DNA from: Bifidobacterium asteroides DSM 20089
GTDB taxonomy: Bacteria; Actinomycetota; Actinomycetes; Actinomycetales; Bifidobacteriaceae
Length of the DNA stretch: 64,000 bases
NCBI RefSeq assembly: GCF_002715865.1
Contig: NZ_CP017696.1
Coordinates: 310,001 to 374,000, forward strand
Reading direction: 5' to 3'
Numbering within the stretch: the first letter of the stretch is position 1; every line of letters begins with the position of its first letter. Of this stretch, positions 1 through 64,000 are shown in pieces. Below the pieces are notes generated by a model. The model made no database searches and was not told where the DNA came from. It was given only the letters and a program-made list of their open reading frames with translations. A program made the position numbers and the translations under genes.

Positions 1-887
1 TTCGAGGGTTCGACCTGGCCCTGGCATCCTGTGTGCCCGTGGGGTCCGGGTTGAGCTCCTCGGCCGCCATGACCTGTGCAATGGCCCTGGCCCTGGATGA
101 CCTGTTCGGTCTGGGTCTGGGCGGCGACGAGGGTGGCCGGGTCAGGCTGATTCAGGCCGCCATCACGGCTGAGAACGATATGGCCGGCGCATCCACCGGC
201 GGCATGGATCAGAGCGCCGCCATGCGGTGTCGATCCGGCTGCGCCCTGCGGCTGGACTGCCGCCCGGAGCTGGATGCCATGAGCAACGTGCGCCAGGTTC
301 CCTTTGACCTGCGGGCTGCGGGCCTGGAGCTGCTGGTCGTCGACACCAGGGCCCAGCACCAGCTCAACGATGGCCAATACGATCAGCGTCGGGCCACCTG
401 CGAGCAGGCTGTGCATTTGCTGGGGGTGGCCAACCTGCGCCAGGCGGCAGACCAGGTCAATGGCGCCGCTGATCCGCCATCCGCCCTGGCTGCGCTGCTT
501 GAGCAACTGCCCGATGAGACCATGCGTCGGCGGGTCCGCCATGTCATCAGCGAGATAGGACGGGTGGACCGCTTCATCGAGGCTTTCGGCAGGGGCGATT
601 ACGTCCTGGCCGGCCGCCTGATCAACGCCTCCCATGACTCCCTGAGGGATGACTACGAGGTCACCTGTCCGGAGCTGGACGAGGCCGTGGATGCAGCACG
701 TCAGGGTGGGGCCTACGGAGCTCGTATGACCGGCGGCGGGTTCGGCGGATCCATCATCGCCCTGGCTGATGCCGGCAAGGGCTCCGGTCTTGCCCGTGAC
801 ATCGCCGAACGATTCGCCTCCAAGGGATTCAAGGCCCCCAGGGCCCTGATCGCCCTGCCCTCCTCGGCGGCCACCCGCGAATCCTGA
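1..887 (+). CDS. galK: Galactokinase, 3' part (5' end outside the window)
   Basis: GHMP-family sugar kinase that phosphorylates galactose at C1 in the Leloir pathway (cytoplasmic). The frame is open from the window edge, so the N-terminal substrate-binding part is missing. The ATP-binding GHMP motif PVGSGLSSSAA lies at about 39-71, and the C-terminal glycine-rich GHMP motif 3 (TGGGFGGS) at about 729-752. Between them is the usual helical region with ENDMAGASTGGMDQ, which resembles the galactokinase stretch around the catalytic Asp. About 295 codons are visible against roughly 400 for the family. The first internal ATG should not be taken as the start. A terminator-like hairpin follows at 908-960. 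Mevalonate or homoserine kinases share the fold, but the central region fits galactokinase best. Confidence 0.93.
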   Translation, partial: RGFDLALASCVPVGSGLSSSAAMTCAMALALDDLFGLGLGGDEGGRVRLIQAAITAENDMAGASTGGMDQSAAMRCRSGCALRLDCRPELDAMSNVRQVPFDLRAAGLELLVVDTRAQHQLNDGQYDQRRATCEQAVHLLGVANLRQAADQVNGAADPPSALAALLEQLPDETMRRRVRHVISEIGRVDRFIEAFGRGDYVLAGRLINASHDSLRDDYEVTCPELDEAVDAARQGGAYGARMTGGGFGGSIIALADAGKGSGLARDIAERFASKGFKAPRALIALPSSAATRES

Positions 888-907
888 GTCAGTCTGCAGG
901 CCCCTGC

Positions 908-960
908 GACCCCGCTTCTCCCGGCGCTCCTCTAAGCTGGGGGAGCGGGGTCCCGGTTTT
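908..960 (+). terminator. Probable rho-independent terminator of galK
   Basis: Inverted repeat GACCCCGCT (908-916) with AGCGGGGTC (944-952). The pairing extends inward through CTCCC/GGGGG with one bulged base. A short T run (957-960) follows, 21 bases after the galK stop. Confidence 0.6.
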
Positions 961-1002
961 CGCGGGCTCCGGTCAAGGGCGTGGTGGATGAGGAGGACGG
1001 CC

Positions 1003-1275
1003 ATGGACAAGGCGATCATCACGGTGGTGGGCAAGGATGCCATAGGCATCATCGGCAAGGTCTGCACAGACCTCTCCCAGCAGGGTGTCAATGTGCTGGA
1101 TATTTCGCAGACCATTCTGGACGGCTTCTTCACCATGATGATGATTGTTGACTGCACCGCCTGCCGGGATGATTTCGATGCACTGAGCCAGCGGATGGAA
1201 TCCCTGGGAGAGGATATCGGAGTCTCCATCCGCTGTCAGCGCGAGGAGATCTTCACCAGGATGCACCGGGTCTGA
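1003..1275 (+). CDS. ACT-domain protein, UPF0237 family
   Basis: A 90-residue protein consisting of a single ACT domain (beta-alpha-beta-beta-alpha-beta), beginning [20 protein letters not shown]. It matches the small UPF0237 family, which is commonly encoded next to a UPF0210/DUF711 gene, as here. ACT domains usually bind amino acids or other small ligands; no ligand is established for this family. The start at 1003 is preferred over an in-frame ATG at 988 because AGGAGG at 991-996 lies 6 bases ahead of it. The following gene starts 10 bases after the stop, so the two are almost certainly co-transcribed and may form a complex (inference). Confidence 0.88.
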
Positions 1276-1285
1276 GGAGGCGGCC

Positions 1286-2650
1286 ATGATCACACGCGAC
1301 GAGGTCCTGGAGACCAACGACATGATCGACCGGGAGCGCCTGGACGTGCGCACCATCACCATGGGCATCAGCCTACTGGATTGTGTGAGCGGGGATGTGG
1401 ACATGCTCTGTCGGAACATCCATCGCAAGATCGTCTCCCTGGCCGGCGACCTGGTGTCCACTGGGGACTCCATCGCCCGCGAGTACGGCATTCCCATCGT
1501 CAACAAGCGCATCACCGTCACCCCTATCTCACTGGTGGCCGCCGGAGCCTGCCATTCCGTGGAAGACTATGTAGCCGTGGCCAAGGTCCTGGACCGTTCG
1601 GCCCAGGAGGTCGGTGTCAACCTGATTGGTGGCTATTCGGCCCTGGTCGGCAAGGGCATGACCCCGGCCGAACGGCTGCTGATCAAGTCCCTGCCCAGGG
1701 CCCTGAGCCAGACGGAACGGGTCTGCGCCAGCGTCAACGTGGGCTCCACCAGGACCGGTATCGATATGGATGCCGTAGCTCTGATGGGACGGGTCGTCAA
1801 GGCCACTGCCGAGAGCACTGCCGACTCGGACAGCTCCGGCTGCACCAAGCTGGTGGTCTTCTGCAACGCTCCGGACGACAACCCTTTCATGGCCGGTGGT
1901 TTCCATGGGGTCAGCCAGGGATCGGCCGTCATCAACGTGGGGGTCTCCGGTCCCGGCGTGGTCAAGACCGCCTTGGAATCAGCAAAAGGAGCGGACTTCG
2001 GGCAGCTCTGCGAGACCATCAAGAGGACGGCCTTCAAGATCACCCGGGTGGGGCAGCTGGTGGCCCAGGAGGCCAGCCGTCGCCTGGACGTGCCCTTCGG
2101 GATCATCGACCTGTCCCTGGCCCCCACCCCAGCGGTGGGGGACTCGGTGGGCGAAGTCCTGCAGACCATGGGCCTGGAGCAGGTGGGCGCACCCGGGACC
2201 ACAGCGGCCCTGGCCATCCTCAACGATCAGGTCAAGAAGGGCGGCATCATGGCTTCCAGCTCGGTGGGCGGGCTGTCCGGGGCCTTCATTCCCGTGTCCG
2301 AGGACGCCGCCATGATCCAGGCTGCACAAGAGGGGAGTCTGACCCTGGAGAAGCTTGAGGCCATGACCTGCGTCTGCTCGGTGGGGCTGGATATGATTCC
2401 CATCCCCGGGGACACTTCCGCGGAATCCATCTCCGGCCTTATCGCCGACGAGGCGGCCATCGGCATGATCAATCAGAAGACCACCGCAGTCAGGGTCATT
2501 CCTGTCATTGGCAAGCAGGTGGGTGAGTGGGCCGAGTTCGGCGGGCTCATGGGTGGTGGGCCGGTCGTGCCTGTCAATACCCGCTCCTGTGCCGACTTCG
2601 TCAACCGAGGCGGACATATCCCGGCGCCCATTCACAGTTTCAAGAATTGA
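1286..2650 (+). CDS. UPF0210/DUF711 family protein
   Basis: A 454-residue protein of the DUF711 (UPF0210) family, which is related in fold to the pyruvate formate-lyase/anaerobic ribonucleotide reductase barrel. It has no recognisable glycyl-radical C-terminal motif. The length is typical for the family. Diagnostic stretches include [14 protein letters not shown] near residue 150 and the glycine-rich [13 protein letters not shown] near the C-terminus. Start: ATG with AGGAGG at 1275-1280, which overlaps the stop codon of the upstream ACT gene. This indicates tight co-expression. The biochemical role is unknown. The pair is widespread in Firmicutes and Actinobacteria. It converges with the methyltransferase gene, with only 15 bases between the two stops. 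Confidence 0.9.
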
Positions 2651-2665
2651 GCGCGCTCGCGGTGT

Positions 2666-3319
2666 TCAGCGACCGCCTTGGAATCCCAGCTGCCGCCAGG
2701 CCTCGTAGATGGCGATGGAGGCGCAGTTGGTCAGGTTCAGGCTGCGCAGACTGGGCCGCATGGGCAGCCTGACCTGTTCGGCCACGTGAGGGCCGGCCAT
2801 GATCTCCATGGGGTCGGGGATGTCGCCGGGCTCGGGTCCGAACAGGAGGATGTCGTCGGGCCGGTAGCTGACCTCGGTATAGAGTTTGTCGGCGTGGGCG
2901 GTGAAGGCGATGATCCGGCTGCCGGGCATGGAGCGAACAAGGTCGTCGAAGTCCGGGTGCAGGACCACATGGGCCATGTCGTGGTAGTCCAGGCCGGCGC
3001 GGCGCAGCTTGGTGTCTTTGAGGTTGAAGCCCAGGGGCTCTATCAGGTGCAGGATGGTGCCGGTCACGGCGCACAGGCGGATGGCCGAGCCGGTGTTGCC
3101 GGGGATTCGTGGCGAGTAGTAGCACAGGTGGGGTGTGGAGGTCTTCACCCGACTGGCCTGATCGGCCTTCATCATGGCGTTCACCACGGAGATGGGATTG
3201 CCGTGGGCGTCGGTGACCAGCTCATCGGGACCATAGTTCGATTTGCGGTATCCGTACTCGTACATGCTTTCAACAGCCTTCGACGGGTCGCCTGACTGCT
3301 CCTGCTCCTGCCTGTTCAT
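2666..3319 (-). CDS. SpoU/TrmL-like tRNA (Nm34) 2'-O-methyltransferase
   Basis: A 217-residue SPOUT-class methyltransferase. The conserved series PRIPGNTGSAIRL, EPLGF, LRRAGLDYH, LLFGPEPGDIP and the C-terminal knot LPMRPSLRSLNLTNCASIA matches the TrmL/YibK group. That group 2'-O-methylates the wobble nucleotide of certain tRNAs using S-adenosylmethionine. An extra ~60-residue N-terminal segment (residues 1-60) precedes the catalytic domain; E. coli TrmL lacks it, being about 157 residues. A shorter start within that extension cannot be excluded, but the first ATG gives an open frame. Transcribed divergently from mutY. Confidence 0.87.
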   Translation of the reverse strand: MNRQEQEQSGDPSKAVESMYEYGYRKSNYGPDELVTDAHGNPISVVNAMMKADQASRVKTSTPHLCYYSPRIPGNTGSAIRLCAVTGTILHLIEPLGFNLKDTKLRRAGLDYHDMAHVVLHPDFDDLVRSMPGSRIIAFTAHADKLYTEVSYRPDDILLFGPEPGDIPDPMEIMAGPHVAEQVRLPMRPSLRSLNLTNCASIAIYEAWRQLGFQGGR

Positions 3320-3430
3320 GAGGCCAACCTACCGTCGCCAAACGACAGGTGAGGCAGTGTCGGTCGGCACCGTCGGGCAAAATACGGCGGTTGAATGAGA
3401 CGGAATCGGATGGCGAAGGGCGGTGTGACC

Positions 3431-4435
3431 ATGGAGAACACGGAAGCGGCCTTGGTGGAGATTGAGCCCATCCGCCTGCGGCTGTTCGACTGGTGGAGCC
3501 GATATGCCCGCGACCTGCCCTGGCGCTTTGGACGAACCACGCCCTGGGGGGTACTGGTCTCCGAGGTCATGAGCCAACAGACCCAGATGAGCCGGGTGGT
3601 GCCCTACTGGACGGCCTGGATGAAGGTATGGCCGGATGCGGCCTCCCTGGCTGGCGCACCCAAGGCCGAGGTCATCACGGCCTGGGGCCGGCTGGGCTAC
3701 CCGCGCCGAGCCCTGCGCCTGCAGGAGTGTGCGCAGCAGGTGGCCGGCCAGTATGCAGACCGGCTGCCCCGGGATTACGACCAGCTGGTGGCTCTGCCCG
3801 GCATCGGCGACTACACGGCCAGCGCTGTCATGAGCTTTGCCTACGGCGAGAGGATTGCCGTCATCGACACCAACATCCGCAGGGTGCTCTCCAGAGTGTT
3901 CCTGGGGCGCGAATCCACCGGGGGCGCTGCCAGCCGAGAAGACCGCCAGCTGGCCTGGCAGGTCCTGCCCAATGACGAGGGAACCGAGGTTGTCGACGTC
4001 CAGGACAGCGGTGCCCAGGAAGATAGTGGCCGTTTGGGACTGGCTGATCCGCAGGTTCGGTCGGCAGCCTGGCGGGAGCCGCCCTCGGCACGATGGAACC
4101 AGGCTGTCATGGAGCTGGGCGCCACGGTCTGTATAGCTCGCAAGCCGGCCTGCGACATCTGCCCACTGGCCGGCCATTGCCGCTTTCTCAAGGCTGGGCT
4201 GCCAGGTCTAGGCGCAGGCAGGACCAGGCCCCGGCAGCGTTTCGCAGGCACCGACCGCCAGGTCCGCGGTGCCATTCTTCAGGCCCTGCGGCGGGCTTCG
4301 GGCGCACCTGTCGCCAGGAAGGACCTGAAACCCCTGTGCGACGACGAAATCCGACTTGATCGGTGCGTTGCCTCCCTGGACGAGGACGGTCTTCTGGAGA
4401 TCGGCCAGGACGGCAGCCTGAGTCTGCCGCAGTGA
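3431..4435 (+). CDS. mutY: A/G-specific adenine DNA glycosylase
   Basis: MutY removes adenine mispaired with 8-oxoguanine, the second line of the GO repair system. Visible features: a catalytic Glu in SEVMSQQTQ; a helix-hairpin-helix LPGIGDYTASAV; the catalytic Asp in VIDTNIRRV; and a 4Fe-4S loop Cys-x6-Cys-x2-Cys-x5-Cys around 4131-4182. The NUDIX-like 8-oxoG recognition domain of E. coli MutY is absent. A shorter tail resembling a winged helix replaces it, as in other actinobacterial MutY. Between the Asp motif and the FeS loop there is an insert of about 45 residues rich in Glu/Asp/Ser. In-frame ATGs also exist at 3395 and 3410. 3431 is chosen because GGGCGG sits 7 bases upstream. Confidence 0.9.
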   Translation: MENTEAALVEIEPIRLRLFDWWSRYARDLPWRFGRTTPWGVLVSEVMSQQTQMSRVVPYWTAWMKVWPDAASLAGAPKAEVITAWGRLGYPRRALRLQECAQQVAGQYADRLPRDYDQLVALPGIGDYTASAVMSFAYGERIAVIDTNIRRVLSRVFLGRESTGGAASREDRQLAWQVLPNDEGTEVVDVQDSGAQEDSGRLGLADPQVRSAAWREPPSARWNQAVMELGATVCIARKPACDICPLAGHCRFLKAGLPGLGAGRTRPRQRFAGTDRQVRGAILQALRRASGAPVARKDLKPLCDDEIRLDRCVASLDEDGLLEIGQDGSLSLPQ

Positions 4436-4465
4436 AGGCCGCCCTGGCGATTAGACTGGAGAAGT

Positions 4466-5128
4466 ATGGCCAAGCGACGCATGAGCGAGAAGAAACGGCG
4501 GATGTACCGTCGCCGGAGGATTGCGGCCGCCCTGCTGGCGGTGCTCTTCCTGCTGGTTTGCGCTGGCCTGGTCTGGGGCGTGGGGGCCGGCATCAGAGCC
4601 CTGCGCGGAGGCGATGGGGGCCAGGGTGCCTCTACCAGCGCCCAGCAGTCCGCAAAGACGAAATCCAAAGACAATGACAGGCAGGGCAAAGAGCAGAAGA
4701 AGGATGCCGGCAAGAAGCGTTCCTCTGGAGCCCCTGACTGTAACAAGGGGGACCTGGCGCTGGAGCTGGCTGCGCCCGATCCCAGCACTGAGGTCGGCGG
4801 ATCCATCGACTTTACGGCGACCATCCGGCACAAGGGAACGGGCTCATGCCTGGTGGACGGTTCCGACGGCGGCCGGGTGCTGGTCATCACCAGCGGCCAG
4901 GATACTGTCTGGCGCTCCGATGCCTGCCCGGTGGGGGCGCGCACCCTGCTCATGGCCACCGGCGACAAGGATGTGCAGACCATCACCTGGCATGCCGACA
5001 GGAGCCAGGAGAGCTGCCAGCCCGACCAGGAGCTGCCCTTTGTCAAGGCCGGCTCCTATCAGGCCAAGCTGGTGCTCAAGGCCGATCCGCACGTGGTCTC
5101 CCAGCAAGTGCCGGTCATGGTTCAATAG
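4466..5128 (+). CDS. Membrane-anchored protein of unknown function
   Basis: 220 residues, function not recognised. Residues 1-19 are strongly basic (MAKRRMSEKKRRMYRRRR). One transmembrane helix follows (about 20-43), then a polar linker rich in Gly/Ser/Lys/Gln (about 48-92), then an extracytoplasmic beta-rich domain of ~125 residues containing four Cys in two potential disulphides. The topology predicts a type II membrane protein with its C-terminal domain outside the cell. Start ATG has GGAG a few bases upstream. It lies between mutY and the rpoB promoter; the rpoB promoter begins 26 bases after its stop. The external domain could be Ig-like (DUF4232-type); this is only a guess. Confidence 0.75.
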   Translation: MAKRRMSEKKRRMYRRRRIAAALLAVLFLLVCAGLVWGVGAGIRALRGGDGGQGASTSAQQSAKTKSKDNDRQGKEQKKDAGKKRSSGAPDCNKGDLALELAAPDPSTEVGGSIDFTATIRHKGTGSCLVDGSDGGRVLVITSGQDTVWRSDACPVGARTLLMATGDKDVQTITWHADRSQESCQPDQELPFVKAGSYQAKLVLKADPHVVSQQVPVMVQ

Positions 5129-5153
5129 CAGCTTTTCCAAGACGACACGCCGA

Positions 5154-5182
5154 TTGTGTTTAGGGTTCTTGTCTGCTATAGT
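5154..5182 (+). promoter_or_regulatory. Predicted promoter of rpoB-rpoC
   Basis: A -35 element TTGTGT (5154-5159), a 17-base spacer and a -10 element TATAGT (5177-5182) give a good match to the vegetative sigma-70 consensus. Transcription would start near 5190, leaving a leader of about 130 bases before rpoB. Confidence 0.6.
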
Positions 5183-5210
5183 TTTGTCTTTGCATGAGGT
5201 ATGTCATATA

Positions 5211-5310
5211 GCGGGCATGCATCATCGAGGAGGTGCCCGCGAATAGGCATATGGCGGCCATTCGGCATCTCCCTGGGGTAACAGGAATGATCGAGTACGG
5301 CGAGCGATAA
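5211..5310 (+). promoter_or_regulatory. rpoB leader: hairpin and possible 19-codon leader ORF
   Basis: A perfect 7-bp inverted repeat GCGGGCA (5211-5217)/TGCCCGC (5234-5240) has a purine-rich SD-like GAGGAGG (5227-5233) in its loop, running to the edge of the right arm. Downstream, ATG at 5251 opens a 19-codon frame ending TAA at 5308-5310. The rpoB SD (AAGGA, 5309-5313) overlaps this stop codon. That arrangement would allow coupling of leader translation to rpoB. The SD-to-ATG distance (17 bases) is long, so translation of the leader is uncertain. Confidence 0.35.
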
Positions 5311-5322
5311 GGAACGTCCATT

Positions 5323-8889
<3,567 letters not shown>

Positions 8890-8977
8890 ACCACCAGTCA
8901 CAGGGATGCTCGCCTGACGGGCATCCCGCCAAGAGGCAAACTTCAGAGCAGTTACAAGATCAGAGACAGGACACAGA

Positions 8978-13138
<4,161 letters not shown>

Positions 13139-13218
13139 GTGCCCGCACGGCCGGTAGCTGCAGGTCTGCTCGGGCTGGATGATCCGGCCTCGCGGATTTG
13201 ACTGCTGTGATAAAGGTT

Positions 13219-13266
13219 GAGGGCCAGCGCGATCTTAACGATCGCCCTGGCCCTCATCTTGTTTTT
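13219..13266 (+). terminator. Rho-independent terminator of rpoBC
   Basis: A 16-bp stem with one mismatch, 13219-13234 paired with 13240-13255, closed by a 5-base loop (TTAAC). It is followed by a T-rich tail ATCTTGTTTTT (13256-13266). It lies 80 bases downstream of the rpoC stop. Confidence 0.88.
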
Positions 13267-13502
13267 CCTGCGGTTCAGGTTACCGGCAGACAGCGGTAGA
13301 CAACGACTGTCTGCCGACCGTGTCCACGCCCGTGGTCCATGGGCGCAGCAAGTTGTCCATAATTTTGTGTGTGAACCCTGGATCAGTGGGTTGGTGGGGT
13401 CCTGATTCTTGAAGCTCGATTGCAGAACATGCTCTCTTCGCTGCAATGCCACTGTCTGGGCAGGAAAGAGGCGTCATGGCGGATCCCGTGGTGATGGGCG
13501 GG
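13267..13502. other. Intergenic space between convergent rpoC and the transglutaminase-like gene
   Basis: With 13139-13218 and the terminator, this makes a 364-base gene-free stretch. It contains one perfect 10-bp inverted repeat, CGGCAGACAG (13284-13293)/CTGTCTGCCG (13307-13316), with a 13-base loop and no T tract on either strand. A second, rho-dependent stop or an RNA 3'-end processing structure is possible. I see no convincing gene here. Confidence 0.45.
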
Positions 13503-15917
13503 TCAGTGCAGGTGCCTGGGGGAAAGCAGGGTGCGCCAGCGGCGGGTTCGTGGCAGGGATGCCAGGATGGCGGATTGAAGCTTGTCCACCAACAGCCAGC
13601 AGTCTTCGGCTTCCTGCTCATCGGAGGGGCGCCGGTCGAAAGAGGCCTGATCGGCCATACTGCGCAGTCGTTCCAGATCCCCGCGCAGTCCGGCCGACGG
13701 GGACCCTGGAGGGTCGGTCAGCAGGGTCCGGGCGATCAGATTCGCCTGTTCGCTACGGGTGCCGTCCAGGGACAGGCCAGTCTGCCTGCTCAGGTCACCG
13801 ATCTGTCGCCAGCCGGCGCGGATGCGTGTCTTCGGGTCACCTGTCGACCGTGCCCGTCTGCGCAGCCAGGCTTTGACGGCTAGCAGGAGCAGAATCAGGA
13901 GAGCCGGCAGCCAGATCGGCATGGTCCAGAGTGCTGTTTTGGCTATCAGGGGTCCGTGCTGTTTCCAGAATGAGGGTGAAGACCGCCGGGATGCTTCCTG
14001 CCCGCCGACTGTGGTTCGACCCTGGGTGATCCGGTCGTCGCGGGGAGGATCGACCAGCGGAGGCGGTGGCTGGCGGACGAGAGTGCGTGGATCGGGCGGC
14101 GTGGAGTCCAGGGATCTGTCCGGGGTCCTGGTCTCCGGTGGTGTGGGGTAGAAGGGGATCCATCCGAGTCCCTTCAGATTGACCTCCACCCAGGCCTGGG
14201 CATCACGTCCCGTGAAGTCGATTCGGGTACTCCCATCCGACTCGGTCCTGGTTCGTGACCGACTGATGGAACCGTCATGGTTCTTGGGCAGGAATCCCAG
14301 GACCACCCGGGATGGTAGACCCATCTGCCTGGCCAGGAGGGCCATGGCCGAGGCGTATTGCTCGCTGTCGCCCACCATGGCCTGGCCCTGCAGGAGCTGA
14401 TTGATTCGATAATCGCCATGGCCGGAGGGCGAGGGATAGTCGCCGGCCAGACCATGGGAGAACCATCCCTCCTTGTGCAGCCGTTCCTCGATGGCCAGTG
14501 CTCTGGTGCCGCCGCGCGCCTGGATGGAGGTCATGGAGGCAGCCGCCTTGGGCAGGCTCTCGGGGGCATCCGACAGGGGCGGCACCTGCGCATCTCCCGG
14601 ATCGCTGTCCGCGATGCGACGGGTTGGGGGTCGGTCTTCGGCCACGCCGTGCACCGTATAGCTGGCTCCTGCCTGTAGGGCCTGATCGGTCAAAGCAGTG
14701 TCCGTAGCCTTGTTGAAGTAGAGGTCATTCCGTTGCAGACCCAGATTCGTATCGATTCCATCGACCTGTCCAGCGGAGGGTAGCCAGGCGTGGTCGAATC
14801 CCTCCCGAATCAGAAAGGTTGCGGTAAAAGGCTGTCCGGTTTGTTTGCCGTCTTTGGTCTTCTCCTGCTGCCTCTCTGTGCGGATCTGGGCGCCGATGCG
14901 CCGATAGTCGGCGGCTCCGGCGCCTGAGGAGTCGGACAGATTCCAGACCTTGCCGTCATAGCGGTCCATGACTGCCATCCGGACCGGCGTGCCGGCGGGC
15001 AGGTTGCGTACCGTGACCAGGGTATCGTCGCGGTGTAGTTTGATATAGGCACGGTAATCACTCAAGGGGCTGGTGAACTGGTAGGGGTCCATGGGGGGCT
15101 GATAATGGTCGCGGATGACCAGCCGGGTCGGGGCGGGCAGGATGACAGCGGAGAAAATCATTCCGGCCGCCAGGACCAGGGTCAGAAGAGTGGATGCGAG
15201 TCCTTGCAGACGCAGCAGCCCCAGTCCACTTGCGCTCCAAATCAGCAGGAGCAGCCAGAGGATGCCGCCCGTCAATGCCGGATAGAGGCCTCTGCTGGTC
15301 CCTAGGGCTGCTGACACAGCCATGGTGGCCAGGATAGGCAGGGTGGCTGCCAGGACGGCCACTGGGTGTGCCGGCCGTCCCGGATTGCGGCCCAGGCCAT
15401 GGCGGGCCAGCAGCACCGCCAGATAGCAGGTCCAGAGCATCAGCGTCCACAGGGCCATCAGTCCGCCGGCTTCCTGGCCAAGGGGCGGGTCGATGGCTGC
15501 CAGGGTCTTGAAAGCGCCGAAGGTAGCGGACCACCCTTGTGTCAGGGTTGCCCAGGTGGGCAGGAGGTGTGCCAGGGTGGTCCCGTTCAGAGCAAAGATG
15601 GGACCCAGCAGGAATTGAGCCGCAATCAGCAGCAGAGGCTGCAGGAAAGCTGTGGCAATACCACGGTGGGGGAGCATGGCGATTAGCAGTCCGGCCAGGC
15701 AGGCTGCGGCTCCCACTGTCAGCCAGAAGGGCAGACTGCCGTAGACCGGCAACAGCTGCAGTCCGGCCAGCAGATTGAGTGCGGCCAGTTCGGCGACCAG
15801 AATGACGGGGGAGTGGCGCCTTGTCGGGCCGACAGTGGATTGCAGGCCTGCCCTGCCGATCAGACGAATCGGCTCCCTCTGGACCTGCTCCATCCATGAT
15901 GCGGATGATGTGCTCAT
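13503..15917 (-). CDS. Transglutaminase-fold (TgpA-like) membrane protein, catalytic triad lost
   Basis: An 804-residue protein. The N-terminal ~270 residues hold five to seven hydrophobic helices. Then comes an extracytoplasmic region with a transglutaminase-like core (about 490-595), a Pro-rich linker (~600-640), one further transmembrane helix (~655-680) and a cytoplasmic tail of ~125 residues. The core motif that normally carries the catalytic Cys reads VGDSEQYASAMALLAR (Ser518). The His position reads DAQAWVEV (Gln574). The Asp position reads WIPFYPTPP (Tyr590). All three catalytic positions are therefore substituted, so it is probably a non-enzymatic scaffold or binding protein. Its ATG overlaps the DUF58 stop by 4 bases (translational coupling). 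Last gene of the kinase/FN3/MoxR/DUF58 cluster. Family resemblance is clear; function is inferred. Confidence 0.85.
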   Translation of the reverse strand: MSTSSASWMEQVQREPIRLIGRAGLQSTVGPTRRHSPVILVAELAALNLLAGLQLLPVYGSLPFWLTVGAAACLAGLLIAMLPHRGIATAFLQPLLLIAAQFLLGPIFALNGTTLAHLLPTWATLTQGWSATFGAFKTLAAIDPPLGQEAGGLMALWTLMLWTCYLAVLLARHGLGRNPGRPAHPVAVLAATLPILATMAVSAALGTSRGLYPALTGGILWLLLLIWSASGLGLLRLQGLASTLLTLVLAAGMIFSAVILPAPTRLVIRDHYQPPMDPYQFTSPLSDYRAYIKLHRDDTLVTVRNLPAGTPVRMAVMDRYDGKVWNLSDSSGAGAADYRRIGAQIRTERQQEKTKDGKQTGQPFTATFLIREGFDHAWLPSAGQVDGIDTNLGLQRNDLYFNKATDTALTDQALQAGASYTVHGVAEDRPPTRRIADSDPGDAQVPPLSDAPESLPKAAASMTSIQARGGTRALAIEERLHKEGWFSHGLAGDYPSPSGHGDYRINQLLQGQAMVGDSEQYASAMALLARQMGLPSRVVLGFLPKNHDGSISRSRTRTESDGSTRIDFTGRDAQAWVEVNLKGLGWIPFYPTPPETRTPDRSLDSTPPDPRTLVRQPPPPLVDPPRDDRITQGRTTVGGQEASRRSSPSFWKQHGPLIAKTALWTMPIWLPALLILLLLAVKAWLRRRARSTGDPKTRIRAGWRQIGDLSRQTGLSLDGTRSEQANLIARTLLTDPPGSPSAGLRGDLERLRSMADQASFDRRPSDEQEAEDCWLLVDKLQSAILASLPRTRRWRTLLSPRHLH

Positions 15918-17161
15918 GGTTGGTTCTCCAAGAGGAAGGGGAGGTCCCGAATACTACCCAAAACGGCGTTGACCAGGCCTGGCTGGGTCTGCAGGCTTGG
16001 ATGAGCATCCAGGTCGGCAGCCAGCAGCATGACCGGGGAGGCGCTCTGAGCCGATTCGCCCATCAGCGCTGAGGGTTGGCGGTCGCCCAGCGAACCGGTT
16101 ACCAGAATGGTCAGACTGATCTGTTCGCAAGCATCAGTCCGGTCAAGTAAATCGTAGCCGTCTTGGCGTGGGTGGATGGCACTGCAGGCGTCCAGAAAGC
16201 TACGCGGATCCTCCGTGGGCAGGGTGGTTCCATGGGCACCGGAATTGTCGGGTTCCGGGGCCAGCGCTCGCAGCCGACGGCCATCAAGCAGGCATCGGCA
16301 GCCCAAGGAGGCATAGATTTCAACTGCCAGTTCAAACTCATCTGCGTTCCGGTAGGAGGCGGCCTGGCCGTCCAGGATCAGTTCAGTCCTGGTGCGCAGG
16401 GTGGGCTCATACTGGCGGACCATCAGGGTACCGGCCCGGGCAGTGGACAACCAGTGGACCCGCTTCATATCATCGCCCGGAGCATAGGGGCGCAGAGCAT
16501 GGAATTCCAGGTCGTCGTCTACAATGCCGGGACCAGGATCCCCCTCCAGGTCGCGTTCAAGTCCGGCTTCAAGGTGCGGCAGGGACACCGTGCGGGGATG
16601 GATATAGAGTTTTCGGGCATCAGCCAGAATCCGGCGACGGCGGATGAGTCCCAGCGGATCCCCGGCCTCCATGGTCACCGGGCCCAGGTCAATCACGCCA
16701 CGAGATCGGGCTTCCAGTTTCAAACGGATCTGGTGACTCTGGCCGGGAGCCAGGGCCGGCAATGGCGCCATGACGGTTCCTTGGCATAGAGCCAGGCCGA
16801 TTCGGCCGTGACGGGTGGGGTGGCTGCCCGGATTGGTCAGAACCAGGACCAGTTCAGCCTGACCGCCTACCTCCAGATGTCCTTGGTCCAGGTGCGTTTC
16901 AGCGATACAGGACAGGTTGCCCAGGCTCATCAGTAGCCCCAGCAGCAGCATACCTGCGCCCAGCAGAACGCCCGCAAGCAGTTCACGCCAACCAGTCGGG
17001 ACGAAGGCCAGAGCACAAATGAGCGCCGCCAAGGCCATAGCCCGGCCCAGGGCAGTGACCGACTGCCAAAGGTCAGCGGCCTGGGCTCGCAGGCCCTGTC
17101 TGGCTCCTGTCGAGGAGACCGGTCTTGCTTCCTGGGCAGGTCGGCTGGCGAAAGCGGTCAT
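15914..17161 (-). CDS. DUF58 family membrane protein
   Basis: A 415-residue protein with two adjacent N-terminal transmembrane helices (about 38-80). A beta-rich segment follows, then the DUF58 signature with FHALRPYAPGDDMKRVHW and MVRQYEP at about 235-270. The C-terminal part is vWA-like and lacks an obvious complete MIDAS. DUF58 proteins nearly always accompany MoxR ATPases, and the pair is thought to act in assembly or metal-dependent maturation of partner complexes. It starts 3 bases after the MoxR stop and overlaps the next gene by 4 bases. It is therefore translated as part of the minus-strand operon from 25.9 to 13.5 kb. Confidence 0.88.
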   Translation of the reverse strand: MTAFASRPAQEARPVSSTGARQGLRAQAADLWQSVTALGRAMALAALICALAFVPTGWRELLAGVLLGAGMLLLGLLMSLGNLSCIAETHLDQGHLEVGGQAELVLVLTNPGSHPTRHGRIGLALCQGTVMAPLPALAPGQSHQIRLKLEARSRGVIDLGPVTMEAGDPLGLIRRRRILADARKLYIHPRTVSLPHLEAGLERDLEGDPGPGIVDDDLEFHALRPYAPGDDMKRVHWLSTARAGTLMVRQYEPTLRTRTELILDGQAASYRNADEFELAVEIYASLGCRCLLDGRRLRALAPEPDNSGAHGTTLPTEDPRSFLDACSAIHPRQDGYDLLDRTDACEQISLTILVTGSLGDRQPSALMGESAQSASPVMLLAADLDAHPSLQTQPGLVNAVLGSIRDLPFLLENQP

Positions 17162-17164
17162 GGC

Positions 17165-18703
17165 TCACTGCTCCCCTGTGGGGACGGGGACCTTGGTCAG
17201 GGCTTCGGCCAGCGCCTGGTGTTCATCCATGCCCGCCAGCCTGCTCTGGGCGGTCAGAATCAGCCGGTGGGCCAGGATGGGGTCGACCAGGTCCTTGACA
17301 TCGTCGGGGATCACGTAGTCGCGGCCTTGGGCGCATGCCCGAATCCTGGCGCAACGCACTAGAGCCAGTCCGCCTCTGATGGAGGAGCCGACCCGGATGG
17401 CAGGGCTGTGCCGCGTGGCTTCGATGATGTGGATGACATATTCCATGATGGAGGAATCGCAGAAGACTTTGGATGCGCAGGTGGCCATGGCCTCCACCTG
17501 GGTGGCGTCGACCACCGGGTCGACCAGACCGGCCCTGTCACGGATATTAGCCTCTTGAAGGATGCGCATGCTGGCATCGTGCCCCGGTGCCCCAAGTGAG
17601 GTGCGGATCAGAAAGCGGTCCATCTGAGCCTCGGGCAGGGCATAGGTGCCCAGCTGCTCGACGGGATTCTGGGTGGCCATGACCATGAATGGCCGGGGAA
17701 GGCGGTAGGTGCGGCCATCCACGGTTATCCGGCCCTCCTCCATGACCTCCAAGAGGGCTGACTGGGTCTTGGGGGAGGCCCTGTTGATCTCGTCAGCCAG
17801 AACCAGGGAGGCGAAGACCGGGCCGGGTCGGAAGGAGAATCGTCCTTGAGACTGGTCGTAGAAGGTCACGCCCAGCAGATCGGAGGGCAGCAGGTCGGGG
17901 GTGAACTGGATCCGCTTGCAGTCCACGGCAATGGAGGCTGCCAGTGCCCGCGACAGCTGGGTCTTGCCGGTGCCCGGATTGTCCTCCAGGAGCACATGGC
18001 CCCCTGCAATCAGGGCGGTGACGCAGAGGGCAATGGTTTCCTCCTTGCCTAGCACTGCCTGGCCGACATTGTCGACGATGGAGCGGAAGAGGTTGGCGAA
18101 GGTCGACACATCCATGGCGGCCTGGCTGCTGCCTGTGGCCTGGCTCGATCGTCTCTGCTGCCTGGCCCCTGCTGCCTGTTCTTCTGCTTCGGTGGAAGAC
18201 CGCCGGTTCCGTCTGTTCTTTTTCGCATCTGCAGGTTCTCCGGTCCGGACTTCGTATCTGGGGGCCGAGGTTCGTCCCGGCTGGGGGTTACGGGACTGAT
18301 CGGTGACGTCGACGAGGTCAGGTCTGGCAGAAGCTGAGGAGGATTGTGGGAACAGGTCATGGACCGGTTGGCGGACGGGGATGGTCCCGTCTTCCGCCAT
18401 GGTGCGGTCCGATGGGAGGGATTCCGTCCCCGATTCCTGAGTTCTTCCTTGTTCGGCAGCCGCGGGGATACGACCGGGCCGGGTCCGGTCGTCGTTCACT
18501 GCCGGAGCGGATTCCTGCTGGCCCAAACCTGCCATGAGGGCCTGGCGCTGTCGCTTCAGTACGTCCAATCTGTCGGCAGGGATTCGTCGGCTTTCGCCGC
18601 TCGCCTCGCGCGCGGCCTTGGGGGTACCCCTCCTGGTCGCGTCATTCGGGATGGTGCCGTCCTGCTGGATGGGCTCCTGTGCGTTTCGTTCATCCATGGT
18701 CAT
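17165..18703 (-). CDS. MoxR-type AAA+ ATPase with long disordered N-terminus
   Basis: 512 residues. The C-terminal ~310 form a MoxR AAA+ ATPase: Walker A DNPGTGKT (Lys247), Walker B LVLADEINR, and the sensor-1 region VMATQNPVEQLGTYALPEAQ. MoxR proteins act as chaperone-like ATPases on vWA/DUF58 partners, and a DUF58 gene follows immediately. Unusually, the first ~195 residues precede the AAA domain and are rich in Ser, Thr, Arg, Gln and Pro with no predicted fold; typical MoxR proteins are ~330 residues. This tail is a plausible phosphorylation target of the kinase encoded in the same cluster (inference). The gene overlaps the FN3 gene stop by 4 bases. The start choice MTMDERN could move by two codons. 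Confidence 0.9.
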   Translation of the reverse strand: MTMDERNAQEPIQQDGTIPNDATRRGTPKAAREASGESRRIPADRLDVLKRQRQALMAGLGQQESAPAVNDDRTRPGRIPAAAEQGRTQESGTESLPSDRTMAEDGTIPVRQPVHDLFPQSSSASARPDLVDVTDQSRNPQPGRTSAPRYEVRTGEPADAKKNRRNRRSSTEAEEQAAGARQQRRSSQATGSSQAAMDVSTFANLFRSIVDNVGQAVLGKEETIALCVTALIAGGHVLLEDNPGTGKTQLSRALAASIAVDCKRIQFTPDLLPSDLLGVTFYDQSQGRFSFRPGPVFASLVLADEINRASPKTQSALLEVMEEGRITVDGRTYRLPRPFMVMATQNPVEQLGTYALPEAQMDRFLIRTSLGAPGHDASMRILQEANIRDRAGLVDPVVDATQVEAMATCASKVFCDSSIMEYVIHIIEATRHSPAIRVGSSIRGGLALVRCARIRACAQGRDYVIPDDVKDLVDPILAHRLILTAQSRLAGMDEHQALAEALTKVPVPTGEQ

Positions 18704-21700
18704 TCATCCTTGTCTGCTGAGGGATCCCCAGACGGGTTCTTGTCGCTTGGCTTGTCGTCCTTCTTGGGCAGGGTCAGCTCCTTGGCGGCGGCGGGCGAAT
18801 CGCCTTCGGAACCCACGCCACGGATGCTGGCGACGGCCCGGAAGTTCAGCGTGGCGCCCGGCTTGGCTGATCCGGCGGGCAGGGTGATGATCTGACTCAA
18901 CTCCGGCTGGTTGCAGGCCAGGGTCCAGGAGGCATCGTCGGGGTCGAGGCCATCGATGCTCACCCGGATGTCTGCGCAGGGCCGGCCGTGTTCGGATCCG
19001 GGGTTCAAAACCAGCTTGACCTGGTCCTTGCCCAGGTACTCCAGAGTCTGGAATGCAGGCGGATCCGGATGCGACCAGGTAGATCCAGAGGCTGAGGCCA
19101 CAGGTCCTGATCCGGCCATATTGGCTGGGGTCACGCTCACTGTGCAGGCGCCTCCTGCTTCGTCATGGCCCACATCGAAGACCGCCTTGGTGGCGGTGGC
19201 CGACCGCCATCGTGGCGAACCGCATCCGGCACCCTCGCCGTGGACCGTATAGCTCTGGATGGGTGAGCCATGATTCTCTGGTGGGCGCCAGGTAATGGTC
19301 AGGGTTTCCTTGGTGCCGCCGTCCACGGTCAGAGCCTGCACGCCTCCGGGGAGTACGTCCGGTCTGGCTGCCGCCGGCGAGGATGCGGGGGACCAGCCGA
19401 CTTGGTTGTGGGCTTGGACGGTGAAGGAGTAGTCATGGCCGTTGGCCAGCCCGTCGATCCGGCAGGTGACGGCATTGCCGCAGGAGCGTTGTCCCGAGCC
19501 CGCCGACGATGTGTAGGAGACCCGGTACTCGTCCACCGGACTGCCGTTGACTGCACCCGGCTCCCAGGCCAGGAGAACCGTTCCGTCGCCTGCCTGGGCG
19601 GCACCCGCCAGCATTCTGGGGGACTGTGGGCGGTCGATGATGCCCACGGTGATGGTGGCGCTGACCCGGCGTCCCGGATCACGGCTGCCATCTTCGACCG
19701 TGGCCAGAATGGTGTTGGTGGAGGCGCCGATGTCGCGATCGGCCCTGATGGCGATTTTTCCGTCGCTCAGGTTGGTGGCTGTCAGTCGTGAGGTGTCGTC
19801 GCTGACCAGGCCGACCAGGCGCAGCGGGGTGTCGGGGAAGGGGTTGAGGGCACCGTCGAACAGATCCAGCTCCAGACTCTGTCCTGCCTTGAGCCCCACC
19901 TGACGTGAGGGGACCGAAGCCAGCGGTCGGGTGGTGGCGACTATGCGGAAGGCCAGGACCGTATGCACATCGCCGGATGGACTGGTGATGTTGACCGGTA
20001 GGGTGGCCTTGGTGCCGGGTATCGCGGTCTTGTCGGCGGCCACGTTCAACTGGCCCTGAGGACTCAGTTTGGCATGGATTGGCCCTTCAGGGTTCCCGGA
20101 GGAGAAGGTGCTGTCGGCCGGGTCGCTTCCCTGGGGCCAACGGGTCATAGCGGATAGGGAGATGGTCTGTGCCGGCTCTCCGGCCACCAGATCGATGACC
20201 GGTGCCGAAAGGACCGGCGGGGATGCTCTGCCGCCTACAACGGTGATGGGCAAGGTCAGCACAGACTCGTTGACGATGGCCTGGCCGCCTGGATCCCCGT
20301 CACGGACGGCAAAGGTCAGTGAGGCTGGCCCAGCATAGTCCTTGGCGGCGGTGAACTTCAGGGTGTGCTCGTCCACATAGGGGTCGGATCCGTCGGACTT
20401 GGTGGCCGAGACGGACTGGCGCGAGGCGATCCGTGCGGTCTTGCCCGCACCCACCCTGACCTGATCGGCGATGTCGATGGTGATGCTCTGCCCAGCCCGC
20501 ACTTTAAGGGCCGGAGCCCGAGGTCTCAGGACAGGGGGAAACACCCCATAGGCAGGGACCTTCACAAAGGCCATTGAAGTGATCTTGAACCGGGTGTTGG
20601 TGACGGTGTAGGGTACGGCTCTGGCCTGGTCGGTCAGGTCGATGACCAGCTTGGTGGAGCCGGCCTCGCCTACGGTCCTGGCGTGGGCCCTTGCCCCGGG
20701 GTAAATCCCAAGGCGCAGGTCATCGAGGGTGCCGGATGGATTGTTGATGGAGTCGGCCAGATTGACTTCCACGCTGCGCTTGTCCACCGTGTCCTCGGGA
20801 GCCACCTGGTAATCCTGGGCTATGGGTGGCTGGATAGGGGCCTGGGGGTCAGAAACCACGGTCAGGGTGGCCTGGTCACTCAGACCTGCCCGGTTGCGCG
20901 CCTGATAGACCAGATAGGAGGTTCCTGGCTGTGAGGGGGCAGTCAGCCGGATCATGCCGTCCTCCACGCTGGCCTGGTCCAGGCCCTGGCGCTCCAGGTG
21001 GGGGTCCAGACTCAGGGGGTCGTCATCCCCAGCGATGTCGTTGAGCAAAACCGGCACATCGGCCACGGTCCCAGGGCGCAGCCTGACCTTGTCGTCCCTG
21101 GCGAAGACCCCGGTCACCGACGAGTCGGGAAAGACACCGATGCGGACGCGCGCCTGGGCACGCTGCCCCACCCAGTCCTCTACGGCGTAGGTGAACTCGT
21201 CGGTGCCGTGCGAGTCGGGATAGGCCTCATAGATCAGGTAGTCGGCCCCGGCTTTGACAATCCTGCCCAGTCTGGGCGCCTGGTTGCCCAAGCCGGACAG
21301 GGTGTCGCAGTCTCCGTCCGGGTCGATGCCGGTCAGCGGGACAGGGATGCGCACCTTGGTCCCGGCAGCCACCTGGGCCCGCAGGTCCTTGGGGGTGGGT
21401 GCTGGTTTGCTCGCGGGATCGGAGACATGCACCCGGAAGGTGATCGTACCTGAGGCTGCGTTGCCCAGATCGTCCCTGACCGTATAGGTGGCCGGGAAGT
21501 CCCCGGTGCGCTCGCTGGCCTGATACCTGACTGTGTCCCCGGATACGAAGGCCAGGCCCGCAAAGGTCCGTTGATCCGTAGCCAGCTGCTGGTCCAAGGC
21601 GACGCTGGTTCCGTCAGCGTGGGTGACCTTGTCCATGACCGCAACCGTGACCAGGCCCGATGAGCGGACCCCCACGGTCAGATTCGGGGCCTTGGGCGCC

Positions 21701-24126
21701 GAGACTGCCCTGCTCAAGGAGGGGGGCTGCAGGACGATGGTCCCCTGAGCGCTGCCCTCGGCGTTGGCGACCGTGTAGGCAATGCTTAGCGGGTGTGTGG
21801 GGATTTTTCTGGCTGACAGGTAGACCCTGCGGTGGTCCACGATGCCGACCTTGATGCCTGATTCCGGATCCACGTGTACATCGGTCAGGGCCAGCACTCC
21901 GCCCATGGGATCCAGGTCGTTGTCGAGCGGATCGACGATGGCGGTCTGGTCGGCCCCCAGCAGGGCCACGTCGTTGACGGGAACCGGCGGCGCGGATCCA
22001 CCCTGATCGCGTTGTGCCTCCAGTCTGACCAGCCCCTGGGCCTCCTGGTCACCCTGGGCCACCCGGTAGGGCACATAATAGGTGCCCGGGTTGGCGGCGG
22101 TGGCGGTGAAGGAAAGACTCTCGGAGTCGACTTCCACCTGGATTCCGTCAGTCTTGTCGACCCGGACCAGGCGAAGGGGTTGAGCGGCATTGGCGTGTAC
22201 ACTCCTGCTCAGGTCCACGCTGACCTCTCGGCCGGGGGTGGCCTGGCGAATGACCGGATCGACCAGGGGGGCCAGGGTGTTGACGGGTCTGACGGTGAAG
22301 TATATGAGTCCCTGACCGCTCATGACTCCGTCCGAAACGGTGACTTTGACAGCCAGCCGACCGGAGGTGGCCGACCCAGCGCTCATGGTCAGCTGCCCGT
22401 CAGCCCTGGTGGACAAGGATATCCGATCGGAGTTGACCGGTTCGGCGCCGACCAGGGTCAGCGGGTCCCCGTCGGGATCTTCGAAGCCGGCCAAGGCGTT
22501 GACGGTGGTCGTAGCGCCCTGCTCCACCTCATATTCGGGAGGGGTATCGCTCTGGACCGGTGCCTGGTCGCCTCGGTCCATCTTGGCCGGGGCGATGTTG
22601 AGGTCGATGCCAGCCGAGGAGACCTGTCCCCGTCCATCGGTGATGGAGTAGTTGATTCGGGCCCGGCCGGCAGGTGCGTCGCTGGCATCCACCTGCAGGT
22701 AGCGGCCGTTCATGACCGGAGTCAGGCGCAGATTCCCCTGTGAGCTGCGCGCATCCTCGATTCGCAGAACCGAGCAGTCGGTCTGGCGATCGTTGCGCAG
22801 AGGGTCCAGTAGGGCCCTGGAACCGGCCCGAATGCCCAGACTGTCGTCCTCGGCCTGGATGGGCTGGGATCCTGATCGACAGGTGGCCGTGAACCGCTGG
22901 CGATTGTCGGCCGAGTCCTGGCGTTGATCGGTTTTATCTGTGTGTTTGACCTCCATGGTCCGCCACTGCGGCCGGATCACCTTGGTGGAGGATTGGGGGT
23001 TCCAAACGTCGCCAGTCAGCACGTCGTTGAGGATTACCCTCCGGTGGTTGGCCCGGAAGACCAGGTTCGAGGTGGGGCTGATGGTCTCCAGAGTGGTGGG
23101 ACGCGGCTGGGGTGACCGGACCTGGGGCACGGCCGTCCCCGTCGCGCACAGCCGCAGAAAATTCCGTCCCGAGGAGGCCCAGGCCGTCCAAAGGCACCCG
23201 CCCGAGGAGACCGGCTGGGCGGGTTGGCCGCTGCCGCCGGTGTGTACGTTCTCAACCTGATTCCGTGGATGATCCAGATTGACAATGTGGACGCTTTCCT
23301 GATCGGTCAGGCCCACCCAGGGTCCCTGGCGGTCCATATCCACTGGAGTGGACTGGAGCTGCAGGTCTCCCCGGTGCGGTATCCGGGTGGATCCTTGGGG
23401 CCAGTAAAGCCGATCGCCCGCCAGGAGGACGGGTCTTCCGCCAATGACGCTGAATGCTGTGGCTCGGACGGGAGTGTGGCCCGTCAGGGAGTCCAGCTCA
23501 CGGTGGGCCCGGGAGTCCGGTCCGTCGATCCTCAGCACGACCCCGTCCGAGGGCCGGTAGGCGTAAACAGCTCCGGAGGCGTCCACAGCGACCGCGGCCC
23601 CGGAGCCCAGGGCCAGTACAGGGTCTCGGCGTTGCGGGTCCATATCTGCCGGAGAAGTCGCCTGACCGACCCAGATCTTGCCGGTCCGTGCCTGGAAGAG
23701 GACCAGGGTGGGTCCGTTGACCATTCGCTGGATACTGGCATCCGACCGGGTGGTGTCCCCCAGGGTGGCGGTGGATGCCGCTATGGGCGCCATGCCTCCC
23801 TCACGGCCCAGGATGACCGCGTATCCACTCTGAGCCAGGTCGAAGCGGTCGGTGCCCGTCGACAGGGCCACGTCAGCCTCGCCGATGTCGGGCTTGAACC
23901 GGGCCACTTTGCGCTCGTTCTGAGAGCTGATCCAGATGCTGCCGTCGTCCACCTGAACAGCACGGCGGTCCACCCCATGCATGAACAGGGCGCCCAGGGT
24001 GAGCAGGACCAGCGCTGTCAGTGTGACGGCCAGGATGGCGGCAGGGCTCTTGGTGCGGACGGTCAGAGTATGCCGGAGACGCGGCCCGGCCTGGCGCATC
24101 CGCAGGAACAGTCCCTGCAAGTCCAT
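18700..24126 (-). CDS. Giant membrane-anchored cadherin-like/fibronectin type III surface protein
   Basis: About 1808 residues. A short basic cytoplasmic N-terminus (MDLQGLFLRMRQAGPRLRH) leads to one transmembrane helix (~30-53), then a very long extracellular part. The first ~350 residues after the membrane resemble a beta-propeller-like sensor region. They are followed by many Ig/cadherin-like modules of ~95 residues with recurring DPDGDPLTL-, TYTVRDDLGN- and TITVG-type strands (bacterial Big/cadherin repeats). Two to three FN3 domains lie near residues 1460-1750 (DEYRVSYTS, GHDYSFTVQAHNQVGWSPAS). The C-terminus is charged (KKDDKPSDKN). The ATG at 24126 is preferred (GGGG just upstream, AGGAAAGG further up); an in-frame GTG at 24159 would add 11 residues. 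In B. longum the equivalent FN3 protein has been reported to bind a host cytokine (recalled, not verified). Second gene of the kinase cluster. Confidence 0.85.
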   Translation of the reverse strand: MDLQGLFLRMRQAGPRLRHTLTVRTKSPAAILAVTLTALVLLTLGALFMHGVDRRAVQVDDGSIWISSQNERKVARFKPDIGEADVALSTGTDRFDLAQSGYAVILGREGGMAPIAASTATLGDTTRSDASIQRMVNGPTLVLFQARTGKIWVGQATSPADMDPQRRDPVLALGSGAAVAVDASGAVYAYRPSDGVVLRIDGPDSRAHRELDSLTGHTPVRATAFSVIGGRPVLLAGDRLYWPQGSTRIPHRGDLQLQSTPVDMDRQGPWVGLTDQESVHIVNLDHPRNQVENVHTGGSGQPAQPVSSGGCLWTAWASSGRNFLRLCATGTAVPQVRSPQPRPTTLETISPTSNLVFRANHRRVILNDVLTGDVWNPQSSTKVIRPQWRTMEVKHTDKTDQRQDSADNRQRFTATCRSGSQPIQAEDDSLGIRAGSRALLDPLRNDRQTDCSVLRIEDARSSQGNLRLTPVMNGRYLQVDASDAPAGRARINYSITDGRGQVSSAGIDLNIAPAKMDRGDQAPVQSDTPPEYEVEQGATTTVNALAGFEDPDGDPLTLVGAEPVNSDRISLSTRADGQLTMSAGSATSGRLAVKVTVSDGVMSGQGLIYFTVRPVNTLAPLVDPVIRQATPGREVSVDLSRSVHANAAQPLRLVRVDKTDGIQVEVDSESLSFTATAANPGTYYVPYRVAQGDQEAQGLVRLEAQRDQGGSAPPVPVNDVALLGADQTAIVDPLDNDLDPMGGVLALTDVHVDPESGIKVGIVDHRRVYLSARKIPTHPLSIAYTVANAEGSAQGTIVLQPPSLSRAVSAPKAPNLTVGVRSSGLVTVAVMDKVTHADGTSVALDQQLATDQRTFAGLAFVSGDTVRYQASERTGDFPATYTVRDDLGNAASGTITFRVHVSDPASKPAPTPKDLRAQVAAGTKVRIPVPLTGIDPDGDCDTLSGLGNQAPRLGRIVKAGADYLIYEAYPDSHGTDEFTYAVEDWVGQRAQARVRIGVFPDSSVTGVFARDDKVRLRPGTVADVPVLLNDIAGDDDPLSLDPHLERQGLDQASVEDGMIRLTAPSQPGTSYLVYQARNRAGLSDQATLTVVSDPQAPIQPPIAQDYQVAPEDTVDKRSVEVNLADSINNPSGTLDDLRLGIYPGARAHARTVGEAGSTKLVIDLTDQARAVPYTVTNTRFKITSMAFVKVPAYGVFPPVLRPRAPALKVRAGQSITIDIADQVRVGAGKTARIASRQSVSATKSDGSDPYVDEHTLKFTAAKDYAGPASLTFAVRDGDPGGQAIVNESVLTLPITVVGGRASPPVLSAPVIDLVAGEPAQTISLSAMTRWPQGSDPADSTFSSGNPEGPIHAKLSPQGQLNVAADKTAIPGTKATLPVNITSPSGDVHTVLAFRIVATTRPLASVPSRQVGLKAGQSLELDLFDGALNPFPDTPLRLVGLVSDDTSRLTATNLSDGKIAIRADRDIGASTNTILATVEDGSRDPGRRVSATITVGIIDRPQSPRMLAGAAQAGDGTVLLAWEPGAVNGSPVDEYRVSYTSSAGSGQRSCGNAVTCRIDGLANGHDYSFTVQAHNQVGWSPASSPAAARPDVLPGGVQALTVDGGTKETLTITWRPPENHGSPIQSYTVHGEGAGCGSPRWRSATATKAVFDVGHDEAGGACTVSVTPANMAGSGPVASASGSTWSHPDPPAFQTLEYLGKDQVKLVLNPGSEHGRPCADIRVSIDGLDPDDASWTLACNQPELSQIITLPAGSAKPGATLNFRAVASIRGVGSEGDSPAAAKELTLPKKDDKPSDKNPSGDPSADKDE

Positions 24127-24311
24127 AATCCCCTGGGTTCCTTTCCTGTCCTGCAGCACAGGCCATGATGCCTGACCTATGCCTTTGTCTTTTAATGAGT
24201 CCCGGACCGCCGTCTATGCTCTCTCTGACGACCGATTTTAGCTGGTTTGCCAGGTCTTGGCGGTCTGTGAAAGTCGGGGTGGTCGAATGTGAAAATGCCT
24301 CCACCGAGGGT

Positions 24312-25868
24312 TCACTGAACAGCGCAGATAATGGTGGGCTCCTGGGACATGCTCCGGTCGGCCCGCACCAGGGTGACGCTGATGCAGGTCTGGCCCCCCT
24401 GCGGACTGTCGATGCGGGCGGTCGGCTGTCGGGTCTGCACGCTGCGGCCACGATCTCCGGTGCCGCCCTGGTCCAGGGGATGCCAAACGTAGCTGTCTGC
24501 CGGTTTGGGGTCGGGATTGACCCAGGTGAACACGGCCGTGGTGCCCTGGTAGTGGCCTTGGCCCTGGGTGGGCGAGGGAACCGGACCCTCCTGCAAAGCC
24601 TGGGGGTCGCTCGAATCCGTCGGGTCCGGGGACTGCATCTGTTGGGATTGGACCTGGGAGGAACCCGTGGTCGGCCGTGAGCCTCGTTCGGAACCGTTCG
24701 GCAGGCCGACAACCAGGGCCCAGGCCAGGGCCAGGGCCAGGACGATGGCGAGGATCAGTCCTAAAAGGATCAAACGGCGGCTGCCGCCGGGGAAATGCCT
24801 GGCCTGGCTGCCTTCATGGTCAGTGACCGCCTCACTGTCTGGGCGCAGACGCGGTTGGGAGCTGGCCCGTGCCCCGGTCCAGGGGCGGCCGGACTCCTTG
24901 CATTCTTCCCGGCCTGCGATGACTGCGATCCGGGCATGTGGGCCCGCATATGCCTTCGGATAGGGGTCGATTCCCTCGCCGATGAAGGGCGTTGCATGGC
25001 CGTAGAGCTCCTGCTGGACCTCCTGAAGTGCGCGACCGAACTCCAGCGCCGAGTAGTAGCGATCATCCCGGTCATGAGCCATGGCTTTCTCCAAGGCGGC
25101 GGACAGCATAGGAGAAGCTTCGCCCATGTGCAGAACCGGGGTTTCCGCTGTCAGAATCAGCCGGGCAAGGTGATCCTCATTCCGGGCCTGGTAGGCGTAC
25201 TCGTAGGGGGAGCGGCCGGCCAGCATGCCGAAGAGCGAGGCACCCAGGGAGTAGATGTCGCTGGCCTCGGATCCTCCCGAGCGGTTTGCCAGGACCTCTG
25301 GGGCCGCCCAGGGTATGGAAAGTCCGCCGGCCCGTTCGCTTCCATAGATGCCCGAGGAGATGCCGAAGTCAGCCAGGACGGGCAGGCCCTGGTCCGTGAT
25401 GAGAAAGTTGCTGGGTTTGACGTCCCGGTGCAGGATTCCGCGTTCATGGGCGCAGCAGAGGGCCGAGGCCATGCGCACTCCCAGGTCCAGCACGCTTTCC
25501 TGGTCCATGCCCCCCTTGAGCATGATGGTCTTGCAGCTGCCGCCCGGGGCGTATTCGAGTACCAGGCAATCCCGTCCGTCATCGCTGACCAGGGCCTGGT
25601 GGATGCTCAGGATGCAGGGGTGGGTGGAAAGCTTGGCCAGGTTCTTGGCCTCCCGCAGAAAGAGCTGATGGGTCTGTCGGTCCATGCTGCCTTGGAGTGC
25701 CACCTTGACTGCCACAGGTCGGTTGAGCCCCTCCTGCTCATACAGGTAGACGGCGGCTGTGCCTCCAAGATCCAGGGGGCGCATGAGCCGCAGCCCGGGC
25801 AGCACCGGGGCTTGGTCCACGGCTGGAACCGTACCCGGGCGCTGGGCCTGGGAACCATTCTGTTGCAA
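24312..25868 (-). CDS. Membrane Ser/Thr protein kinase (Pkb2-like, no PASTA domains)
   Basis: 518 residues with the kinase domain first (about 24-300). Motifs: a degenerate glycine loop LDLGGTAAVYL, in which the first Gly is Asp; VAVK with Lys55; HRDVKPSN (Asp149); DFG (Asp167); and APE. A transmembrane helix at about 368-392 leads to an extracellular region of ~125 residues. Its last ~80 residues look like a single FN3-like beta domain. PASTA repeats, typical of PknB, are absent. The start is TTG at 25868, placed 9 bases after a perfect AGGAGG followed by TGA (about 25878-25886). The downstream FN3 protein gene is 185 bases away, so it may have its own promoter or a processed junction. It probably phosphorylates members of this cluster (inference). 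Confidence 0.9.
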   Translation of the reverse strand: MQQNGSQAQRPGTVPAVDQAPVLPGLRLMRPLDLGGTAAVYLYEQEGLNRPVAVKVALQGSMDRQTHQLFLREAKNLAKLSTHPCILSIHQALVSDDGRDCLVLEYAPGGSCKTIMLKGGMDQESVLDLGVRMASALCCAHERGILHRDVKPSNFLITDQGLPVLADFGISSGIYGSERAGGLSIPWAAPEVLANRSGGSEASDIYSLGASLFGMLAGRSPYEYAYQARNEDHLARLILTAETPVLHMGEASPMLSAALEKAMAHDRDDRYYSALEFGRALQEVQQELYGHATPFIGEGIDPYPKAYAGPHARIAVIAGREECKESGRPWTGARASSQPRLRPDSEAVTDHEGSQARHFPGGSRRLILLGLILAIVLALALAWALVVGLPNGSERGSRPTTGSSQVQSQQMQSPDPTDSSDPQALQEGPVPSPTQGQGHYQGTTAVFTWVNPDPKPADSYVWHPLDQGGTGDRGRSVQTRQPTARIDSPQGGQTCISVTLVRADRSMSQEPTIICAVQ

Positions 25869-26022
25869 GGGACATCACCTCCTGGGACTGCCTGAGAACT
25901 TCTATCCACGATAACAGCACGTCGTTGCCGATCAGGCATCCATTGAGCCTCTTGTGGACGGTCACCGACCAACGAGTTCCGTGGCCTGTAGATGGACCAT
26001 GCCGGACCCTATTCTTGTAACT

Positions 26023-29000
26023 ATGAGCAAGCAGCCACCGGTGGATTCGCAAGAGGCCATGGAACCGGTCCTCGCCCTTATCGGCGATCGGCTCCAGAAC
26101 GCGGAGGGTCGGCCCACCCGGGCCCTGGTGGTGGCTGGTCCTCCCCGCAGCGGCAAGACCAGGCTGGCCACCCGGGCCCTGCTGGCAGGCATGGAGCGGT
26201 TCGGTGACGGCGCCAGTATGGCTGTATCCGGTCGTACCGCAGCCGACCAGGTCAGCCGCCAGGTCATTCTAAGGCGGGGCAGGTCCGACCGCACCCGACC
26301 TGTGGGGACCCTGCAGGCCCTGGCCTTCCGTCTGCTGACCCGGTCCCGACTGGCCCAGGGGGGCCACGATCCGCTCCTGCCCAGACTGCTCAACGGCGCC
26401 GAGGAGGACGCCCTGCTCAGGCAGGTCATGACTGTCCACCTGCAGCATGTCCAGGCCGGGGACGACTGCGCGGTCTGCCGACTCCTGGAACGTTACTTCC
26501 GAAACGGGGCGGGCTGGTCGTCCGTCCTGGTCGGCGACGGTCAGGGACGGGTCGTAGGGGTCGCCGACAGGTTCATCGCCCAGCTGCGGGACATGTTCGC
26601 CCGCATGACGGAATTGGGCCTGGACAAAGGGGACCGGGACCAGCTTCTGGATGCCCTGGCCGTCCAGCCCATGGACCCCGACCGCCGCGACCGGCTGGGC
26701 CTGCAGTGGCGGCTGGCCTTCGCCCTGGAGGATGAATACCGCCAGAGCATCACCAAGAGCTACCCGGACGAATTCCGTCTGGACCCCTCCATGCTCATGG
26801 TCGAAGCCTCACGCAGCCTGGACGGGCTGGCTGATGAGGATCTGCCCGACCTGCTGGTCGTGGACGACTGGCAGGACATCACCCTGGCCGGTATGGACCT
26901 GCTGCAGGGTTTGAACCGGGCCGGTTGCCGACTTCTTCTGGTGGGCAATCCGGACCAGTCGGTACAGTCCTTCCGCGGTTCCTACCCGGAATTTCTGGTC
27001 AATCGCCTGACGGCCCTGTCCAAGCCCGTGCCAGACGCTGCGGCCCCCCTTCTTGCCCCGGACTTCGCCTGTCTGGGCGCTGCCGAAGTGACCCTGAAAC
27101 CGCGGAGGATGGTGGTTCCGGAAGCACCCACAGAGCACATTGAGGACGGTCAGGGTCCCGATACGGCGGTTCCGGGTTCCTACGCCGATCTGCTGGCTGC
27201 CAGGGTCAGCCTGGGCATCGCCGGGATTGAGGAGAATGACACCCCTCTGCCCGACAGACCCGGCAAGCTGCCCGCCTGGCCCGGTGCCGGGCCGGTGGCC
27301 CCCTTGACCGCCGGCGACAGTCTGATTCGCGACGGCAGTGTGCAGACCAGGCTCTTCCACACCCCCGACCAGGAGGACGACGACCTGGTCTGGCAGATCA
27401 AGCATGAGTTCCTGGCCGAAGAACGTGACTGGAACGACATGGCCGTCATCGCCCACGACAACATGACCCTGCGCGCATTGGGCCGCAAGCTGCGCGTTCA
27501 GGGCGTGCCGGTGCGCTTCTCCTCGGTGACCCGTCCTCTCAGCCAGGAGCCTGCCATCCAGGGTCTTTTCGCCCTGGTCGAGCTGGCCCAATCGGTAATG
27601 GATTCCGACAACGCCGGAAGCGATCCGGATGATTCGGTCCAGGTGGCCGCCTGGATTCGTTCGCGCCTGCGCACGCTGATGGCCAGCCCCCTCTTCCGGG
27701 TTCCCGCCACTGCCGCTCGTGCAGAGCGTCCCGTCAGGATGGAACGGCTGGAATCCATCATGGAGACCATGGCCGCATTGGCTCCCCTGTCCGGCCGGCA
27801 GGGGAGCGAGCCGGACTCATCCTGCTCCTTGGACGACCTGCCGCTCCTGGGACAGGCCTGGCAGACCTGGGTCGAGGATCTGGCCGAGCGGCGGGCCAAG
27901 CGGGACCGTTCATCCGGCATCAGCGTCGACGACTCCCTGCTGACCAGGCACGATTCCTCCAAGCCAGGGGACGGGTCTGATTCCTTCTTCACTGCCTCGG
28001 CCCCCGATCAGCCGGTGGATCTGGGGGACCGGGATGCGCAACGTCCAGCAATTCTGTCTGTTCAGGCCCTGGAGACACTATTGGTTCTGGACCCGGATGG
28101 GCGATCCTCGGGAATCATCCTGGAGGCCATGACCGCCATCGCGGGGGGTCGCTGGGAGGATCCTGACGTTCAAGTCCTGGACAAGGCCCTGCAGGTTCTG
28201 CGCCTGACCGCCACCCGCATCAGCGCACTGGAGGACCATCAGCCCCAATATGTGCTCTGGGAGGCCTGGCGGAGTCTGAACCTGGCCGACGACTGGCAGC
28301 AGAAGGCTCTGATGGCCACCCAGGAGGGGGAGGAGGTCAACGACCGTCTGGACGCGCTCATGCGGCTCTTCCAGTACGCGGCTGGATCCCGTCGCTTCCC
28401 AACGGTCGAGGCCTTCATGGACCAGGTGCGCACCATGCAGATCGAGGCCGACTCCCTGGCACGGATCGGACCCATTGAGCATGCCGTCACCCTGACCACG
28501 CCCGCCGGCGCTGCCGCCCTGGCCACCGACTGGCCCCTGGTCTGGCTGCCCGCCGTCCAGGACGGGGTCTGGCCCAATCTGATTCCCCGAGACACCATGT
28601 TCGGAGCCGAGGAGCTGGCTGACCTGGTCCTGCACGACCGCATCGGTGACCCCCTGGCGGACACGCTCAGCCACGATCCAGCACTGCGTTCCATCCTCTA
28701 CGCTGAGAAGAAGGGTTTTCTGGAGGCGCTGACCCGGGCCCGGACCCAGGTGCGCATCAGCGCGGTCTGGAACGATGATCTGGTTCCTTCGGACTTTCTC
28801 TACGGCTACCTGCCCGAACGCTATCCACGCACTGCCGATATGAGCCAGGCCGCCTTCAGTACGGTCGGCGCTGGCTCGGGCGGTAGTGAGCGCTACGGAG
28901 GGCTGGAGGTATCTGCCAGGGGCCTGACGGCGGCCGCCCGGTCCATCCTGGGTGTACAGGCCTTGCTCCCGCAGGACCAGGTCGACCGTGACCGAGTGGA

Positions 29001-30606
29001 CGATGCTGTGCAAACCCTGCGGCTGCTGGCCGACCAGGGCCAGGATTCTGCCGATCCCAGGCATTGGCCCTTCCTCTATGACCAAGAGGGTGTAGATGAG
29101 CCGGCATTGGATCAACATGTCCCAGACGAGCAGTCCGCAGTTGAGCCGGCCGCGGACCAGCATGCCCCGGATGACGTGGTTTCGCGTGAACAGGTCGCCG
29201 GGTCAAGGGCCGTGACTGCTGCCGGAGGTGTCGCATCGATCACCGGAAGAGGCCGTGCCCCTCGTTCATCACATACTTCCGCCAGGCAAGCCACGCAGGC
29301 GGGTCGCCCCCAAGATCGTGACCAACGCCATGATCATCGCCATGGACAACGATCCGACCGCCAGGTGGTCCTTCTCTCGCCCTCAGCGGTTGATGCCATC
29401 TGGAACTGCCCCCTGGAATGGGCTCTGGGAGATCAGTTCTCCGGCCCATCTCCCTCCAGGGTGCCCACGGAGTTCGGCTCGCTGATTCACAAGGTCGCCA
29501 GCGAGGGCACTGCCCAGGGTCTGGACCGTCCAGGCAAGGGCGATCCGGACGCCCGTCAGCAGCAGGTTCGTGATGCGCTTCTTGATATCTACAAGGAGAT
29601 GGCCCCCCAGGAACAGCGAGTGCGGGACCCGGACGAGCTCTATGATGAGCGCGGCCGCAGTAGCCGGGTGGAGTCCATCCTGGACAACCTGGCCTCTTAT
29701 TTCGTCCGCTCCTCGGATTCCGAATACGGCCTGGAGGGCAGGAACCCGGTCCCGGTCGGTGACCTGCTGGGTGTGCAGAGCGAGCGCTCCTTCGATGTCA
29801 GCCTGTCCGTGGAGGACCTGGTCCCCCTTTGGCGGGCCACCTTCCCAGACAGGCCCTTGGATACTGATGGGCTCTTCGCCCTGATGTCCGGCCTGGTCGA
29901 CGGTTTCCCCGCAGCCCTGGATGCCAGGACGACGGTCAGGCTGACCGGTCGCATCGACCGTCTGGAGGTCAGGTCCCTGCCCGAGGGCATCCGTCTGCGG
30001 CTGGTGGACTACAAGACCGGCAGAGTCCCCTATACCCAGGGGCAGCTCTTCAACGACCTGCAGCTGGTCTGCTATCAGCTGGGCCTGGCCTTCCCGCCCA
30101 CGTCCGGCAGCAGCCCGGAGGTGGGGGCGGCATGGAGTCTGCCCCAGGCCCCCGATCTGGAGAGGACAGAGGGGATGAAGCTGAGCCAGTCACTGCTCCT
30201 GCAGCTGCAGGCCCCGCCCAAGGATGCTCATACGGGGCTGCGCCGGGAGGAGATGGCCTACCAGCCGCCACTGTTCGAGCGCAACAGACTGGTGACCATC
30301 GCCCAGCCCAGAACCGGCATGCCCGCTCCGCTCAAGTCCAAGGCCGAGCCTGCGGATCTGCCTGATCAGGTGCCGCCTGGGGTGGATGCGGATCTGTGGA
30401 GCATGGTCCAAGCGGCCAGAGTCTCCTCCCAGGCCGTATGGGGGCTGACCATGATAGCCCGGGTCTTCTTCGCTGCCGGGGTCAAGCTGGCGGCTGGCCG
30501 GGATGACGCGGTCTTCGACCCTGCCCGTTGCCATCGGGCAGGCAGTGGCCAGGAATGTCAGGCATGGCAACTGGTGGCGCCCAATCTACTGGAGGATCAG
30601 GAATGA
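26023..30606 (+). CDS. UvrD-like helicase/RecB-type nuclease, AdnA/AdnB-like subunit 1
   Basis: A protein of about 1527 residues in the SF1A helicase plus nuclease family that resects DNA ends for recombination in actinobacteria (AdnAB). Walker A is GPPRSGKT; the Walker B equivalent is LVVDDWQDI, rather than DExxQD. SF1 motifs continue to about residue 930. A poorly conserved, charged His/Asp/Arg-rich linker lies at about 1020-1130 (29080-29390). The C-terminal nuclease carries GRIDRLE, VDYKTG and QLVCYQLG, the PD-(D/E)xK motifs of RecB nucleases. In-frame alternative starts are GTG 25954 and ATG 25999. 26023 is chosen because no ribosome binding site is visible and a -10-like TATTCT lies 7 bases upstream, which would give a leaderless mRNA (inference). 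It overlaps the next gene by 4 bases. Confidence 0.88.
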   Translation: MSKQPPVDSQEAMEPVLALIGDRLQNAEGRPTRALVVAGPPRSGKTRLATRALLAGMERFGDGASMAVSGRTAADQVSRQVILRRGRSDRTRPVGTLQALAFRLLTRSRLAQGGHDPLLPRLLNGAEEDALLRQVMTVHLQHVQAGDDCAVCRLLERYFRNGAGWSSVLVGDGQGRVVGVADRFIAQLRDMFARMTELGLDKGDRDQLLDALAVQPMDPDRRDRLGLQWRLAFALEDEYRQSITKSYPDEFRLDPSMLMVEASRSLDGLADEDLPDLLVVDDWQDITLAGMDLLQGLNRAGCRLLLVGNPDQSVQSFRGSYPEFLVNRLTALSKPVPDAAAPLLAPDFACLGAAEVTLKPRRMVVPEAPTEHIEDGQGPDTAVPGSYADLLAARVSLGIAGIEENDTPLPDRPGKLPAWPGAGPVAPLTAGDSLIRDGSVQTRLFHTPDQEDDDLVWQIKHEFLAEERDWNDMAVIAHDNMTLRALGRKLRVQGVPVRFSSVTRPLSQEPAIQGLFALVELAQSVMDSDNAGSDPDDSVQVAAWIRSRLRTLMASPLFRVPATAARAERPVRMERLESIMETMAALAPLSGRQGSEPDSSCSLDDLPLLGQAWQTWVEDLAERRAKRDRSSGISVDDSLLTRHDSSKPGDGSDSFFTASAPDQPVDLGDRDAQRPAILSVQALETLLVLDPDGRSSGIILEAMTAIAGGRWEDPDVQVLDKALQVLRLTATRISALEDHQPQYVLWEAWRSLNLADDWQQKALMATQEGEEVNDRLDALMRLFQYAAGSRRFPTVEAFMDQVRTMQIEADSLARIGPIEHAVTLTTPAGAAALATDWPLVWLPAVQDGVWPNLIPRDTMFGAEELADLVLHDRIGDPLADTLSHDPALRSILYAEKKGFLEALTRARTQVRISAVWNDDLVPSDFLYGYLPERYPRTADMSQAAFSTVGAGSGGSERYGGLEVSARGLTAAARSILGVQALLPQDQVDRDRVDDAVQTLRLLADQGQDSADPRHWPFLYDQEGVDEPALDQHVPDEQSAVEPAADQHAPDDVVSREQVAGSRAVTAAGGVASITGRGRAPRSSHTSARQATQAGRPQDRDQRHDHRHGQRSDRQVVLLSPSAVDAIWNCPLEWALGDQFSGPSPSRVPTEFGSLIHKVASEGTAQGLDRPGKGDPDARQQQVRDALLDIYKEMAPQEQRVRDPDELYDERGRSSRVESILDNLASYFVRSSDSEYGLEGRNPVPVGDLLGVQSERSFDVSLSVEDLVPLWRATFPDRPLDTDGLFALMSGLVDGFPAALDARTTVRLTGRIDRLEVRSLPEGIRLRLVDYKTGRVPYTQGQLFNDLQLVCYQLGLAFPPTSGSSPEVGAAWSLPQAPDLERTEGMKLSQSLLLQLQAPPKDAHTGLRREEMAYQPPLFERNRLVTIAQPRTGMPAPLKSKAEPADLPDQVPPGVDADLWSMVQAARVSSQAVWGLTMIARVFFAAGVKLAAGRDDAVFDPARCHRAGSGQECQAWQLVAPNLLEDQE

Positions 30607-33600
30607 AGCAGACTGCCGAACAGTCCGCCATTGTCGATGCGGATGTCAATGAGGATCTTCTGGTGGTGGCCGGAGCCGGCTCGGGCAAGACCATGACCAT
30701 GACCAGCCGGATCATCGCCCTGATCCGTCGGGGAGTGCCCTCAGAGCAGATTCTGGGGCTGACTTTCACCCGCAAGGCCGCCTCCGAGCTCCAGTCCAGG
30801 GTGGGGTCGGCGGTCATCCGACGCGACCAGGGCAGAGGTACCTCGGGCGTGGACCCCGAACGCAACTTCCTCAAGCCGACTGTTTCCACCTATGACGCCT
30901 TCTTCCAGTCCATCGTGCGCCAGTACGGCCTGCTGGTGGGCATGGATCAGGACACCCGTCCCCTGAGTTCGGCAGGGGCCTACCAGTTGGCCTCACAGGT
31001 GGTCGCCGACCATCTGGATCTGATCTTTCCTGCTGGTGCCTCGGCACAGGATGGCGACTCCGGCGACTTGGGCTCCGCGACCTTTTCGACCACTGTCAAC
31101 CGCGTCCTGGGGCTGACCGGGGCGGTGACCACCTCCATGATCAGCAGTGACTGCCCTGATTTCGACCAGGCTGTGGATCGGATTCGCGCCTGGGACCGCG
31201 TCTTTGTGGATCGTGCGGACCAGCTCATCGGTGACCAGCCTGTGCCGGCCACCGAGCCCCGAGTCAGCCAGACGCCGCCCAAGCGAAGCAAGAAGGAGAC
31301 CGACGAGCACTATCAGGGCAAAATCAAGGACTTCCAAGACACGCGACGGAGCATTCGCATATACCGGGTGGATGCCATGCGACGGGCGGTTCTGACGCGG
31401 GAAAAGCTGCTGACCCTGGTCCAGGACTACCAGCGTGCCAAGCGCCGGGCCAACATGGCCGAGTTCGGCGACTTCACCCTGGCCGCCTTCCAGCTGGTCG
31501 AGCGTTTCCCCTCCATCAGCGCCCAGCTGCGACGCCGCTACAGCCACGTTTTTCTGGACGAATACCAGGATACCTCCACCACCCAGGCCCTGCTTCTGGC
31601 GGCTATCTTCCATCCGCACAATCGGCAGGAGGATCAGGGGAGCGAGGATCAGGCTCCTGGCAGGTCGGCCGTGACCGCCGTGGGCGACCCCTTCCAGTCC
31701 ATCTATGCCTGGCGCGGGGCCAGTCCCGGGGCCTTCCGCACCTTCCAGGCCCAGTTCGGGATGTTGGCCGACCGACCCGACTTCGGCGGCGGTCCTCTGT
31801 CTGGAGTGACCGCCTTTGGGCGCTCGCAGGACCAGGACCCGCTGACCCTGTCGCGCACCTTCCGCAACTCCGGCTGGGTGCTCAAGGCCGCCAACCAGTT
31901 GACCGTCCCCCTACGCCACCGGGGCCGGGAGAGCCGGTCCGAAGCAGAACTGCGCGAGGTGGACGTGGCCAAACTCCGTCCACGTGAGGACGCCGACCCG
32001 GGTACCGTGGGCCTCTTGGGCTACGCCACCGGTGGCCAGGAGATTGATGGCGTGGTCAGATTCGCCCTCAGGGCGCGCGAGCTCTATGGCAATCAAGGCG
32101 ATGCCCCGCACGTGGCTGTTCTCTTCCGTTCCAAGGCGGCTCTGCCCAGGTACCGAGAGGCCATGGAGGCTGCAGGGCTGAGCTGCCAGGTCGTCGGCTA
32201 CTCCTCCCTCTTTGACCGGCCCGAGGTCATGGATCTGCGGGCTCTGCTCTCTCTAGTCTGCGACCACACCGACAGCGATTCCCTGATGCGTCTGCTGGCC
32301 TCGGCCCGGTTCGGCATGGACGCGGCCGACCTGAGCGCTCTGGCCTCCCTGGCGGCCAAGGTCAATGAGGACAGCCAGTACCGGGCCCTGGTCCGGGCGG
32401 GCCTGGTCGAGTCCGACTCTGATCCGCGCCGCCGTCGCGAGGATTTGCACCGTTACCGTGACCAGGTTCCCAACGATGTCTTCCTGGTGGACCTGCTTCT
32501 GCGCGACGACCTGCCAGACCTCTTGAAGAGCTCCGGCCTATCCGCCAGGGGACGGGTCCTGGCCGCCGAGGCCGCCCGGGTCGTCTGCCAGGTCCAGGCC
32601 GAGTCCTCTGCCCCCCTGCGCCAGGTGGTCATCGCCGCCATCCGTGCCCTGAACCTGGATGTGGACCTGGTGCTGGCCCGTTCCCTGGCCGATCCTGAAC
32701 GTCCTCTGGAGCCCAGCCAGGCCAAGGCAGGCATTCAGGCCCTGCTGGACCAGGTGGATGTCTACCTGTCCGAGTTGCCCCAGGGCATTGGGCCCAGTCT
32801 GCGCGGGTTCGTCTCCTGGCTGTCCTCACTGGATCAGAGTCCCGAAATGCCCACTGACGGGGACGACCGACAGGCTGACGTGGCCCTGATGACCGTCCAC
32901 CAGGCCAAGGGTCTGGAGTGGGATGCCGTGGCGGTGGTCGGGCTGAAACGGGGAGCCTTCCCCAGCAGCCAGGGTGACCGGCTCACGGTCAAGCCCGCCT
33001 TGGACCAGCCGGTGGTCCAATCCCCGGATGGCCCGGTCTACCAGTACAACTGCACGGCCCGTACCTGGCTGGTCGATCCCGAGTCCGTGCCGGTGCCCGT
33101 GCGGGCTGATGCCATGATCCTGCCCCGCTTTCCCCACGACGCCCCCCTGGGAGCTGACCCTGAGGATCTGCTGGGTCGGCTGGATCTGGCAAGCCTGGAG
33201 GAGGAGGCCACGGGCCTGTCTCGGGAGAGCTGGCTGGACGACCAGGCCCAGCCGGTCCGGGCCGATGCCATCGCCCCCTCTCAGCGCGAACAGTACGGTC
33301 GTCGGCTGCTGGACGACGAGCGACGGCTGATCTATGTGGCGGCTACCAGGGCCCGGCATGACCTGCTGCTGACCTTCAGCCAGGATTCCCAGGCGGAGTC
33401 TGCGGCCCTGAACACGCCGGCTCCGGACCCGGATAAGGCCTCCAACTTCTGGACCGAACTGGTGGAGCTCTTCCAGGAAGAACCCGAGGCGGTCAAGCTG
33501 GAGCAGGCAGAGGATGCACAGGAGGGCGAACCAACGCCGCCCTTGGGGCTTTTTGTCGGCGAGAACGCCCAGTCCTACCGTCAGGCCGTTGTCGATCAGG

Positions 33601-34643
33601 CCCTGGAAGAGGTGGATCAGGTCGCCGCCCGAGACGGTGGGCGTGACCAGGCGCTCTGGCCCCCGGTTCTGAGTGCGCGGACCCGTGAAGCCCTGAATCG
33701 CTCGGCCTCCTGGGTGCGTGCCGGGAAACCAGGTGACCCCGTAATTGATGAGGAGGGCGATGACGGACTTTACGCCAATGCGGTCCGCGTCCTGCAGGTC
33801 AGCACGGGCCGTCTGGGGGTCGCCAACGACCAGCTGCTCACGGACTTGGATCTGTTGCGGCGCACCGGCCGTCGGATCCTGGGGCACGGGGCCAGCAGCG
33901 TCACCGCCATCCAGGCCGGTTCGGCAGGGGGTGATCCCAAGATGGAGAGGGATTACTGGCAGGGGCTGGTCAGACCCATACCACAGGTAGCCTCCCCGCA
34001 GGCCGAGGCGGGCACCCGCTTCCATGACTGGGCCAGGCGCTTCATCCTGCCTGAAATCTCCGCCCCTCAAGGACTGGTGGATCTGCCCGATCAGGCGGAA
34101 GCACCGAATCTGCTCGATGGTCCGCTGGGCCCCGGGGCCATGGCTGAGCGGGCCCGCATGCTGGCCGGGCTTGACCGTGAGCGGGAGTCCATGGATTCCC
34201 AGGCCGATCCCGTGCAGGCCCGTCTGCTGACCTGGGAGCAACGGCTGGCTGAGTCCGAGTGGGCCCAGCGCACCCCCGTCTGGGTGGAACGGCCCATCGT
34301 GGCGGTGCTGGCCGGGCGCATAGTCAAGGGCAAGCTGGATGCGGTCTTCGCAGGCGGGCTTGACCCGGATCGCCCGGATTTGCACTACACCATCGTGGAC
34401 TGGAAGACCGGATCCCGACCCCGTGGAGAGGATTCGACCAACCGCCGTCTGGTCCAGCTGGACTTCTACCGACTGCTCCTGTCACGCTTGGAGGGTATCG
34501 GCCTGTCGACCATCGACGCCTGCCTTTATTATGTAAGCGAAGACCGGCCCCAGGATCGACTCATCAGGGCCCGTGCCAGGACGGAAGAAGAAATTCTCGC
34601 ATCGATGGCCGAGGGCATACCCGAGCAGTCGGACGAGGACTGA
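30603..34643 (+). CDS. UvrD-like helicase/RecB-type nuclease, AdnA/AdnB-like subunit 2
   Basis: A 1346-residue partner of the preceding gene. Helicase motifs are canonical: the Q-motif region MKQTAEQSAIV; Walker A GAGSGKT; motif Ia TFTRKAASELQ; Walker B FLDEYQDT; motif III VGDPFQSIYAWRGA; motif V LMTVHQAKGLEWD; and motif VI YVAATRARHDLLL. The C-terminal nuclease shows KGKLDAVF, VDWKTG and QLDFYRLL. The ATG at 30603 overlaps the upstream TGA (ATGA), with GGATCAGGA just ahead, indicating coupled translation of a heterodimer. In mycobacterial AdnAB one subunit is the main motor. The canonical motifs here suggest this subunit is the active motor and the first protein is the weaker one (inference). 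Role: double-strand break end resection. Confidence 0.92.
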   Translation: MKQTAEQSAIVDADVNEDLLVVAGAGSGKTMTMTSRIIALIRRGVPSEQILGLTFTRKAASELQSRVGSAVIRRDQGRGTSGVDPERNFLKPTVSTYDAFFQSIVRQYGLLVGMDQDTRPLSSAGAYQLASQVVADHLDLIFPAGASAQDGDSGDLGSATFSTTVNRVLGLTGAVTTSMISSDCPDFDQAVDRIRAWDRVFVDRADQLIGDQPVPATEPRVSQTPPKRSKKETDEHYQGKIKDFQDTRRSIRIYRVDAMRRAVLTREKLLTLVQDYQRAKRRANMAEFGDFTLAAFQLVERFPSISAQLRRRYSHVFLDEYQDTSTTQALLLAAIFHPHNRQEDQGSEDQAPGRSAVTAVGDPFQSIYAWRGASPGAFRTFQAQFGMLADRPDFGGGPLSGVTAFGRSQDQDPLTLSRTFRNSGWVLKAANQLTVPLRHRGRESRSEAELREVDVAKLRPREDADPGTVGLLGYATGGQEIDGVVRFALRARELYGNQGDAPHVAVLFRSKAALPRYREAMEAAGLSCQVVGYSSLFDRPEVMDLRALLSLVCDHTDSDSLMRLLASARFGMDAADLSALASLAAKVNEDSQYRALVRAGLVESDSDPRRRREDLHRYRDQVPNDVFLVDLLLRDDLPDLLKSSGLSARGRVLAAEAARVVCQVQAESSAPLRQVVIAAIRALNLDVDLVLARSLADPERPLEPSQAKAGIQALLDQVDVYLSELPQGIGPSLRGFVSWLSSLDQSPEMPTDGDDRQADVALMTVHQAKGLEWDAVAVVGLKRGAFPSSQGDRLTVKPALDQPVVQSPDGPVYQYNCTARTWLVDPESVPVPVRADAMILPRFPHDAPLGADPEDLLGRLDLASLEEEATGLSRESWLDDQAQPVRADAIAPSQREQYGRRLLDDERRLIYVAATRARHDLLLTFSQDSQAESAALNTPAPDPDKASNFWTELVELFQEEPEAVKLEQAEDAQEGEPTPPLGLFVGENAQSYRQAVVDQALEEVDQVAARDGGRDQALWPPVLSARTREALNRSASWVRAGKPGDPVIDEEGDDGLYANAVRVLQVSTGRLGVANDQLLTDLDLLRRTGRRILGHGASSVTAIQAGSAGGDPKMERDYWQGLVRPIPQVASPQAEAGTRFHDWARRFILPEISAPQGLVDLPDQAEAPNLLDGPLGPGAMAERARMLAGLDRERESMDSQADPVQARLLTWEQRLAESEWAQRTPVWVERPIVAVLAGRIVKGKLDAVFAGGLDPDRPDLHYTIVDWKTGSRPRGEDSTNRRLVQLDFYRLLLSRLEGIGLSTIDACLYYVSEDRPQDRLIRARARTEEEILASMAEGIPEQSDED

Positions 34644-34762
34644 GTCTGCGGCAGACCCCGCCGGATAAGGGCGATGGGTGCCGTGCATCAGCAATCATGA
34701 ACAGCAGGCGATCGGCGGACGGCCAAGGGCCGTCGTGGGGCCGGGCACGCCCGAATGGAGCA

Positions 34763-35512
34763 ATGAGACAGATGACAACGTCCAGTAATCGCAACCAGGC
34801 CCCCCGGAGGAGGGGAAGCGTGGAAATAAGACCCATGGTCTGGGCGGATATGCCCGACCTGGTAGGGACCTTTGACGCCACCTGGAAGGTGCAGGAGGAT
34901 CCCGAGGGGGGTGTGTCCCGTCTGAGCGCAGCCCATTTCATCCTGCACTATCTGGTGGGTGCCACCAGGGCTCGGATAGCTGTCGATGGGCAGGACTTCC
35001 TGGGGGTGACCCTGCTGGCCGAGGGGCGTGGCGAACCTTGCTTCCCCCAGGCCCAAGAGGAGCTGGAGCAGGTGGACCAGAGGCTGTCTGCCACGGCGCT
35101 GGGCGCCCAGACCCTGGATCGGGCCCGCCAGTGGCAGCTGACCGAGGTCAGGCTGGAGGAGCAGTGCGGTCTGGCCGTCCCGCCTCAGGCTGAACTGAGA
35201 CTCTTCCTGGTCTCCAGCCGTGCCCGGGGACGCGGTGTGGGCGGCGCCCTCTGGCGGGATACCCTGGAGCATCTGGACCAGGCGGGCATCGAGCGCTTCT
35301 ACCTGCATACGGACTCCTCCTGCGACGTGGGCTTCTACGACCATCAGGGCATGGAGCGGCTGGCCGAACTCAAGGGGCGGGACCATGCGGCCTTCGCAGG
35401 GCGCGACCCTTCCGACGACCCTCAGTTCTTCGAGGGGATTGACGACATCTTCATCTACGCCAGCCATGTGAGCGACCTGCTGGGCAAGGACGGTGATCAT
35501 GGCGGCCGCTAA
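34763..35512 (+). CDS. GNAT family N-acetyltransferase
   Basis: About 249 residues with a GNAT acetyl-CoA binding signature LVSSRARGRGVGGALW in the middle and a downstream YLHTDSSCDVGFYDHQGM segment typical of the C-terminal GNAT half. An N-terminal extension of ~40 polar residues precedes the domain. The substrate is unknown. The start at 34763 has GGAG a few bases upstream and is preferred over an ATG at 34697 that lacks any ribosome binding site. The 3' end overlaps the following MFS gene by 14 bases, so the two are likely co-expressed. Confidence 0.8.
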   Translation: MRQMTTSSNRNQAPRRRGSVEIRPMVWADMPDLVGTFDATWKVQEDPEGGVSRLSAAHFILHYLVGATRARIAVDGQDFLGVTLLAEGRGEPCFPQAQEELEQVDQRLSATALGAQTLDRARQWQLTEVRLEEQCGLAVPPQAELRLFLVSSRARGRGVGGALWRDTLEHLDQAGIERFYLHTDSSCDVGFYDHQGMERLAELKGRDHAAFAGRDPSDDPQFFEGIDDIFIYASHVSDLLGKDGDHGGR

Positions 35513-36809
35513 ATCCCCCTTCCTGCGCCTGTTCACCTACCCGGGCGCCGCCGGCTTCTGCCTGTCGGCGGTTCTGGCCCGTCTGCCCCTGGGCATGATG
35601 GGTCTGGGCATCGTACTGGCCTTGAACCACATCTATGACAACTGGACCTCGGCCGGGCTGATGAGTGCCGTCTACACGCTCAGCGCGGCCCTGGTCACCC
35701 CCTTCTACGCCCGCCTGTTCGATCGGTTCGGCCAGCGTCGGGTCGGGGTGATCGCCCTGATTGTGCAGGCTCTGGCCATCCTGGGATTCGCCGTGGGAGC
35801 CATGCGCCGGGTTCCCCTGGGTGTGCTCTTTGTTCTGGCGGCCCTGATGGGCCTGACCCAGTTCGCCTTCGGAGCCCTGGTGCGTACCCGCTGGGCCTGG
35901 GTGCTGCGCGACGACAAGACCAATCTGCTCAACACCGCCTATGCCCTGGAGTCGGGGCTGGACGAGTGCGTCTTCATCCTGGGGCCCATCCTCTCCGCCT
36001 ACCTGGCCACCTCGGTCAGCCCGGTCTCCCAGCTCTACCTGCCTGCCCTGGCCCTGCTGGTCGGCGGACTGACCTTCTTCGCCATGCGTTCCACCGAGCC
36101 CCCGGCCGTCGTCCGCATGGAGGCCGTCAGCCAGTCTGCGGCGGATCATTCCCCGGTGGATGCCCATGGGGACGTTCTGCCAAGCGAAACTGACGGCCAC
36201 CAGGGCTCCCGCTCGGCCCTGGTCTATCCGGGAATCTTCCTGCTGGTGGTGATCTTCGTCGTCTTCAACATGAGCTTTTCCGCTGTTGACGTCTCGGTGA
36301 CCGCCCTGACCAAGTCCATGGGTCGCGAGGGGGCGGTGGGCCTGCAGCTGGCCCTGTTCGCCCTGGGCTCCCTGTGCGGGGCGCTGATCTTCGGCTCCGT
36401 CAGGCTCAAAGGATCCCGTTGGCGCTATCTGACGACCTTCCTGGTGTTGCTGACCCTGGGCTACGTGGTCTTCCGCCTGGTCATGGACAATCTGGTCCTG
36501 CTGGGTCTGGCCGAGGTGCTGACCGGCCTGTGCGTCTCGCCCATCTTTGCCACCGGCAACCTGATTGTGCGCGAGAACGTGGATGCCCGGGCCCTCACCG
36601 AGGGGCTCTCCTGGCTGTCCACCGGCGGCTCCATCGGCACCTCCCTGGGATCCACCCTGGCCGGGGTCGCCCTGGATCAGTTCGGGCCTCACGGCGGCAT
36701 GACCATTCCGGCGGTGGTCACCTGCTGCGCTATCCCCCTTGCACTGCTGGGCTGGGCCAGGAGCCGCGGGAGGGGTATGGTCGTGGAAAAGACCGAAAAT
36801 GCTGAGTGA
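35499..36809 (+). CDS. MFS transporter (12-TM type)
   Basis: A 436-residue membrane protein with about 12 hydrophobic segments and the MFS loop 2-3 signature RLFDRFGQRRVG at ~70. The central cytoplasmic loop (~205-235) is hydrophilic and the second six-helix half begins near residue 240. It resembles YbfB/arabinose-efflux-type MFS exporters, but the substrate cannot be deduced. The start ATG at 35499 has AGGA eight bases upstream; a GTG at 35493 is in frame but less likely. It overlaps the acetyltransferase gene and is followed after 27 bases by dapB. Confidence 0.85.
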   Translation: MAAAKSPFLRLFTYPGAAGFCLSAVLARLPLGMMGLGIVLALNHIYDNWTSAGLMSAVYTLSAALVTPFYARLFDRFGQRRVGVIALIVQALAILGFAVGAMRRVPLGVLFVLAALMGLTQFAFGALVRTRWAWVLRDDKTNLLNTAYALESGLDECVFILGPILSAYLATSVSPVSQLYLPALALLVGGLTFFAMRSTEPPAVVRMEAVSQSAADHSPVDAHGDVLPSETDGHQGSRSALVYPGIFLLVVIFVVFNMSFSAVDVSVTALTKSMGREGAVGLQLALFALGSLCGALIFGSVRLKGSRWRYLTTFLVLLTLGYVVFRLVMDNLVLLGLAEVLTGLCVSPIFATGNLIVRENVDARALTEGLSWLSTGGSIGTSLGSTLAGVALDQFGPHGGMTIPAVVTCCAIPLALLGWARSRGRGMVVEKTENAE

Positions 36810-36836
36810 AATGAACGGTGAAGAAGGAGGCAGCCG

Positions 36837-37574
36837 ATGATTCGCGTATCGGTGCTGGGTGCAGGCGGACGCATGGGAACCGAGGTGGTGCGTGCTCTGA
36901 ATGACGCGCATGATATGCAGACGGCCCTGTTGCTGGGCCCCGATGACGATCCGGCTGCTATCAATCCGAGCAACACGGACGTGGCGGTCGACTTCACCAG
37001 CCCCGATGCCGTCCTGGACAACACCCTGACCCTGATAGGGCAGGGGGTCCACTCCGTCATCGGCACCACCGGCTGGACCAAGGGGCGTCTGGACCAGGTC
37101 AGGCAGGCCTTGGACGGGCATCCCGGGCTCAGCGTCTTCATTGCTCCCAACTTCGCCATCTCCGCAGTGCTGGCCGACCGGTTTGCAGCCATGGCGGCCC
37201 GCTATTTCGAGTCGGCCGAGGTGATCGAGATGCACCATCCCGACAAGGTCGACGCTCCTTCCGGCACGGCTCTGGGGACCGCTTCCGCCATTGCCGAGGC
37301 CCGCCGCCAGGCTGGCATGGGTCCCATGCCCGACGCAACCCGGCAGCCTGATGCTTCCAGGGGTCGGGTGGTTGATGGTGTCCACGTCCATGCCGTCCGG
37401 CTGCGGGGACTCAACGCGCACGAGGAGATCCTCATGGGTAACCCCGGCGAGCAGCTGACCATTCGCGCAGACAGCTTCGAGCGTGTCTCCTTCATGCCCG
37501 GAGTTCTCCTGGCCGTGCGCCGTGCTGGAAGCATTCCAGGACTGACCGTGGGCCTGGACCACTATCTGTTCTGA
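36837..37574 (+). CDS. dapB: 4-hydroxy-tetrahydrodipicolinate reductase
   Basis: A 245-residue DapB, the second committed enzyme of the diaminopimelate/lysine pathway. It reduces the DapA product with NAD(P)H. Nucleotide-binding motif VLGAGGRMG lies at residues 6-14. VDFTSPDAV and IGTTGW follow. The catalytic/substrate signature HHPDKVDAPSGTA is at about 133-145. Strong GAAGGAGG ribosome binding site upstream of the ATG. The length is standard. dapA follows 40 bases later, making a dapB-dapA-rnj unit as in other actinobacteria. Confidence 0.97.
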   Translation: MIRVSVLGAGGRMGTEVVRALNDAHDMQTALLLGPDDDPAAINPSNTDVAVDFTSPDAVLDNTLTLIGQGVHSVIGTTGWTKGRLDQVRQALDGHPGLSVFIAPNFAISAVLADRFAAMAARYFESAEVIEMHHPDKVDAPSGTALGTASAIAEARRQAGMGPMPDATRQPDASRGRVVDGVHVHAVRLRGLNAHEEILMGNPGEQLTIRADSFERVSFMPGVLLAVRRAGSIPGLTVGLDHYLF

Positions 37575-37614
37575 TATCCGCAAGAGCGTCCCCATCTGCA
37601 AGTAGCGTGAAGAT

Positions 37615-38520
37615 ATGACCGAGACCGTTACCCATCTGCTTCCTTCTGCACCCTTCGGACGGGTGATCACCGCCATGATCACGCCTATGAATAAGGACGG
37701 ATCCGTGGATTATGGGGCTGCCGCCAATCTGGCCCGCACCCTGGTGGCCGATGGGGCCGACGGCATCCTGGTCAACGGCACAACAGGCGAGTCTCCCGTC
37801 ACCCACATGGAGGAGAAGGTCAACCTGGTAAGGGCCGTCAAGGATGCCGTCGATGTGCCTGTCATCTCCGGAGCGGGATCCAACGACACGGCGCACACGG
37901 TACGCATGGTGGAGATGACCCAGGAGGCCGGGGCCGATGCCTTGCTGGTGGTCATGCCCTACTATTCACGCCCCTCCCAGGATGGGGTGGTGGCCCACTT
38001 CCGCTCTGTATGCCAGTCGGCTCAGCGACCGATCATTCTTTACGATGTGCCCGGACGGACCGGACTGCACGTCGAGCTGGACACCTACCGGCGCCTGGGC
38101 GAGTTGGATGCGATCACCGCCGTCAAGGATGCCACGGGCGACTTGGCCTCCATGCCCCGCAAACGCCAGGAGACCGGCCTGACCTGGTACTCAGGCGATG
38201 ACGGACTCTATCTGCCCTTCCTGGCCTTGGGCGCGGTCGGCGTCATCTCGGTCATTGCCCATGTGGCATCCGGACCCATGAAGCGTCTGGCTGACGACTT
38301 CGATGCTGGCGACCTGGACGGCGCAAGGGATCTGGCCGTGCGTCTGGACCCGCTGGTCCAGGCTCTGAACGGCCGGGGGCAGCAGGCCGTCATGGCCAAG
38401 GCCGCTCTGAAAGCGGCCGGTAGACTGGACCAGACCGCCATGAGGCTGCCCAATCTGGGTCCCGATGAGGACCAGGTGGCTCTTGCCCGCAAGGGCATGA
38501 AGGCTGCCGGGCTGATCTGA
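37615..38520 (+). CDS. dapA: 4-hydroxy-tetrahydrodipicolinate synthase
   Basis: A 301-residue DapA (TIM barrel), which condenses pyruvate with aspartate semialdehyde, the first step to diaminopimelate for lysine and peptidoglycan. The Schiff-base Lys171 is in AVKDATGD. Tyr143 is in LYDVPGRTG. The nearby signature NGTTGESP carries the Thr pair of the catalytic triad. The ATG at 37615 has no strong SD, only a GTGAAG stretch. It sits between dapB and the RNase J gene, all on the same strand with gaps of 40-45 bases. Confidence 0.97.
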   Translation: MTETVTHLLPSAPFGRVITAMITPMNKDGSVDYGAAANLARTLVADGADGILVNGTTGESPVTHMEEKVNLVRAVKDAVDVPVISGAGSNDTAHTVRMVEMTQEAGADALLVVMPYYSRPSQDGVVAHFRSVCQSAQRPIILYDVPGRTGLHVELDTYRRLGELDAITAVKDATGDLASMPRKRQETGLTWYSGDDGLYLPFLALGAVGVISVIAHVASGPMKRLADDFDAGDLDGARDLAVRLDPLVQALNGRGQQAVMAKAALKAAGRLDQTAMRLPNLGPDEDQVALARKGMKAAGLI

Positions 38521-38541
38521 ATCAGTCCTGAAAGCAACGTC

Positions 38542-38561
38542 GCCCCTGTATAGGCAGGGGC
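38542..38561 (+). promoter_or_regulatory. Hairpin sequestering the RNase J ribosome binding site
   Basis: A perfect 7-bp stem GCCCCTG (38542-38548)/CAGGGGC (38555-38561) with loop TATAGG. The SD AGGGG of rnj (38556-38560) is entirely within the right arm, 5 bases before the ATG. No T tract follows, so it does not look like a dapA terminator. Confidence 0.55.
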
Positions 38562-38565
38562 ACAG

Positions 38566-40440
38566 ATGATAGAAACACAAGTGAGTATGGCAAGAAAACA
38601 AGAAGAATCAAACACGACCGGCAAGAGCAGAAATCGTCGGTCCTCCTCCAAGAACGGCAAGCAGGGGTCAGGCAGGTCCCGGGCCGAATCCCGTAGCCGC
38701 CGCAACGGCGCCATCGCCCGCGGCAAGGGCACCCAGACCGAGCAGCATCTGGTGGCGCCCCCCAAGTACCGCAAGGGTTCCATGCGTATCGTCCCCCTGG
38801 GTGGCCTGGGCGAGATCGGCCGCAACATGAATGTGATCGAGTACAACGGCCACATCCTGCTGATCGACTGCGGCGTGCTCTTCCCCGAGGAGGAACAGCC
38901 GGGCGTGGATTTGATCCTGCCTGACTTCAGCTACATCAAGGACAAGCTGGACCAGGTGGATGCCCTGGTTCTGACCCACGGGCATGAGGATCATATCGGC
39001 GGCGTGCCCTACCTGCTCAAGCTGCGCCCGGACATCCCCCTGATCGGCTCCAAGCTGACCCTCGGATTCGTCGATGCCAAGTGTGAGGAGCACCATCTCA
39101 AGCCCACCGAGGTTGAGGTCAAGGGCCGCGACAAGCTCAAGGTAGGCCCATTCAACCTGGAATTCGTGGCAGTCACCCACTCCATTCCTGACGCCCTGGC
39201 CGTCTCCGTGCGCACCCCGGCAGGCCACATCATCGACACAGGTGACATGAAAATCGACCCGCTGCCCCTGGATCACCGCCTGACCGACCTGCGCGAGTTC
39301 GCCAAATTGGGGGAGTCCGGCGTGGATCTGCTCATGGTCGATTCCACCAACGCCGAGGTCCCTGGCTTCGTCAAGCCCGAGATCTCCATCGCCCCCGCCC
39401 TGGACAAGGCCTTCGCCGAGGCCCAGCGCAAGATCATCGTGGCCTCCTTCTCCAGCCACGTCCACCGGGTGCAGCAGGTGGTCGACGCCGCCCACAAGTT
39501 CGGCCGCAAGGTGGTCTTCGCCGGCCGGTCCATGGTCCGCAACATGTCCATCGCCTCCGACCTGGGCTACCTGCACCTGCCTGAGGACACCGTGGTCGAC
39601 CTCAAGGACGCCCACAGCATTCCGGACGAGAAGATCGTCTACATGTGCACCGGATCCCAGGGCGAGCCCATGGCGGCTCTGGGCCGCATCGCCGACGGGA
39701 CCCACCGCGACATCACCATCAACGAGTTCGACACGGTCATCCTGGCCAGCTCGCTGATTCCCGGCAACGAGCATGAGGTCTACAAGGTCATCAACAAGCT
39801 GGTGCGTCTGGGCGCCAAGGTGGTCAACCGCGACAACGCGGCCATCCACGTCTCCGGTCACTCCGACGAGGGCGAGCTGCTGCACTTCTACAACATCGTG
39901 CAGCCCAAGTGCGCCATGCCCATACACGGCGAGAACCGGCACCTGGTGGCCAACGGTCTGATTGCCGTCAAGACCGGCGTGGATCCGCAGAACGTGGTCC
40001 TGGCCGAGGACGGCGACGTGGTGGACCTCTACCATGGCCAGGCCGCTGTGGTCGGGTCCGTGCCCTGCGGATACGTCTATGTGGACGGCGACTCCGTGGG
40101 CCAGCTGACCGACGACGAGCTGGAGGAGCGCCGGATTCTGGGCACCGAGGGCTTCGTCTCCGCCTTCGCCGTGGTCGACACCGAGACCAGCAAGGTCGTC
40201 TCCGGCCCCAAGCTCTACCTGAACGCCGTGGCCGAGGACGAGAGCGAGTTCAAGTCCATCAATGCCCAGATAGTCGATCAGCTTGAGGATGCCATGTCCA
40301 AGGGGACCACCGGCACCTACCAGCTTCAGCAGATGATGCGCCGCACCCTGGGCGGCTGGATCTCCCGCAAGCTGCACCGCCGGCCCATGATCGTGCCCGT
40401 GGTGGCCGACATCGCCACCGACGTGCAGCCGCAGGACTGA
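38566..40440 (+). CDS. rnj: Ribonuclease J
   Basis: A 624-residue metallo-beta-lactamase/beta-CASP ribonuclease with 5'-3' exo- and endonuclease activity in mRNA turnover and rRNA maturation. An N-terminal basic extension of ~70 residues (RSSSKNGKQ, RSRRNGAIARGKG) precedes the domain, as in mycobacterial RNase J. Metal ligands are visible in LTHGHEDHIGG. The beta-CASP part contains STNAEVPGF, ASFSSHVHRVQQ and TGSQGEPMAAL, and the C-terminal metal motif is VSGHSDEGEL. The start at 38566 has AGGGG five bases upstream; a second ATG (38587) lacks an SD. The RBS lies in a hairpin. Located after dapA, a conserved actinobacterial order. Confidence 0.95.
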   Translation: MIETQVSMARKQEESNTTGKSRNRRSSSKNGKQGSGRSRAESRSRRNGAIARGKGTQTEQHLVAPPKYRKGSMRIVPLGGLGEIGRNMNVIEYNGHILLIDCGVLFPEEEQPGVDLILPDFSYIKDKLDQVDALVLTHGHEDHIGGVPYLLKLRPDIPLIGSKLTLGFVDAKCEEHHLKPTEVEVKGRDKLKVGPFNLEFVAVTHSIPDALAVSVRTPAGHIIDTGDMKIDPLPLDHRLTDLREFAKLGESGVDLLMVDSTNAEVPGFVKPEISIAPALDKAFAEAQRKIIVASFSSHVHRVQQVVDAAHKFGRKVVFAGRSMVRNMSIASDLGYLHLPEDTVVDLKDAHSIPDEKIVYMCTGSQGEPMAALGRIADGTHRDITINEFDTVILASSLIPGNEHEVYKVINKLVRLGAKVVNRDNAAIHVSGHSDEGELLHFYNIVQPKCAMPIHGENRHLVANGLIAVKTGVDPQNVVLAEDGDVVDLYHGQAAVVGSVPCGYVYVDGDSVGQLTDDELEERRILGTEGFVSAFAVVDTETSKVVSGPKLYLNAVAEDESEFKSINAQIVDQLEDAMSKGTTGTYQLQQMMRRTLGGWISRKLHRRPMIVPVVADIATDVQPQD

Positions 40441-40465
40441 CCTCCACTGCACGCATACTGATACC

Positions 40466-40503
40466 GAAGGCTCCGGTCGCCCAGATGGACGGCCGGAGCC
40501 TTC
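40466..40503. terminator. Bidirectional terminator between rnj and the minus-strand dehydrogenase
   Basis: An 11-bp perfect stem GAAGGCTCCGG (40466-40476)/CCGGAGCCTTC (40493-40503), with outer CTGATA/TATCAG pairing on both sides. It sits between two convergent genes; T-richness is weak on both sides. Confidence 0.6.
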
Positions 40504-40527
40504 AGTGTTATCAGTAGACAGCAGCGG

Positions 40528-41595
40528 TTACATGCTCACGATGATCTTGACATGGTTTTCCGCGTCCTCACGCAGCTGGCGGAAGCCCTTGTCCACGATG
40601 TCCTCGACCTTGATCCTGTCGGTGATGAAGGTGGACAGGTCGATGTTCCGGTCATGGATGAGCTTGATGGCATCGGCATGATCGTTCGCGTATCCCATGG
40701 TGCCGCGGATGAACTTCTCTCCGAAGCCCAGCTCCTTGGTCAGGTTCAGCGTGATGGGCTTGCCATGCAGGGCCACGACCATGAGTCCGCCGGTGGCCTT
40801 CAAAGCCTCCAGAAGCTGGTGGTCGACAGGCTCTGCCCCTGCTGCATCGAAGGCCAGGTCAGCCCCGGCTTCGTCGGTTTCCTGGCGGACCCTCTCCGCC
40901 AGGTCCTCTTTGCTGGGATCGACCACGATGTCGGCCGAATGCGACTGCAGGGCCTTCTCCTTACGGGCTGAGGAGAGTTCGGACATGATCACCCGGACTC
41001 CCTTTGCGCGCAGAATGGTGCCGATGAGCAATCCCACCGGCCCGGCGCCTCCGACCACTGCGGTCTGGCCTTCTTGGGGTTCCATGGCACGGATGGCGTG
41101 ATGGGCCACGGCGAAGGGCTCGATCATGGCAGCCTGATCCAGGGGGATGTCGCCCACGGGGAAGACATGCTCCGCCGGAACCACGATATGCTCGCTCAGT
41201 CCGCCGCCGCCTCCGTTGATGCCGATTCCGGCCAGCTTGTCGCAGTCATTGTAGTTGCCGGCCTTGCAGGCCGGGCATTCGCCACATGCGATTTCGGCCT
41301 CGACGACCACCGAGTCGCCCACCTTCATATCCGTGTGCACATCATCGGCGATCGCCTCGACGGTACCCGAAATCTCATGGCCGAAGACCACCGGCAGGGT
41401 CTCTCCCGTCAGGGGATGGGGGTGGTCGGGCGAATTCCCGCCCCCGTTGACTGCTCCATCGTAGTAAAGATGAACATCGGAGCCGCAGATGCCGGTGAAG
41501 GCGGGGTGGATCTTGATGGTTCCCGGCTTGAGCTCAGGCTCGGGCACGTCCTCCAGACGTACATCTTCCTTGCCGTAGTACATCAATGCTTTCAT
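40528..41595 (-). CDS. Zinc-dependent medium-chain dehydrogenase, 2,3-butanediol/sorbitol dehydrogenase type
   Basis: 355 residues. The catalytic zinc site is in TGICGSDVH and VVFGHEISG. Four structural-zinc Cys lie in CGECPACKAGNYNDC. The Rossmann motif is VVGGAGPVGLL (~185). The N-terminus MKALMYYGKEDVRLEDVPEP and an extended segment with YYDGAVNGGG match (R,R)-butanediol dehydrogenase/L-threonine dehydrogenase-like enzymes. The substrate could be acetoin/butanediol or a polyol. The start at 41595 is chosen because of GAGAGG 9 bases upstream; frames further upstream show no homology. Converges with rnj. Confidence 0.87.
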   Translation of the reverse strand: MKALMYYGKEDVRLEDVPEPELKPGTIKIHPAFTGICGSDVHLYYDGAVNGGGNSPDHPHPLTGETLPVVFGHEISGTVEAIADDVHTDMKVGDSVVVEAEIACGECPACKAGNYNDCDKLAGIGINGGGGGLSEHIVVPAEHVFPVGDIPLDQAAMIEPFAVAHHAIRAMEPQEGQTAVVGGAGPVGLLIGTILRAKGVRVIMSELSSARKEKALQSHSADIVVDPSKEDLAERVRQETDEAGADLAFDAAGAEPVDHQLLEALKATGGLMVVALHGKPITLNLTKELGFGEKFIRGTMGYANDHADAIKLIHDRNIDLSTFITDRIKVEDIVDKGFRQLREDAENHVKIIVSM

Positions 41596-41710
41596 ATCGT
41601 ATATCCTCTCTGATATGCGTGTAGGCCCTGCATGGACGAAGTTGAACACCCAACATGACATCCCTGCGGGCAGATGACGCTCCCTCATTGGAGACCGCCC
41701 GATTCCCATA

Positions 41711-42469
41711 TTACCGTGGATATGCGGCCACGTTGATGGGAGTTTCGGCCAGAACCTCGCCGCCCTGGTCGAAGTCAAAGTCGCCCAGCCAATGTCCGAA
41801 CCTGCTGGGTCCCTTGCCGCACCAGACCACACAGGCGCTGCGGTCGGCCTGTCCGCTCAGCAGACGGTTGGCGGTTCCGGTCACCCTGTCGTTGCCCAGA
41901 CGGTAGTCCAGGAACTTGCCGTCCCCGTAGTGGCGGGCCACCCGCTGACGCTGCTCCTGGTCCAGCACCCGCCAGGGGTCGGCGGCGCAGAAGACCCTGG
42001 CGGGCAGATCCTGCTCCGCTGCCTGGATCAGGGCCAGGCCTCCACCCAGGCTATGTCCGGTAAAGAGGACCTCGCGGTCGGTTCCCGCCTTGTGCCGGGC
42101 CAGGTCAAGCGCCTGCTCGGCCAGGATGCCCGCCTGCTGCGTCTGCCCTGGTTCTCCATTCAGCGGTGGCAGGAAGCAGGTCAGCGCGGCATGGATATCG
42201 TGGCGGGGGTCGTCGCGCAGGTTGGTGCCTGCATAGACCACGATCAAGTGGGCATAGTCCGGACCGTCACCCATGTTCCGGGCGGCGATCATCCCCTCGA
42301 AGCCGTTTTCGGGGCAGTAGCGTGAGCGCAGCACCCAGTAGCTGCCCAGAGTCGGATCCTCGAACCAGTGCAGGCCCGGCCTGGTCTTGACATCCCCTCG
42401 ACCGATCCCGTAGGAGTACTGGCAGAGCATGTTGAGCTGCTGTGTGGTAAACCCGGTCCGGACCTGCAT
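41711..42469 (-). CDS. Lipase-like alpha/beta hydrolase (class 3 lipase/Mbeg1-like)
   Basis: A 252-residue cytoplasmic protein with the nucleophile elbow FTGHSLGGGLAL (Ser near residue 138), preceded by VVYAGTNLRDD. That is the oxyanion strand arrangement of lipase class 3 and the DUF2974/Mbeg1-like family. A downstream Asp (CAADPWRVL or LGNDRVTG) and a His (FGHWL) would complete a triad. No signal peptide. AAGGAAG ribosome binding site 4 bases before the ATG. The substrate is unknown, and it is not obviously an operon member with the dehydrogenase 115 bases downstream. Confidence 0.75.
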   Translation of the reverse strand: MQVRTGFTTQQLNMLCQYSYGIGRGDVKTRPGLHWFEDPTLGSYWVLRSRYCPENGFEGMIAARNMGDGPDYAHLIVVYAGTNLRDDPRHDIHAALTCFLPPLNGEPGQTQQAGILAEQALDLARHKAGTDREVLFTGHSLGGGLALIQAAEQDLPARVFCAADPWRVLDQEQRQRVARHYGDGKFLDYRLGNDRVTGTANRLLSGQADRSACVVWCGKGPSRFGHWLGDFDFDQGGEVLAETPINVAAYPR

Positions 42470-42682
42470 GACGCTTCCTTTCTGCCAGACTCATAAGGCA
42501 ACGACCATGAACAACCGCCTGGAGGCCCGACTATTCCCGTCCGGACTGCGCCGTCAGAAAAGAGGGGAATCGTCCTCCTGGCCCGTCGGCGTGTGCCGGC
42601 ATTAGACTTGACATGCCATATCCATACAGGACCTATGCCGATGCCGGTGGGGGCACCGGCATCCATGCGCGAAAGGAAATTC

Positions 42683-45298
42683 ATGCCCGGAGCCAATCTG
42701 ACTCGTGTGGAAGCCGAAGAGCGAGCCGTCGTCGTATCCAATGTCAGCTACAAGGTCAATCTGGACCTGACCAAGGGGCCTTCCACCTTCCCCTCCTCGG
42801 CCCTGATTGACTTTGATGCCCGGCCGGGGGAGTCCACCTTTGTGGATCTGATCGCCGACCAGGTCAGCCTGATCGAACTCAACGGCCGGCGTCTGGATCC
42901 GGCCCTGGCCTTCCGGGATGACCGGATTGAGCTTAACGACCTGCACGAGCACAACCAGCTGCGGGTGGAGGCCCTCTGCCGTTATTCGCGCACAGGCGAG
43001 GGTCTGCATCGCAGCGTGGACCCCTCGGATGGCAACGTTTACCTCTACTCCCAGTTCGAGGTGCCCGATGCCCGCCGGGTCTATGCCGTCTTCGACCAGC
43101 CGGACATCAAGGCCGTCTTCAATTTCACCGTGGACGCTCCGGCATCATGGACGGTCCTGTCCAACATGCCTCCCGCCTCCCATCAGGATCTGGACAGCCG
43201 CACCGCCGAGGGGACCCTGGAGGGCGGCCGCACCGAGGGCGTGACCCGCTGGGTCTTCCAGACAACCCCGGTCATGAGCTCCTACCTGACCGCCTTCGCC
43301 GCCGGCCCCTATGCCAAATGGACCAGCGAATACCGGAACGAGGATGGACGGACCATCCCCATGGGACTGTACTGCCGTCAGGCGCTGAAGGATTCCCTGG
43401 ACGGGGACGCCGAATACCTCTTCGACGTGACCAAGAAGGGCTTCGCCTTCTATGCCAGGACCTGGGACCTGCCCTTCCCCTGGGCCAAGTACGACCAGAT
43501 CTTCGTGCCCGAATACAACGCGGGCGCCATGGAGAACATCGGCCTGGTCACCTTCCGCGACTCCTACGTCTTCGAGTCCAAGGCCACCGGGGCCCAGATC
43601 AACCGCCGTGTGGAGACCGTCCTGCACGAGCTGGCCCATATGTGGTTCGGCGACCTGGTGACCATGAAGTGGTGGAACGATCTGTGGCTGAACGAGTCCT
43701 TCGCCGAGTTCATGTCGACCCTGGCCACCGCCGAGGCCACCGAGTGGACCGACGACTGGGCCACCTTCTGCTCCGGCGAGAAGAGCTGGGCCCTGACCGA
43801 GGATCAGCTGCCCACCACCCACCCTGTGGTGGCCCCCATCCGCGACCTGCATGACACCGAGGTCAACTTTGACGGCATCACCTATGCCAAGGGGGGTTCC
43901 GTCTTGAAGCAGCTGGTGGCCTATGTGGGCCGTGAGCGCTTCTTCCAGGGCATCCACAACTATCTGACGGCACATGCCCACGGCAACGCCACCCTGAAGG
44001 ATCTGCTGACCGAGCTGGAGAAGACCAGCGGCCGCGACCTGGGCAACTGGTCACGGCTCTGGCTAGAGGAGGCCGGCATCACCACGCTGACCAGCCAGGT
44101 GCAGACCGACGAGCGTGGGACCATCACCGCCATGCGTATTGACCAGACCGCCCCCGAGGAGCATCCCGTCCTGCGTCCGCATCGCCTGGCGGTGGGCTTC
44201 TATGATGAGGACAAGTCCGGCAAGGTGGTGCGCACGGATCGGTTCGAGCTGGATCTGGAGGGCCAGGGAGCCGAAGTGCCCCAGGTCGTTGGCAAGAAGC
44301 GTCCGGCCCTGATTCTGATCAATGACGACGACCTGACCTACGCCAAGCTGCGTCTGGATCAGGACTCCCTGGAGTATGCCACGCAGAACCTGTACCGGAT
44401 CGAGGACCGTCTGGCCCGTGCCGTGGTCTGGCTCAGCCTTTGGGACATGACCCGGGATGCGCAGTTCCCTGCTGAGCGCTTCATCAGCCTGAGCCTGAAG
44501 GCTCTGGCCACCGAGCACCAGTCCACCACCTTCCGCTACGCTCTGTCTCAGATCTCCACGGCCGCCCATCACTTCACCGCATCCCGTCGCCGCCAGCCCA
44601 TGTTGCAGCTGGTGGCCAGCACGCTCTGGGATCTGGCCATGAAGGCCCAGCCCGGTTCGGACGAACAGTTCCAGCTTGTCCGCGCCTACCTGGGTTACGG
44701 GGATGACGCCGACTTCGAGGATCACGCCCGGGGTCTGCTGAGCGGCGACCTGAAGCTGGAGGGGCTGACCATCGACAACAACACCCGCTGGCTGATCATC
44801 CATGCCCTGTCCGCCCACGACCTGCTGGCTGACGGGGAGATCGACCGGGAGCTGGCCGCGAAAGACACCACGGAGAACCGTGAGTTCGCCATGGGTGCCC
44901 GTGCCGCCCGCCCGACTGCCGAAGCCAAGGCCTGGGCCTGGGATCAGGCCCTGCACAACGAGGACCTGACCAACTCGCAGATCGAGGCCCTGGCCGACGG
45001 TTTCTCCGGCTCGGGGGACCAGGATTTCTTCGCACCCTATGTGGACCGTTTCTTTGCGGCTGTGGACAAGGTCTGGACCCAGAAGACCTTCCACATCGCG
45101 GAGACCCTGCTCAACCCGCTGTCGGCGGGCGGACTCTACCCGACCAAGGCCGACCCGGCCTCCCTGGTCAAGGCGGGCGACGCCTGGCTGGCCGACCACA
45201 CCGAGGCCCCCAAGGCCCTGCGCGGGATGATCATCCAGAACGTGGAGTCCTCCAGGCGCATCCTCAAGGTCCGCGAATACAACGAGCGCCTGCGCTGA
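42683..45298 (+). CDS. pepN: Aminopeptidase N (M1 family zinc peptidase)
   Basis: An 871-residue M1 aminopeptidase that removes N-terminal residues from peptides in the cytoplasm. The exopeptidase motif GAMENIGLVTF is followed by the zinc site HELAH (His315, Glu316, His319) with the third ligand Glu338 in WLNESFAEF. The N-terminal beta-saddle and a C-terminal helical (ERAP1-like) region of ~330 residues fit the actinobacterial PepN length (~860). The start ATG at 42683 has GAAAGGAAA just upstream; the longer frame from 42593 lacks an SD. Monocistronic by context, followed by a GC-rich hairpin. Confidence 0.95.
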   Translation: MPGANLTRVEAEERAVVVSNVSYKVNLDLTKGPSTFPSSALIDFDARPGESTFVDLIADQVSLIELNGRRLDPALAFRDDRIELNDLHEHNQLRVEALCRYSRTGEGLHRSVDPSDGNVYLYSQFEVPDARRVYAVFDQPDIKAVFNFTVDAPASWTVLSNMPPASHQDLDSRTAEGTLEGGRTEGVTRWVFQTTPVMSSYLTAFAAGPYAKWTSEYRNEDGRTIPMGLYCRQALKDSLDGDAEYLFDVTKKGFAFYARTWDLPFPWAKYDQIFVPEYNAGAMENIGLVTFRDSYVFESKATGAQINRRVETVLHELAHMWFGDLVTMKWWNDLWLNESFAEFMSTLATAEATEWTDDWATFCSGEKSWALTEDQLPTTHPVVAPIRDLHDTEVNFDGITYAKGGSVLKQLVAYVGRERFFQGIHNYLTAHAHGNATLKDLLTELEKTSGRDLGNWSRLWLEEAGITTLTSQVQTDERGTITAMRIDQTAPEEHPVLRPHRLAVGFYDEDKSGKVVRTDRFELDLEGQGAEVPQVVGKKRPALILINDDDLTYAKLRLDQDSLEYATQNLYRIEDRLARAVVWLSLWDMTRDAQFPAERFISLSLKALATEHQSTTFRYALSQISTAAHHFTASRRRQPMLQLVASTLWDLAMKAQPGSDEQFQLVRAYLGYGDDADFEDHARGLLSGDLKLEGLTIDNNTRWLIIHALSAHDLLADGEIDRELAAKDTTENREFAMGARAARPTAEAKAWAWDQALHNEDLTNSQIEALADGFSGSGDQDFFAPYVDRFFAAVDKVWTQKTFHIAETLLNPLSAGGLYPTKADPASLVKAGDAWLADHTEAPKALRGMIIQNVESSRRILKVREYNERLR

Positions 45299-45307
45299 GC
45301 GCTCTCT

Positions 45308-45342
45308 CCGCCCCTGCCCTTGAGGCGACGGGTCAGGGGCGG
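45308..45342 (+). terminator. Possible terminator hairpin after pepN
   Basis: CCGCCCCTG (45308-45316) pairs with CAGGGGCGG (45334-45342), with a further CCC/GGG pairing inside. It lies 10 bases after the pepN stop. There is no T tract, so it is only a weak terminator candidate. Confidence 0.4.
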
Positions 45343-45395
45343 GGCCATAATGAATCTGTCGTCTGCATGCAGGATGGTACGTTCGGAGGAGAGCA

Positions 45396-46772
45396 ATGCC
45401 CAGATTATTCGGTACCGATGGTGTACGCGGTTTAGCCAATAGAGACCTGACTGCACAGCTGGCCCTGGATCTGGGCGATGCGGCGGTCCGTGTCCTGGGT
45501 CGTGGAGCGGATCGGTCTGCGGGCCGTCGACGTGCCCTGATCGGCCGCGATACCCGGGTCTCCGGGGACTTCCTGGCCTCGGCCCTGGCCGCCGGCATGT
45601 CTTCGGGCGGTTTCGACGTGATCGACGTGGGCATCATTCCCACTCCGGGCATCGCCTATCTGACCAGCGTGCTCAACGTGGAGATGGGGGCGGTCATCTC
45701 CGCCTCCCACAACCCGATGCCAGACAACGGCATCAAGTTCTTCGCCCGGGGCGGGTTCAAGCTCCAGGATTCCAAGGAGGACGACATCGAAGCGGTCCTG
45801 GGCCAGGACTGGGAGCGCCCGGTGGGTGAGGGCGTGGGCCGCGTCTCCCATGACACGGTGACCGCCACTAATATGTACATCGACCACCTGGTGGAGGCCG
45901 TGGCCCCTGTCGCCCCCGACAAGACCCAGCCCAAGCCTCTGGACGGTCTGAGGATCGTGGCCGACTGCGCCAACGGTGCAACCTCGGTGGTAGCCCCCGA
46001 GGCCCTGCGCCGGGCCGGAGCGGATGTAGTGGTCATCAACGCCTCTCCTGACGGCTACAACATCAACAAGCACGCCGGCTCCACCCACCCCGAGCAGCTG
46101 CAGGCCATGGTCAAGGCCTCGGATGCAGTCATGGGCGTGGCCTTCGACGGGGATGCCGACCGTTGTCTGGCCGTGGACGAAGAGGGAAGCATGGTCAACG
46201 GCGATCAGATCATGGGCATCCTGGCCCGCGCCAAGCAGCGCGAGGGCAAGCTGGCCAATGACACCCTGGTCGTCACGGTCATGAGCAACCTTGGACTCAA
46301 GCTGGCCCTGAAGCAGATGGGCATCGTCACCGTCCAGACGGCTGTAGGCGACCGCTACGTCCTTGAGGAGATGCTGCGCGGCGGCTACACCCTGGGCGGC
46401 GAACAGTCGGGGCACGTCATCAACCGCGAGTTCGCCACCACCGGAGACGGGACCCTGACGGCCCTGACTCTGGCCAAGGAGGTCGTGCGCTCGGGCAGGA
46501 GCCTCAAGGAACTGGCCGCCGACTTCCCCCAGCTGCCCCAGCAGCTGATCAACGTCTCCGGTGTGGACAAGAACGCGGCCCGCACCAACGCCAAGGTCCA
46601 GGATGCAGTCGAGGCGGAGGAGCGGATGCTGGGCAGCACGGGCCGGGTCCTGCTGCGGCCATCGGGCACCGAGCCCCTGGTCAGGGTCATGGTCGAGGCT
46701 GCCACCCAGGAGCAGGCTGACCAGGTATGCCAGCGGCTGGCCTCGGTCGTGGCCGACGAGCTGGCCATCTGA
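45396..46772 (+). CDS. glmM: Phosphoglucosamine mutase
   Basis: A 458-residue alpha-D-phosphohexomutase that converts glucosamine-6-phosphate to glucosamine-1-phosphate for UDP-GlcNAc and peptidoglycan. N-terminus MPRLFGTDGVRGLAN; phosphoserine loop ISASHNP with Ser104; Mg-binding DGDADR (~250); substrate loop GGEQSGHV; phosphate-binding RPSGTEPLVRVM near the C-terminus. A strong GGAGGAG precedes the ATG. The deformylase gene starts 30 bases after its stop. Confidence 0.97.
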   Translation: MPRLFGTDGVRGLANRDLTAQLALDLGDAAVRVLGRGADRSAGRRRALIGRDTRVSGDFLASALAAGMSSGGFDVIDVGIIPTPGIAYLTSVLNVEMGAVISASHNPMPDNGIKFFARGGFKLQDSKEDDIEAVLGQDWERPVGEGVGRVSHDTVTATNMYIDHLVEAVAPVAPDKTQPKPLDGLRIVADCANGATSVVAPEALRRAGADVVVINASPDGYNINKHAGSTHPEQLQAMVKASDAVMGVAFDGDADRCLAVDEEGSMVNGDQIMGILARAKQREGKLANDTLVVTVMSNLGLKLALKQMGIVTVQTAVGDRYVLEEMLRGGYTLGGEQSGHVINREFATTGDGTLTALTLAKEVVRSGRSLKELAADFPQLPQQLINVSGVDKNAARTNAKVQDAVEAEERMLGSTGRVLLRPSGTEPLVRVMVEAATQEQADQVCQRLASVVADELAI

Positions 46773-46802
46773 ACCAACGACCCAGGAAAGGCGGAATCAT
46801 CC

Positions 46803-47456
46803 ATGTTCGGCAGAAAGGCGGCCTTCGACGCCGACCTCAACAACCGGGTGGAGTCCATGCTGGCCGAGGCCGGCAAAGAAGAGCTCCTGCCCATCGTGCA
46901 GATGGGCGAGCCCGTTCTGCGTCAACAGGCCCAGCCCTACAAGGGTCAGCTGGCAGCCAAGACTCTGAGCAGGCTGCTCAAGGCCATGCGGGCCACCATG
47001 CTTGAGGCTCCAGGCGTGGGGCTGGCGGCACCTCAGGTGGGCCTGGGCCTGGCAATCGCCGTCATCGAGGATCATGTCCGCGACGACGAGGATGATCCGC
47101 GCCAGATTGACGAGCTGCCCTTCAGGGTCATCATCAACCCCTCCTATGAGCCTATCGGGCAGGAGACTGCGGCCTTCTACGAGGGATGCCTGTCCCTGGA
47201 AGGATTCCAGGCGGTTCGGCGGCGCTGGCTGGACATCACCGCCAGCTGGGAGGACCGTTCCGGGCGCAAGCACCGCCAGCGCATGCACGGCTGGCCGGCC
47301 CGCATATTCCAGCATGAGACCGACCATCTGTCGGGCGAGGTCTACATCGACAAGGCCGAGATTCGCAGCCTGTCCTCCGACGACAACCTGAGCGAGTACT
47401 GGGCCTACGACCCGGTCCCCACCGAGGCGGCAAGGGAGCTGGGCTTCACCATCTGA
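46803..47456 (+). CDS. def: Peptide deformylase
   Basis: A 217-residue deformylase that removes the formyl group from nascent N-terminal fMet. All three signatures are present: GVGLAAPQVG, EGCLSLEGF and QHETDHLSGE (metal ligands His171, His175; catalytic Glu172). It is longer than the E. coli enzyme (169 residues) by an N-terminal helical extension (~1-25) and a C-terminal tail. The metal-Cys loop EGCLSLEGF departs slightly from the usual EGCLSVP but keeps the Cys. Start ATG at 46803, 30 bases after glmM and probably co-transcribed. Confidence 0.95.
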   Translation: MFGRKAAFDADLNNRVESMLAEAGKEELLPIVQMGEPVLRQQAQPYKGQLAAKTLSRLLKAMRATMLEAPGVGLAAPQVGLGLAIAVIEDHVRDDEDDPRQIDELPFRVIINPSYEPIGQETAAFYEGCLSLEGFQAVRRRWLDITASWEDRSGRKHRQRMHGWPARIFQHETDHLSGEVYIDKAEIRSLSSDDNLSEYWAYDPVPTEAARELGFTI

Positions 47457-47469
47457 ATCCAGTGAACCC

Positions 47470-48153
47470 CTAAATTCTCTTGACCCTCTGGTCCAGGGCC
47501 ATGGCTTCTGTTAGCTCCGGACCGTCCCCCTTCAAGGGTGCCACCGGGTGCATGGTCAATGCTTCTGAGGCACGACGGCCGGACTCCACAGCCTTGGGCA
47601 GGATTGCCTTGCCCTCCATGCCTGGATCCAGCCAGGAGTCCAGGTTCTCATTGGTGATCAGCAGGGGCATCCGGTCGTGCACCCGGGCGGCCTCTGGCGT
47701 GGCTTGCGTCGTCAGGATGGTGGCTGTCAGCAGCCAGGGTTGGCCAGGTCTGGCACGCCACCAGGAGTAGAGCCCGGCGATGTTCAGTGTGTGGCCGTCG
47801 GGAGCCTGGAAGTAGTAGGGCTGGTGGTCGGGTGTCCACTCGTAGTAGCCGCTGGCCGGAATGATGGCCCTCTGACTCCTGGCCGAGTCCGCGTAGGTTC
47901 GCTTGGTCAGAGCGCTCTCCACTCGGGCGTTATGGGTGGGGTAGGCCATTTGATCGCTTTCCGACCAGGAAGGGACCAAATTCCAGCGGGCCGGATGCAG
48001 GTGCCGCTGCCCATGCCGGTCTTGGGCCACCAAAGCGATGACAGACCCGGGGCTGATGTTCCAGGAGGGCTTGGGCAGTCCCGGAGCCTGTCGGGCACCG
48101 TAGCGTTGGGCCAGGTTGGAGTAGTCCAGGTCAGCCGCGAATCGTCCACACAT
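47470..48153 (-). CDS. SRAP/YedK (HMCES-like) abasic-site DNA-protein crosslinking protein
   Basis: A 227-residue SRAP-domain protein. It starts MCGRF, the obligatory Cys2 that becomes the N-terminal nucleophile, and this fixes the start at 48153. Further SRAP hallmarks: ARWNLVPSW; NARVES (Asn, Glu); YYEW; and HDRMP with the catalytic His. The family covalently traps abasic sites in single-stranded DNA to protect them. Cytoplasmic/nucleoid. It converges with def (13 bases apart) and is divergent from the alcohol dehydrogenase, with ~225 bases between starts. Confidence 0.93.
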   Translation of the reverse strand: MCGRFAADLDYSNLAQRYGARQAPGLPKPSWNISPGSVIALVAQDRHGQRHLHPARWNLVPSWSESDQMAYPTHNARVESALTKRTYADSARSQRAIIPASGYYEWTPDHQPYYFQAPDGHTLNIAGLYSWWRARPGQPWLLTATILTTQATPEAARVHDRMPLLITNENLDSWLDPGMEGKAILPKAVESGRRASEALTMHPVAPLKGDGPELTEAMALDQRVKRI

Positions 48154-48379
48154 GAAGCCCATTCTATGGATGCTTGGAGGCCCCGTCGAGGAAACGCCGG
48201 AGGCCTTTTTCCGGGCCAGTCTAAATGCTGATTGCCCCTTCTTTCCTGCTACCATGAAGGTGGTCTGCGGCAGCGGTGTACACATTGAGGATGGCCGTGG
48301 CCACAGCGGAATATTCAACGTTGTTTTTTGCCCTGCCTGGCATGATGCCGGTGGCGGCATTGTGATTAGGAGATGGTTT

Positions 48380-49498
48380 ATGCCTCAGAAGATCAAGGCG
48401 TCGATTGCCTACGGCATCGGCAAGGGCTTTGCCCAGCCCGAGGAGATCATCATTGACGACCCCATTGGCGCGGAGGTCCTGGTGGATGTGCAGGCCTCGG
48501 GTCTGTGTCATTCGGATCTGCATCTGGTCGAGGATGACGACAAGTTCTTCCCCTTCCCGGCTGTGATCGGCCATGAGATTTCGGGCATCGTCGAGGCCGT
48601 GGGCCCCGAGGTGTCCGGCATCAAGGTGGGCGACCACGTGGTGGCCTCCCTGGAGCAGGTCTGTGGACACTGCGCCAACTGCCTCAAGGGCCAGCCCCAG
48701 TCCTGCACTCAGCAGCAGGAGTGCGTGCGCGGCGCGGGCGAGAAGCCCCGTCTGTCCTTCCCCGACGGCCGGCCCATAACCCAGGCCTTCGGCACCGGCG
48801 GCTTCGCCGAGAAGGCCCTGATTCACGAGAACCAGCTGGCTGTGGTCAACAACCAGGTCAAGTGGGATGAGGCCGCCTGCATCGGCTGCGCCACCATCAC
48901 CGGAGCCGGAGCGGCCATCAACACCGCCCATGTGCGTCCCGGCGACACCGTGGCTGTCATCGGCACCGGCGGTATCGGCCTGAACATCATTTCGGGAGCC
49001 CGGATTTGCGGCGCCAAGCGGATCATCGCCATCGACCTGCTGGACAACAAGCTGGAGTTCGCCCGCAAGTTCGGCGCCACCGACGTCGTCAACTCCAAGA
49101 ACGAGGACCCTGTGGCCAAGGTGCGCGAGCTGACTGACGGCGGCGTGGACAAGGCCTTCGAGGCCATCGGTCTGCCCGTCACCATGAAGCAGGCCTGGGA
49201 CATGCTGGGCGTGGGCGGCACCGCCTACCCGATCGGTCTTACCAAGCCTGATGCCACGGTCTCCCTGGAGATCAACCCGGCCGACCTGCTGGTCCACCAG
49301 CGCGGCTTCAAGGGCGTGTGGATGGGCTCCACCAACATCAAGCACGACATCCCCATGTACGCCGACTTCGCTGTGGACGGCAGGCTGAACATGCATGACA
49401 TCGTCAGCCAGCACATCAAGCTGAGCCAGATCGACGAAGCCTACAAGCAGCTGGTCAACGGCGAGGTCATCCGTTCGGTCATCACCGAATTCGACTGA
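48380..49498 (+). CDS. Zinc-dependent alcohol dehydrogenase, class III/NDMA-type MDR
   Basis: 372 residues. The catalytic zinc Cys is in SGLCHSDLH and His-Glu in IGHEISG. Four structural Cys lie within CGHCANCLKGQPQSC. The Rossmann signature is IGTGGIGLNIISG (~195). The length and the long loop after the structural zinc resemble the class III/NDMA-dependent alcohol dehydrogenases of actinobacteria rather than short yeast-type ADH. It probably oxidises or reduces alcohols/aldehydes with NAD(H); the substrate is unknown. Start: ATG at 48380, with AGGAGA six bases upstream. A strong terminator follows at 49565. Confidence 0.88.
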   Translation: MPQKIKASIAYGIGKGFAQPEEIIIDDPIGAEVLVDVQASGLCHSDLHLVEDDDKFFPFPAVIGHEISGIVEAVGPEVSGIKVGDHVVASLEQVCGHCANCLKGQPQSCTQQQECVRGAGEKPRLSFPDGRPITQAFGTGGFAEKALIHENQLAVVNNQVKWDEAACIGCATITGAGAAINTAHVRPGDTVAVIGTGGIGLNIISGARICGAKRIIAIDLLDNKLEFARKFGATDVVNSKNEDPVAKVRELTDGGVDKAFEAIGLPVTMKQAWDMLGVGGTAYPIGLTKPDATVSLEINPADLLVHQRGFKGVWMGSTNIKHDIPMYADFAVDGRLNMHDIVSQHIKLSQIDEAYKQLVNGEVIRSVITEFD

Positions 49499-49564
49499 TG
49501 ACTTCCACTGTTCGGTATGACTGCTGAAGGTCATGCCTAACAGGGTTCTTATAGGGGTTCTGAT

Positions 49565-49614
49565 GACAAGGGGCTCCGGGTGCGTAAGGCATCCGGAGCC
49601 CCTTTGTCGTTTTG
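49565..49614. terminator. Strong terminator between adh and the glycerate kinase gene
   Basis: A stem of ~18 bp with one bulge and one wobble/mismatch: 49565-49583 (GACAAGGGG..GGGTGC) pairs with 49589-49608 (GCATCC..CCTTTGTC), loop GTAAG. It is followed by CGTTTT on the plus strand. It probably serves both convergent genes. Confidence 0.85.
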
Positions 49615-49631
49615 GCAATCCCAGAGCCTGA

Positions 49632-50762
49632 TCAGGCCAGGAGCCTGCCGATGTTCTCGGCCACTGCGGCGAGGTTGTCGGCGGCCTTGGCCATGGCATC
49701 CTCAAGGCTGACGGCCCCGGGGCTGATGCTGAAGATGGCGTCGATGCCCACCTTGTAAAGCTCTTCAGTCCCGGCTCCAAGGTTGCCCGCTAGGGCGATG
49801 ACCTTGCAGCCGGGGGAGGACTCCTTGACGGCCTGGGCTGTGCCCATGGGGGTCTTGCCGAAACCGGTCTGGAAGTCGATGCCGCCCTCGCCGGTGAAGC
49901 AGAGGTCGGCACCGCGGGCCAGCTTCTTGAGATGGGTGGTCTCCACGACGATGTTGACCCCCGAGGCCATGACGGCCGGAGTGAAGGCCAGGAATCCTGC
50001 ACCCAGACCACCGGCGGCCCCAGCACCCGGCTTGGTCTCCACCTCCCGATGCAGATCCCTGCGAATGACGGCTGCATAGTGGGCCAGGGCCGCATCCAGG
50101 GTGGCCACCATGGATGGGTCCGCCCCTTTTTGCGGTCCGAAGACGGCCGAGGCTCCTTCAGGGCCGGTCAGAGGGTTGGCCACGTCCGAGGCCAGACGAA
50201 TGCGGGTGCGAGCCAGCCGGGGATCCAGCCCGGAGACGTCGATTCGATCCAGCCGGGCCAGCGCCGCTCCACCCTGTGTCAGATCATTTCCGTCAGCGTC
50301 CAGGAGCCGGGCACCCAGGGCCTGGGCCATGCCGGCGCCGCCGTCGTTGGTGGCCGATCCGCCCAGGCCGACGATGATCTCCTGTGCGCCCTGGTCCAAG
50401 GCCTGGCTGATCAGCTCGCCTGTGCCGTAGGTGGTGGTGACCAGCGGGTCCCGGGTCTGTTCGTTGACGAACTGGATGCCGCTGGCCGCAGCCATCTCGA
50501 TGGCGGCTGTCCGTCCGTCGCCCAGGATGCCGTAGCTGGCGTTCAGGGTCTGACCCAGGGGTCCGGTGACCTGGGTCTGGATCATGTGGCCTTCGGTTGC
50601 ATCGACCAGGGACTGGGCCGTGCCCTCGCCGCCGTCGGCCATGGGCACCAGGATCATTTCGGCCTTGAGTGGGCTGCGTCGCAATCCCCGTTCGATGGCC
50701 TCTGCGGCCTCCTTGGCGGTCAGGCTGCCCTTGAAGGAGTCGGGTGCGATGATGATTTTCAT
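49632..50762 (-). CDS. glxK: Glycerate kinase (GarK/GlxK family)
   Basis: A 376-residue type II glycerate kinase that phosphorylates D-glycerate to a phosphoglycerate feeding glycolysis. N-terminus MKIIIAPDSFKGSLTAKEAA; VPMADGGEGTAQSL; GLGGSATNDGGAGMAQALG; the FTGEGGIDFQTGFGKTP motif near 290-305. AGGAAAGG lies upstream of the ATG. Its start codon overlaps the TGA of an 80-codon hydrophobic reading frame (50759-51001). Length normal. Confidence 0.95.
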   Translation of the reverse strand: MKIIIAPDSFKGSLTAKEAAEAIERGLRRSPLKAEMILVPMADGGEGTAQSLVDATEGHMIQTQVTGPLGQTLNASYGILGDGRTAAIEMAAASGIQFVNEQTRDPLVTTTYGTGELISQALDQGAQEIIVGLGGSATNDGGAGMAQALGARLLDADGNDLTQGGAALARLDRIDVSGLDPRLARTRIRLASDVANPLTGPEGASAVFGPQKGADPSMVATLDAALAHYAAVIRRDLHREVETKPGAGAAGGLGAGFLAFTPAVMASGVNIVVETTHLKKLARGADLCFTGEGGIDFQTGFGKTPMGTAQAVKESSPGCKVIALAGNLGAGTEELYKVGIDAIFSISPGAVSLEDAMAKAADNLAAVAENIGRLLA

Positions 50763-51001
50763 AGGTGTGACCTTTCCTGACTCGTCGCTTCAGAAGACCA
50801 AACAGACCAGCATGGCCACCCGGGGTCATGGTCAGGCCTACCAGGCTCGCCCAGGGTCATGCTGATGGGCTTGGTGAAGAAGCTGCTGCCCAGGATAAGG
50901 CTTGTGGAGATTGCAACGGCCATGGGGATGTTGACAATCGATGTCAGCATGGGTCCAAGCATGACCATGACTTGGATGAGGTTTGTGATCTGCATGGGCA
51001 A
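50759..51001 (-). other. Unrecognised hydrophobic reading frame coupled to glycerate kinase (possible permease remnant)
   Basis: The 50763-51063 interval lacks a convincing gene. On the minus strand an 80-codon frame from a TTG at 51001 encodes a hydrophobic stretch (MVMLGPMLTSIVNIPMAVAI, then SLILGSSFF) and a low-quality polar tail. It ends in TGA overlapping the glycerate kinase ATG. The frame stays open upstream into the DUF4391-like gene, without an SD. It could be a decayed transporter fragment or a chance frame; I do not recognise a family. A plus-strand frame at 50859 is equally uncharacterised. Confidence 0.3.
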
Positions 51002-51063
51002 GTCTGAGCTGGAGCTTTGCCAGACTAGGCATGGCTCGGCTCTGCTGCCTAAACCTCTGCCGC

Positions 51064-51783
51064 CTAAACCTCGGTTGTCTGATTATCGGCGGAAAGGTGC
51101 TTCAGTTCGGCGCGGACCTTCTGGAGCTTGGCGAAGGCTGTGTTGCGGTTCTGGGTGGTTTTGGCCCGGCCGTGGTCTCCGGTCAGCTTGACCTCCTGGG
51201 CCTTGAGCAGGTCAATGCGCTCGCGGACGGCGAGTCGGTTGTCCAGATTCCTGCCGTCAGTCTGATCCAGGGTCACCTGGGCGCAGAGGCTGTCCCAGAG
51301 CTGGTCCATATCGTCGCCGACCAGGGTCAGTCTGGCCTTATCAGCAGGGCGGGGCCTGCCCAGGTGGAGTGTATGCCTGGTCTCATGACCGGCTTTGATG
51401 GGCTGGGCCCGGCGGACGGCCGGCGTGCAGACGAGGCCCTCTTCACCCTGGTGGATGGTGATGAAGACCATGCCTGAGGAGCGCATGGCGGCGATGTGTT
51501 CCAGCACGTCCTCCGGCACATCGGGGGTCTTCAGCCCGACTGCCATGACCAGCACCTCGTGGCAGTGCGCGCCATCCGTCACAGGGATGCTACCGGGCCG
51601 CAGCAGGGCCAGCATGACGATTTTGTCGACGCTGGTGGAGAAGTGCTGGCGCAGTCGTGAGGAGACGGGCGGTCGCGTGGTGAAGGCCCTTATGGGCAGT
51701 TCGCCCTTGGCGGCTGGAATGGCGGTGGTGGGCGGCAGGCCCAGGGAGAGCGCGGATATGCCTTCGTAGCTTGCGATTGTCAT
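51064..51783 (-). CDS. DUF4391-like protein
   Basis: 239 residues, no signal peptide or membrane segment. An N-terminal SVDKIVMLALLRPGSIPV..EVLVMAVGLK stretch and a central VLEHIAAMRSSGMVFITIHQ strand-helix pattern resemble DUF4391. This family is usually found near type III restriction or DEAD-box helicase genes. No such genes are in this window. The C-terminal ~70 residues form a charged helical region (LLKAQEVKLTGDHG, LQKVRAELKHLSAD). The start at 51783 (MTIASYEGIS) has AAGG upstream; the frame further upstream is arginine/serine-rich nonsense. Assignment from memory of the family pattern. Confidence 0.6.
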   Translation of the reverse strand: MTIASYEGISALSLGLPPTTAIPAAKGELPIRAFTTRPPVSSRLRQHFSTSVDKIVMLALLRPGSIPVTDGAHCHEVLVMAVGLKTPDVPEDVLEHIAAMRSSGMVFITIHQGEEGLVCTPAVRRAQPIKAGHETRHTLHLGRPRPADKARLTLVGDDMDQLWDSLCAQVTLDQTDGRNLDNRLAVRERIDLLKAQEVKLTGDHGRAKTTQNRNTAFAKLQKVRAELKHLSADNQTTEV

Positions 51784-51929
51784 CCTTGGCCTTTCTGTCG
51801 CTGTTTCCGTCATTTTACCGGCAGGAGCGCGACCAGGGGCAAGAGTGTCCGTTTGCCGGCATTGTATATTGGCTGTAACCCCACAGGACCGGTGCGAGGA
51901 GCTGTGCGGGTTGGAGTGATGAGGGCTGA

Positions 51930-52967
51930 ATGATGAGCAATGATGCAGAGATGACTGTAACCGACGAGGAACGCGAACTTCTGGAGGGATGGACCGAAGT
52001 CGACGGGGACCTGGATGGCTGCAGTCCGGATATGGTCCGGGTTGTTCTGGGCTCCAGGCTGACCTTCGGGCGCATGGACGCTCCCCGCTCCCGTCATTGG
52101 CAGGTGCCGGAGGGGGTGGACTGCCTGAACGACATCGCATATGTGGATGATGGCCTGCGCGCCCACAAGCTGGACCTTTACCTGCCTCATGATGCCCGGC
52201 TGCGCAACGGCAGGGTCATCCCTGTCTACATCGACATCCACGGCGGCGGGTTCATGTACGGCTACAAGGAGCTCAACCGAAACTTCTGCACCCACCTGGC
52301 CAAGCGCGGCTTTGCGGTCTTCTCGGTCAACTACCGGCTGATTCCCAGCACGGACTTCATGGGCCAGCTGGGTGACGTGCTGACGGCCCTGACCTGGATC
52401 AAGACCCACCTGGACGAGTATCCGGTTTCGCCCGACCGCATCTTTCTGACGGGAGACTCGGCTGGAGGCACCCTGGCCCTCTATACGCTGGCAGTGGAGT
52501 CCGATGACCAATTCGCGCAGAGGCTGGGGCTGAAACCTGCCGGGCTGCGGCCCCGTGGCGCTGCCTTGGTCTCAGGGCTTTTTGACCTGACTCCTTACTT
52601 ATCGGTGAATCTGGATGACTTCCATCCAACTGGTTCGCCCACCGATGACCTATCCATGGTTGCCCCATCCTTCTTTGGAAGCTTCGTGCAGGCTGGGGGC
52701 GATCAGGTGGCCGAGCTGACGACCATGGTCGACATGGTCCACCTGCCGCCGGTCTTTCTGAACACCAGCGCCGACGACTTCCTGCAGGGCGAAGCGCTCA
52801 GGCTGGCCGAGATTCTGTGCAGGAGGGGCCGCGATTTCGAGCTGCATGATCTGAGGCCCAACCGCCTGCAGTCCCTGGGACACGTCTATCCTGTGGCCAT
52901 GACCTGGCTGGAGGAGAGCCGTCAGGCCCTGGACCGGATTCACGATTTCTCCTACGACCTGATATGA
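51930..52967 (+). CDS. Alpha/beta hydrolase (HSL/carboxylesterase family)
   Basis: 345 residues of the hormone-sensitive lipase-type esterase family. The oxyanion-hole motif is HGGGFMYG (~104-111) and the nucleophile elbow is GDSAGGTLAL (Ser near 172). A C-terminal Asp in TSADDFLQ and His in LGHVYPVAM complete the triad. No signal peptide, so it is cytoplasmic; it probably hydrolyses small esters. Start ATG 51930 with GAGGG upstream; the ATGATG allows a one-codon shift. It is transcribed away from the DUF4391-like gene (divergent, ~145-base gap that must hold both promoters). Confidence 0.88.
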   Translation: MMSNDAEMTVTDEERELLEGWTEVDGDLDGCSPDMVRVVLGSRLTFGRMDAPRSRHWQVPEGVDCLNDIAYVDDGLRAHKLDLYLPHDARLRNGRVIPVYIDIHGGGFMYGYKELNRNFCTHLAKRGFAVFSVNYRLIPSTDFMGQLGDVLTALTWIKTHLDEYPVSPDRIFLTGDSAGGTLALYTLAVESDDQFAQRLGLKPAGLRPRGAALVSGLFDLTPYLSVNLDDFHPTGSPTDDLSMVAPSFFGSFVQAGGDQVAELTTMVDMVHLPPVFLNTSADDFLQGEALRLAEILCRRGRDFELHDLRPNRLQSLGHVYPVAMTWLEESRQALDRIHDFSYDLI

Positions 52968-53080
52968 GCCTTTCATCGCGCCCGGTTCATCCGGTCACTG
53001 GCTATGATGGGAGGAGAAAGGTGGGCATCGATGGCGCAAGGCCCCCGGTGTCTGCACCGCCGCTTACAGAGGAGTGATTC

Positions 53081-53284
53081 ATGGACGAGAAGACCTTGGT
53101 AGAGAAGCTGAGCAACCTGGAGACCATCGACCAGCTGGTTGATCTGTCCAAGGAGATCGGGCAGCCCCTGTCGTACAACGACGCTGACCAGCTCTTCGGC
53201 AGGATCAACCAGTGCAAGAACGATGTCGCACAGCTGGGCGGCGACACCATCGCCAAGCTGGCCAAGCAGGTCTTCAACATCTGA
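53081..53284 (+). CDS. Small protein of unknown function (67 residues)
   Basis: A short acidic, all-helical protein (MDEKTLVEKLSNLETIDQLV at the N-terminus, a single Cys at about position 46). No recognised family. Support for being real: GAGGAG 6 bases ahead of the ATG, a rho-independent terminator 30 bases after the stop, and a codon choice matching its neighbours. The pattern of two or three short amphipathic helices is loosely reminiscent of Nif11-type leader peptides, but without the Gly-Gly cleavage site; I would not assign it. It lies 113 bases after the hydrolase gene. Confidence 0.7.
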   Translation: MDEKTLVEKLSNLETIDQLVDLSKEIGQPLSYNDADQLFGRINQCKNDVAQLGGDTIAKLAKQVFNI

Positions 53285-53315
53285 GGCATCGGAATCTGAG
53301 GTATCGGATTCCACA

Positions 53316-53349
53316 AGGGCGGGCCGACGACCGGTTCCGCCCTCTTTTT
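53316..53349 (+). terminator. Rho-independent terminator after the small protein gene
   Basis: AGGGCGG (53316-53322) pairs with CCGCCCT (53337-53343), with a further CCG/CGG inside, followed by CTTTTT. It ends just before the stop of the convergent MFS gene. Confidence 0.8.
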
Positions 53350-53359
53350 ATGCCCGGTT

Positions 53360-54730
53360 TCATGCCCGGGACCGGGCCTCCAGCTCGATCTGGGCCAGGC
53401 TCTTGCCTCGGGTCTCGGGCACCATGACCCAGGCGAACACCAGGGCGCACACATTGATCAGGGCGAAGAGCAGGTAGGTGCCGGTGCCACCCAGCCGTGC
53501 CAGGAGGGTGGGGAAGACCAGGGAGAGCCCGAAGTTGGTCAGGTTCATGGCCACGTTGGCGTATCCCATGCCCCGGCTCTTGACCTGCTGGGGGAAGATC
53601 TCGGACAGGAGCAGCCAGGTGACCGGGGCCACCAGACCCTGGACGAAGATCACGTAGATCATCATCATGCCGATCATGATCCAGGCGGCCGTGCGTGACC
53701 CGCTGCCGGGAGCACCGACGAACCGGTAGCAGACCCCGATGGTGGCAAGGAAGACGATGGTGCCTGCAAGTCCCACAGCCAGAATGACACGGCGATCGAA
53801 GCGGTCGATCAGTCCCAGCCCTCCGATGATGGCCGCTATGGCGGAGACCAGGATGACGGGCACGGTGGCGACCATGGACAGGGAGGTGTCGAAGCCCAGG
53901 GTGTCGGTGAAGATGGTCGGCGCGTAGTAGTTGACGATGTTCAGTCCGGTCAGCTGGTTGATCATGGCCACGCCGATGCCTACGATCAGCACCCGCCGGA
54001 GCCAGGGGGCCTTGAAGCTGGCGGTCTTCGCGCTCGTCGGCTGCGATAGCTCCTGCATGGTCACCCGGGCCTCTGCCTGGTCGCGGGTGGACTCCAGGAA
54101 GGTCTCTGCCTGGCCCGGTTGGCCACGGCGGATCAGATGGGCAGGGCTGTCATGCAGGAAGCAGGCCAGCAGGGCCAGCAGGATGGCCGGAGGCACCAGA
54201 GCCCAGAGCATGGTCCGCCAGTCGGCACCCATCCGGTCCATGATGGCGTTGACGCTGACCGCCAGCAGCTGCCAGACCACGATCATGACCGAGTTGACCG
54301 AAACCACCCGCCCGCGTTCCGCGGTGCCGACCATATCGGCCAGGTAGATGGGCACAATGGTGGAGGTCATGCCGATGCCAGCCCCGATGATCAATCTTCC
54401 CAGTCCCAGCAGGGCCAGACTGGGGGCCAGGGCGCTCAGCAGGGCCCCGGGGATGGCCAGCAGGGCGCCGGCCAGGATGATGTGCTTGGGGCCGAAGCGG
54501 TCATTGAACTTGCCTGCCAGGTAGGATCCCAGCGCGGCACCTATCAGCAAAGCGGATGTAACCATGCCCTGTTCCCCGGCCGTCAGATGTCCGCCCGAGC
54601 CGGAGCCCAGGTTCATGCCGACCAGCGCCCCGGAGATGACGGTCAGGGTGTAGCCGTAGAGGCCGCCGGCCAACACGCCTAGGGCGGTCATCAGTTGCAG
54701 ATTGTGCCGCCGTCCTTGAGTCGCAACCAT
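53360..54730 (-). CDS. Sugar-porter-type MFS transporter
   Basis: A 456-residue, 12-helix MFS protein of the sugar porter family. Signatures: loop 2-3 GKFNDRFGPKH; GRLIIGAGIGM in TM4; the central QLTGLNIVNYYAPTIF of TM7; EIFPQQVKSRGMG; and the C-terminal PETRGKSLAQIE. It is a probable proton-coupled monosaccharide or inositol importer; the substrate cannot be read from sequence. The ATG has AAAGGGG upstream. Monocistronic, convergent with the small protein gene. Confidence 0.92.
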   Translation of the reverse strand: MVATQGRRHNLQLMTALGVLAGGLYGYTLTVISGALVGMNLGSGSGGHLTAGEQGMVTSALLIGAALGSYLAGKFNDRFGPKHIILAGALLAIPGALLSALAPSLALLGLGRLIIGAGIGMTSTIVPIYLADMVGTAERGRVVSVNSVMIVVWQLLAVSVNAIMDRMGADWRTMLWALVPPAILLALLACFLHDSPAHLIRRGQPGQAETFLESTRDQAEARVTMQELSQPTSAKTASFKAPWLRRVLIVGIGVAMINQLTGLNIVNYYAPTIFTDTLGFDTSLSMVATVPVILVSAIAAIIGGLGLIDRFDRRVILAVGLAGTIVFLATIGVCYRFVGAPGSGSRTAAWIMIGMMMIYVIFVQGLVAPVTWLLLSEIFPQQVKSRGMGYANVAMNLTNFGLSLVFPTLLARLGGTGTYLLFALINVCALVFAWVMVPETRGKSLAQIELEARSRA

Positions 54731-55035
54731 GTGTTCCCCTTTCGCCAGATCATCCGGGCAGAATCAGAGTAATCATAGGCATCTGGGGAGTGGTCCGTCG
54801 ATCCGGCTCGCCATTGTGGACAGGGAATCAGCCGGAAAACCGGCTGCTGGATTCGCTATCTGGGTCCAGCAATCCGGTGACATGAAAATCTGAGGATATT
54901 GTCCACGACTTGCGTCTGTCATTGGCAGCGAAACTGCTCAATTTCGCATATGATAAACAAGCATCCACCACAAGGACATCGTGGATGCATACGGCCATGG
55001 TTCCATACAGCCATGGCAATGAAAGGAAACATTGT
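54731..55035 (+). promoter_or_regulatory. Regulatory region of the nucleoside hydrolase operon (operator-like palindrome, -10 box, two 5'-UTR hairpins)
   Basis: A 305-base gap between divergent genes. A perfect inverted repeat GCGAAA (54928-54933)/TTTCGC (54942-54947) has an 8-base spacer and abuts a -10-like TATGAT (54949-54954). A repressor bound there would cover the promoter. In the presumed leader there are two further perfect repeats: GCATCCAC (54961-54968)/GTGGATGC (54981-54988), and GCCATGG (54994-55000)/CCATGGC (55011-55017). The SD GAAAGGAAA follows. Nothing coding was found in 54731-54900. Confidence 0.45.
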
Positions 55036-55992
55036 ATGCGTAAGCTGATTCTCGATCTGGACACTGGTGTCGATGACACTCTGGCTATCTCCTATGCCCT
55101 GGGCAGCCCCGAAGTTGAGCTGATCGGCATAACGGGAACCTATGGCAACGTGCTGCTGGAGCAGGGCATCCGCAACGACCTGGCCATCACCGACCTGCTG
55201 GGTCACCCCGAGGTCAAGGTCTACCCGGGTCTGTCCCACGCCTCCAAGGCGGACTCCTTCGAGGTGCTGCCCGTCTCCGCCTTCATCCACGGAGAGAACG
55301 GAATCGGCGATGTGGCCATCCCCGATTCGGACCGCAAGGCTGAGACGGAGTCGGCCGTGGACTTCATCATCGACGCGGTCAACACCTACGGCAAGGACCT
55401 GGTCTACGTGCCCACCGGCCCCATGACCAACATCGCCGCCGCCCTGGCCAAGGAGCCTGAGATCGCCCAGCGCATCGGCTCCATCGTGCTCATGGGCGGG
55501 GCCCTGACCGTGCCGGGCAATGTGGACGCATGGCAGGAGGCCAACATCTCCCAGGATCCGGATGCGGCCGACGTGCTCTTCCGCTCCGGCGCGCCTGTGA
55601 CCATGGTCGGCCTGGACGTGACCCTGCAGACCCTGCTGACCTACAAGGAGACCGCCCGCTGGCGGCAGCTGGGCACTGCGGCAGGCAACTTCCTGGCGGA
55701 CATGACCGACTTCTACATCAAGGCCTATGAGACCACCTCGCCCCACCTGGGTGGTTGCGGCCTGCACGATCCGCTGGCCGTGGGCGTGGCCGTGGATCCG
55801 ACCCTGGTCACCACCCTGCCCATGAACATGAAGGTGGAGACCGAAGGCGCCACCCGCGGGCGCACCATCGGGGACGAGCAGCGGCTCAACGACCCCAACA
55901 AGACCATGCGCGTTGCCGTCGGTGTGGACGTGCCCCGCTTCCTGGACGAGTTCATGACCCGCATCACCAGGCTGGCCTCCCAGGCCGACTGA
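55036..55992 (+). CDS. Nucleoside hydrolase (inosine-uridine preferring type)
   Basis: A 318-residue ribonucleoside hydrolase that cleaves the N-glycosidic bond of nucleosides to ribose and base. The calcium-binding N-terminal motif reads DLDTGVDDTLA (consensus DxDxGxDD). ENGIGDV and VYVPTGPMTNIAAAL follow. The C-terminal Asp/His is in GLHDPLAVG. It is slightly diverged (Leu between the two Asp residues where many have Thr/Cys), but all metal-binding Asp are present. Start at 55036 (GAAAGGAAA upstream). Together with the MFS gene 51 bases downstream it forms a nucleoside uptake and salvage operon. Substrate specificity is unknown. Confidence 0.93.
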   Translation: MRKLILDLDTGVDDTLAISYALGSPEVELIGITGTYGNVLLEQGIRNDLAITDLLGHPEVKVYPGLSHASKADSFEVLPVSAFIHGENGIGDVAIPDSDRKAETESAVDFIIDAVNTYGKDLVYVPTGPMTNIAAALAKEPEIAQRIGSIVLMGGALTVPGNVDAWQEANISQDPDAADVLFRSGAPVTMVGLDVTLQTLLTYKETARWRQLGTAAGNFLADMTDFYIKAYETTSPHLGGCGLHDPLAVGVAVDPTLVTTLPMNMKVETEGATRGRTIGDEQRLNDPNKTMRVAVGVDVPRFLDEFMTRITRLASQAD

Positions 55993-56043
55993 GGTCCGCC
56001 ATCCCCGGCAAGTTCACGCAAGAGAAGGAGAACTGAAGACATC

Positions 56044-57432
56044 ATGTCCGAAAAGCAATCCACCGAGGATTCGACAGCAGTACGATCGCTGATCCTGCTG
56101 CTGATCACCTTCGTCCTGGGCACCCTGTGCCTGCAGGGCTTCAACCTGGTCTTCCAGCAGGTCGGCAAGGATGCCGGCGCTCCCGACCAGGCCTCGCTGA
56201 TCACGGCCCTGCCCAGCATCGTCCTGGGCATCGTCTGCTTCATCTACGGGTCCCTGGGCGACTTCGTATCCCTGCGCAAGCTGGTCACCTTCGGCCTGTG
56301 CATACTGTTCATCGGGTCCGTGTACGGATACGTGGCCAACACGATCATGGCCCCCAACATCTGGAATGTGATCGCGGCCCGGCTACTCCAGACCGCCGGC
56401 GAGCAGGTGGCTGGATCGGCCTATCTGGTCGTGGCCACCAAGTACCTCAAGCCCTCACTGAAGGTGGTCTTCTTCGGCATCTTCACGGCAGGCTACCAGG
56501 TGTCTGCAGCCATCGGCATCTTCGCCGCAGGCCTGCTCAGCTCCATAGCCTGGCAGTACCTCTTCCTGATTCCCGCGGTCACCATCATCTTCCTGCCCAT
56601 CCTGCTCAAGAGCCTGCCCACCGGCGGCGGCAACGGCGAGAAGGTGGACTGGCTGGGCTTCGTCATCTTCGGGCTGGCCACGGCCCTGCTGACCCTCTTC
56701 TTCTCTTACACGGCCTGGTGGCTGCTGGCGGCCTCGGCTGTCTGCTACCTGATCTTCGCCCTGTACATCAGCCGGGCCCGGAGCCCCTTCATCACCCCGG
56801 ACTTCTTCCGCAACAAGCGCTGGCTGATGGGCATCGGTCTGATCCTGATCTTCTACTTCATGAACTACTGCATGTCTCCCATCTTCAACGCCATCGGGCG
56901 TGACGTCTACAAGGTGTCGACCACCACGGTCTCCCTGCATGTTGTCTGGGCCTTCCTGGTGGCCGCCGTGCTGGGCACCACCTCGGGAGCCATCGTGGAC
57001 AGGATCGGCCGCAAGCCCGCCATCATCATCGCCGCCTGCCTGATGACCCTGGGTTTCGCAGGATCCGCTCTGGTGGTCAATTCCGGCCTGCTGGCCCTGA
57101 CGCTGACCGCCTGCGTCTACTATGCCGGGGTCGGACTGATGTATTCGCCCATCGTCTCCACCGTGCTTGACACCCTGCCCCAGGACCAGTCGGGCCGCGG
57201 CGTGGGCATGAACGATCTGGTCATGAACGTGACAGGCTCCATCGGTATTGCCATCATCGGCGGCCTGATGGGCAAGCCCAGCCTGGAGGGCTTCAGCATC
57301 ATGGGCGCCACTGGCCCGGCCGCCAACTACAGCAACCTGTTGCTGATCGGGGCTGCCGTCTCCCTGCTGGGCCTGGTCGTGTATTTGGCCTGCAAGAAGA
57401 CCATCTACGCCACGACTGCTGACCAACAGTAA
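56044..57432 (+). CDS. MFS transporter (DHA2/14-TM type), probable nucleoside permease
   Basis: A 462-residue membrane protein with about 14 hydrophobic segments. It has an MFS motif near residue 70-80 (YGSLGDFVSLRKLV) and in the second half (GAIVDRIGRKPAII). The overall pattern is that of DHA2 drug:H+ antiporters, but the gene follows a nucleoside hydrolase gene in the same operon. A role in nucleoside import (or base/ribose export) is therefore the most economical inference. Ribosome binding site AAGGAG at 56026-56031, somewhat distant from the ATG. A hairpin follows the stop by 9 bases. Confidence 0.85.
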   Translation: MSEKQSTEDSTAVRSLILLLITFVLGTLCLQGFNLVFQQVGKDAGAPDQASLITALPSIVLGIVCFIYGSLGDFVSLRKLVTFGLCILFIGSVYGYVANTIMAPNIWNVIAARLLQTAGEQVAGSAYLVVATKYLKPSLKVVFFGIFTAGYQVSAAIGIFAAGLLSSIAWQYLFLIPAVTIIFLPILLKSLPTGGGNGEKVDWLGFVIFGLATALLTLFFSYTAWWLLAASAVCYLIFALYISRARSPFITPDFFRNKRWLMGIGLILIFYFMNYCMSPIFNAIGRDVYKVSTTTVSLHVVWAFLVAAVLGTTSGAIVDRIGRKPAIIIAACLMTLGFAGSALVVNSGLLALTLTACVYYAGVGLMYSPIVSTVLDTLPQDQSGRGVGMNDLVMNVTGSIGIAIIGGLMGKPSLEGFSIMGATGPAANYSNLLLIGAAVSLLGLVVYLACKKTIYATTADQQ

Positions 57433-57441
57433 GCGGTTGTA

Positions 57442-57500
57442 GTCGACCGTTCGAGCGCGGCAAGAAGAGCTGTTTCCTCTGTTGCGTTCGGGCGGTCGAC
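57442..57500 (+). terminator. Long wobble-paired hairpin after the nucleoside operon
   Basis: 21 bases (57442-57462) pair with 57480-57500. The outer 8 bp (GTCGACCG/CGGTCGAC) are perfect. The remaining mismatches are all G-U pairs when the plus strand is transcribed, giving a continuous 21-bp RNA stem with a 17-base loop. There is no T tract, so it may act as a 3'-end stabiliser rather than a classic terminator. Confidence 0.55.
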
Positions 57501-57505
57501 CGATT

Positions 57506-57626
57506 GTGTGGTGGGGGCGCGGGAGGGGTGTCGGCTCTCTTGGGGTATGAGCCTTGACTGACACAGGCCTCCCTGCTCCCCCTGTTCTGGCCGGAGGCGG
57601 GGGATTGATACGCCACCCGGCCGGTC
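57506..57626. repeat. 3'-flank copy A of a tandem duplication
   Basis: The sequence from GTGTGGTGGGGGCGCGGGAG (57506) to the stop of the first RCC1 gene closely matches 61566-61689, the flank of the second gene, including CCTCCCTGCTCCCCCTGTTC. The match continues into both C-terminal coding regions. The offset between copies is about 4060 bases. Confidence 0.75.
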
Positions 57627-60600
57627 TTACTCGTGCGAAGCGTGAAGCAGTCGGTGCGTTTCCCTTCGGTGGCGGCGGGATGCCAGCACCCCGCCCATGC
57701 CCGTCATACCGGTGGCCAGAGCCAGCAGAATACCCTCCCCGCCAGCTTGGGGGAGCACGCCCAGTGGTGTGTACGTGTAGGTCAGGGACTTGTCCGTCAG
57801 GGTGCTTCCTACTCCGCCCATCGTGTAGTCGACGCTGACCTTGACCGGGCCCGGCTGATGAGCGGGCGTGGTCACGGTGACGCTGTTGCTGTTGCTGACA
57901 TGGGTCAGGTTCGTGCCGGCACTGGTGTCGAACCTGACTGCACTGATCACCGGCTGCAGGTTGAACGCCACCGGCACAGGAGCCCATTTGGTGTTGGTGG
58001 TGCCGTCGCCGAGCCGACCGTCACGGTTGCTGCCCCATGCCTTGGTGTTCCCGTCCGTGCCGATGGCCAGCGAATGATGGTCTCCGGCGGTTATTTGCAC
58101 GGCGCGCATCCAGGGTCCGGCCGCGCTGGTGGACTGCGCGGAGGAGAGCACCTTCATGGGGTAGGGATAGGGTCTGCCGCTGCCCTTGATGCCAAGCTGG
58201 CCATTATCGTTGTCTCCCCATGCGTAGGCGTTGCCGTCCTTGTCGACCGCCAGCGAATGCTCTTGTCCGGCGCTGACTTGTGTGGCTTTCAGTCCTTTGC
58301 TCGCATCGCTGGGGCTGTCGGGGTCGCGTACGCGCACCGGAACAGACGAATTACTAGAGCTGTTGTTGCCGAGCTGATGATAATAGTCGTTTAATCCCCA
58401 TGCGTAGGCGTATCCGTCGCTGCCCACGGCCAGCGAATGCCCGTATCCGGCGCTGATTTGTGCGGCTTTCAGTCCTTTGCTCGTGTCAGTGGGGCTGGCG
58501 GGGTCGCGCACGCGCACAGGAACAGACGAAGAGCTGGTGCTGTAATTGCCGAGCTTGCCGTAACTGCCATCTCCCCATGCGTAGGCGTATCCGTCGCTGC
58601 CCACGGCAAGGGAATGATTTTGTCCGGCGCTGACTTGTGTGGCTTTTAGTCCTTTGCTCGCATCGTTGGGGCTGTCGGGGTCGCGCACGCGCACCGGAAC
58701 ATACGAAGAGCTTCTGCTGTTGTTGCCGAGCTTGCCGTAACTGCCATCTCCCCAGGCGTAGGCGTATCCGTCGCTGCCTAAGGCTAGTGAGTGGTAGTCT
58801 CCAGCGCTGACTTGTATGGCTTTTAGTCCTTTGCTCGCATCGTTGGGGCTGGCGGGGTCGCGCACGCGCACCGGAACATACGAAGAGCTGGTGCTGTTGT
58901 TGCCGAGCTGGCCATAGCTGTTGTATCCCCAGGCGTACACGTATCCGTCGCTGCCCACGGCTAGCGAATAATAGTCTCCAGCGCTGACCTGCATGTAGGT
59001 GAAATCTTCTGGCAGGTCCGGATACGTCTTGCGGTCAGGTTTCTTCACCAGGACCGGAGTTGTCCTTTGAGTGGCCGTCCCGTCGCCGAGCCGACCATAG
59101 CTGTTGCTACCCCATGCGTAGGCGTTCCCGTCGCTGCCCACAGCCAAGGAAAAACCATAAGTTAAGTCGTTTGACCCGCTGATTTGGCTGAACCTGATGC
59201 CTCGGCTGGTGTCGGGCGGGGTGATGGTCGTGGCTTCGTTGCCCAGCTGGTTGCCCTTGTCGGGGCTGATGCTCCACTGGTTGTTCTGTTTGGTGGGTGT
59301 CCAGTGGGCGGTGAGGGTGAGGTCCTTGGTGACAGGCTTGCTGAAGTCGTAGGCGACTTCGCCTATGAACCATCCGTCGAACTGGTAGCCTTTTCGTTCC
59401 GGGTTGGGTGAAGGCCGTTGGACTCTGCCGTATGGGTTAGGAACTATCTGGTCTTCTGGTTCGGGGCTTCCTGCGTCTGTGTTGAAGTGGACGGTGTGGC
59501 CCGTTTCTGTTTCGGTGTCTCTGGTCAGCGGCTGGTCGACCGTGTAGTTGAGGCTTCTGGTGAAAGACCGGCCGTCCTGCCTGCCGGCGAGTGTGATGGC
59601 GGCTGGCCCCGGTTTGCGGGCGGGTATGTCCACCTGCCAGGATTCATCCTTCTCGCTGAGTTTGAGTGGCTGGCCGTCCAGGCTGGCTGATTCCAGGGTA
59701 GATGCAGTGGAGGTGTCGACTCTGGATGTTTTGCCCGGATTGCTCTGATGGTCCAGGCTCCACGTGAACATGCTGCCCTGCCTGTCCAAGGCCATAATCC
59801 TGCTGTCGGCTTCGGCGGCCTGCATGTAGTGTTGGTTCCCGTTGTCCGCGCGCATGGGCGCCTTGCCGGGCTGCCATGCCCAGACCTGGCCGTTCGTGCC
59901 GGTGATGACGGCCTGGTCGCCGTTGCCGGTAATCCGGTTGGCTCTCATGTCTTCCGGAAGGCCGACAGCTGTGAGACTGGTGGTGCTATCGGCAAGGTGC
60001 CGGGCCTGCCCGTCCGCGTCCAGGAGGAGGAATCCCTGGTCGAGGGCTTGGGCTTGGAGAATGCGAATGCCCGGGTCCTGCCTGATGCGTTCGGGCTTGG
60101 CTTTCCCGGTGTTGCTCGTCTCCCAGGTCCAGGCTTGCCCTTCCGAGTCCAGGGCGAGGATCCGGCTGTCGGAGGCTACTGCGGTGACGGCCTGCGTCTG
60201 CCCGGGCAGGCCGGTCGTGGCTTGTTCGGCGGGTTTCGGGTTCAGGTCCTTGCTACCTGTCAGACCGGTTCGGAAGGCGTGGACCTGTCCTTGCCGGTCC
60301 ACGGCCAGCAGCCGGTCATCGTTGGTGCTGATGCTGGTGAATTGGCTGTTGCTGACGGTGTCGAGGATGATGGGCGCAGGCTGTTGGCTGGTCCAGGTGT
60401 ATATGTGCTGGTCGGATCCCAAAGCGGCCTGCAATCGGCTGCCGGTTGTGGCCTGCAAGTAGTGGAATCCCTCGGGTGACTGGACGGGGAGAGGAACCTG
60501 TTTGGGTGTGCCGTCTTGCGTCCATGTGTGGATGCGGCCGTCGCCCGTCAGGCCGATAAACTGCTCTCCGGCGGCTTGGACGCTGGCGAATTGAGGTTCC

Positions 60601-61209
60601 TGCCTGTCGGGCGGCTTGATGGTCAGCCTGGTGCCGGAGGCGGGCCCATGGTCCGGGCTCAGCGTCCAGTCCGTGGTCTTCGACCATTGGGCTTTCAGGG
60701 TCGTGTCCTGCAGGACGGGGGTCCTGAAGTCGAAGGGTTGGCCGTCATGAGTCCATCCGTCGAACCGGAAGCCCTCACGTACAGGATTCTGTATCGGGGG
60801 AGTGGCGAGGGTGCCGGTCTTCACGCTCGCCTGGGTGGGTGTGCTGCCGTCGGCCGGGTCGAAGCGTACCGTGTGCGAAGGTTGATCATCCGCCTTTTTG
60901 GTTGATTTGGCCGTAGCGGAGTCTGCGCTGTCGGGTGTTTCCGTCGTCGATGACGGGGTTCCTGGGCTTGCTGTCGGACTTAACGGTGTGGTGGATTGTA
61001 TCGGTGATGGTGTGGGCGGTGGCGTGCTGGTTGCGCTGCTGGGGAGAGTGCCGGTGGTTTGCTTAGCTACGCGAGGGGTCTGACGACCCCCCCCCCCCGG
61101 TGAGTACAGGAGCGTCCGCCTGGGCGGATGCGACGCCCAGTCCTGCCAGCAGGCCCAGTAGGACGATCATCATCGCCATGATGCGACGCAGACGGGAAAC
61201 CAGATGCAT
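57627..61209 (-). CDS. Phase-variable, cell-wall-anchored RCC1 beta-propeller surface protein (copy 1; frame broken at a G12 tract)
   Basis: The gene starts at ATG 61209 (GAAGGGG ten bases ahead). A signal peptide of ~31 residues (MHLVSRLRRIMAMMIVLLGL, ending in ASAQA) is followed by G12 at 61087-61098. With 12 G the frame stops after ~14 more codons (GGGGSSDPSRS). With 11 G it runs on for 1193 residues in total. Order in the ON form: signal peptide; Thr/Ser/Pro-rich linker; Flg_new-type repeat (FRFDGWTHDGQPFDF); a degenerate 7-blade propeller; a short Ig-like domain; a second Flg_new repeat (YQFDGWFIGEVAYDF); a 7-blade RCC1 propeller (SLAVGSDGYAYAWG units of 59-61 residues); an Ig-like domain; LPQAGGEG; a hydrophobic segment; and the basic tail RRHRRETHRLLHASHE. 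LPQAG resembles a sortase signal. Adhesin function is inferred. Confidence 0.85.
58200..59150 (-). repeat. Tandem RCC1 coding repeats, 177-183 bases per unit
   Basis: Six spaced copies of a TCCCCATGCGTAGGCG-like core occur at about 58396, 58573, 58750, 58927 and 59110 (plus 58216). The spacing is 177-183 bases. Several adjacent units differ at only a few positions, far less than the corresponding units in copy 2. They encode the C-terminal propeller of copy 1. Confidence 0.8.
61087..61098 (-). repeat. Poly-G (12) homopolymer tract inside the RCC1 gene, candidate phase-variation switch
   Basis: Twelve consecutive C on the plus strand (G on the coding strand), about 37 codons after the ATG. 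Counting from ATG 61209, the downstream open frame is reached only with 11 or 14 G. Twelve gives an early TAA. The region behind it is open without stops in the downstream frame, so the break is confined to the tract. Confidence 0.85.
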
Positions 61210-61689
61210 GAAACCAAAACCCCTTCACCAAACACCAAGCGGAGCAAAAGCCGCTTGCCTATTCAAAGGTCTACTGTCGGAAAGCTGTGCTGCCTGTCAA
61301 CGCCAGCCCTGTATCGGATTGCAGGAACCGTGGCGGAAGCCAACCGTCTTCTCGACATTCCCCACTTTTCACCATACCACCGGATTAGCAAGCAACACAC
61401 ACAAGCCATGTCCGAGCGCTCGGCGGCAATGACCCCGATGATTGGACAAAGGCGGCGGCTCGCAAAATTATGAGGAGGGAGGAGGAAGAAAAAATGACCA
61501 GCGGCCAGGCTGAGTGGGGTTGTAAGCCCTATTGCCTGCTGCTCTGCCTTGTTCCGCTTTCGGAAGTGTGGTGGGGGCGCGGGAGGAGTGTCGGCTCTCT
61601 TGGGGATTGAGCCTTAAGTGGCACTGGCCTCCCTGCTCCCCCTGTTCTGGCCTGGGGCGGGGGGATTGATATGCGCCCCCGGCCTTTTC
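61210..61689. other. Intergenic region between the two RCC1 genes: promoter region of copy 1 and duplicated flank
   Basis: A 480-base gap with no supportable gene. On the minus strand a perfect TTGACA -35-like hexamer lies about 90 bases upstream of the copy 1 ATG (near 61295-61300), but a good -10 box at 17 bases is lacking. A second candidate -10 (TATGGT) is about 170 bases upstream. From 61566 to 61689 the sequence is the duplicated flank that also occurs at 57506-57626. Confidence 0.45.
61566..61689. repeat. 3'-flank copy B of the tandem duplication
   Basis: Matches 57506-57626 with scattered substitutions and small indels. Both precede the C-terminal end of an RCC1 surface protein gene. 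This defines a repeat unit of about 4.06 kb. Confidence 0.75.
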
Positions 61690-64000
61690 TTACTCGTGCG
61701 AAGCGTGCAATAGACGGTGTTGTTCCCTCCGGTGGCGGCGTGAGGCCAGCATCGCACTCATGCCGGTCATACCGGTGGCCAGGGCGAGCAGGATGCCCTC
61801 CCCTCCGGCCCGTGGGAGAACGCTTGCAGGAAGGTACGTGTATCTGAGAGAGGTGTCGGTCAAAGTCTGTCCTGCGCCGCCCATCGTGTAGTCCACGCTG
61901 ACCGTGACCGGGCCCGGCACGTGTGCAGGGGTGAGTACGGTGACGCTGTTGCTGTTGCTGACAGGAGTCAGGTGTGTGCCGGGGCTGGTATCGAACCTGG
62001 CTGCGCTGATTACCGGAGCCAGGTTAAACTCCACCAACATCGGGACATAGGCATTTTTGTTGCTGTTGTTGCCGAGTTGACCATACTTGTTGTATCCCCA
62101 CCCATATGTGTATCCATCCTTGCCGATAGCCAGGGAATGCCAGTTTCCAGCACTGACGAGAGTGCTGTCAAGGCTTAGATCGGTGTTATTTGGGGATGCA
62201 GGATTTCGCACCTTTGCTGGCTGGTTGTGGCCTCGAGAATCGTCATAATTAGTATAGCCAAGTTGGCCATAAGTGTTTCGTCCCCACGACCATGCAATTC
62301 CATTGATGTCAACGGCTAGGGAAGTGTCGTATCCCGCACTGACTTGGCTGGCTTTGAAAGGGATACTGGGATTGTCGGGATTGTATACTCGAGCTGGGGA
62401 AAGAATATCCTCATTCGTCGTATTCTGTCCGAGCTCGCCCCAATAATTCCATCCCCATGACCAGGTGTTCCCTTGGGCATCGATAGCAATGGAATGTTCA
62501 AAACCGGCGCTGATTTGAACGCTTTTTAAGTTTTTGCTTGTATCGTCGGGATTGTTCGGGTCGCGCACGCGCACAGGAACAGGATTCGCGCCATCGAAGC
62601 CGCTTGTGACATTGTTGCCAAGCTGGCCGTAACTGTTGAATCCCCAAGCCCAGGTATCCCCGTCCCTGTCAATCGCTAATGAGTGAGCTCCTCCGCCAGC
62701 TACTTTTAATGCCACCAGCCCTTTGCTTGCATCCGTAGGATGTTCTGGATCGCACACGCGTACGGGAGCACTCGAGTAGCTGCTGCTGGTGCCGTTGCCG
62801 AGCTGACCGTTCCTGTTGCGGCCCCATGCCCAGACATTACCTTCCTTGTCGATTGCCAGTGAATGCTCGCCTCCGGCGTCAACCTGTATGGCCTTCAGTC
62901 CCGTATTTACGTTGGAATGTGTAGAAGGATCACAGACACGCACGGGAACAGTTGAATAGCCGCCGCTGGTGTTGTTGCCGAGCTGGGCATATGTATTGTC
63001 TCCCCAGGCGTATACGTATCCGTCGCTGCCCAAGGCCAGTGAATGCCGGTATCCGGCGCTGACCTGTACATAGGTGAAGTCAGCCGACACGCCTGCTGGC
63101 TTTTTCACCTGGACCGGCGTGTTCTGCTGGGTGGTCATCCCGTTGCCGAGCTGGCCAGACCTGTTGTCTCCCCATGCGTACGCGTTACCGTCACTGCCTA
63201 CAGCCAAGGAAACGCTATTTTGCATGACGACAGATCCAATTGAATTACTAATTTGGTTGAATTTAACGCCGCTTGTGCTGTCTGGTGGGGTGATGGTGGT
63301 GGTTTCGTTGCCGAACTGGCTGCCCTTGTCGGGGTTTATGGTCCATGTTGTCCTGGGTTTTTTGCTGGTCCAGCGGGCGGTGAGGGTGATGTTTTTTGTG
63401 ACGGGTTTGCTGAAGTCGTAGGCGGTGTTGCCGGTGAACCATCCGTCGAACTGGTAGCCTTCGCGCGTCGGGTCTGGGTAGGGCCGCTGCACTCGCCCGT
63501 ACGGGTAGGGAACCTGTTGGGGTTGGGGCGCCTGGCTTCCTCCGGCTGTGTCGAAGCTGACCGTATATGCGGAGTTCTGTCGGATGTCTCTGGTCAGAGG
63601 CTGGTCGACCGTGTACGTAAGGCTCCTGGTGAAGGGCTGGTTGTCTTGTTTGCCGGTGATAACAATGGTGGCCTCTCCTGGCGTGTGGGCGGGCATATCC
63701 GTCTGCCAGGCATCGTTGCTCTTGTTGAGTGTCAGCGGCTGGCCGTCCATGCTGGCTGATTCAAGGATGGGTGTTGTGGTGGTGCTGAGTCTGGCTGGCT
63801 GGCCGGGCCGGCCCTGCCCGTCCAGGCTCCATGCGAACATGCTGCCTTGCCTGCTGACGGCGGTAATCCTGTCACCTGCAAGGACGGCCTGCGTGTATGT
63901 CTGGTTGCTGTTGTCCACACGGATGGGAGTTCCGGCTATCTTCCAGAACCAGACGTGGCCCTCCTTGTCGGTGATGACGGCCTGATTCTTGTCGGTGCTG
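61690..64000 (-). CDS. RCC1 beta-propeller surface protein, copy 2 (N-terminal part outside the window)
   Basis: A paralogue of the preceding gene. The frame stays open to the right edge (about 770 codons visible) and starts further right. Visible order: the end of a degenerate propeller (VITDKEGHVWFW..ITAVSRQGSMFAWS); an Ig-like domain; a Flg_new repeat (YQFDGWFTGNTAYDFSKPV); a complete 7-blade RCC1 propeller (units such as HSLAIDKEGNVWAWGRN); an Ig-like domain; an LPRAGGEG sorting motif; a hydrophobic helix; and the same RRHRRE.HRLLHASHE tail as copy 1. The blades are more divergent from each other and visibly AT-richer around 62.05-62.9 kb. Whether it has its own poly-G tract cannot be seen. 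A GTG at 63918 is internal, not the start. Confidence 0.85.
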   Translation of the reverse strand, partial: STDKNQAVITDKEGHVWFWKIAGTPIRVDNSNQTYTQAVLAGDRITAVSRQGSMFAWSLDGQGRPGQPARLSTTTTPILESASMDGQPLTLNKSNDAWQTDMPAHTPGEATIVITGKQDNQPFTRSLTYTVDQPLTRDIRQNSAYTVSFDTAGGSQAPQPQQVPYPYGRVQRPYPDPTREGYQFDGWFTGNTAYDFSKPVTKNITLTARWTSKKPRTTWTINPDKGSQFGNETTTITPPDSTSGVKFNQISNSIGSVVMQNSVSLAVGSDGNAYAWGDNRSGQLGNGMTTQQNTPVQVKKPAGVSADFTYVQVSAGYRHSLALGSDGYVYAWGDNTYAQLGNNTSGGYSTVPVRVCDPSTHSNVNTGLKAIQVDAGGEHSLAIDKEGNVWAWGRNRNGQLGNGTSSSYSSAPVRVCDPEHPTDASKGLVALKVAGGGAHSLAIDRDGDTWAWGFNSYGQLGNNVTSGFDGANPVPVRVRDPNNPDDTSKNLKSVQISAGFEHSIAIDAQGNTWSWGWNYWGELGQNTTNEDILSPARVYNPDNPSIPFKASQVSAGYDTSLAVDINGIAWSWGRNTYGQLGYTNYDDSRGHNQPAKVRNPASPNNTDLSLDSTLVSAGNWHSLAIGKDGYTYGWGYNKYGQLGNNSNKNAYVPMLVEFNLAPVISAARFDTSPGTHLTPVSNSNSVTVLTPAHVPGPVTVSVDYTMGGAGQTLTDTSLRYTYLPASVLPRAGGEGILLALATGMTGMSAMLASRRHRREQHRLLHASHE

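Follow-up and report, generated by a model that had tools for sequence, protein, structure and literature searches.

The G12 tract and its reading frames

A run of twelve C on the plus strand, which corresponds to G12 on the minus strand, is located at positions 61087-61098 of the analysed window. The window is the whole 64 kb stretch of DNA (G000:C1:310001-374000) and belongs to a genome of 2.19 Mb assembled as a single contig. The second-longest homopolymer of the window has a length of only 6, so a run of 12 exceeds what chance would give. The following features were found around the tract by inspection of the sequence, translation and Pfam analysis (window numbering, unless stated otherwise).

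61220-61225, minus strand: AAGGGG, Shine-Dalgarno-like sequence, 10 nt before the ATG
61207-61209, minus strand: start codon ATG
61123-61209, minus strand: start codon and signal peptide MHLVSRLRRIMAMMIVLLGLLAGLGVASA (cleavage point estimated); similar peptides are found at other type-A heads
61087-61098, minus strand: G12 homopolymer, the proposed switch, in phase OFF in this assembly
61063-61086, minus strand: conserved 24-nt box TCGTCAGACCCCTCGCGTAGCTAA, frozen at fourfold sites
61075-61090, minus strand: possible weak hairpin GGGGTC-GTCA-GACCCC, its 5' arm being the tract end
61067-61069, minus strand: TAG, stop of the n = 13-type OFF frame
61063-61065, minus strand: TAA, stop of the G12 OFF frame, closing the 48-aa stub
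57627-61085, minus strand: downstream frame with Thr/Ser/Pro linker, List_Bact_rpt (Flg_new) and RCC1 repeats (Pfam, translation)
57741-57755, minus strand: LPQAG sorting motif, followed by a hydrophobic stretch and an RRHRRE tail (translation)
61690-64000, minus strand: next tandem paralog, extending beyond the window, with its own tract (next line)
genome 375159-375175 (65159-65175 in window numbering), minus strand: G17 tract of the next paralog, ON

The ATG at 61209 is separated from the G12 by 37 codons, and the tract joins the signal-peptide ORF to an RCC1 frame of 1,151 codons, out of frame. According to the scripted translation, n = 12 gives a stub of 48 residues ended by TAA, close to the secreted stub of about 50 residues expected in the first-pass annotation. 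In the scripted tract-length test, translation continues into the RCC1 frame at n = 8, 11 and 14, which bears out the claim of the same annotation that the length of the tract splits the signal peptide and the mature protein between frames (G12 OFF, 11 and 14 ON). The product of 1193 residues assigned there to both ON lengths agrees with the coordinates for G11 (1,193 residues); G14 gives 1,194 instead. As in contingency loci, gain or loss of tract units shifts the reading frame.

As for the downstream protein, its mechanical ORF begins at GTG 60824. Pfam analysis identified it as a protein with RCC1 and Listeria-Bacteroides repeats, the RCC1 repeats scoring above the Pfam cut-off (PF00415, 278 bits, 7 stretches; PF25390, 347 bits). 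The fold was assigned from Pfam and a PDB sequence search, in which the best solved relatives were the eukaryotic RCC1 proteins UVR8 and HERC2. The sortase anchoring named in the first-pass annotation is supported by the presence of a sorting motif, a hydrophobic stretch and a basic tail, together with two matches of sortase PF04203 in the genome; the motif is mostly LPxAG and not LPxTG. Among the C-terminal sorting motifs of the family, LPxAG was found in 73/84, LPxTG in 8/84 and LPLCG in 1/84, with none in 2/84. The RCC1 protein would be exported and, judged from the C-terminal LPxAG, probably sorted to the cell wall, and we infer that it would be anchored at the surface and may have a role in attachment or another surface interaction.

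A tract-plus-box cassette at RCC1 gene heads

The genome set consisted of 27 genomes of the genus, one per species. A cassette of the form G(n)-TCGTCAGACCCCTCGCGTAGCTRA was found at the heads of RCC1 genes in 11 of them. Correspondingly, a search for the 25-mer GGGGTCGTCAGACCCCTCGCGTAGC, allowing 3 mismatches at most, gave 82 places in 11/27 genomes, and the reversed 25-mer pattern gave 0 places in the same search of the 27 genomes. The highest copy number of the cassette in one genome was 16, and the spacing of AAGGGG and ATG seen in the window is repeated at most other cassette heads. The genome of the window contains 36 tracts of at least 9 G, of which 8 are located at RCC1 gene heads. In one of the latter (tract 406502, cassette G000:C1:406481) the frame is truncated after 233 codons, and the copy at G024:C1:774111 leads into a truncated frame of 63 codons. 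Both are likely broken members of the family; they are counted in the 82 places and not in the heads below.

A total of 105 box-like places (up to 6 mismatches) was reduced to 86 heads after removal of 17 six-mismatch rows judged by eye to be chance and two five-mismatch rows within RCC1 repeats (G000:387047, G024:519724). One six-mismatch row (G000:388100, tract-less, ON) was retained by hand. A tract of at least 9 is present in 77/86 heads, and 76 of these 77 have a start; in the exception, G013:169613, no start is visible because of the contig end. The starts were picked by script, and two of them are weak (G013:599984, at a contig end, and G012:1125723, without a Shine-Dalgarno site). Five RCC1 paralogs in the genome of the window are tract-less and all in frame (G000:C1:379410, 388100, 621861, 1064181 and 2035912). 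Some of them have lost the OFF-frame stops, and apparently they are locked-on members.

In the ON frame, the box is read as CGT CAG ACC CCT CGC GTA GCT. All six of its fourfold sites carry one base in 97-100% of the 77 copies; among the remaining conserved fourfold sites, 4/150 reach at least 95%, with a median of 70% (Fisher 1.2e-8). Four of six box codons are rare in these genes (GTA 0.10, GCT 0.11, CGT 0.10, CCT 0.15), and the codons GTA and GCT contain the T-A-G and T-R-A of both OFF frames. Both OFF-frame stops are kept in 76/77 tract copies versus 4/9 tract-less ones. The sole freely varying base among the first 24 is position 22 (A 42 / G 34), where the change from A to G replaces Lys with Glu in the ON frame and the OFF frame still reads TAA or TGA. 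Sites 3, 9, 12 and 15 of the box are also frozen, which the stops do not require. The hairpin is one weak idea for such frozen sites: its folding compared with shuffles gave z of -1.0 for RNA and -1.5 for DNA, and 27/200 RNA and 14/200 DNA shuffles folded at least as well.

Tract lengths, frame states and competing explanations

Tract-bearing heads with a start were ON in 18/76 and OFF in 58/76 cases. All 9/9 tract-less heads were ON (Fisher 1.1e-5 for 9/9 against 18/76; 8/8 without the row retained by hand); a mismatch of frames is thus confined to heads that have a tract. The lengths over the 76 heads, any one of which may be off in its exact n within a single assembly, were 11 (13 heads), 12 (48), 13 (7), 14 (4), 15 (3) and 17 (1). 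This spread and the contrast with the tract-less paralogs speak for the switch proposed in the first-pass annotation. The three phases are unevenly represented (18/50/8, p 5.6e-9), and the ON share is not clearly under one third (p 0.088). Lengths concentrate at n = 12, a single G away from ON, more strongly than free drift would predict, and in one genome, G020, 0/16 heads are ON. The concentration could reflect a slippage equilibrium, selection for OFF during culture, gene conversion or miscalls. In G016, extra or missing bases relative to relatives were observed beside three tracts (C1:452086, C6:121078 and C6:125155), which looks like sequencing error. When G016 was left out, 17/73 heads were ON.

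Turnover of the tract was analysed in 2,850 pairs from the 76 heads. In pairs with an exact flank of at least 150 nt, n differs in 5/5 and the ON/OFF state in 4/5, which is a modest result because random head pairs already differ about 56% of the time, as calculated from the 76 lengths. With an exact flank of at least 100 nt, n differs in 15/21 pairs, and of 13 pairs with 90% identity or more across 300+300 nt, 6 differ in n and 7 agree. For example, G002:528517 (n = 11, ON) and G009:748015 (n = 12, OFF) share 294 nt of exact flank, and in the genome of the window 375155 (n = 17, ON) and 1072389 (n = 15, OFF) share 175 nt. Near-identical flanks do not bring identical tracts. The comparison of tract variation among relatives suggested in the earlier annotation was made here at the level of species and paralogs, and near-identical heads vary in both length and frame, as the repeats of contingency loci do.

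It is very probable that the G12 tract is a slippage-driven contingency switch fronting the RCC1 surface protein and that such switches are family-wide. During replication, the homopolymer would gain or lose single Gs by slipped-strand mispairing, uncorrected in the absence of MutS. Lengths of 2 mod 3 (11, 14, 17) would place the signal peptide in frame with the RCC1 beta-propeller protein, and the in-frame product would be exported and probably sorted to the cell wall via LPxAG. At other lengths, translation would end at one of two stops within about eight codons. Since most genes of this large family of tandem duplicates are headed by the same cassette, each cell would contain several independent switches, and switching within a clone is predicted to be reversible. 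As for mismatch repair, a profile search for MutS_V was negative in 27/27 genus genomes (11/14 control genomes were positive); thus, classical MutS repair cannot correct slippage in the tract. NucS, which is not known to act on indels, is present in 27/27 genus genomes.

Several other explanations of the OFF frames were considered. Long G runs are error-prone, 48/76 calls have the same n = 12, and odd bases adjoin the G016 tracts, which might mean that all the genes are really in frame (e.g., G11) and that OFF is an assembly error. This is very improbable, however: ON and OFF copies occur together in single assemblies (3/7 ON in G000, 6/11 in G024, 3/13 in G013), the lengths in the genome of the window alone span 12-17, and neither the tract nor the box nor the pair of guarded OFF-frame stops depends on n. 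That the frameshifted copies are pseudogenes being lost is hardly credible. The two truncated copies among the 82 and the 5/58 OFF genes whose downstream frame falls short of 1,000 codons, in one case where the contig stops, would fit decay, but 53/58 OFF genes keep at least 1,000 downstream codons, and dN/dS (Nei-Gojobori, 11 pairs) was 0.18-0.46 in the 7 OFF/OFF pairs and 0.28-0.49 in the others. The mature ORFs of OFF copies are mostly intact and under purifying selection, which implies that these copies are expressed often enough to be selected; a gene kept functional although OFF is also characteristic of contingency loci. Transcriptional or ribosomal slippage, which would supply a fixed full-length fraction from every G12 gene with no heritable switch, is improbable. 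The strong preference for n = 12, the possible hairpin after the tract and the plausibility of slippage on G runs would suit it; against it, near-identical heads differ in length, 18/76 are plainly in frame, and the hairpin folds only weakly better than shuffles. A -1 ribosomal frameshift was rejected as an exit from G12: it is read as n = 13, again an OFF frame, and a shift of +1 or -2 would be required.

A further alternative concerns the box and not the switch, namely, that the box is conserved only through gene conversion or recent duplication of 5' ends. The family is tandem and recombining (accessible text of PMC4449606), and the box and the bases just beyond it are alike in all copies. 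However, among three unrelated signal-peptide types (50, 21 and 5 heads) the identity of the box is 0.94-0.97 and the upstream 20 nt are 0.24-0.45 alike. Types A and B have an identity of 0.31 in the upstream flank (20-60 nt) and 0.42 in the downstream flank (48-96 nt), whereas that of the box is 0.94, and the variation inside the box spares the stops. Conversion as the sole reason is therefore rather unlikely; the box is either a portable unit or is kept alike by conversion.

Wider occurrence, orientation and known systems

A different position of the tract was found in G006, where 20 regions were inspected (20 of the first 23 tracts by coordinate). Fourteen tracts are located within the hydrophobic core of a signal peptide before a long frame, and 2/14 are ON. 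In tblastn with the window protein, 13/14 of these stretches match at 1e-44 or better, and one (L142) gave no match; a fifteenth scripted tract (L138) does not have the look of a signal peptide. In L025 of G023, the tract is also placed in the signal-peptide core. Thus, RCC1 genes carry poly-G in two placements, behind the signal peptide in asteroides-type genomes and within its hydrophobic core in G006. The whole G006 genome contains 69 tracts of at least 10 G. A T stands before most of them, and many fall within the signal-peptide cores of large secreted proteins. Tracts of at least 10 G number 12-98 in the 20 genomes with at least 10 RCC1 matches and 0-10 in the 7 genomes with 0-3, a comparison confounded by kinship.

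In seven single-contig genomes with dnaA placed, 36/36 RCC1 genes among those listed are head-on to replication; they form about 21 clusters, two of the genes are no more than 60 kb from the presumed terminus, and the baseline comes from the window only (16/31 ORFs of at least 200 aa). Higher mutation of head-on genes is disputed (accessible text of PMC10710837). In the genome of the window, 8/8 RCC1 tracts are head-on versus 13/28 others (p 0.011), and in G006 60/69 tracts are. Tract-less members are also head-on, indicating that the orientation is a property of the RCC1 family.

In the neisserial Opa system of outer-membrane proteins, each of many paralogs has its own repeat switch near the signal peptide; the repeat is a pentamer within the signal-peptide sequence. 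The RCC1 genes resemble it as a probable multigene phase-variable family with one switch per tract-bearing paralog and differ from it in the use of poly-G and in being of a Gram-positive commensal type. Within the genus, the pili bbr_0113 and bbr_1889 of Bifidobacterium breve UCC2003 and their relatives are poly-G switched and sortase-dependent, with G tracts of 8-13 in Table 1, and slippage and pilus production were shown experimentally (accessible text of PMC9187656). As at the RCC1 loci, the G tract lies between a Sec-signal ORF and the main surface ORF and OFF is determined by frame. The B. breve loci are pilus operons with at most two G-tract clusters per strain in that table, unlike the RCC1 system with up to 16 cassettes per genome and a stereotyped 3' box containing two OFF-frame stops. 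A word search of the accessible text of PMC9187656 found neither "RCC1" nor "asteroides".

RCC1 surface proteins of Bifidobacterium asteroides were described in 2012 (19 copies, PMC3447821) and those of honeybee bifidobacteria in 2015 (7-24 per genome, PMC4449606). According to the accessible text of both papers, this is the same family, with a signal, List-Bact repeat, RCC1 repeats, sorting signal and tandem clusters. The words "slippage", "homopolym", "phase vari" and "frameshift" were absent from their main texts, as far as accessible. A literature search, with most subscription journals outside its coverage, gave nothing relevant on RCC1 phase variation in Bifidobacterium or beyond, and nothing relevant was found among literature titles on phase variation in honey bee Bifidobacterium. 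The poly-G mechanism is already known in the genus; for the family scale, the cassette and the orientation, no earlier description was found.

The RCC1 expansion in honeybee bifidobacteria has long been noted and is unexplained. Tentatively, and with somewhat less than even confidence, the family can be regarded as a combinatorial surface code, in which several to 16 RCC1 proteins per genome would be switched separately, with at least two origins having different tract positions, a portable selected cassette with stops in both OFF frames, and head-on genes, an orientation that may promote slippage or recombination in them. If switching is individual in most copies, the population of one bee gut would present many combinations of surface proteins, and studies of single copies by bulk expression, antibody or knockout would be misleading. 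What phase variation does for a beneficial symbiont could be tested directly in gnotobiotic bees, and the frozen 3' box and uniform head-on orientation offer testable ideas on the construction and upkeep of such switches.

In the genome of the window, 28/36 long G tracts, up to G19, are located away from RCC1 heads; most of them fall outside convincing long genes or at their margins. Examples are those at G000:C1 26177-38855 (L039), 618233, 743837, 1134927 and 1832099. At G000:C1 288094, a signal-anchor-like ORF precedes a long frame that contains a G15 tract, and, judging by this arrangement, the tract may be another switch.
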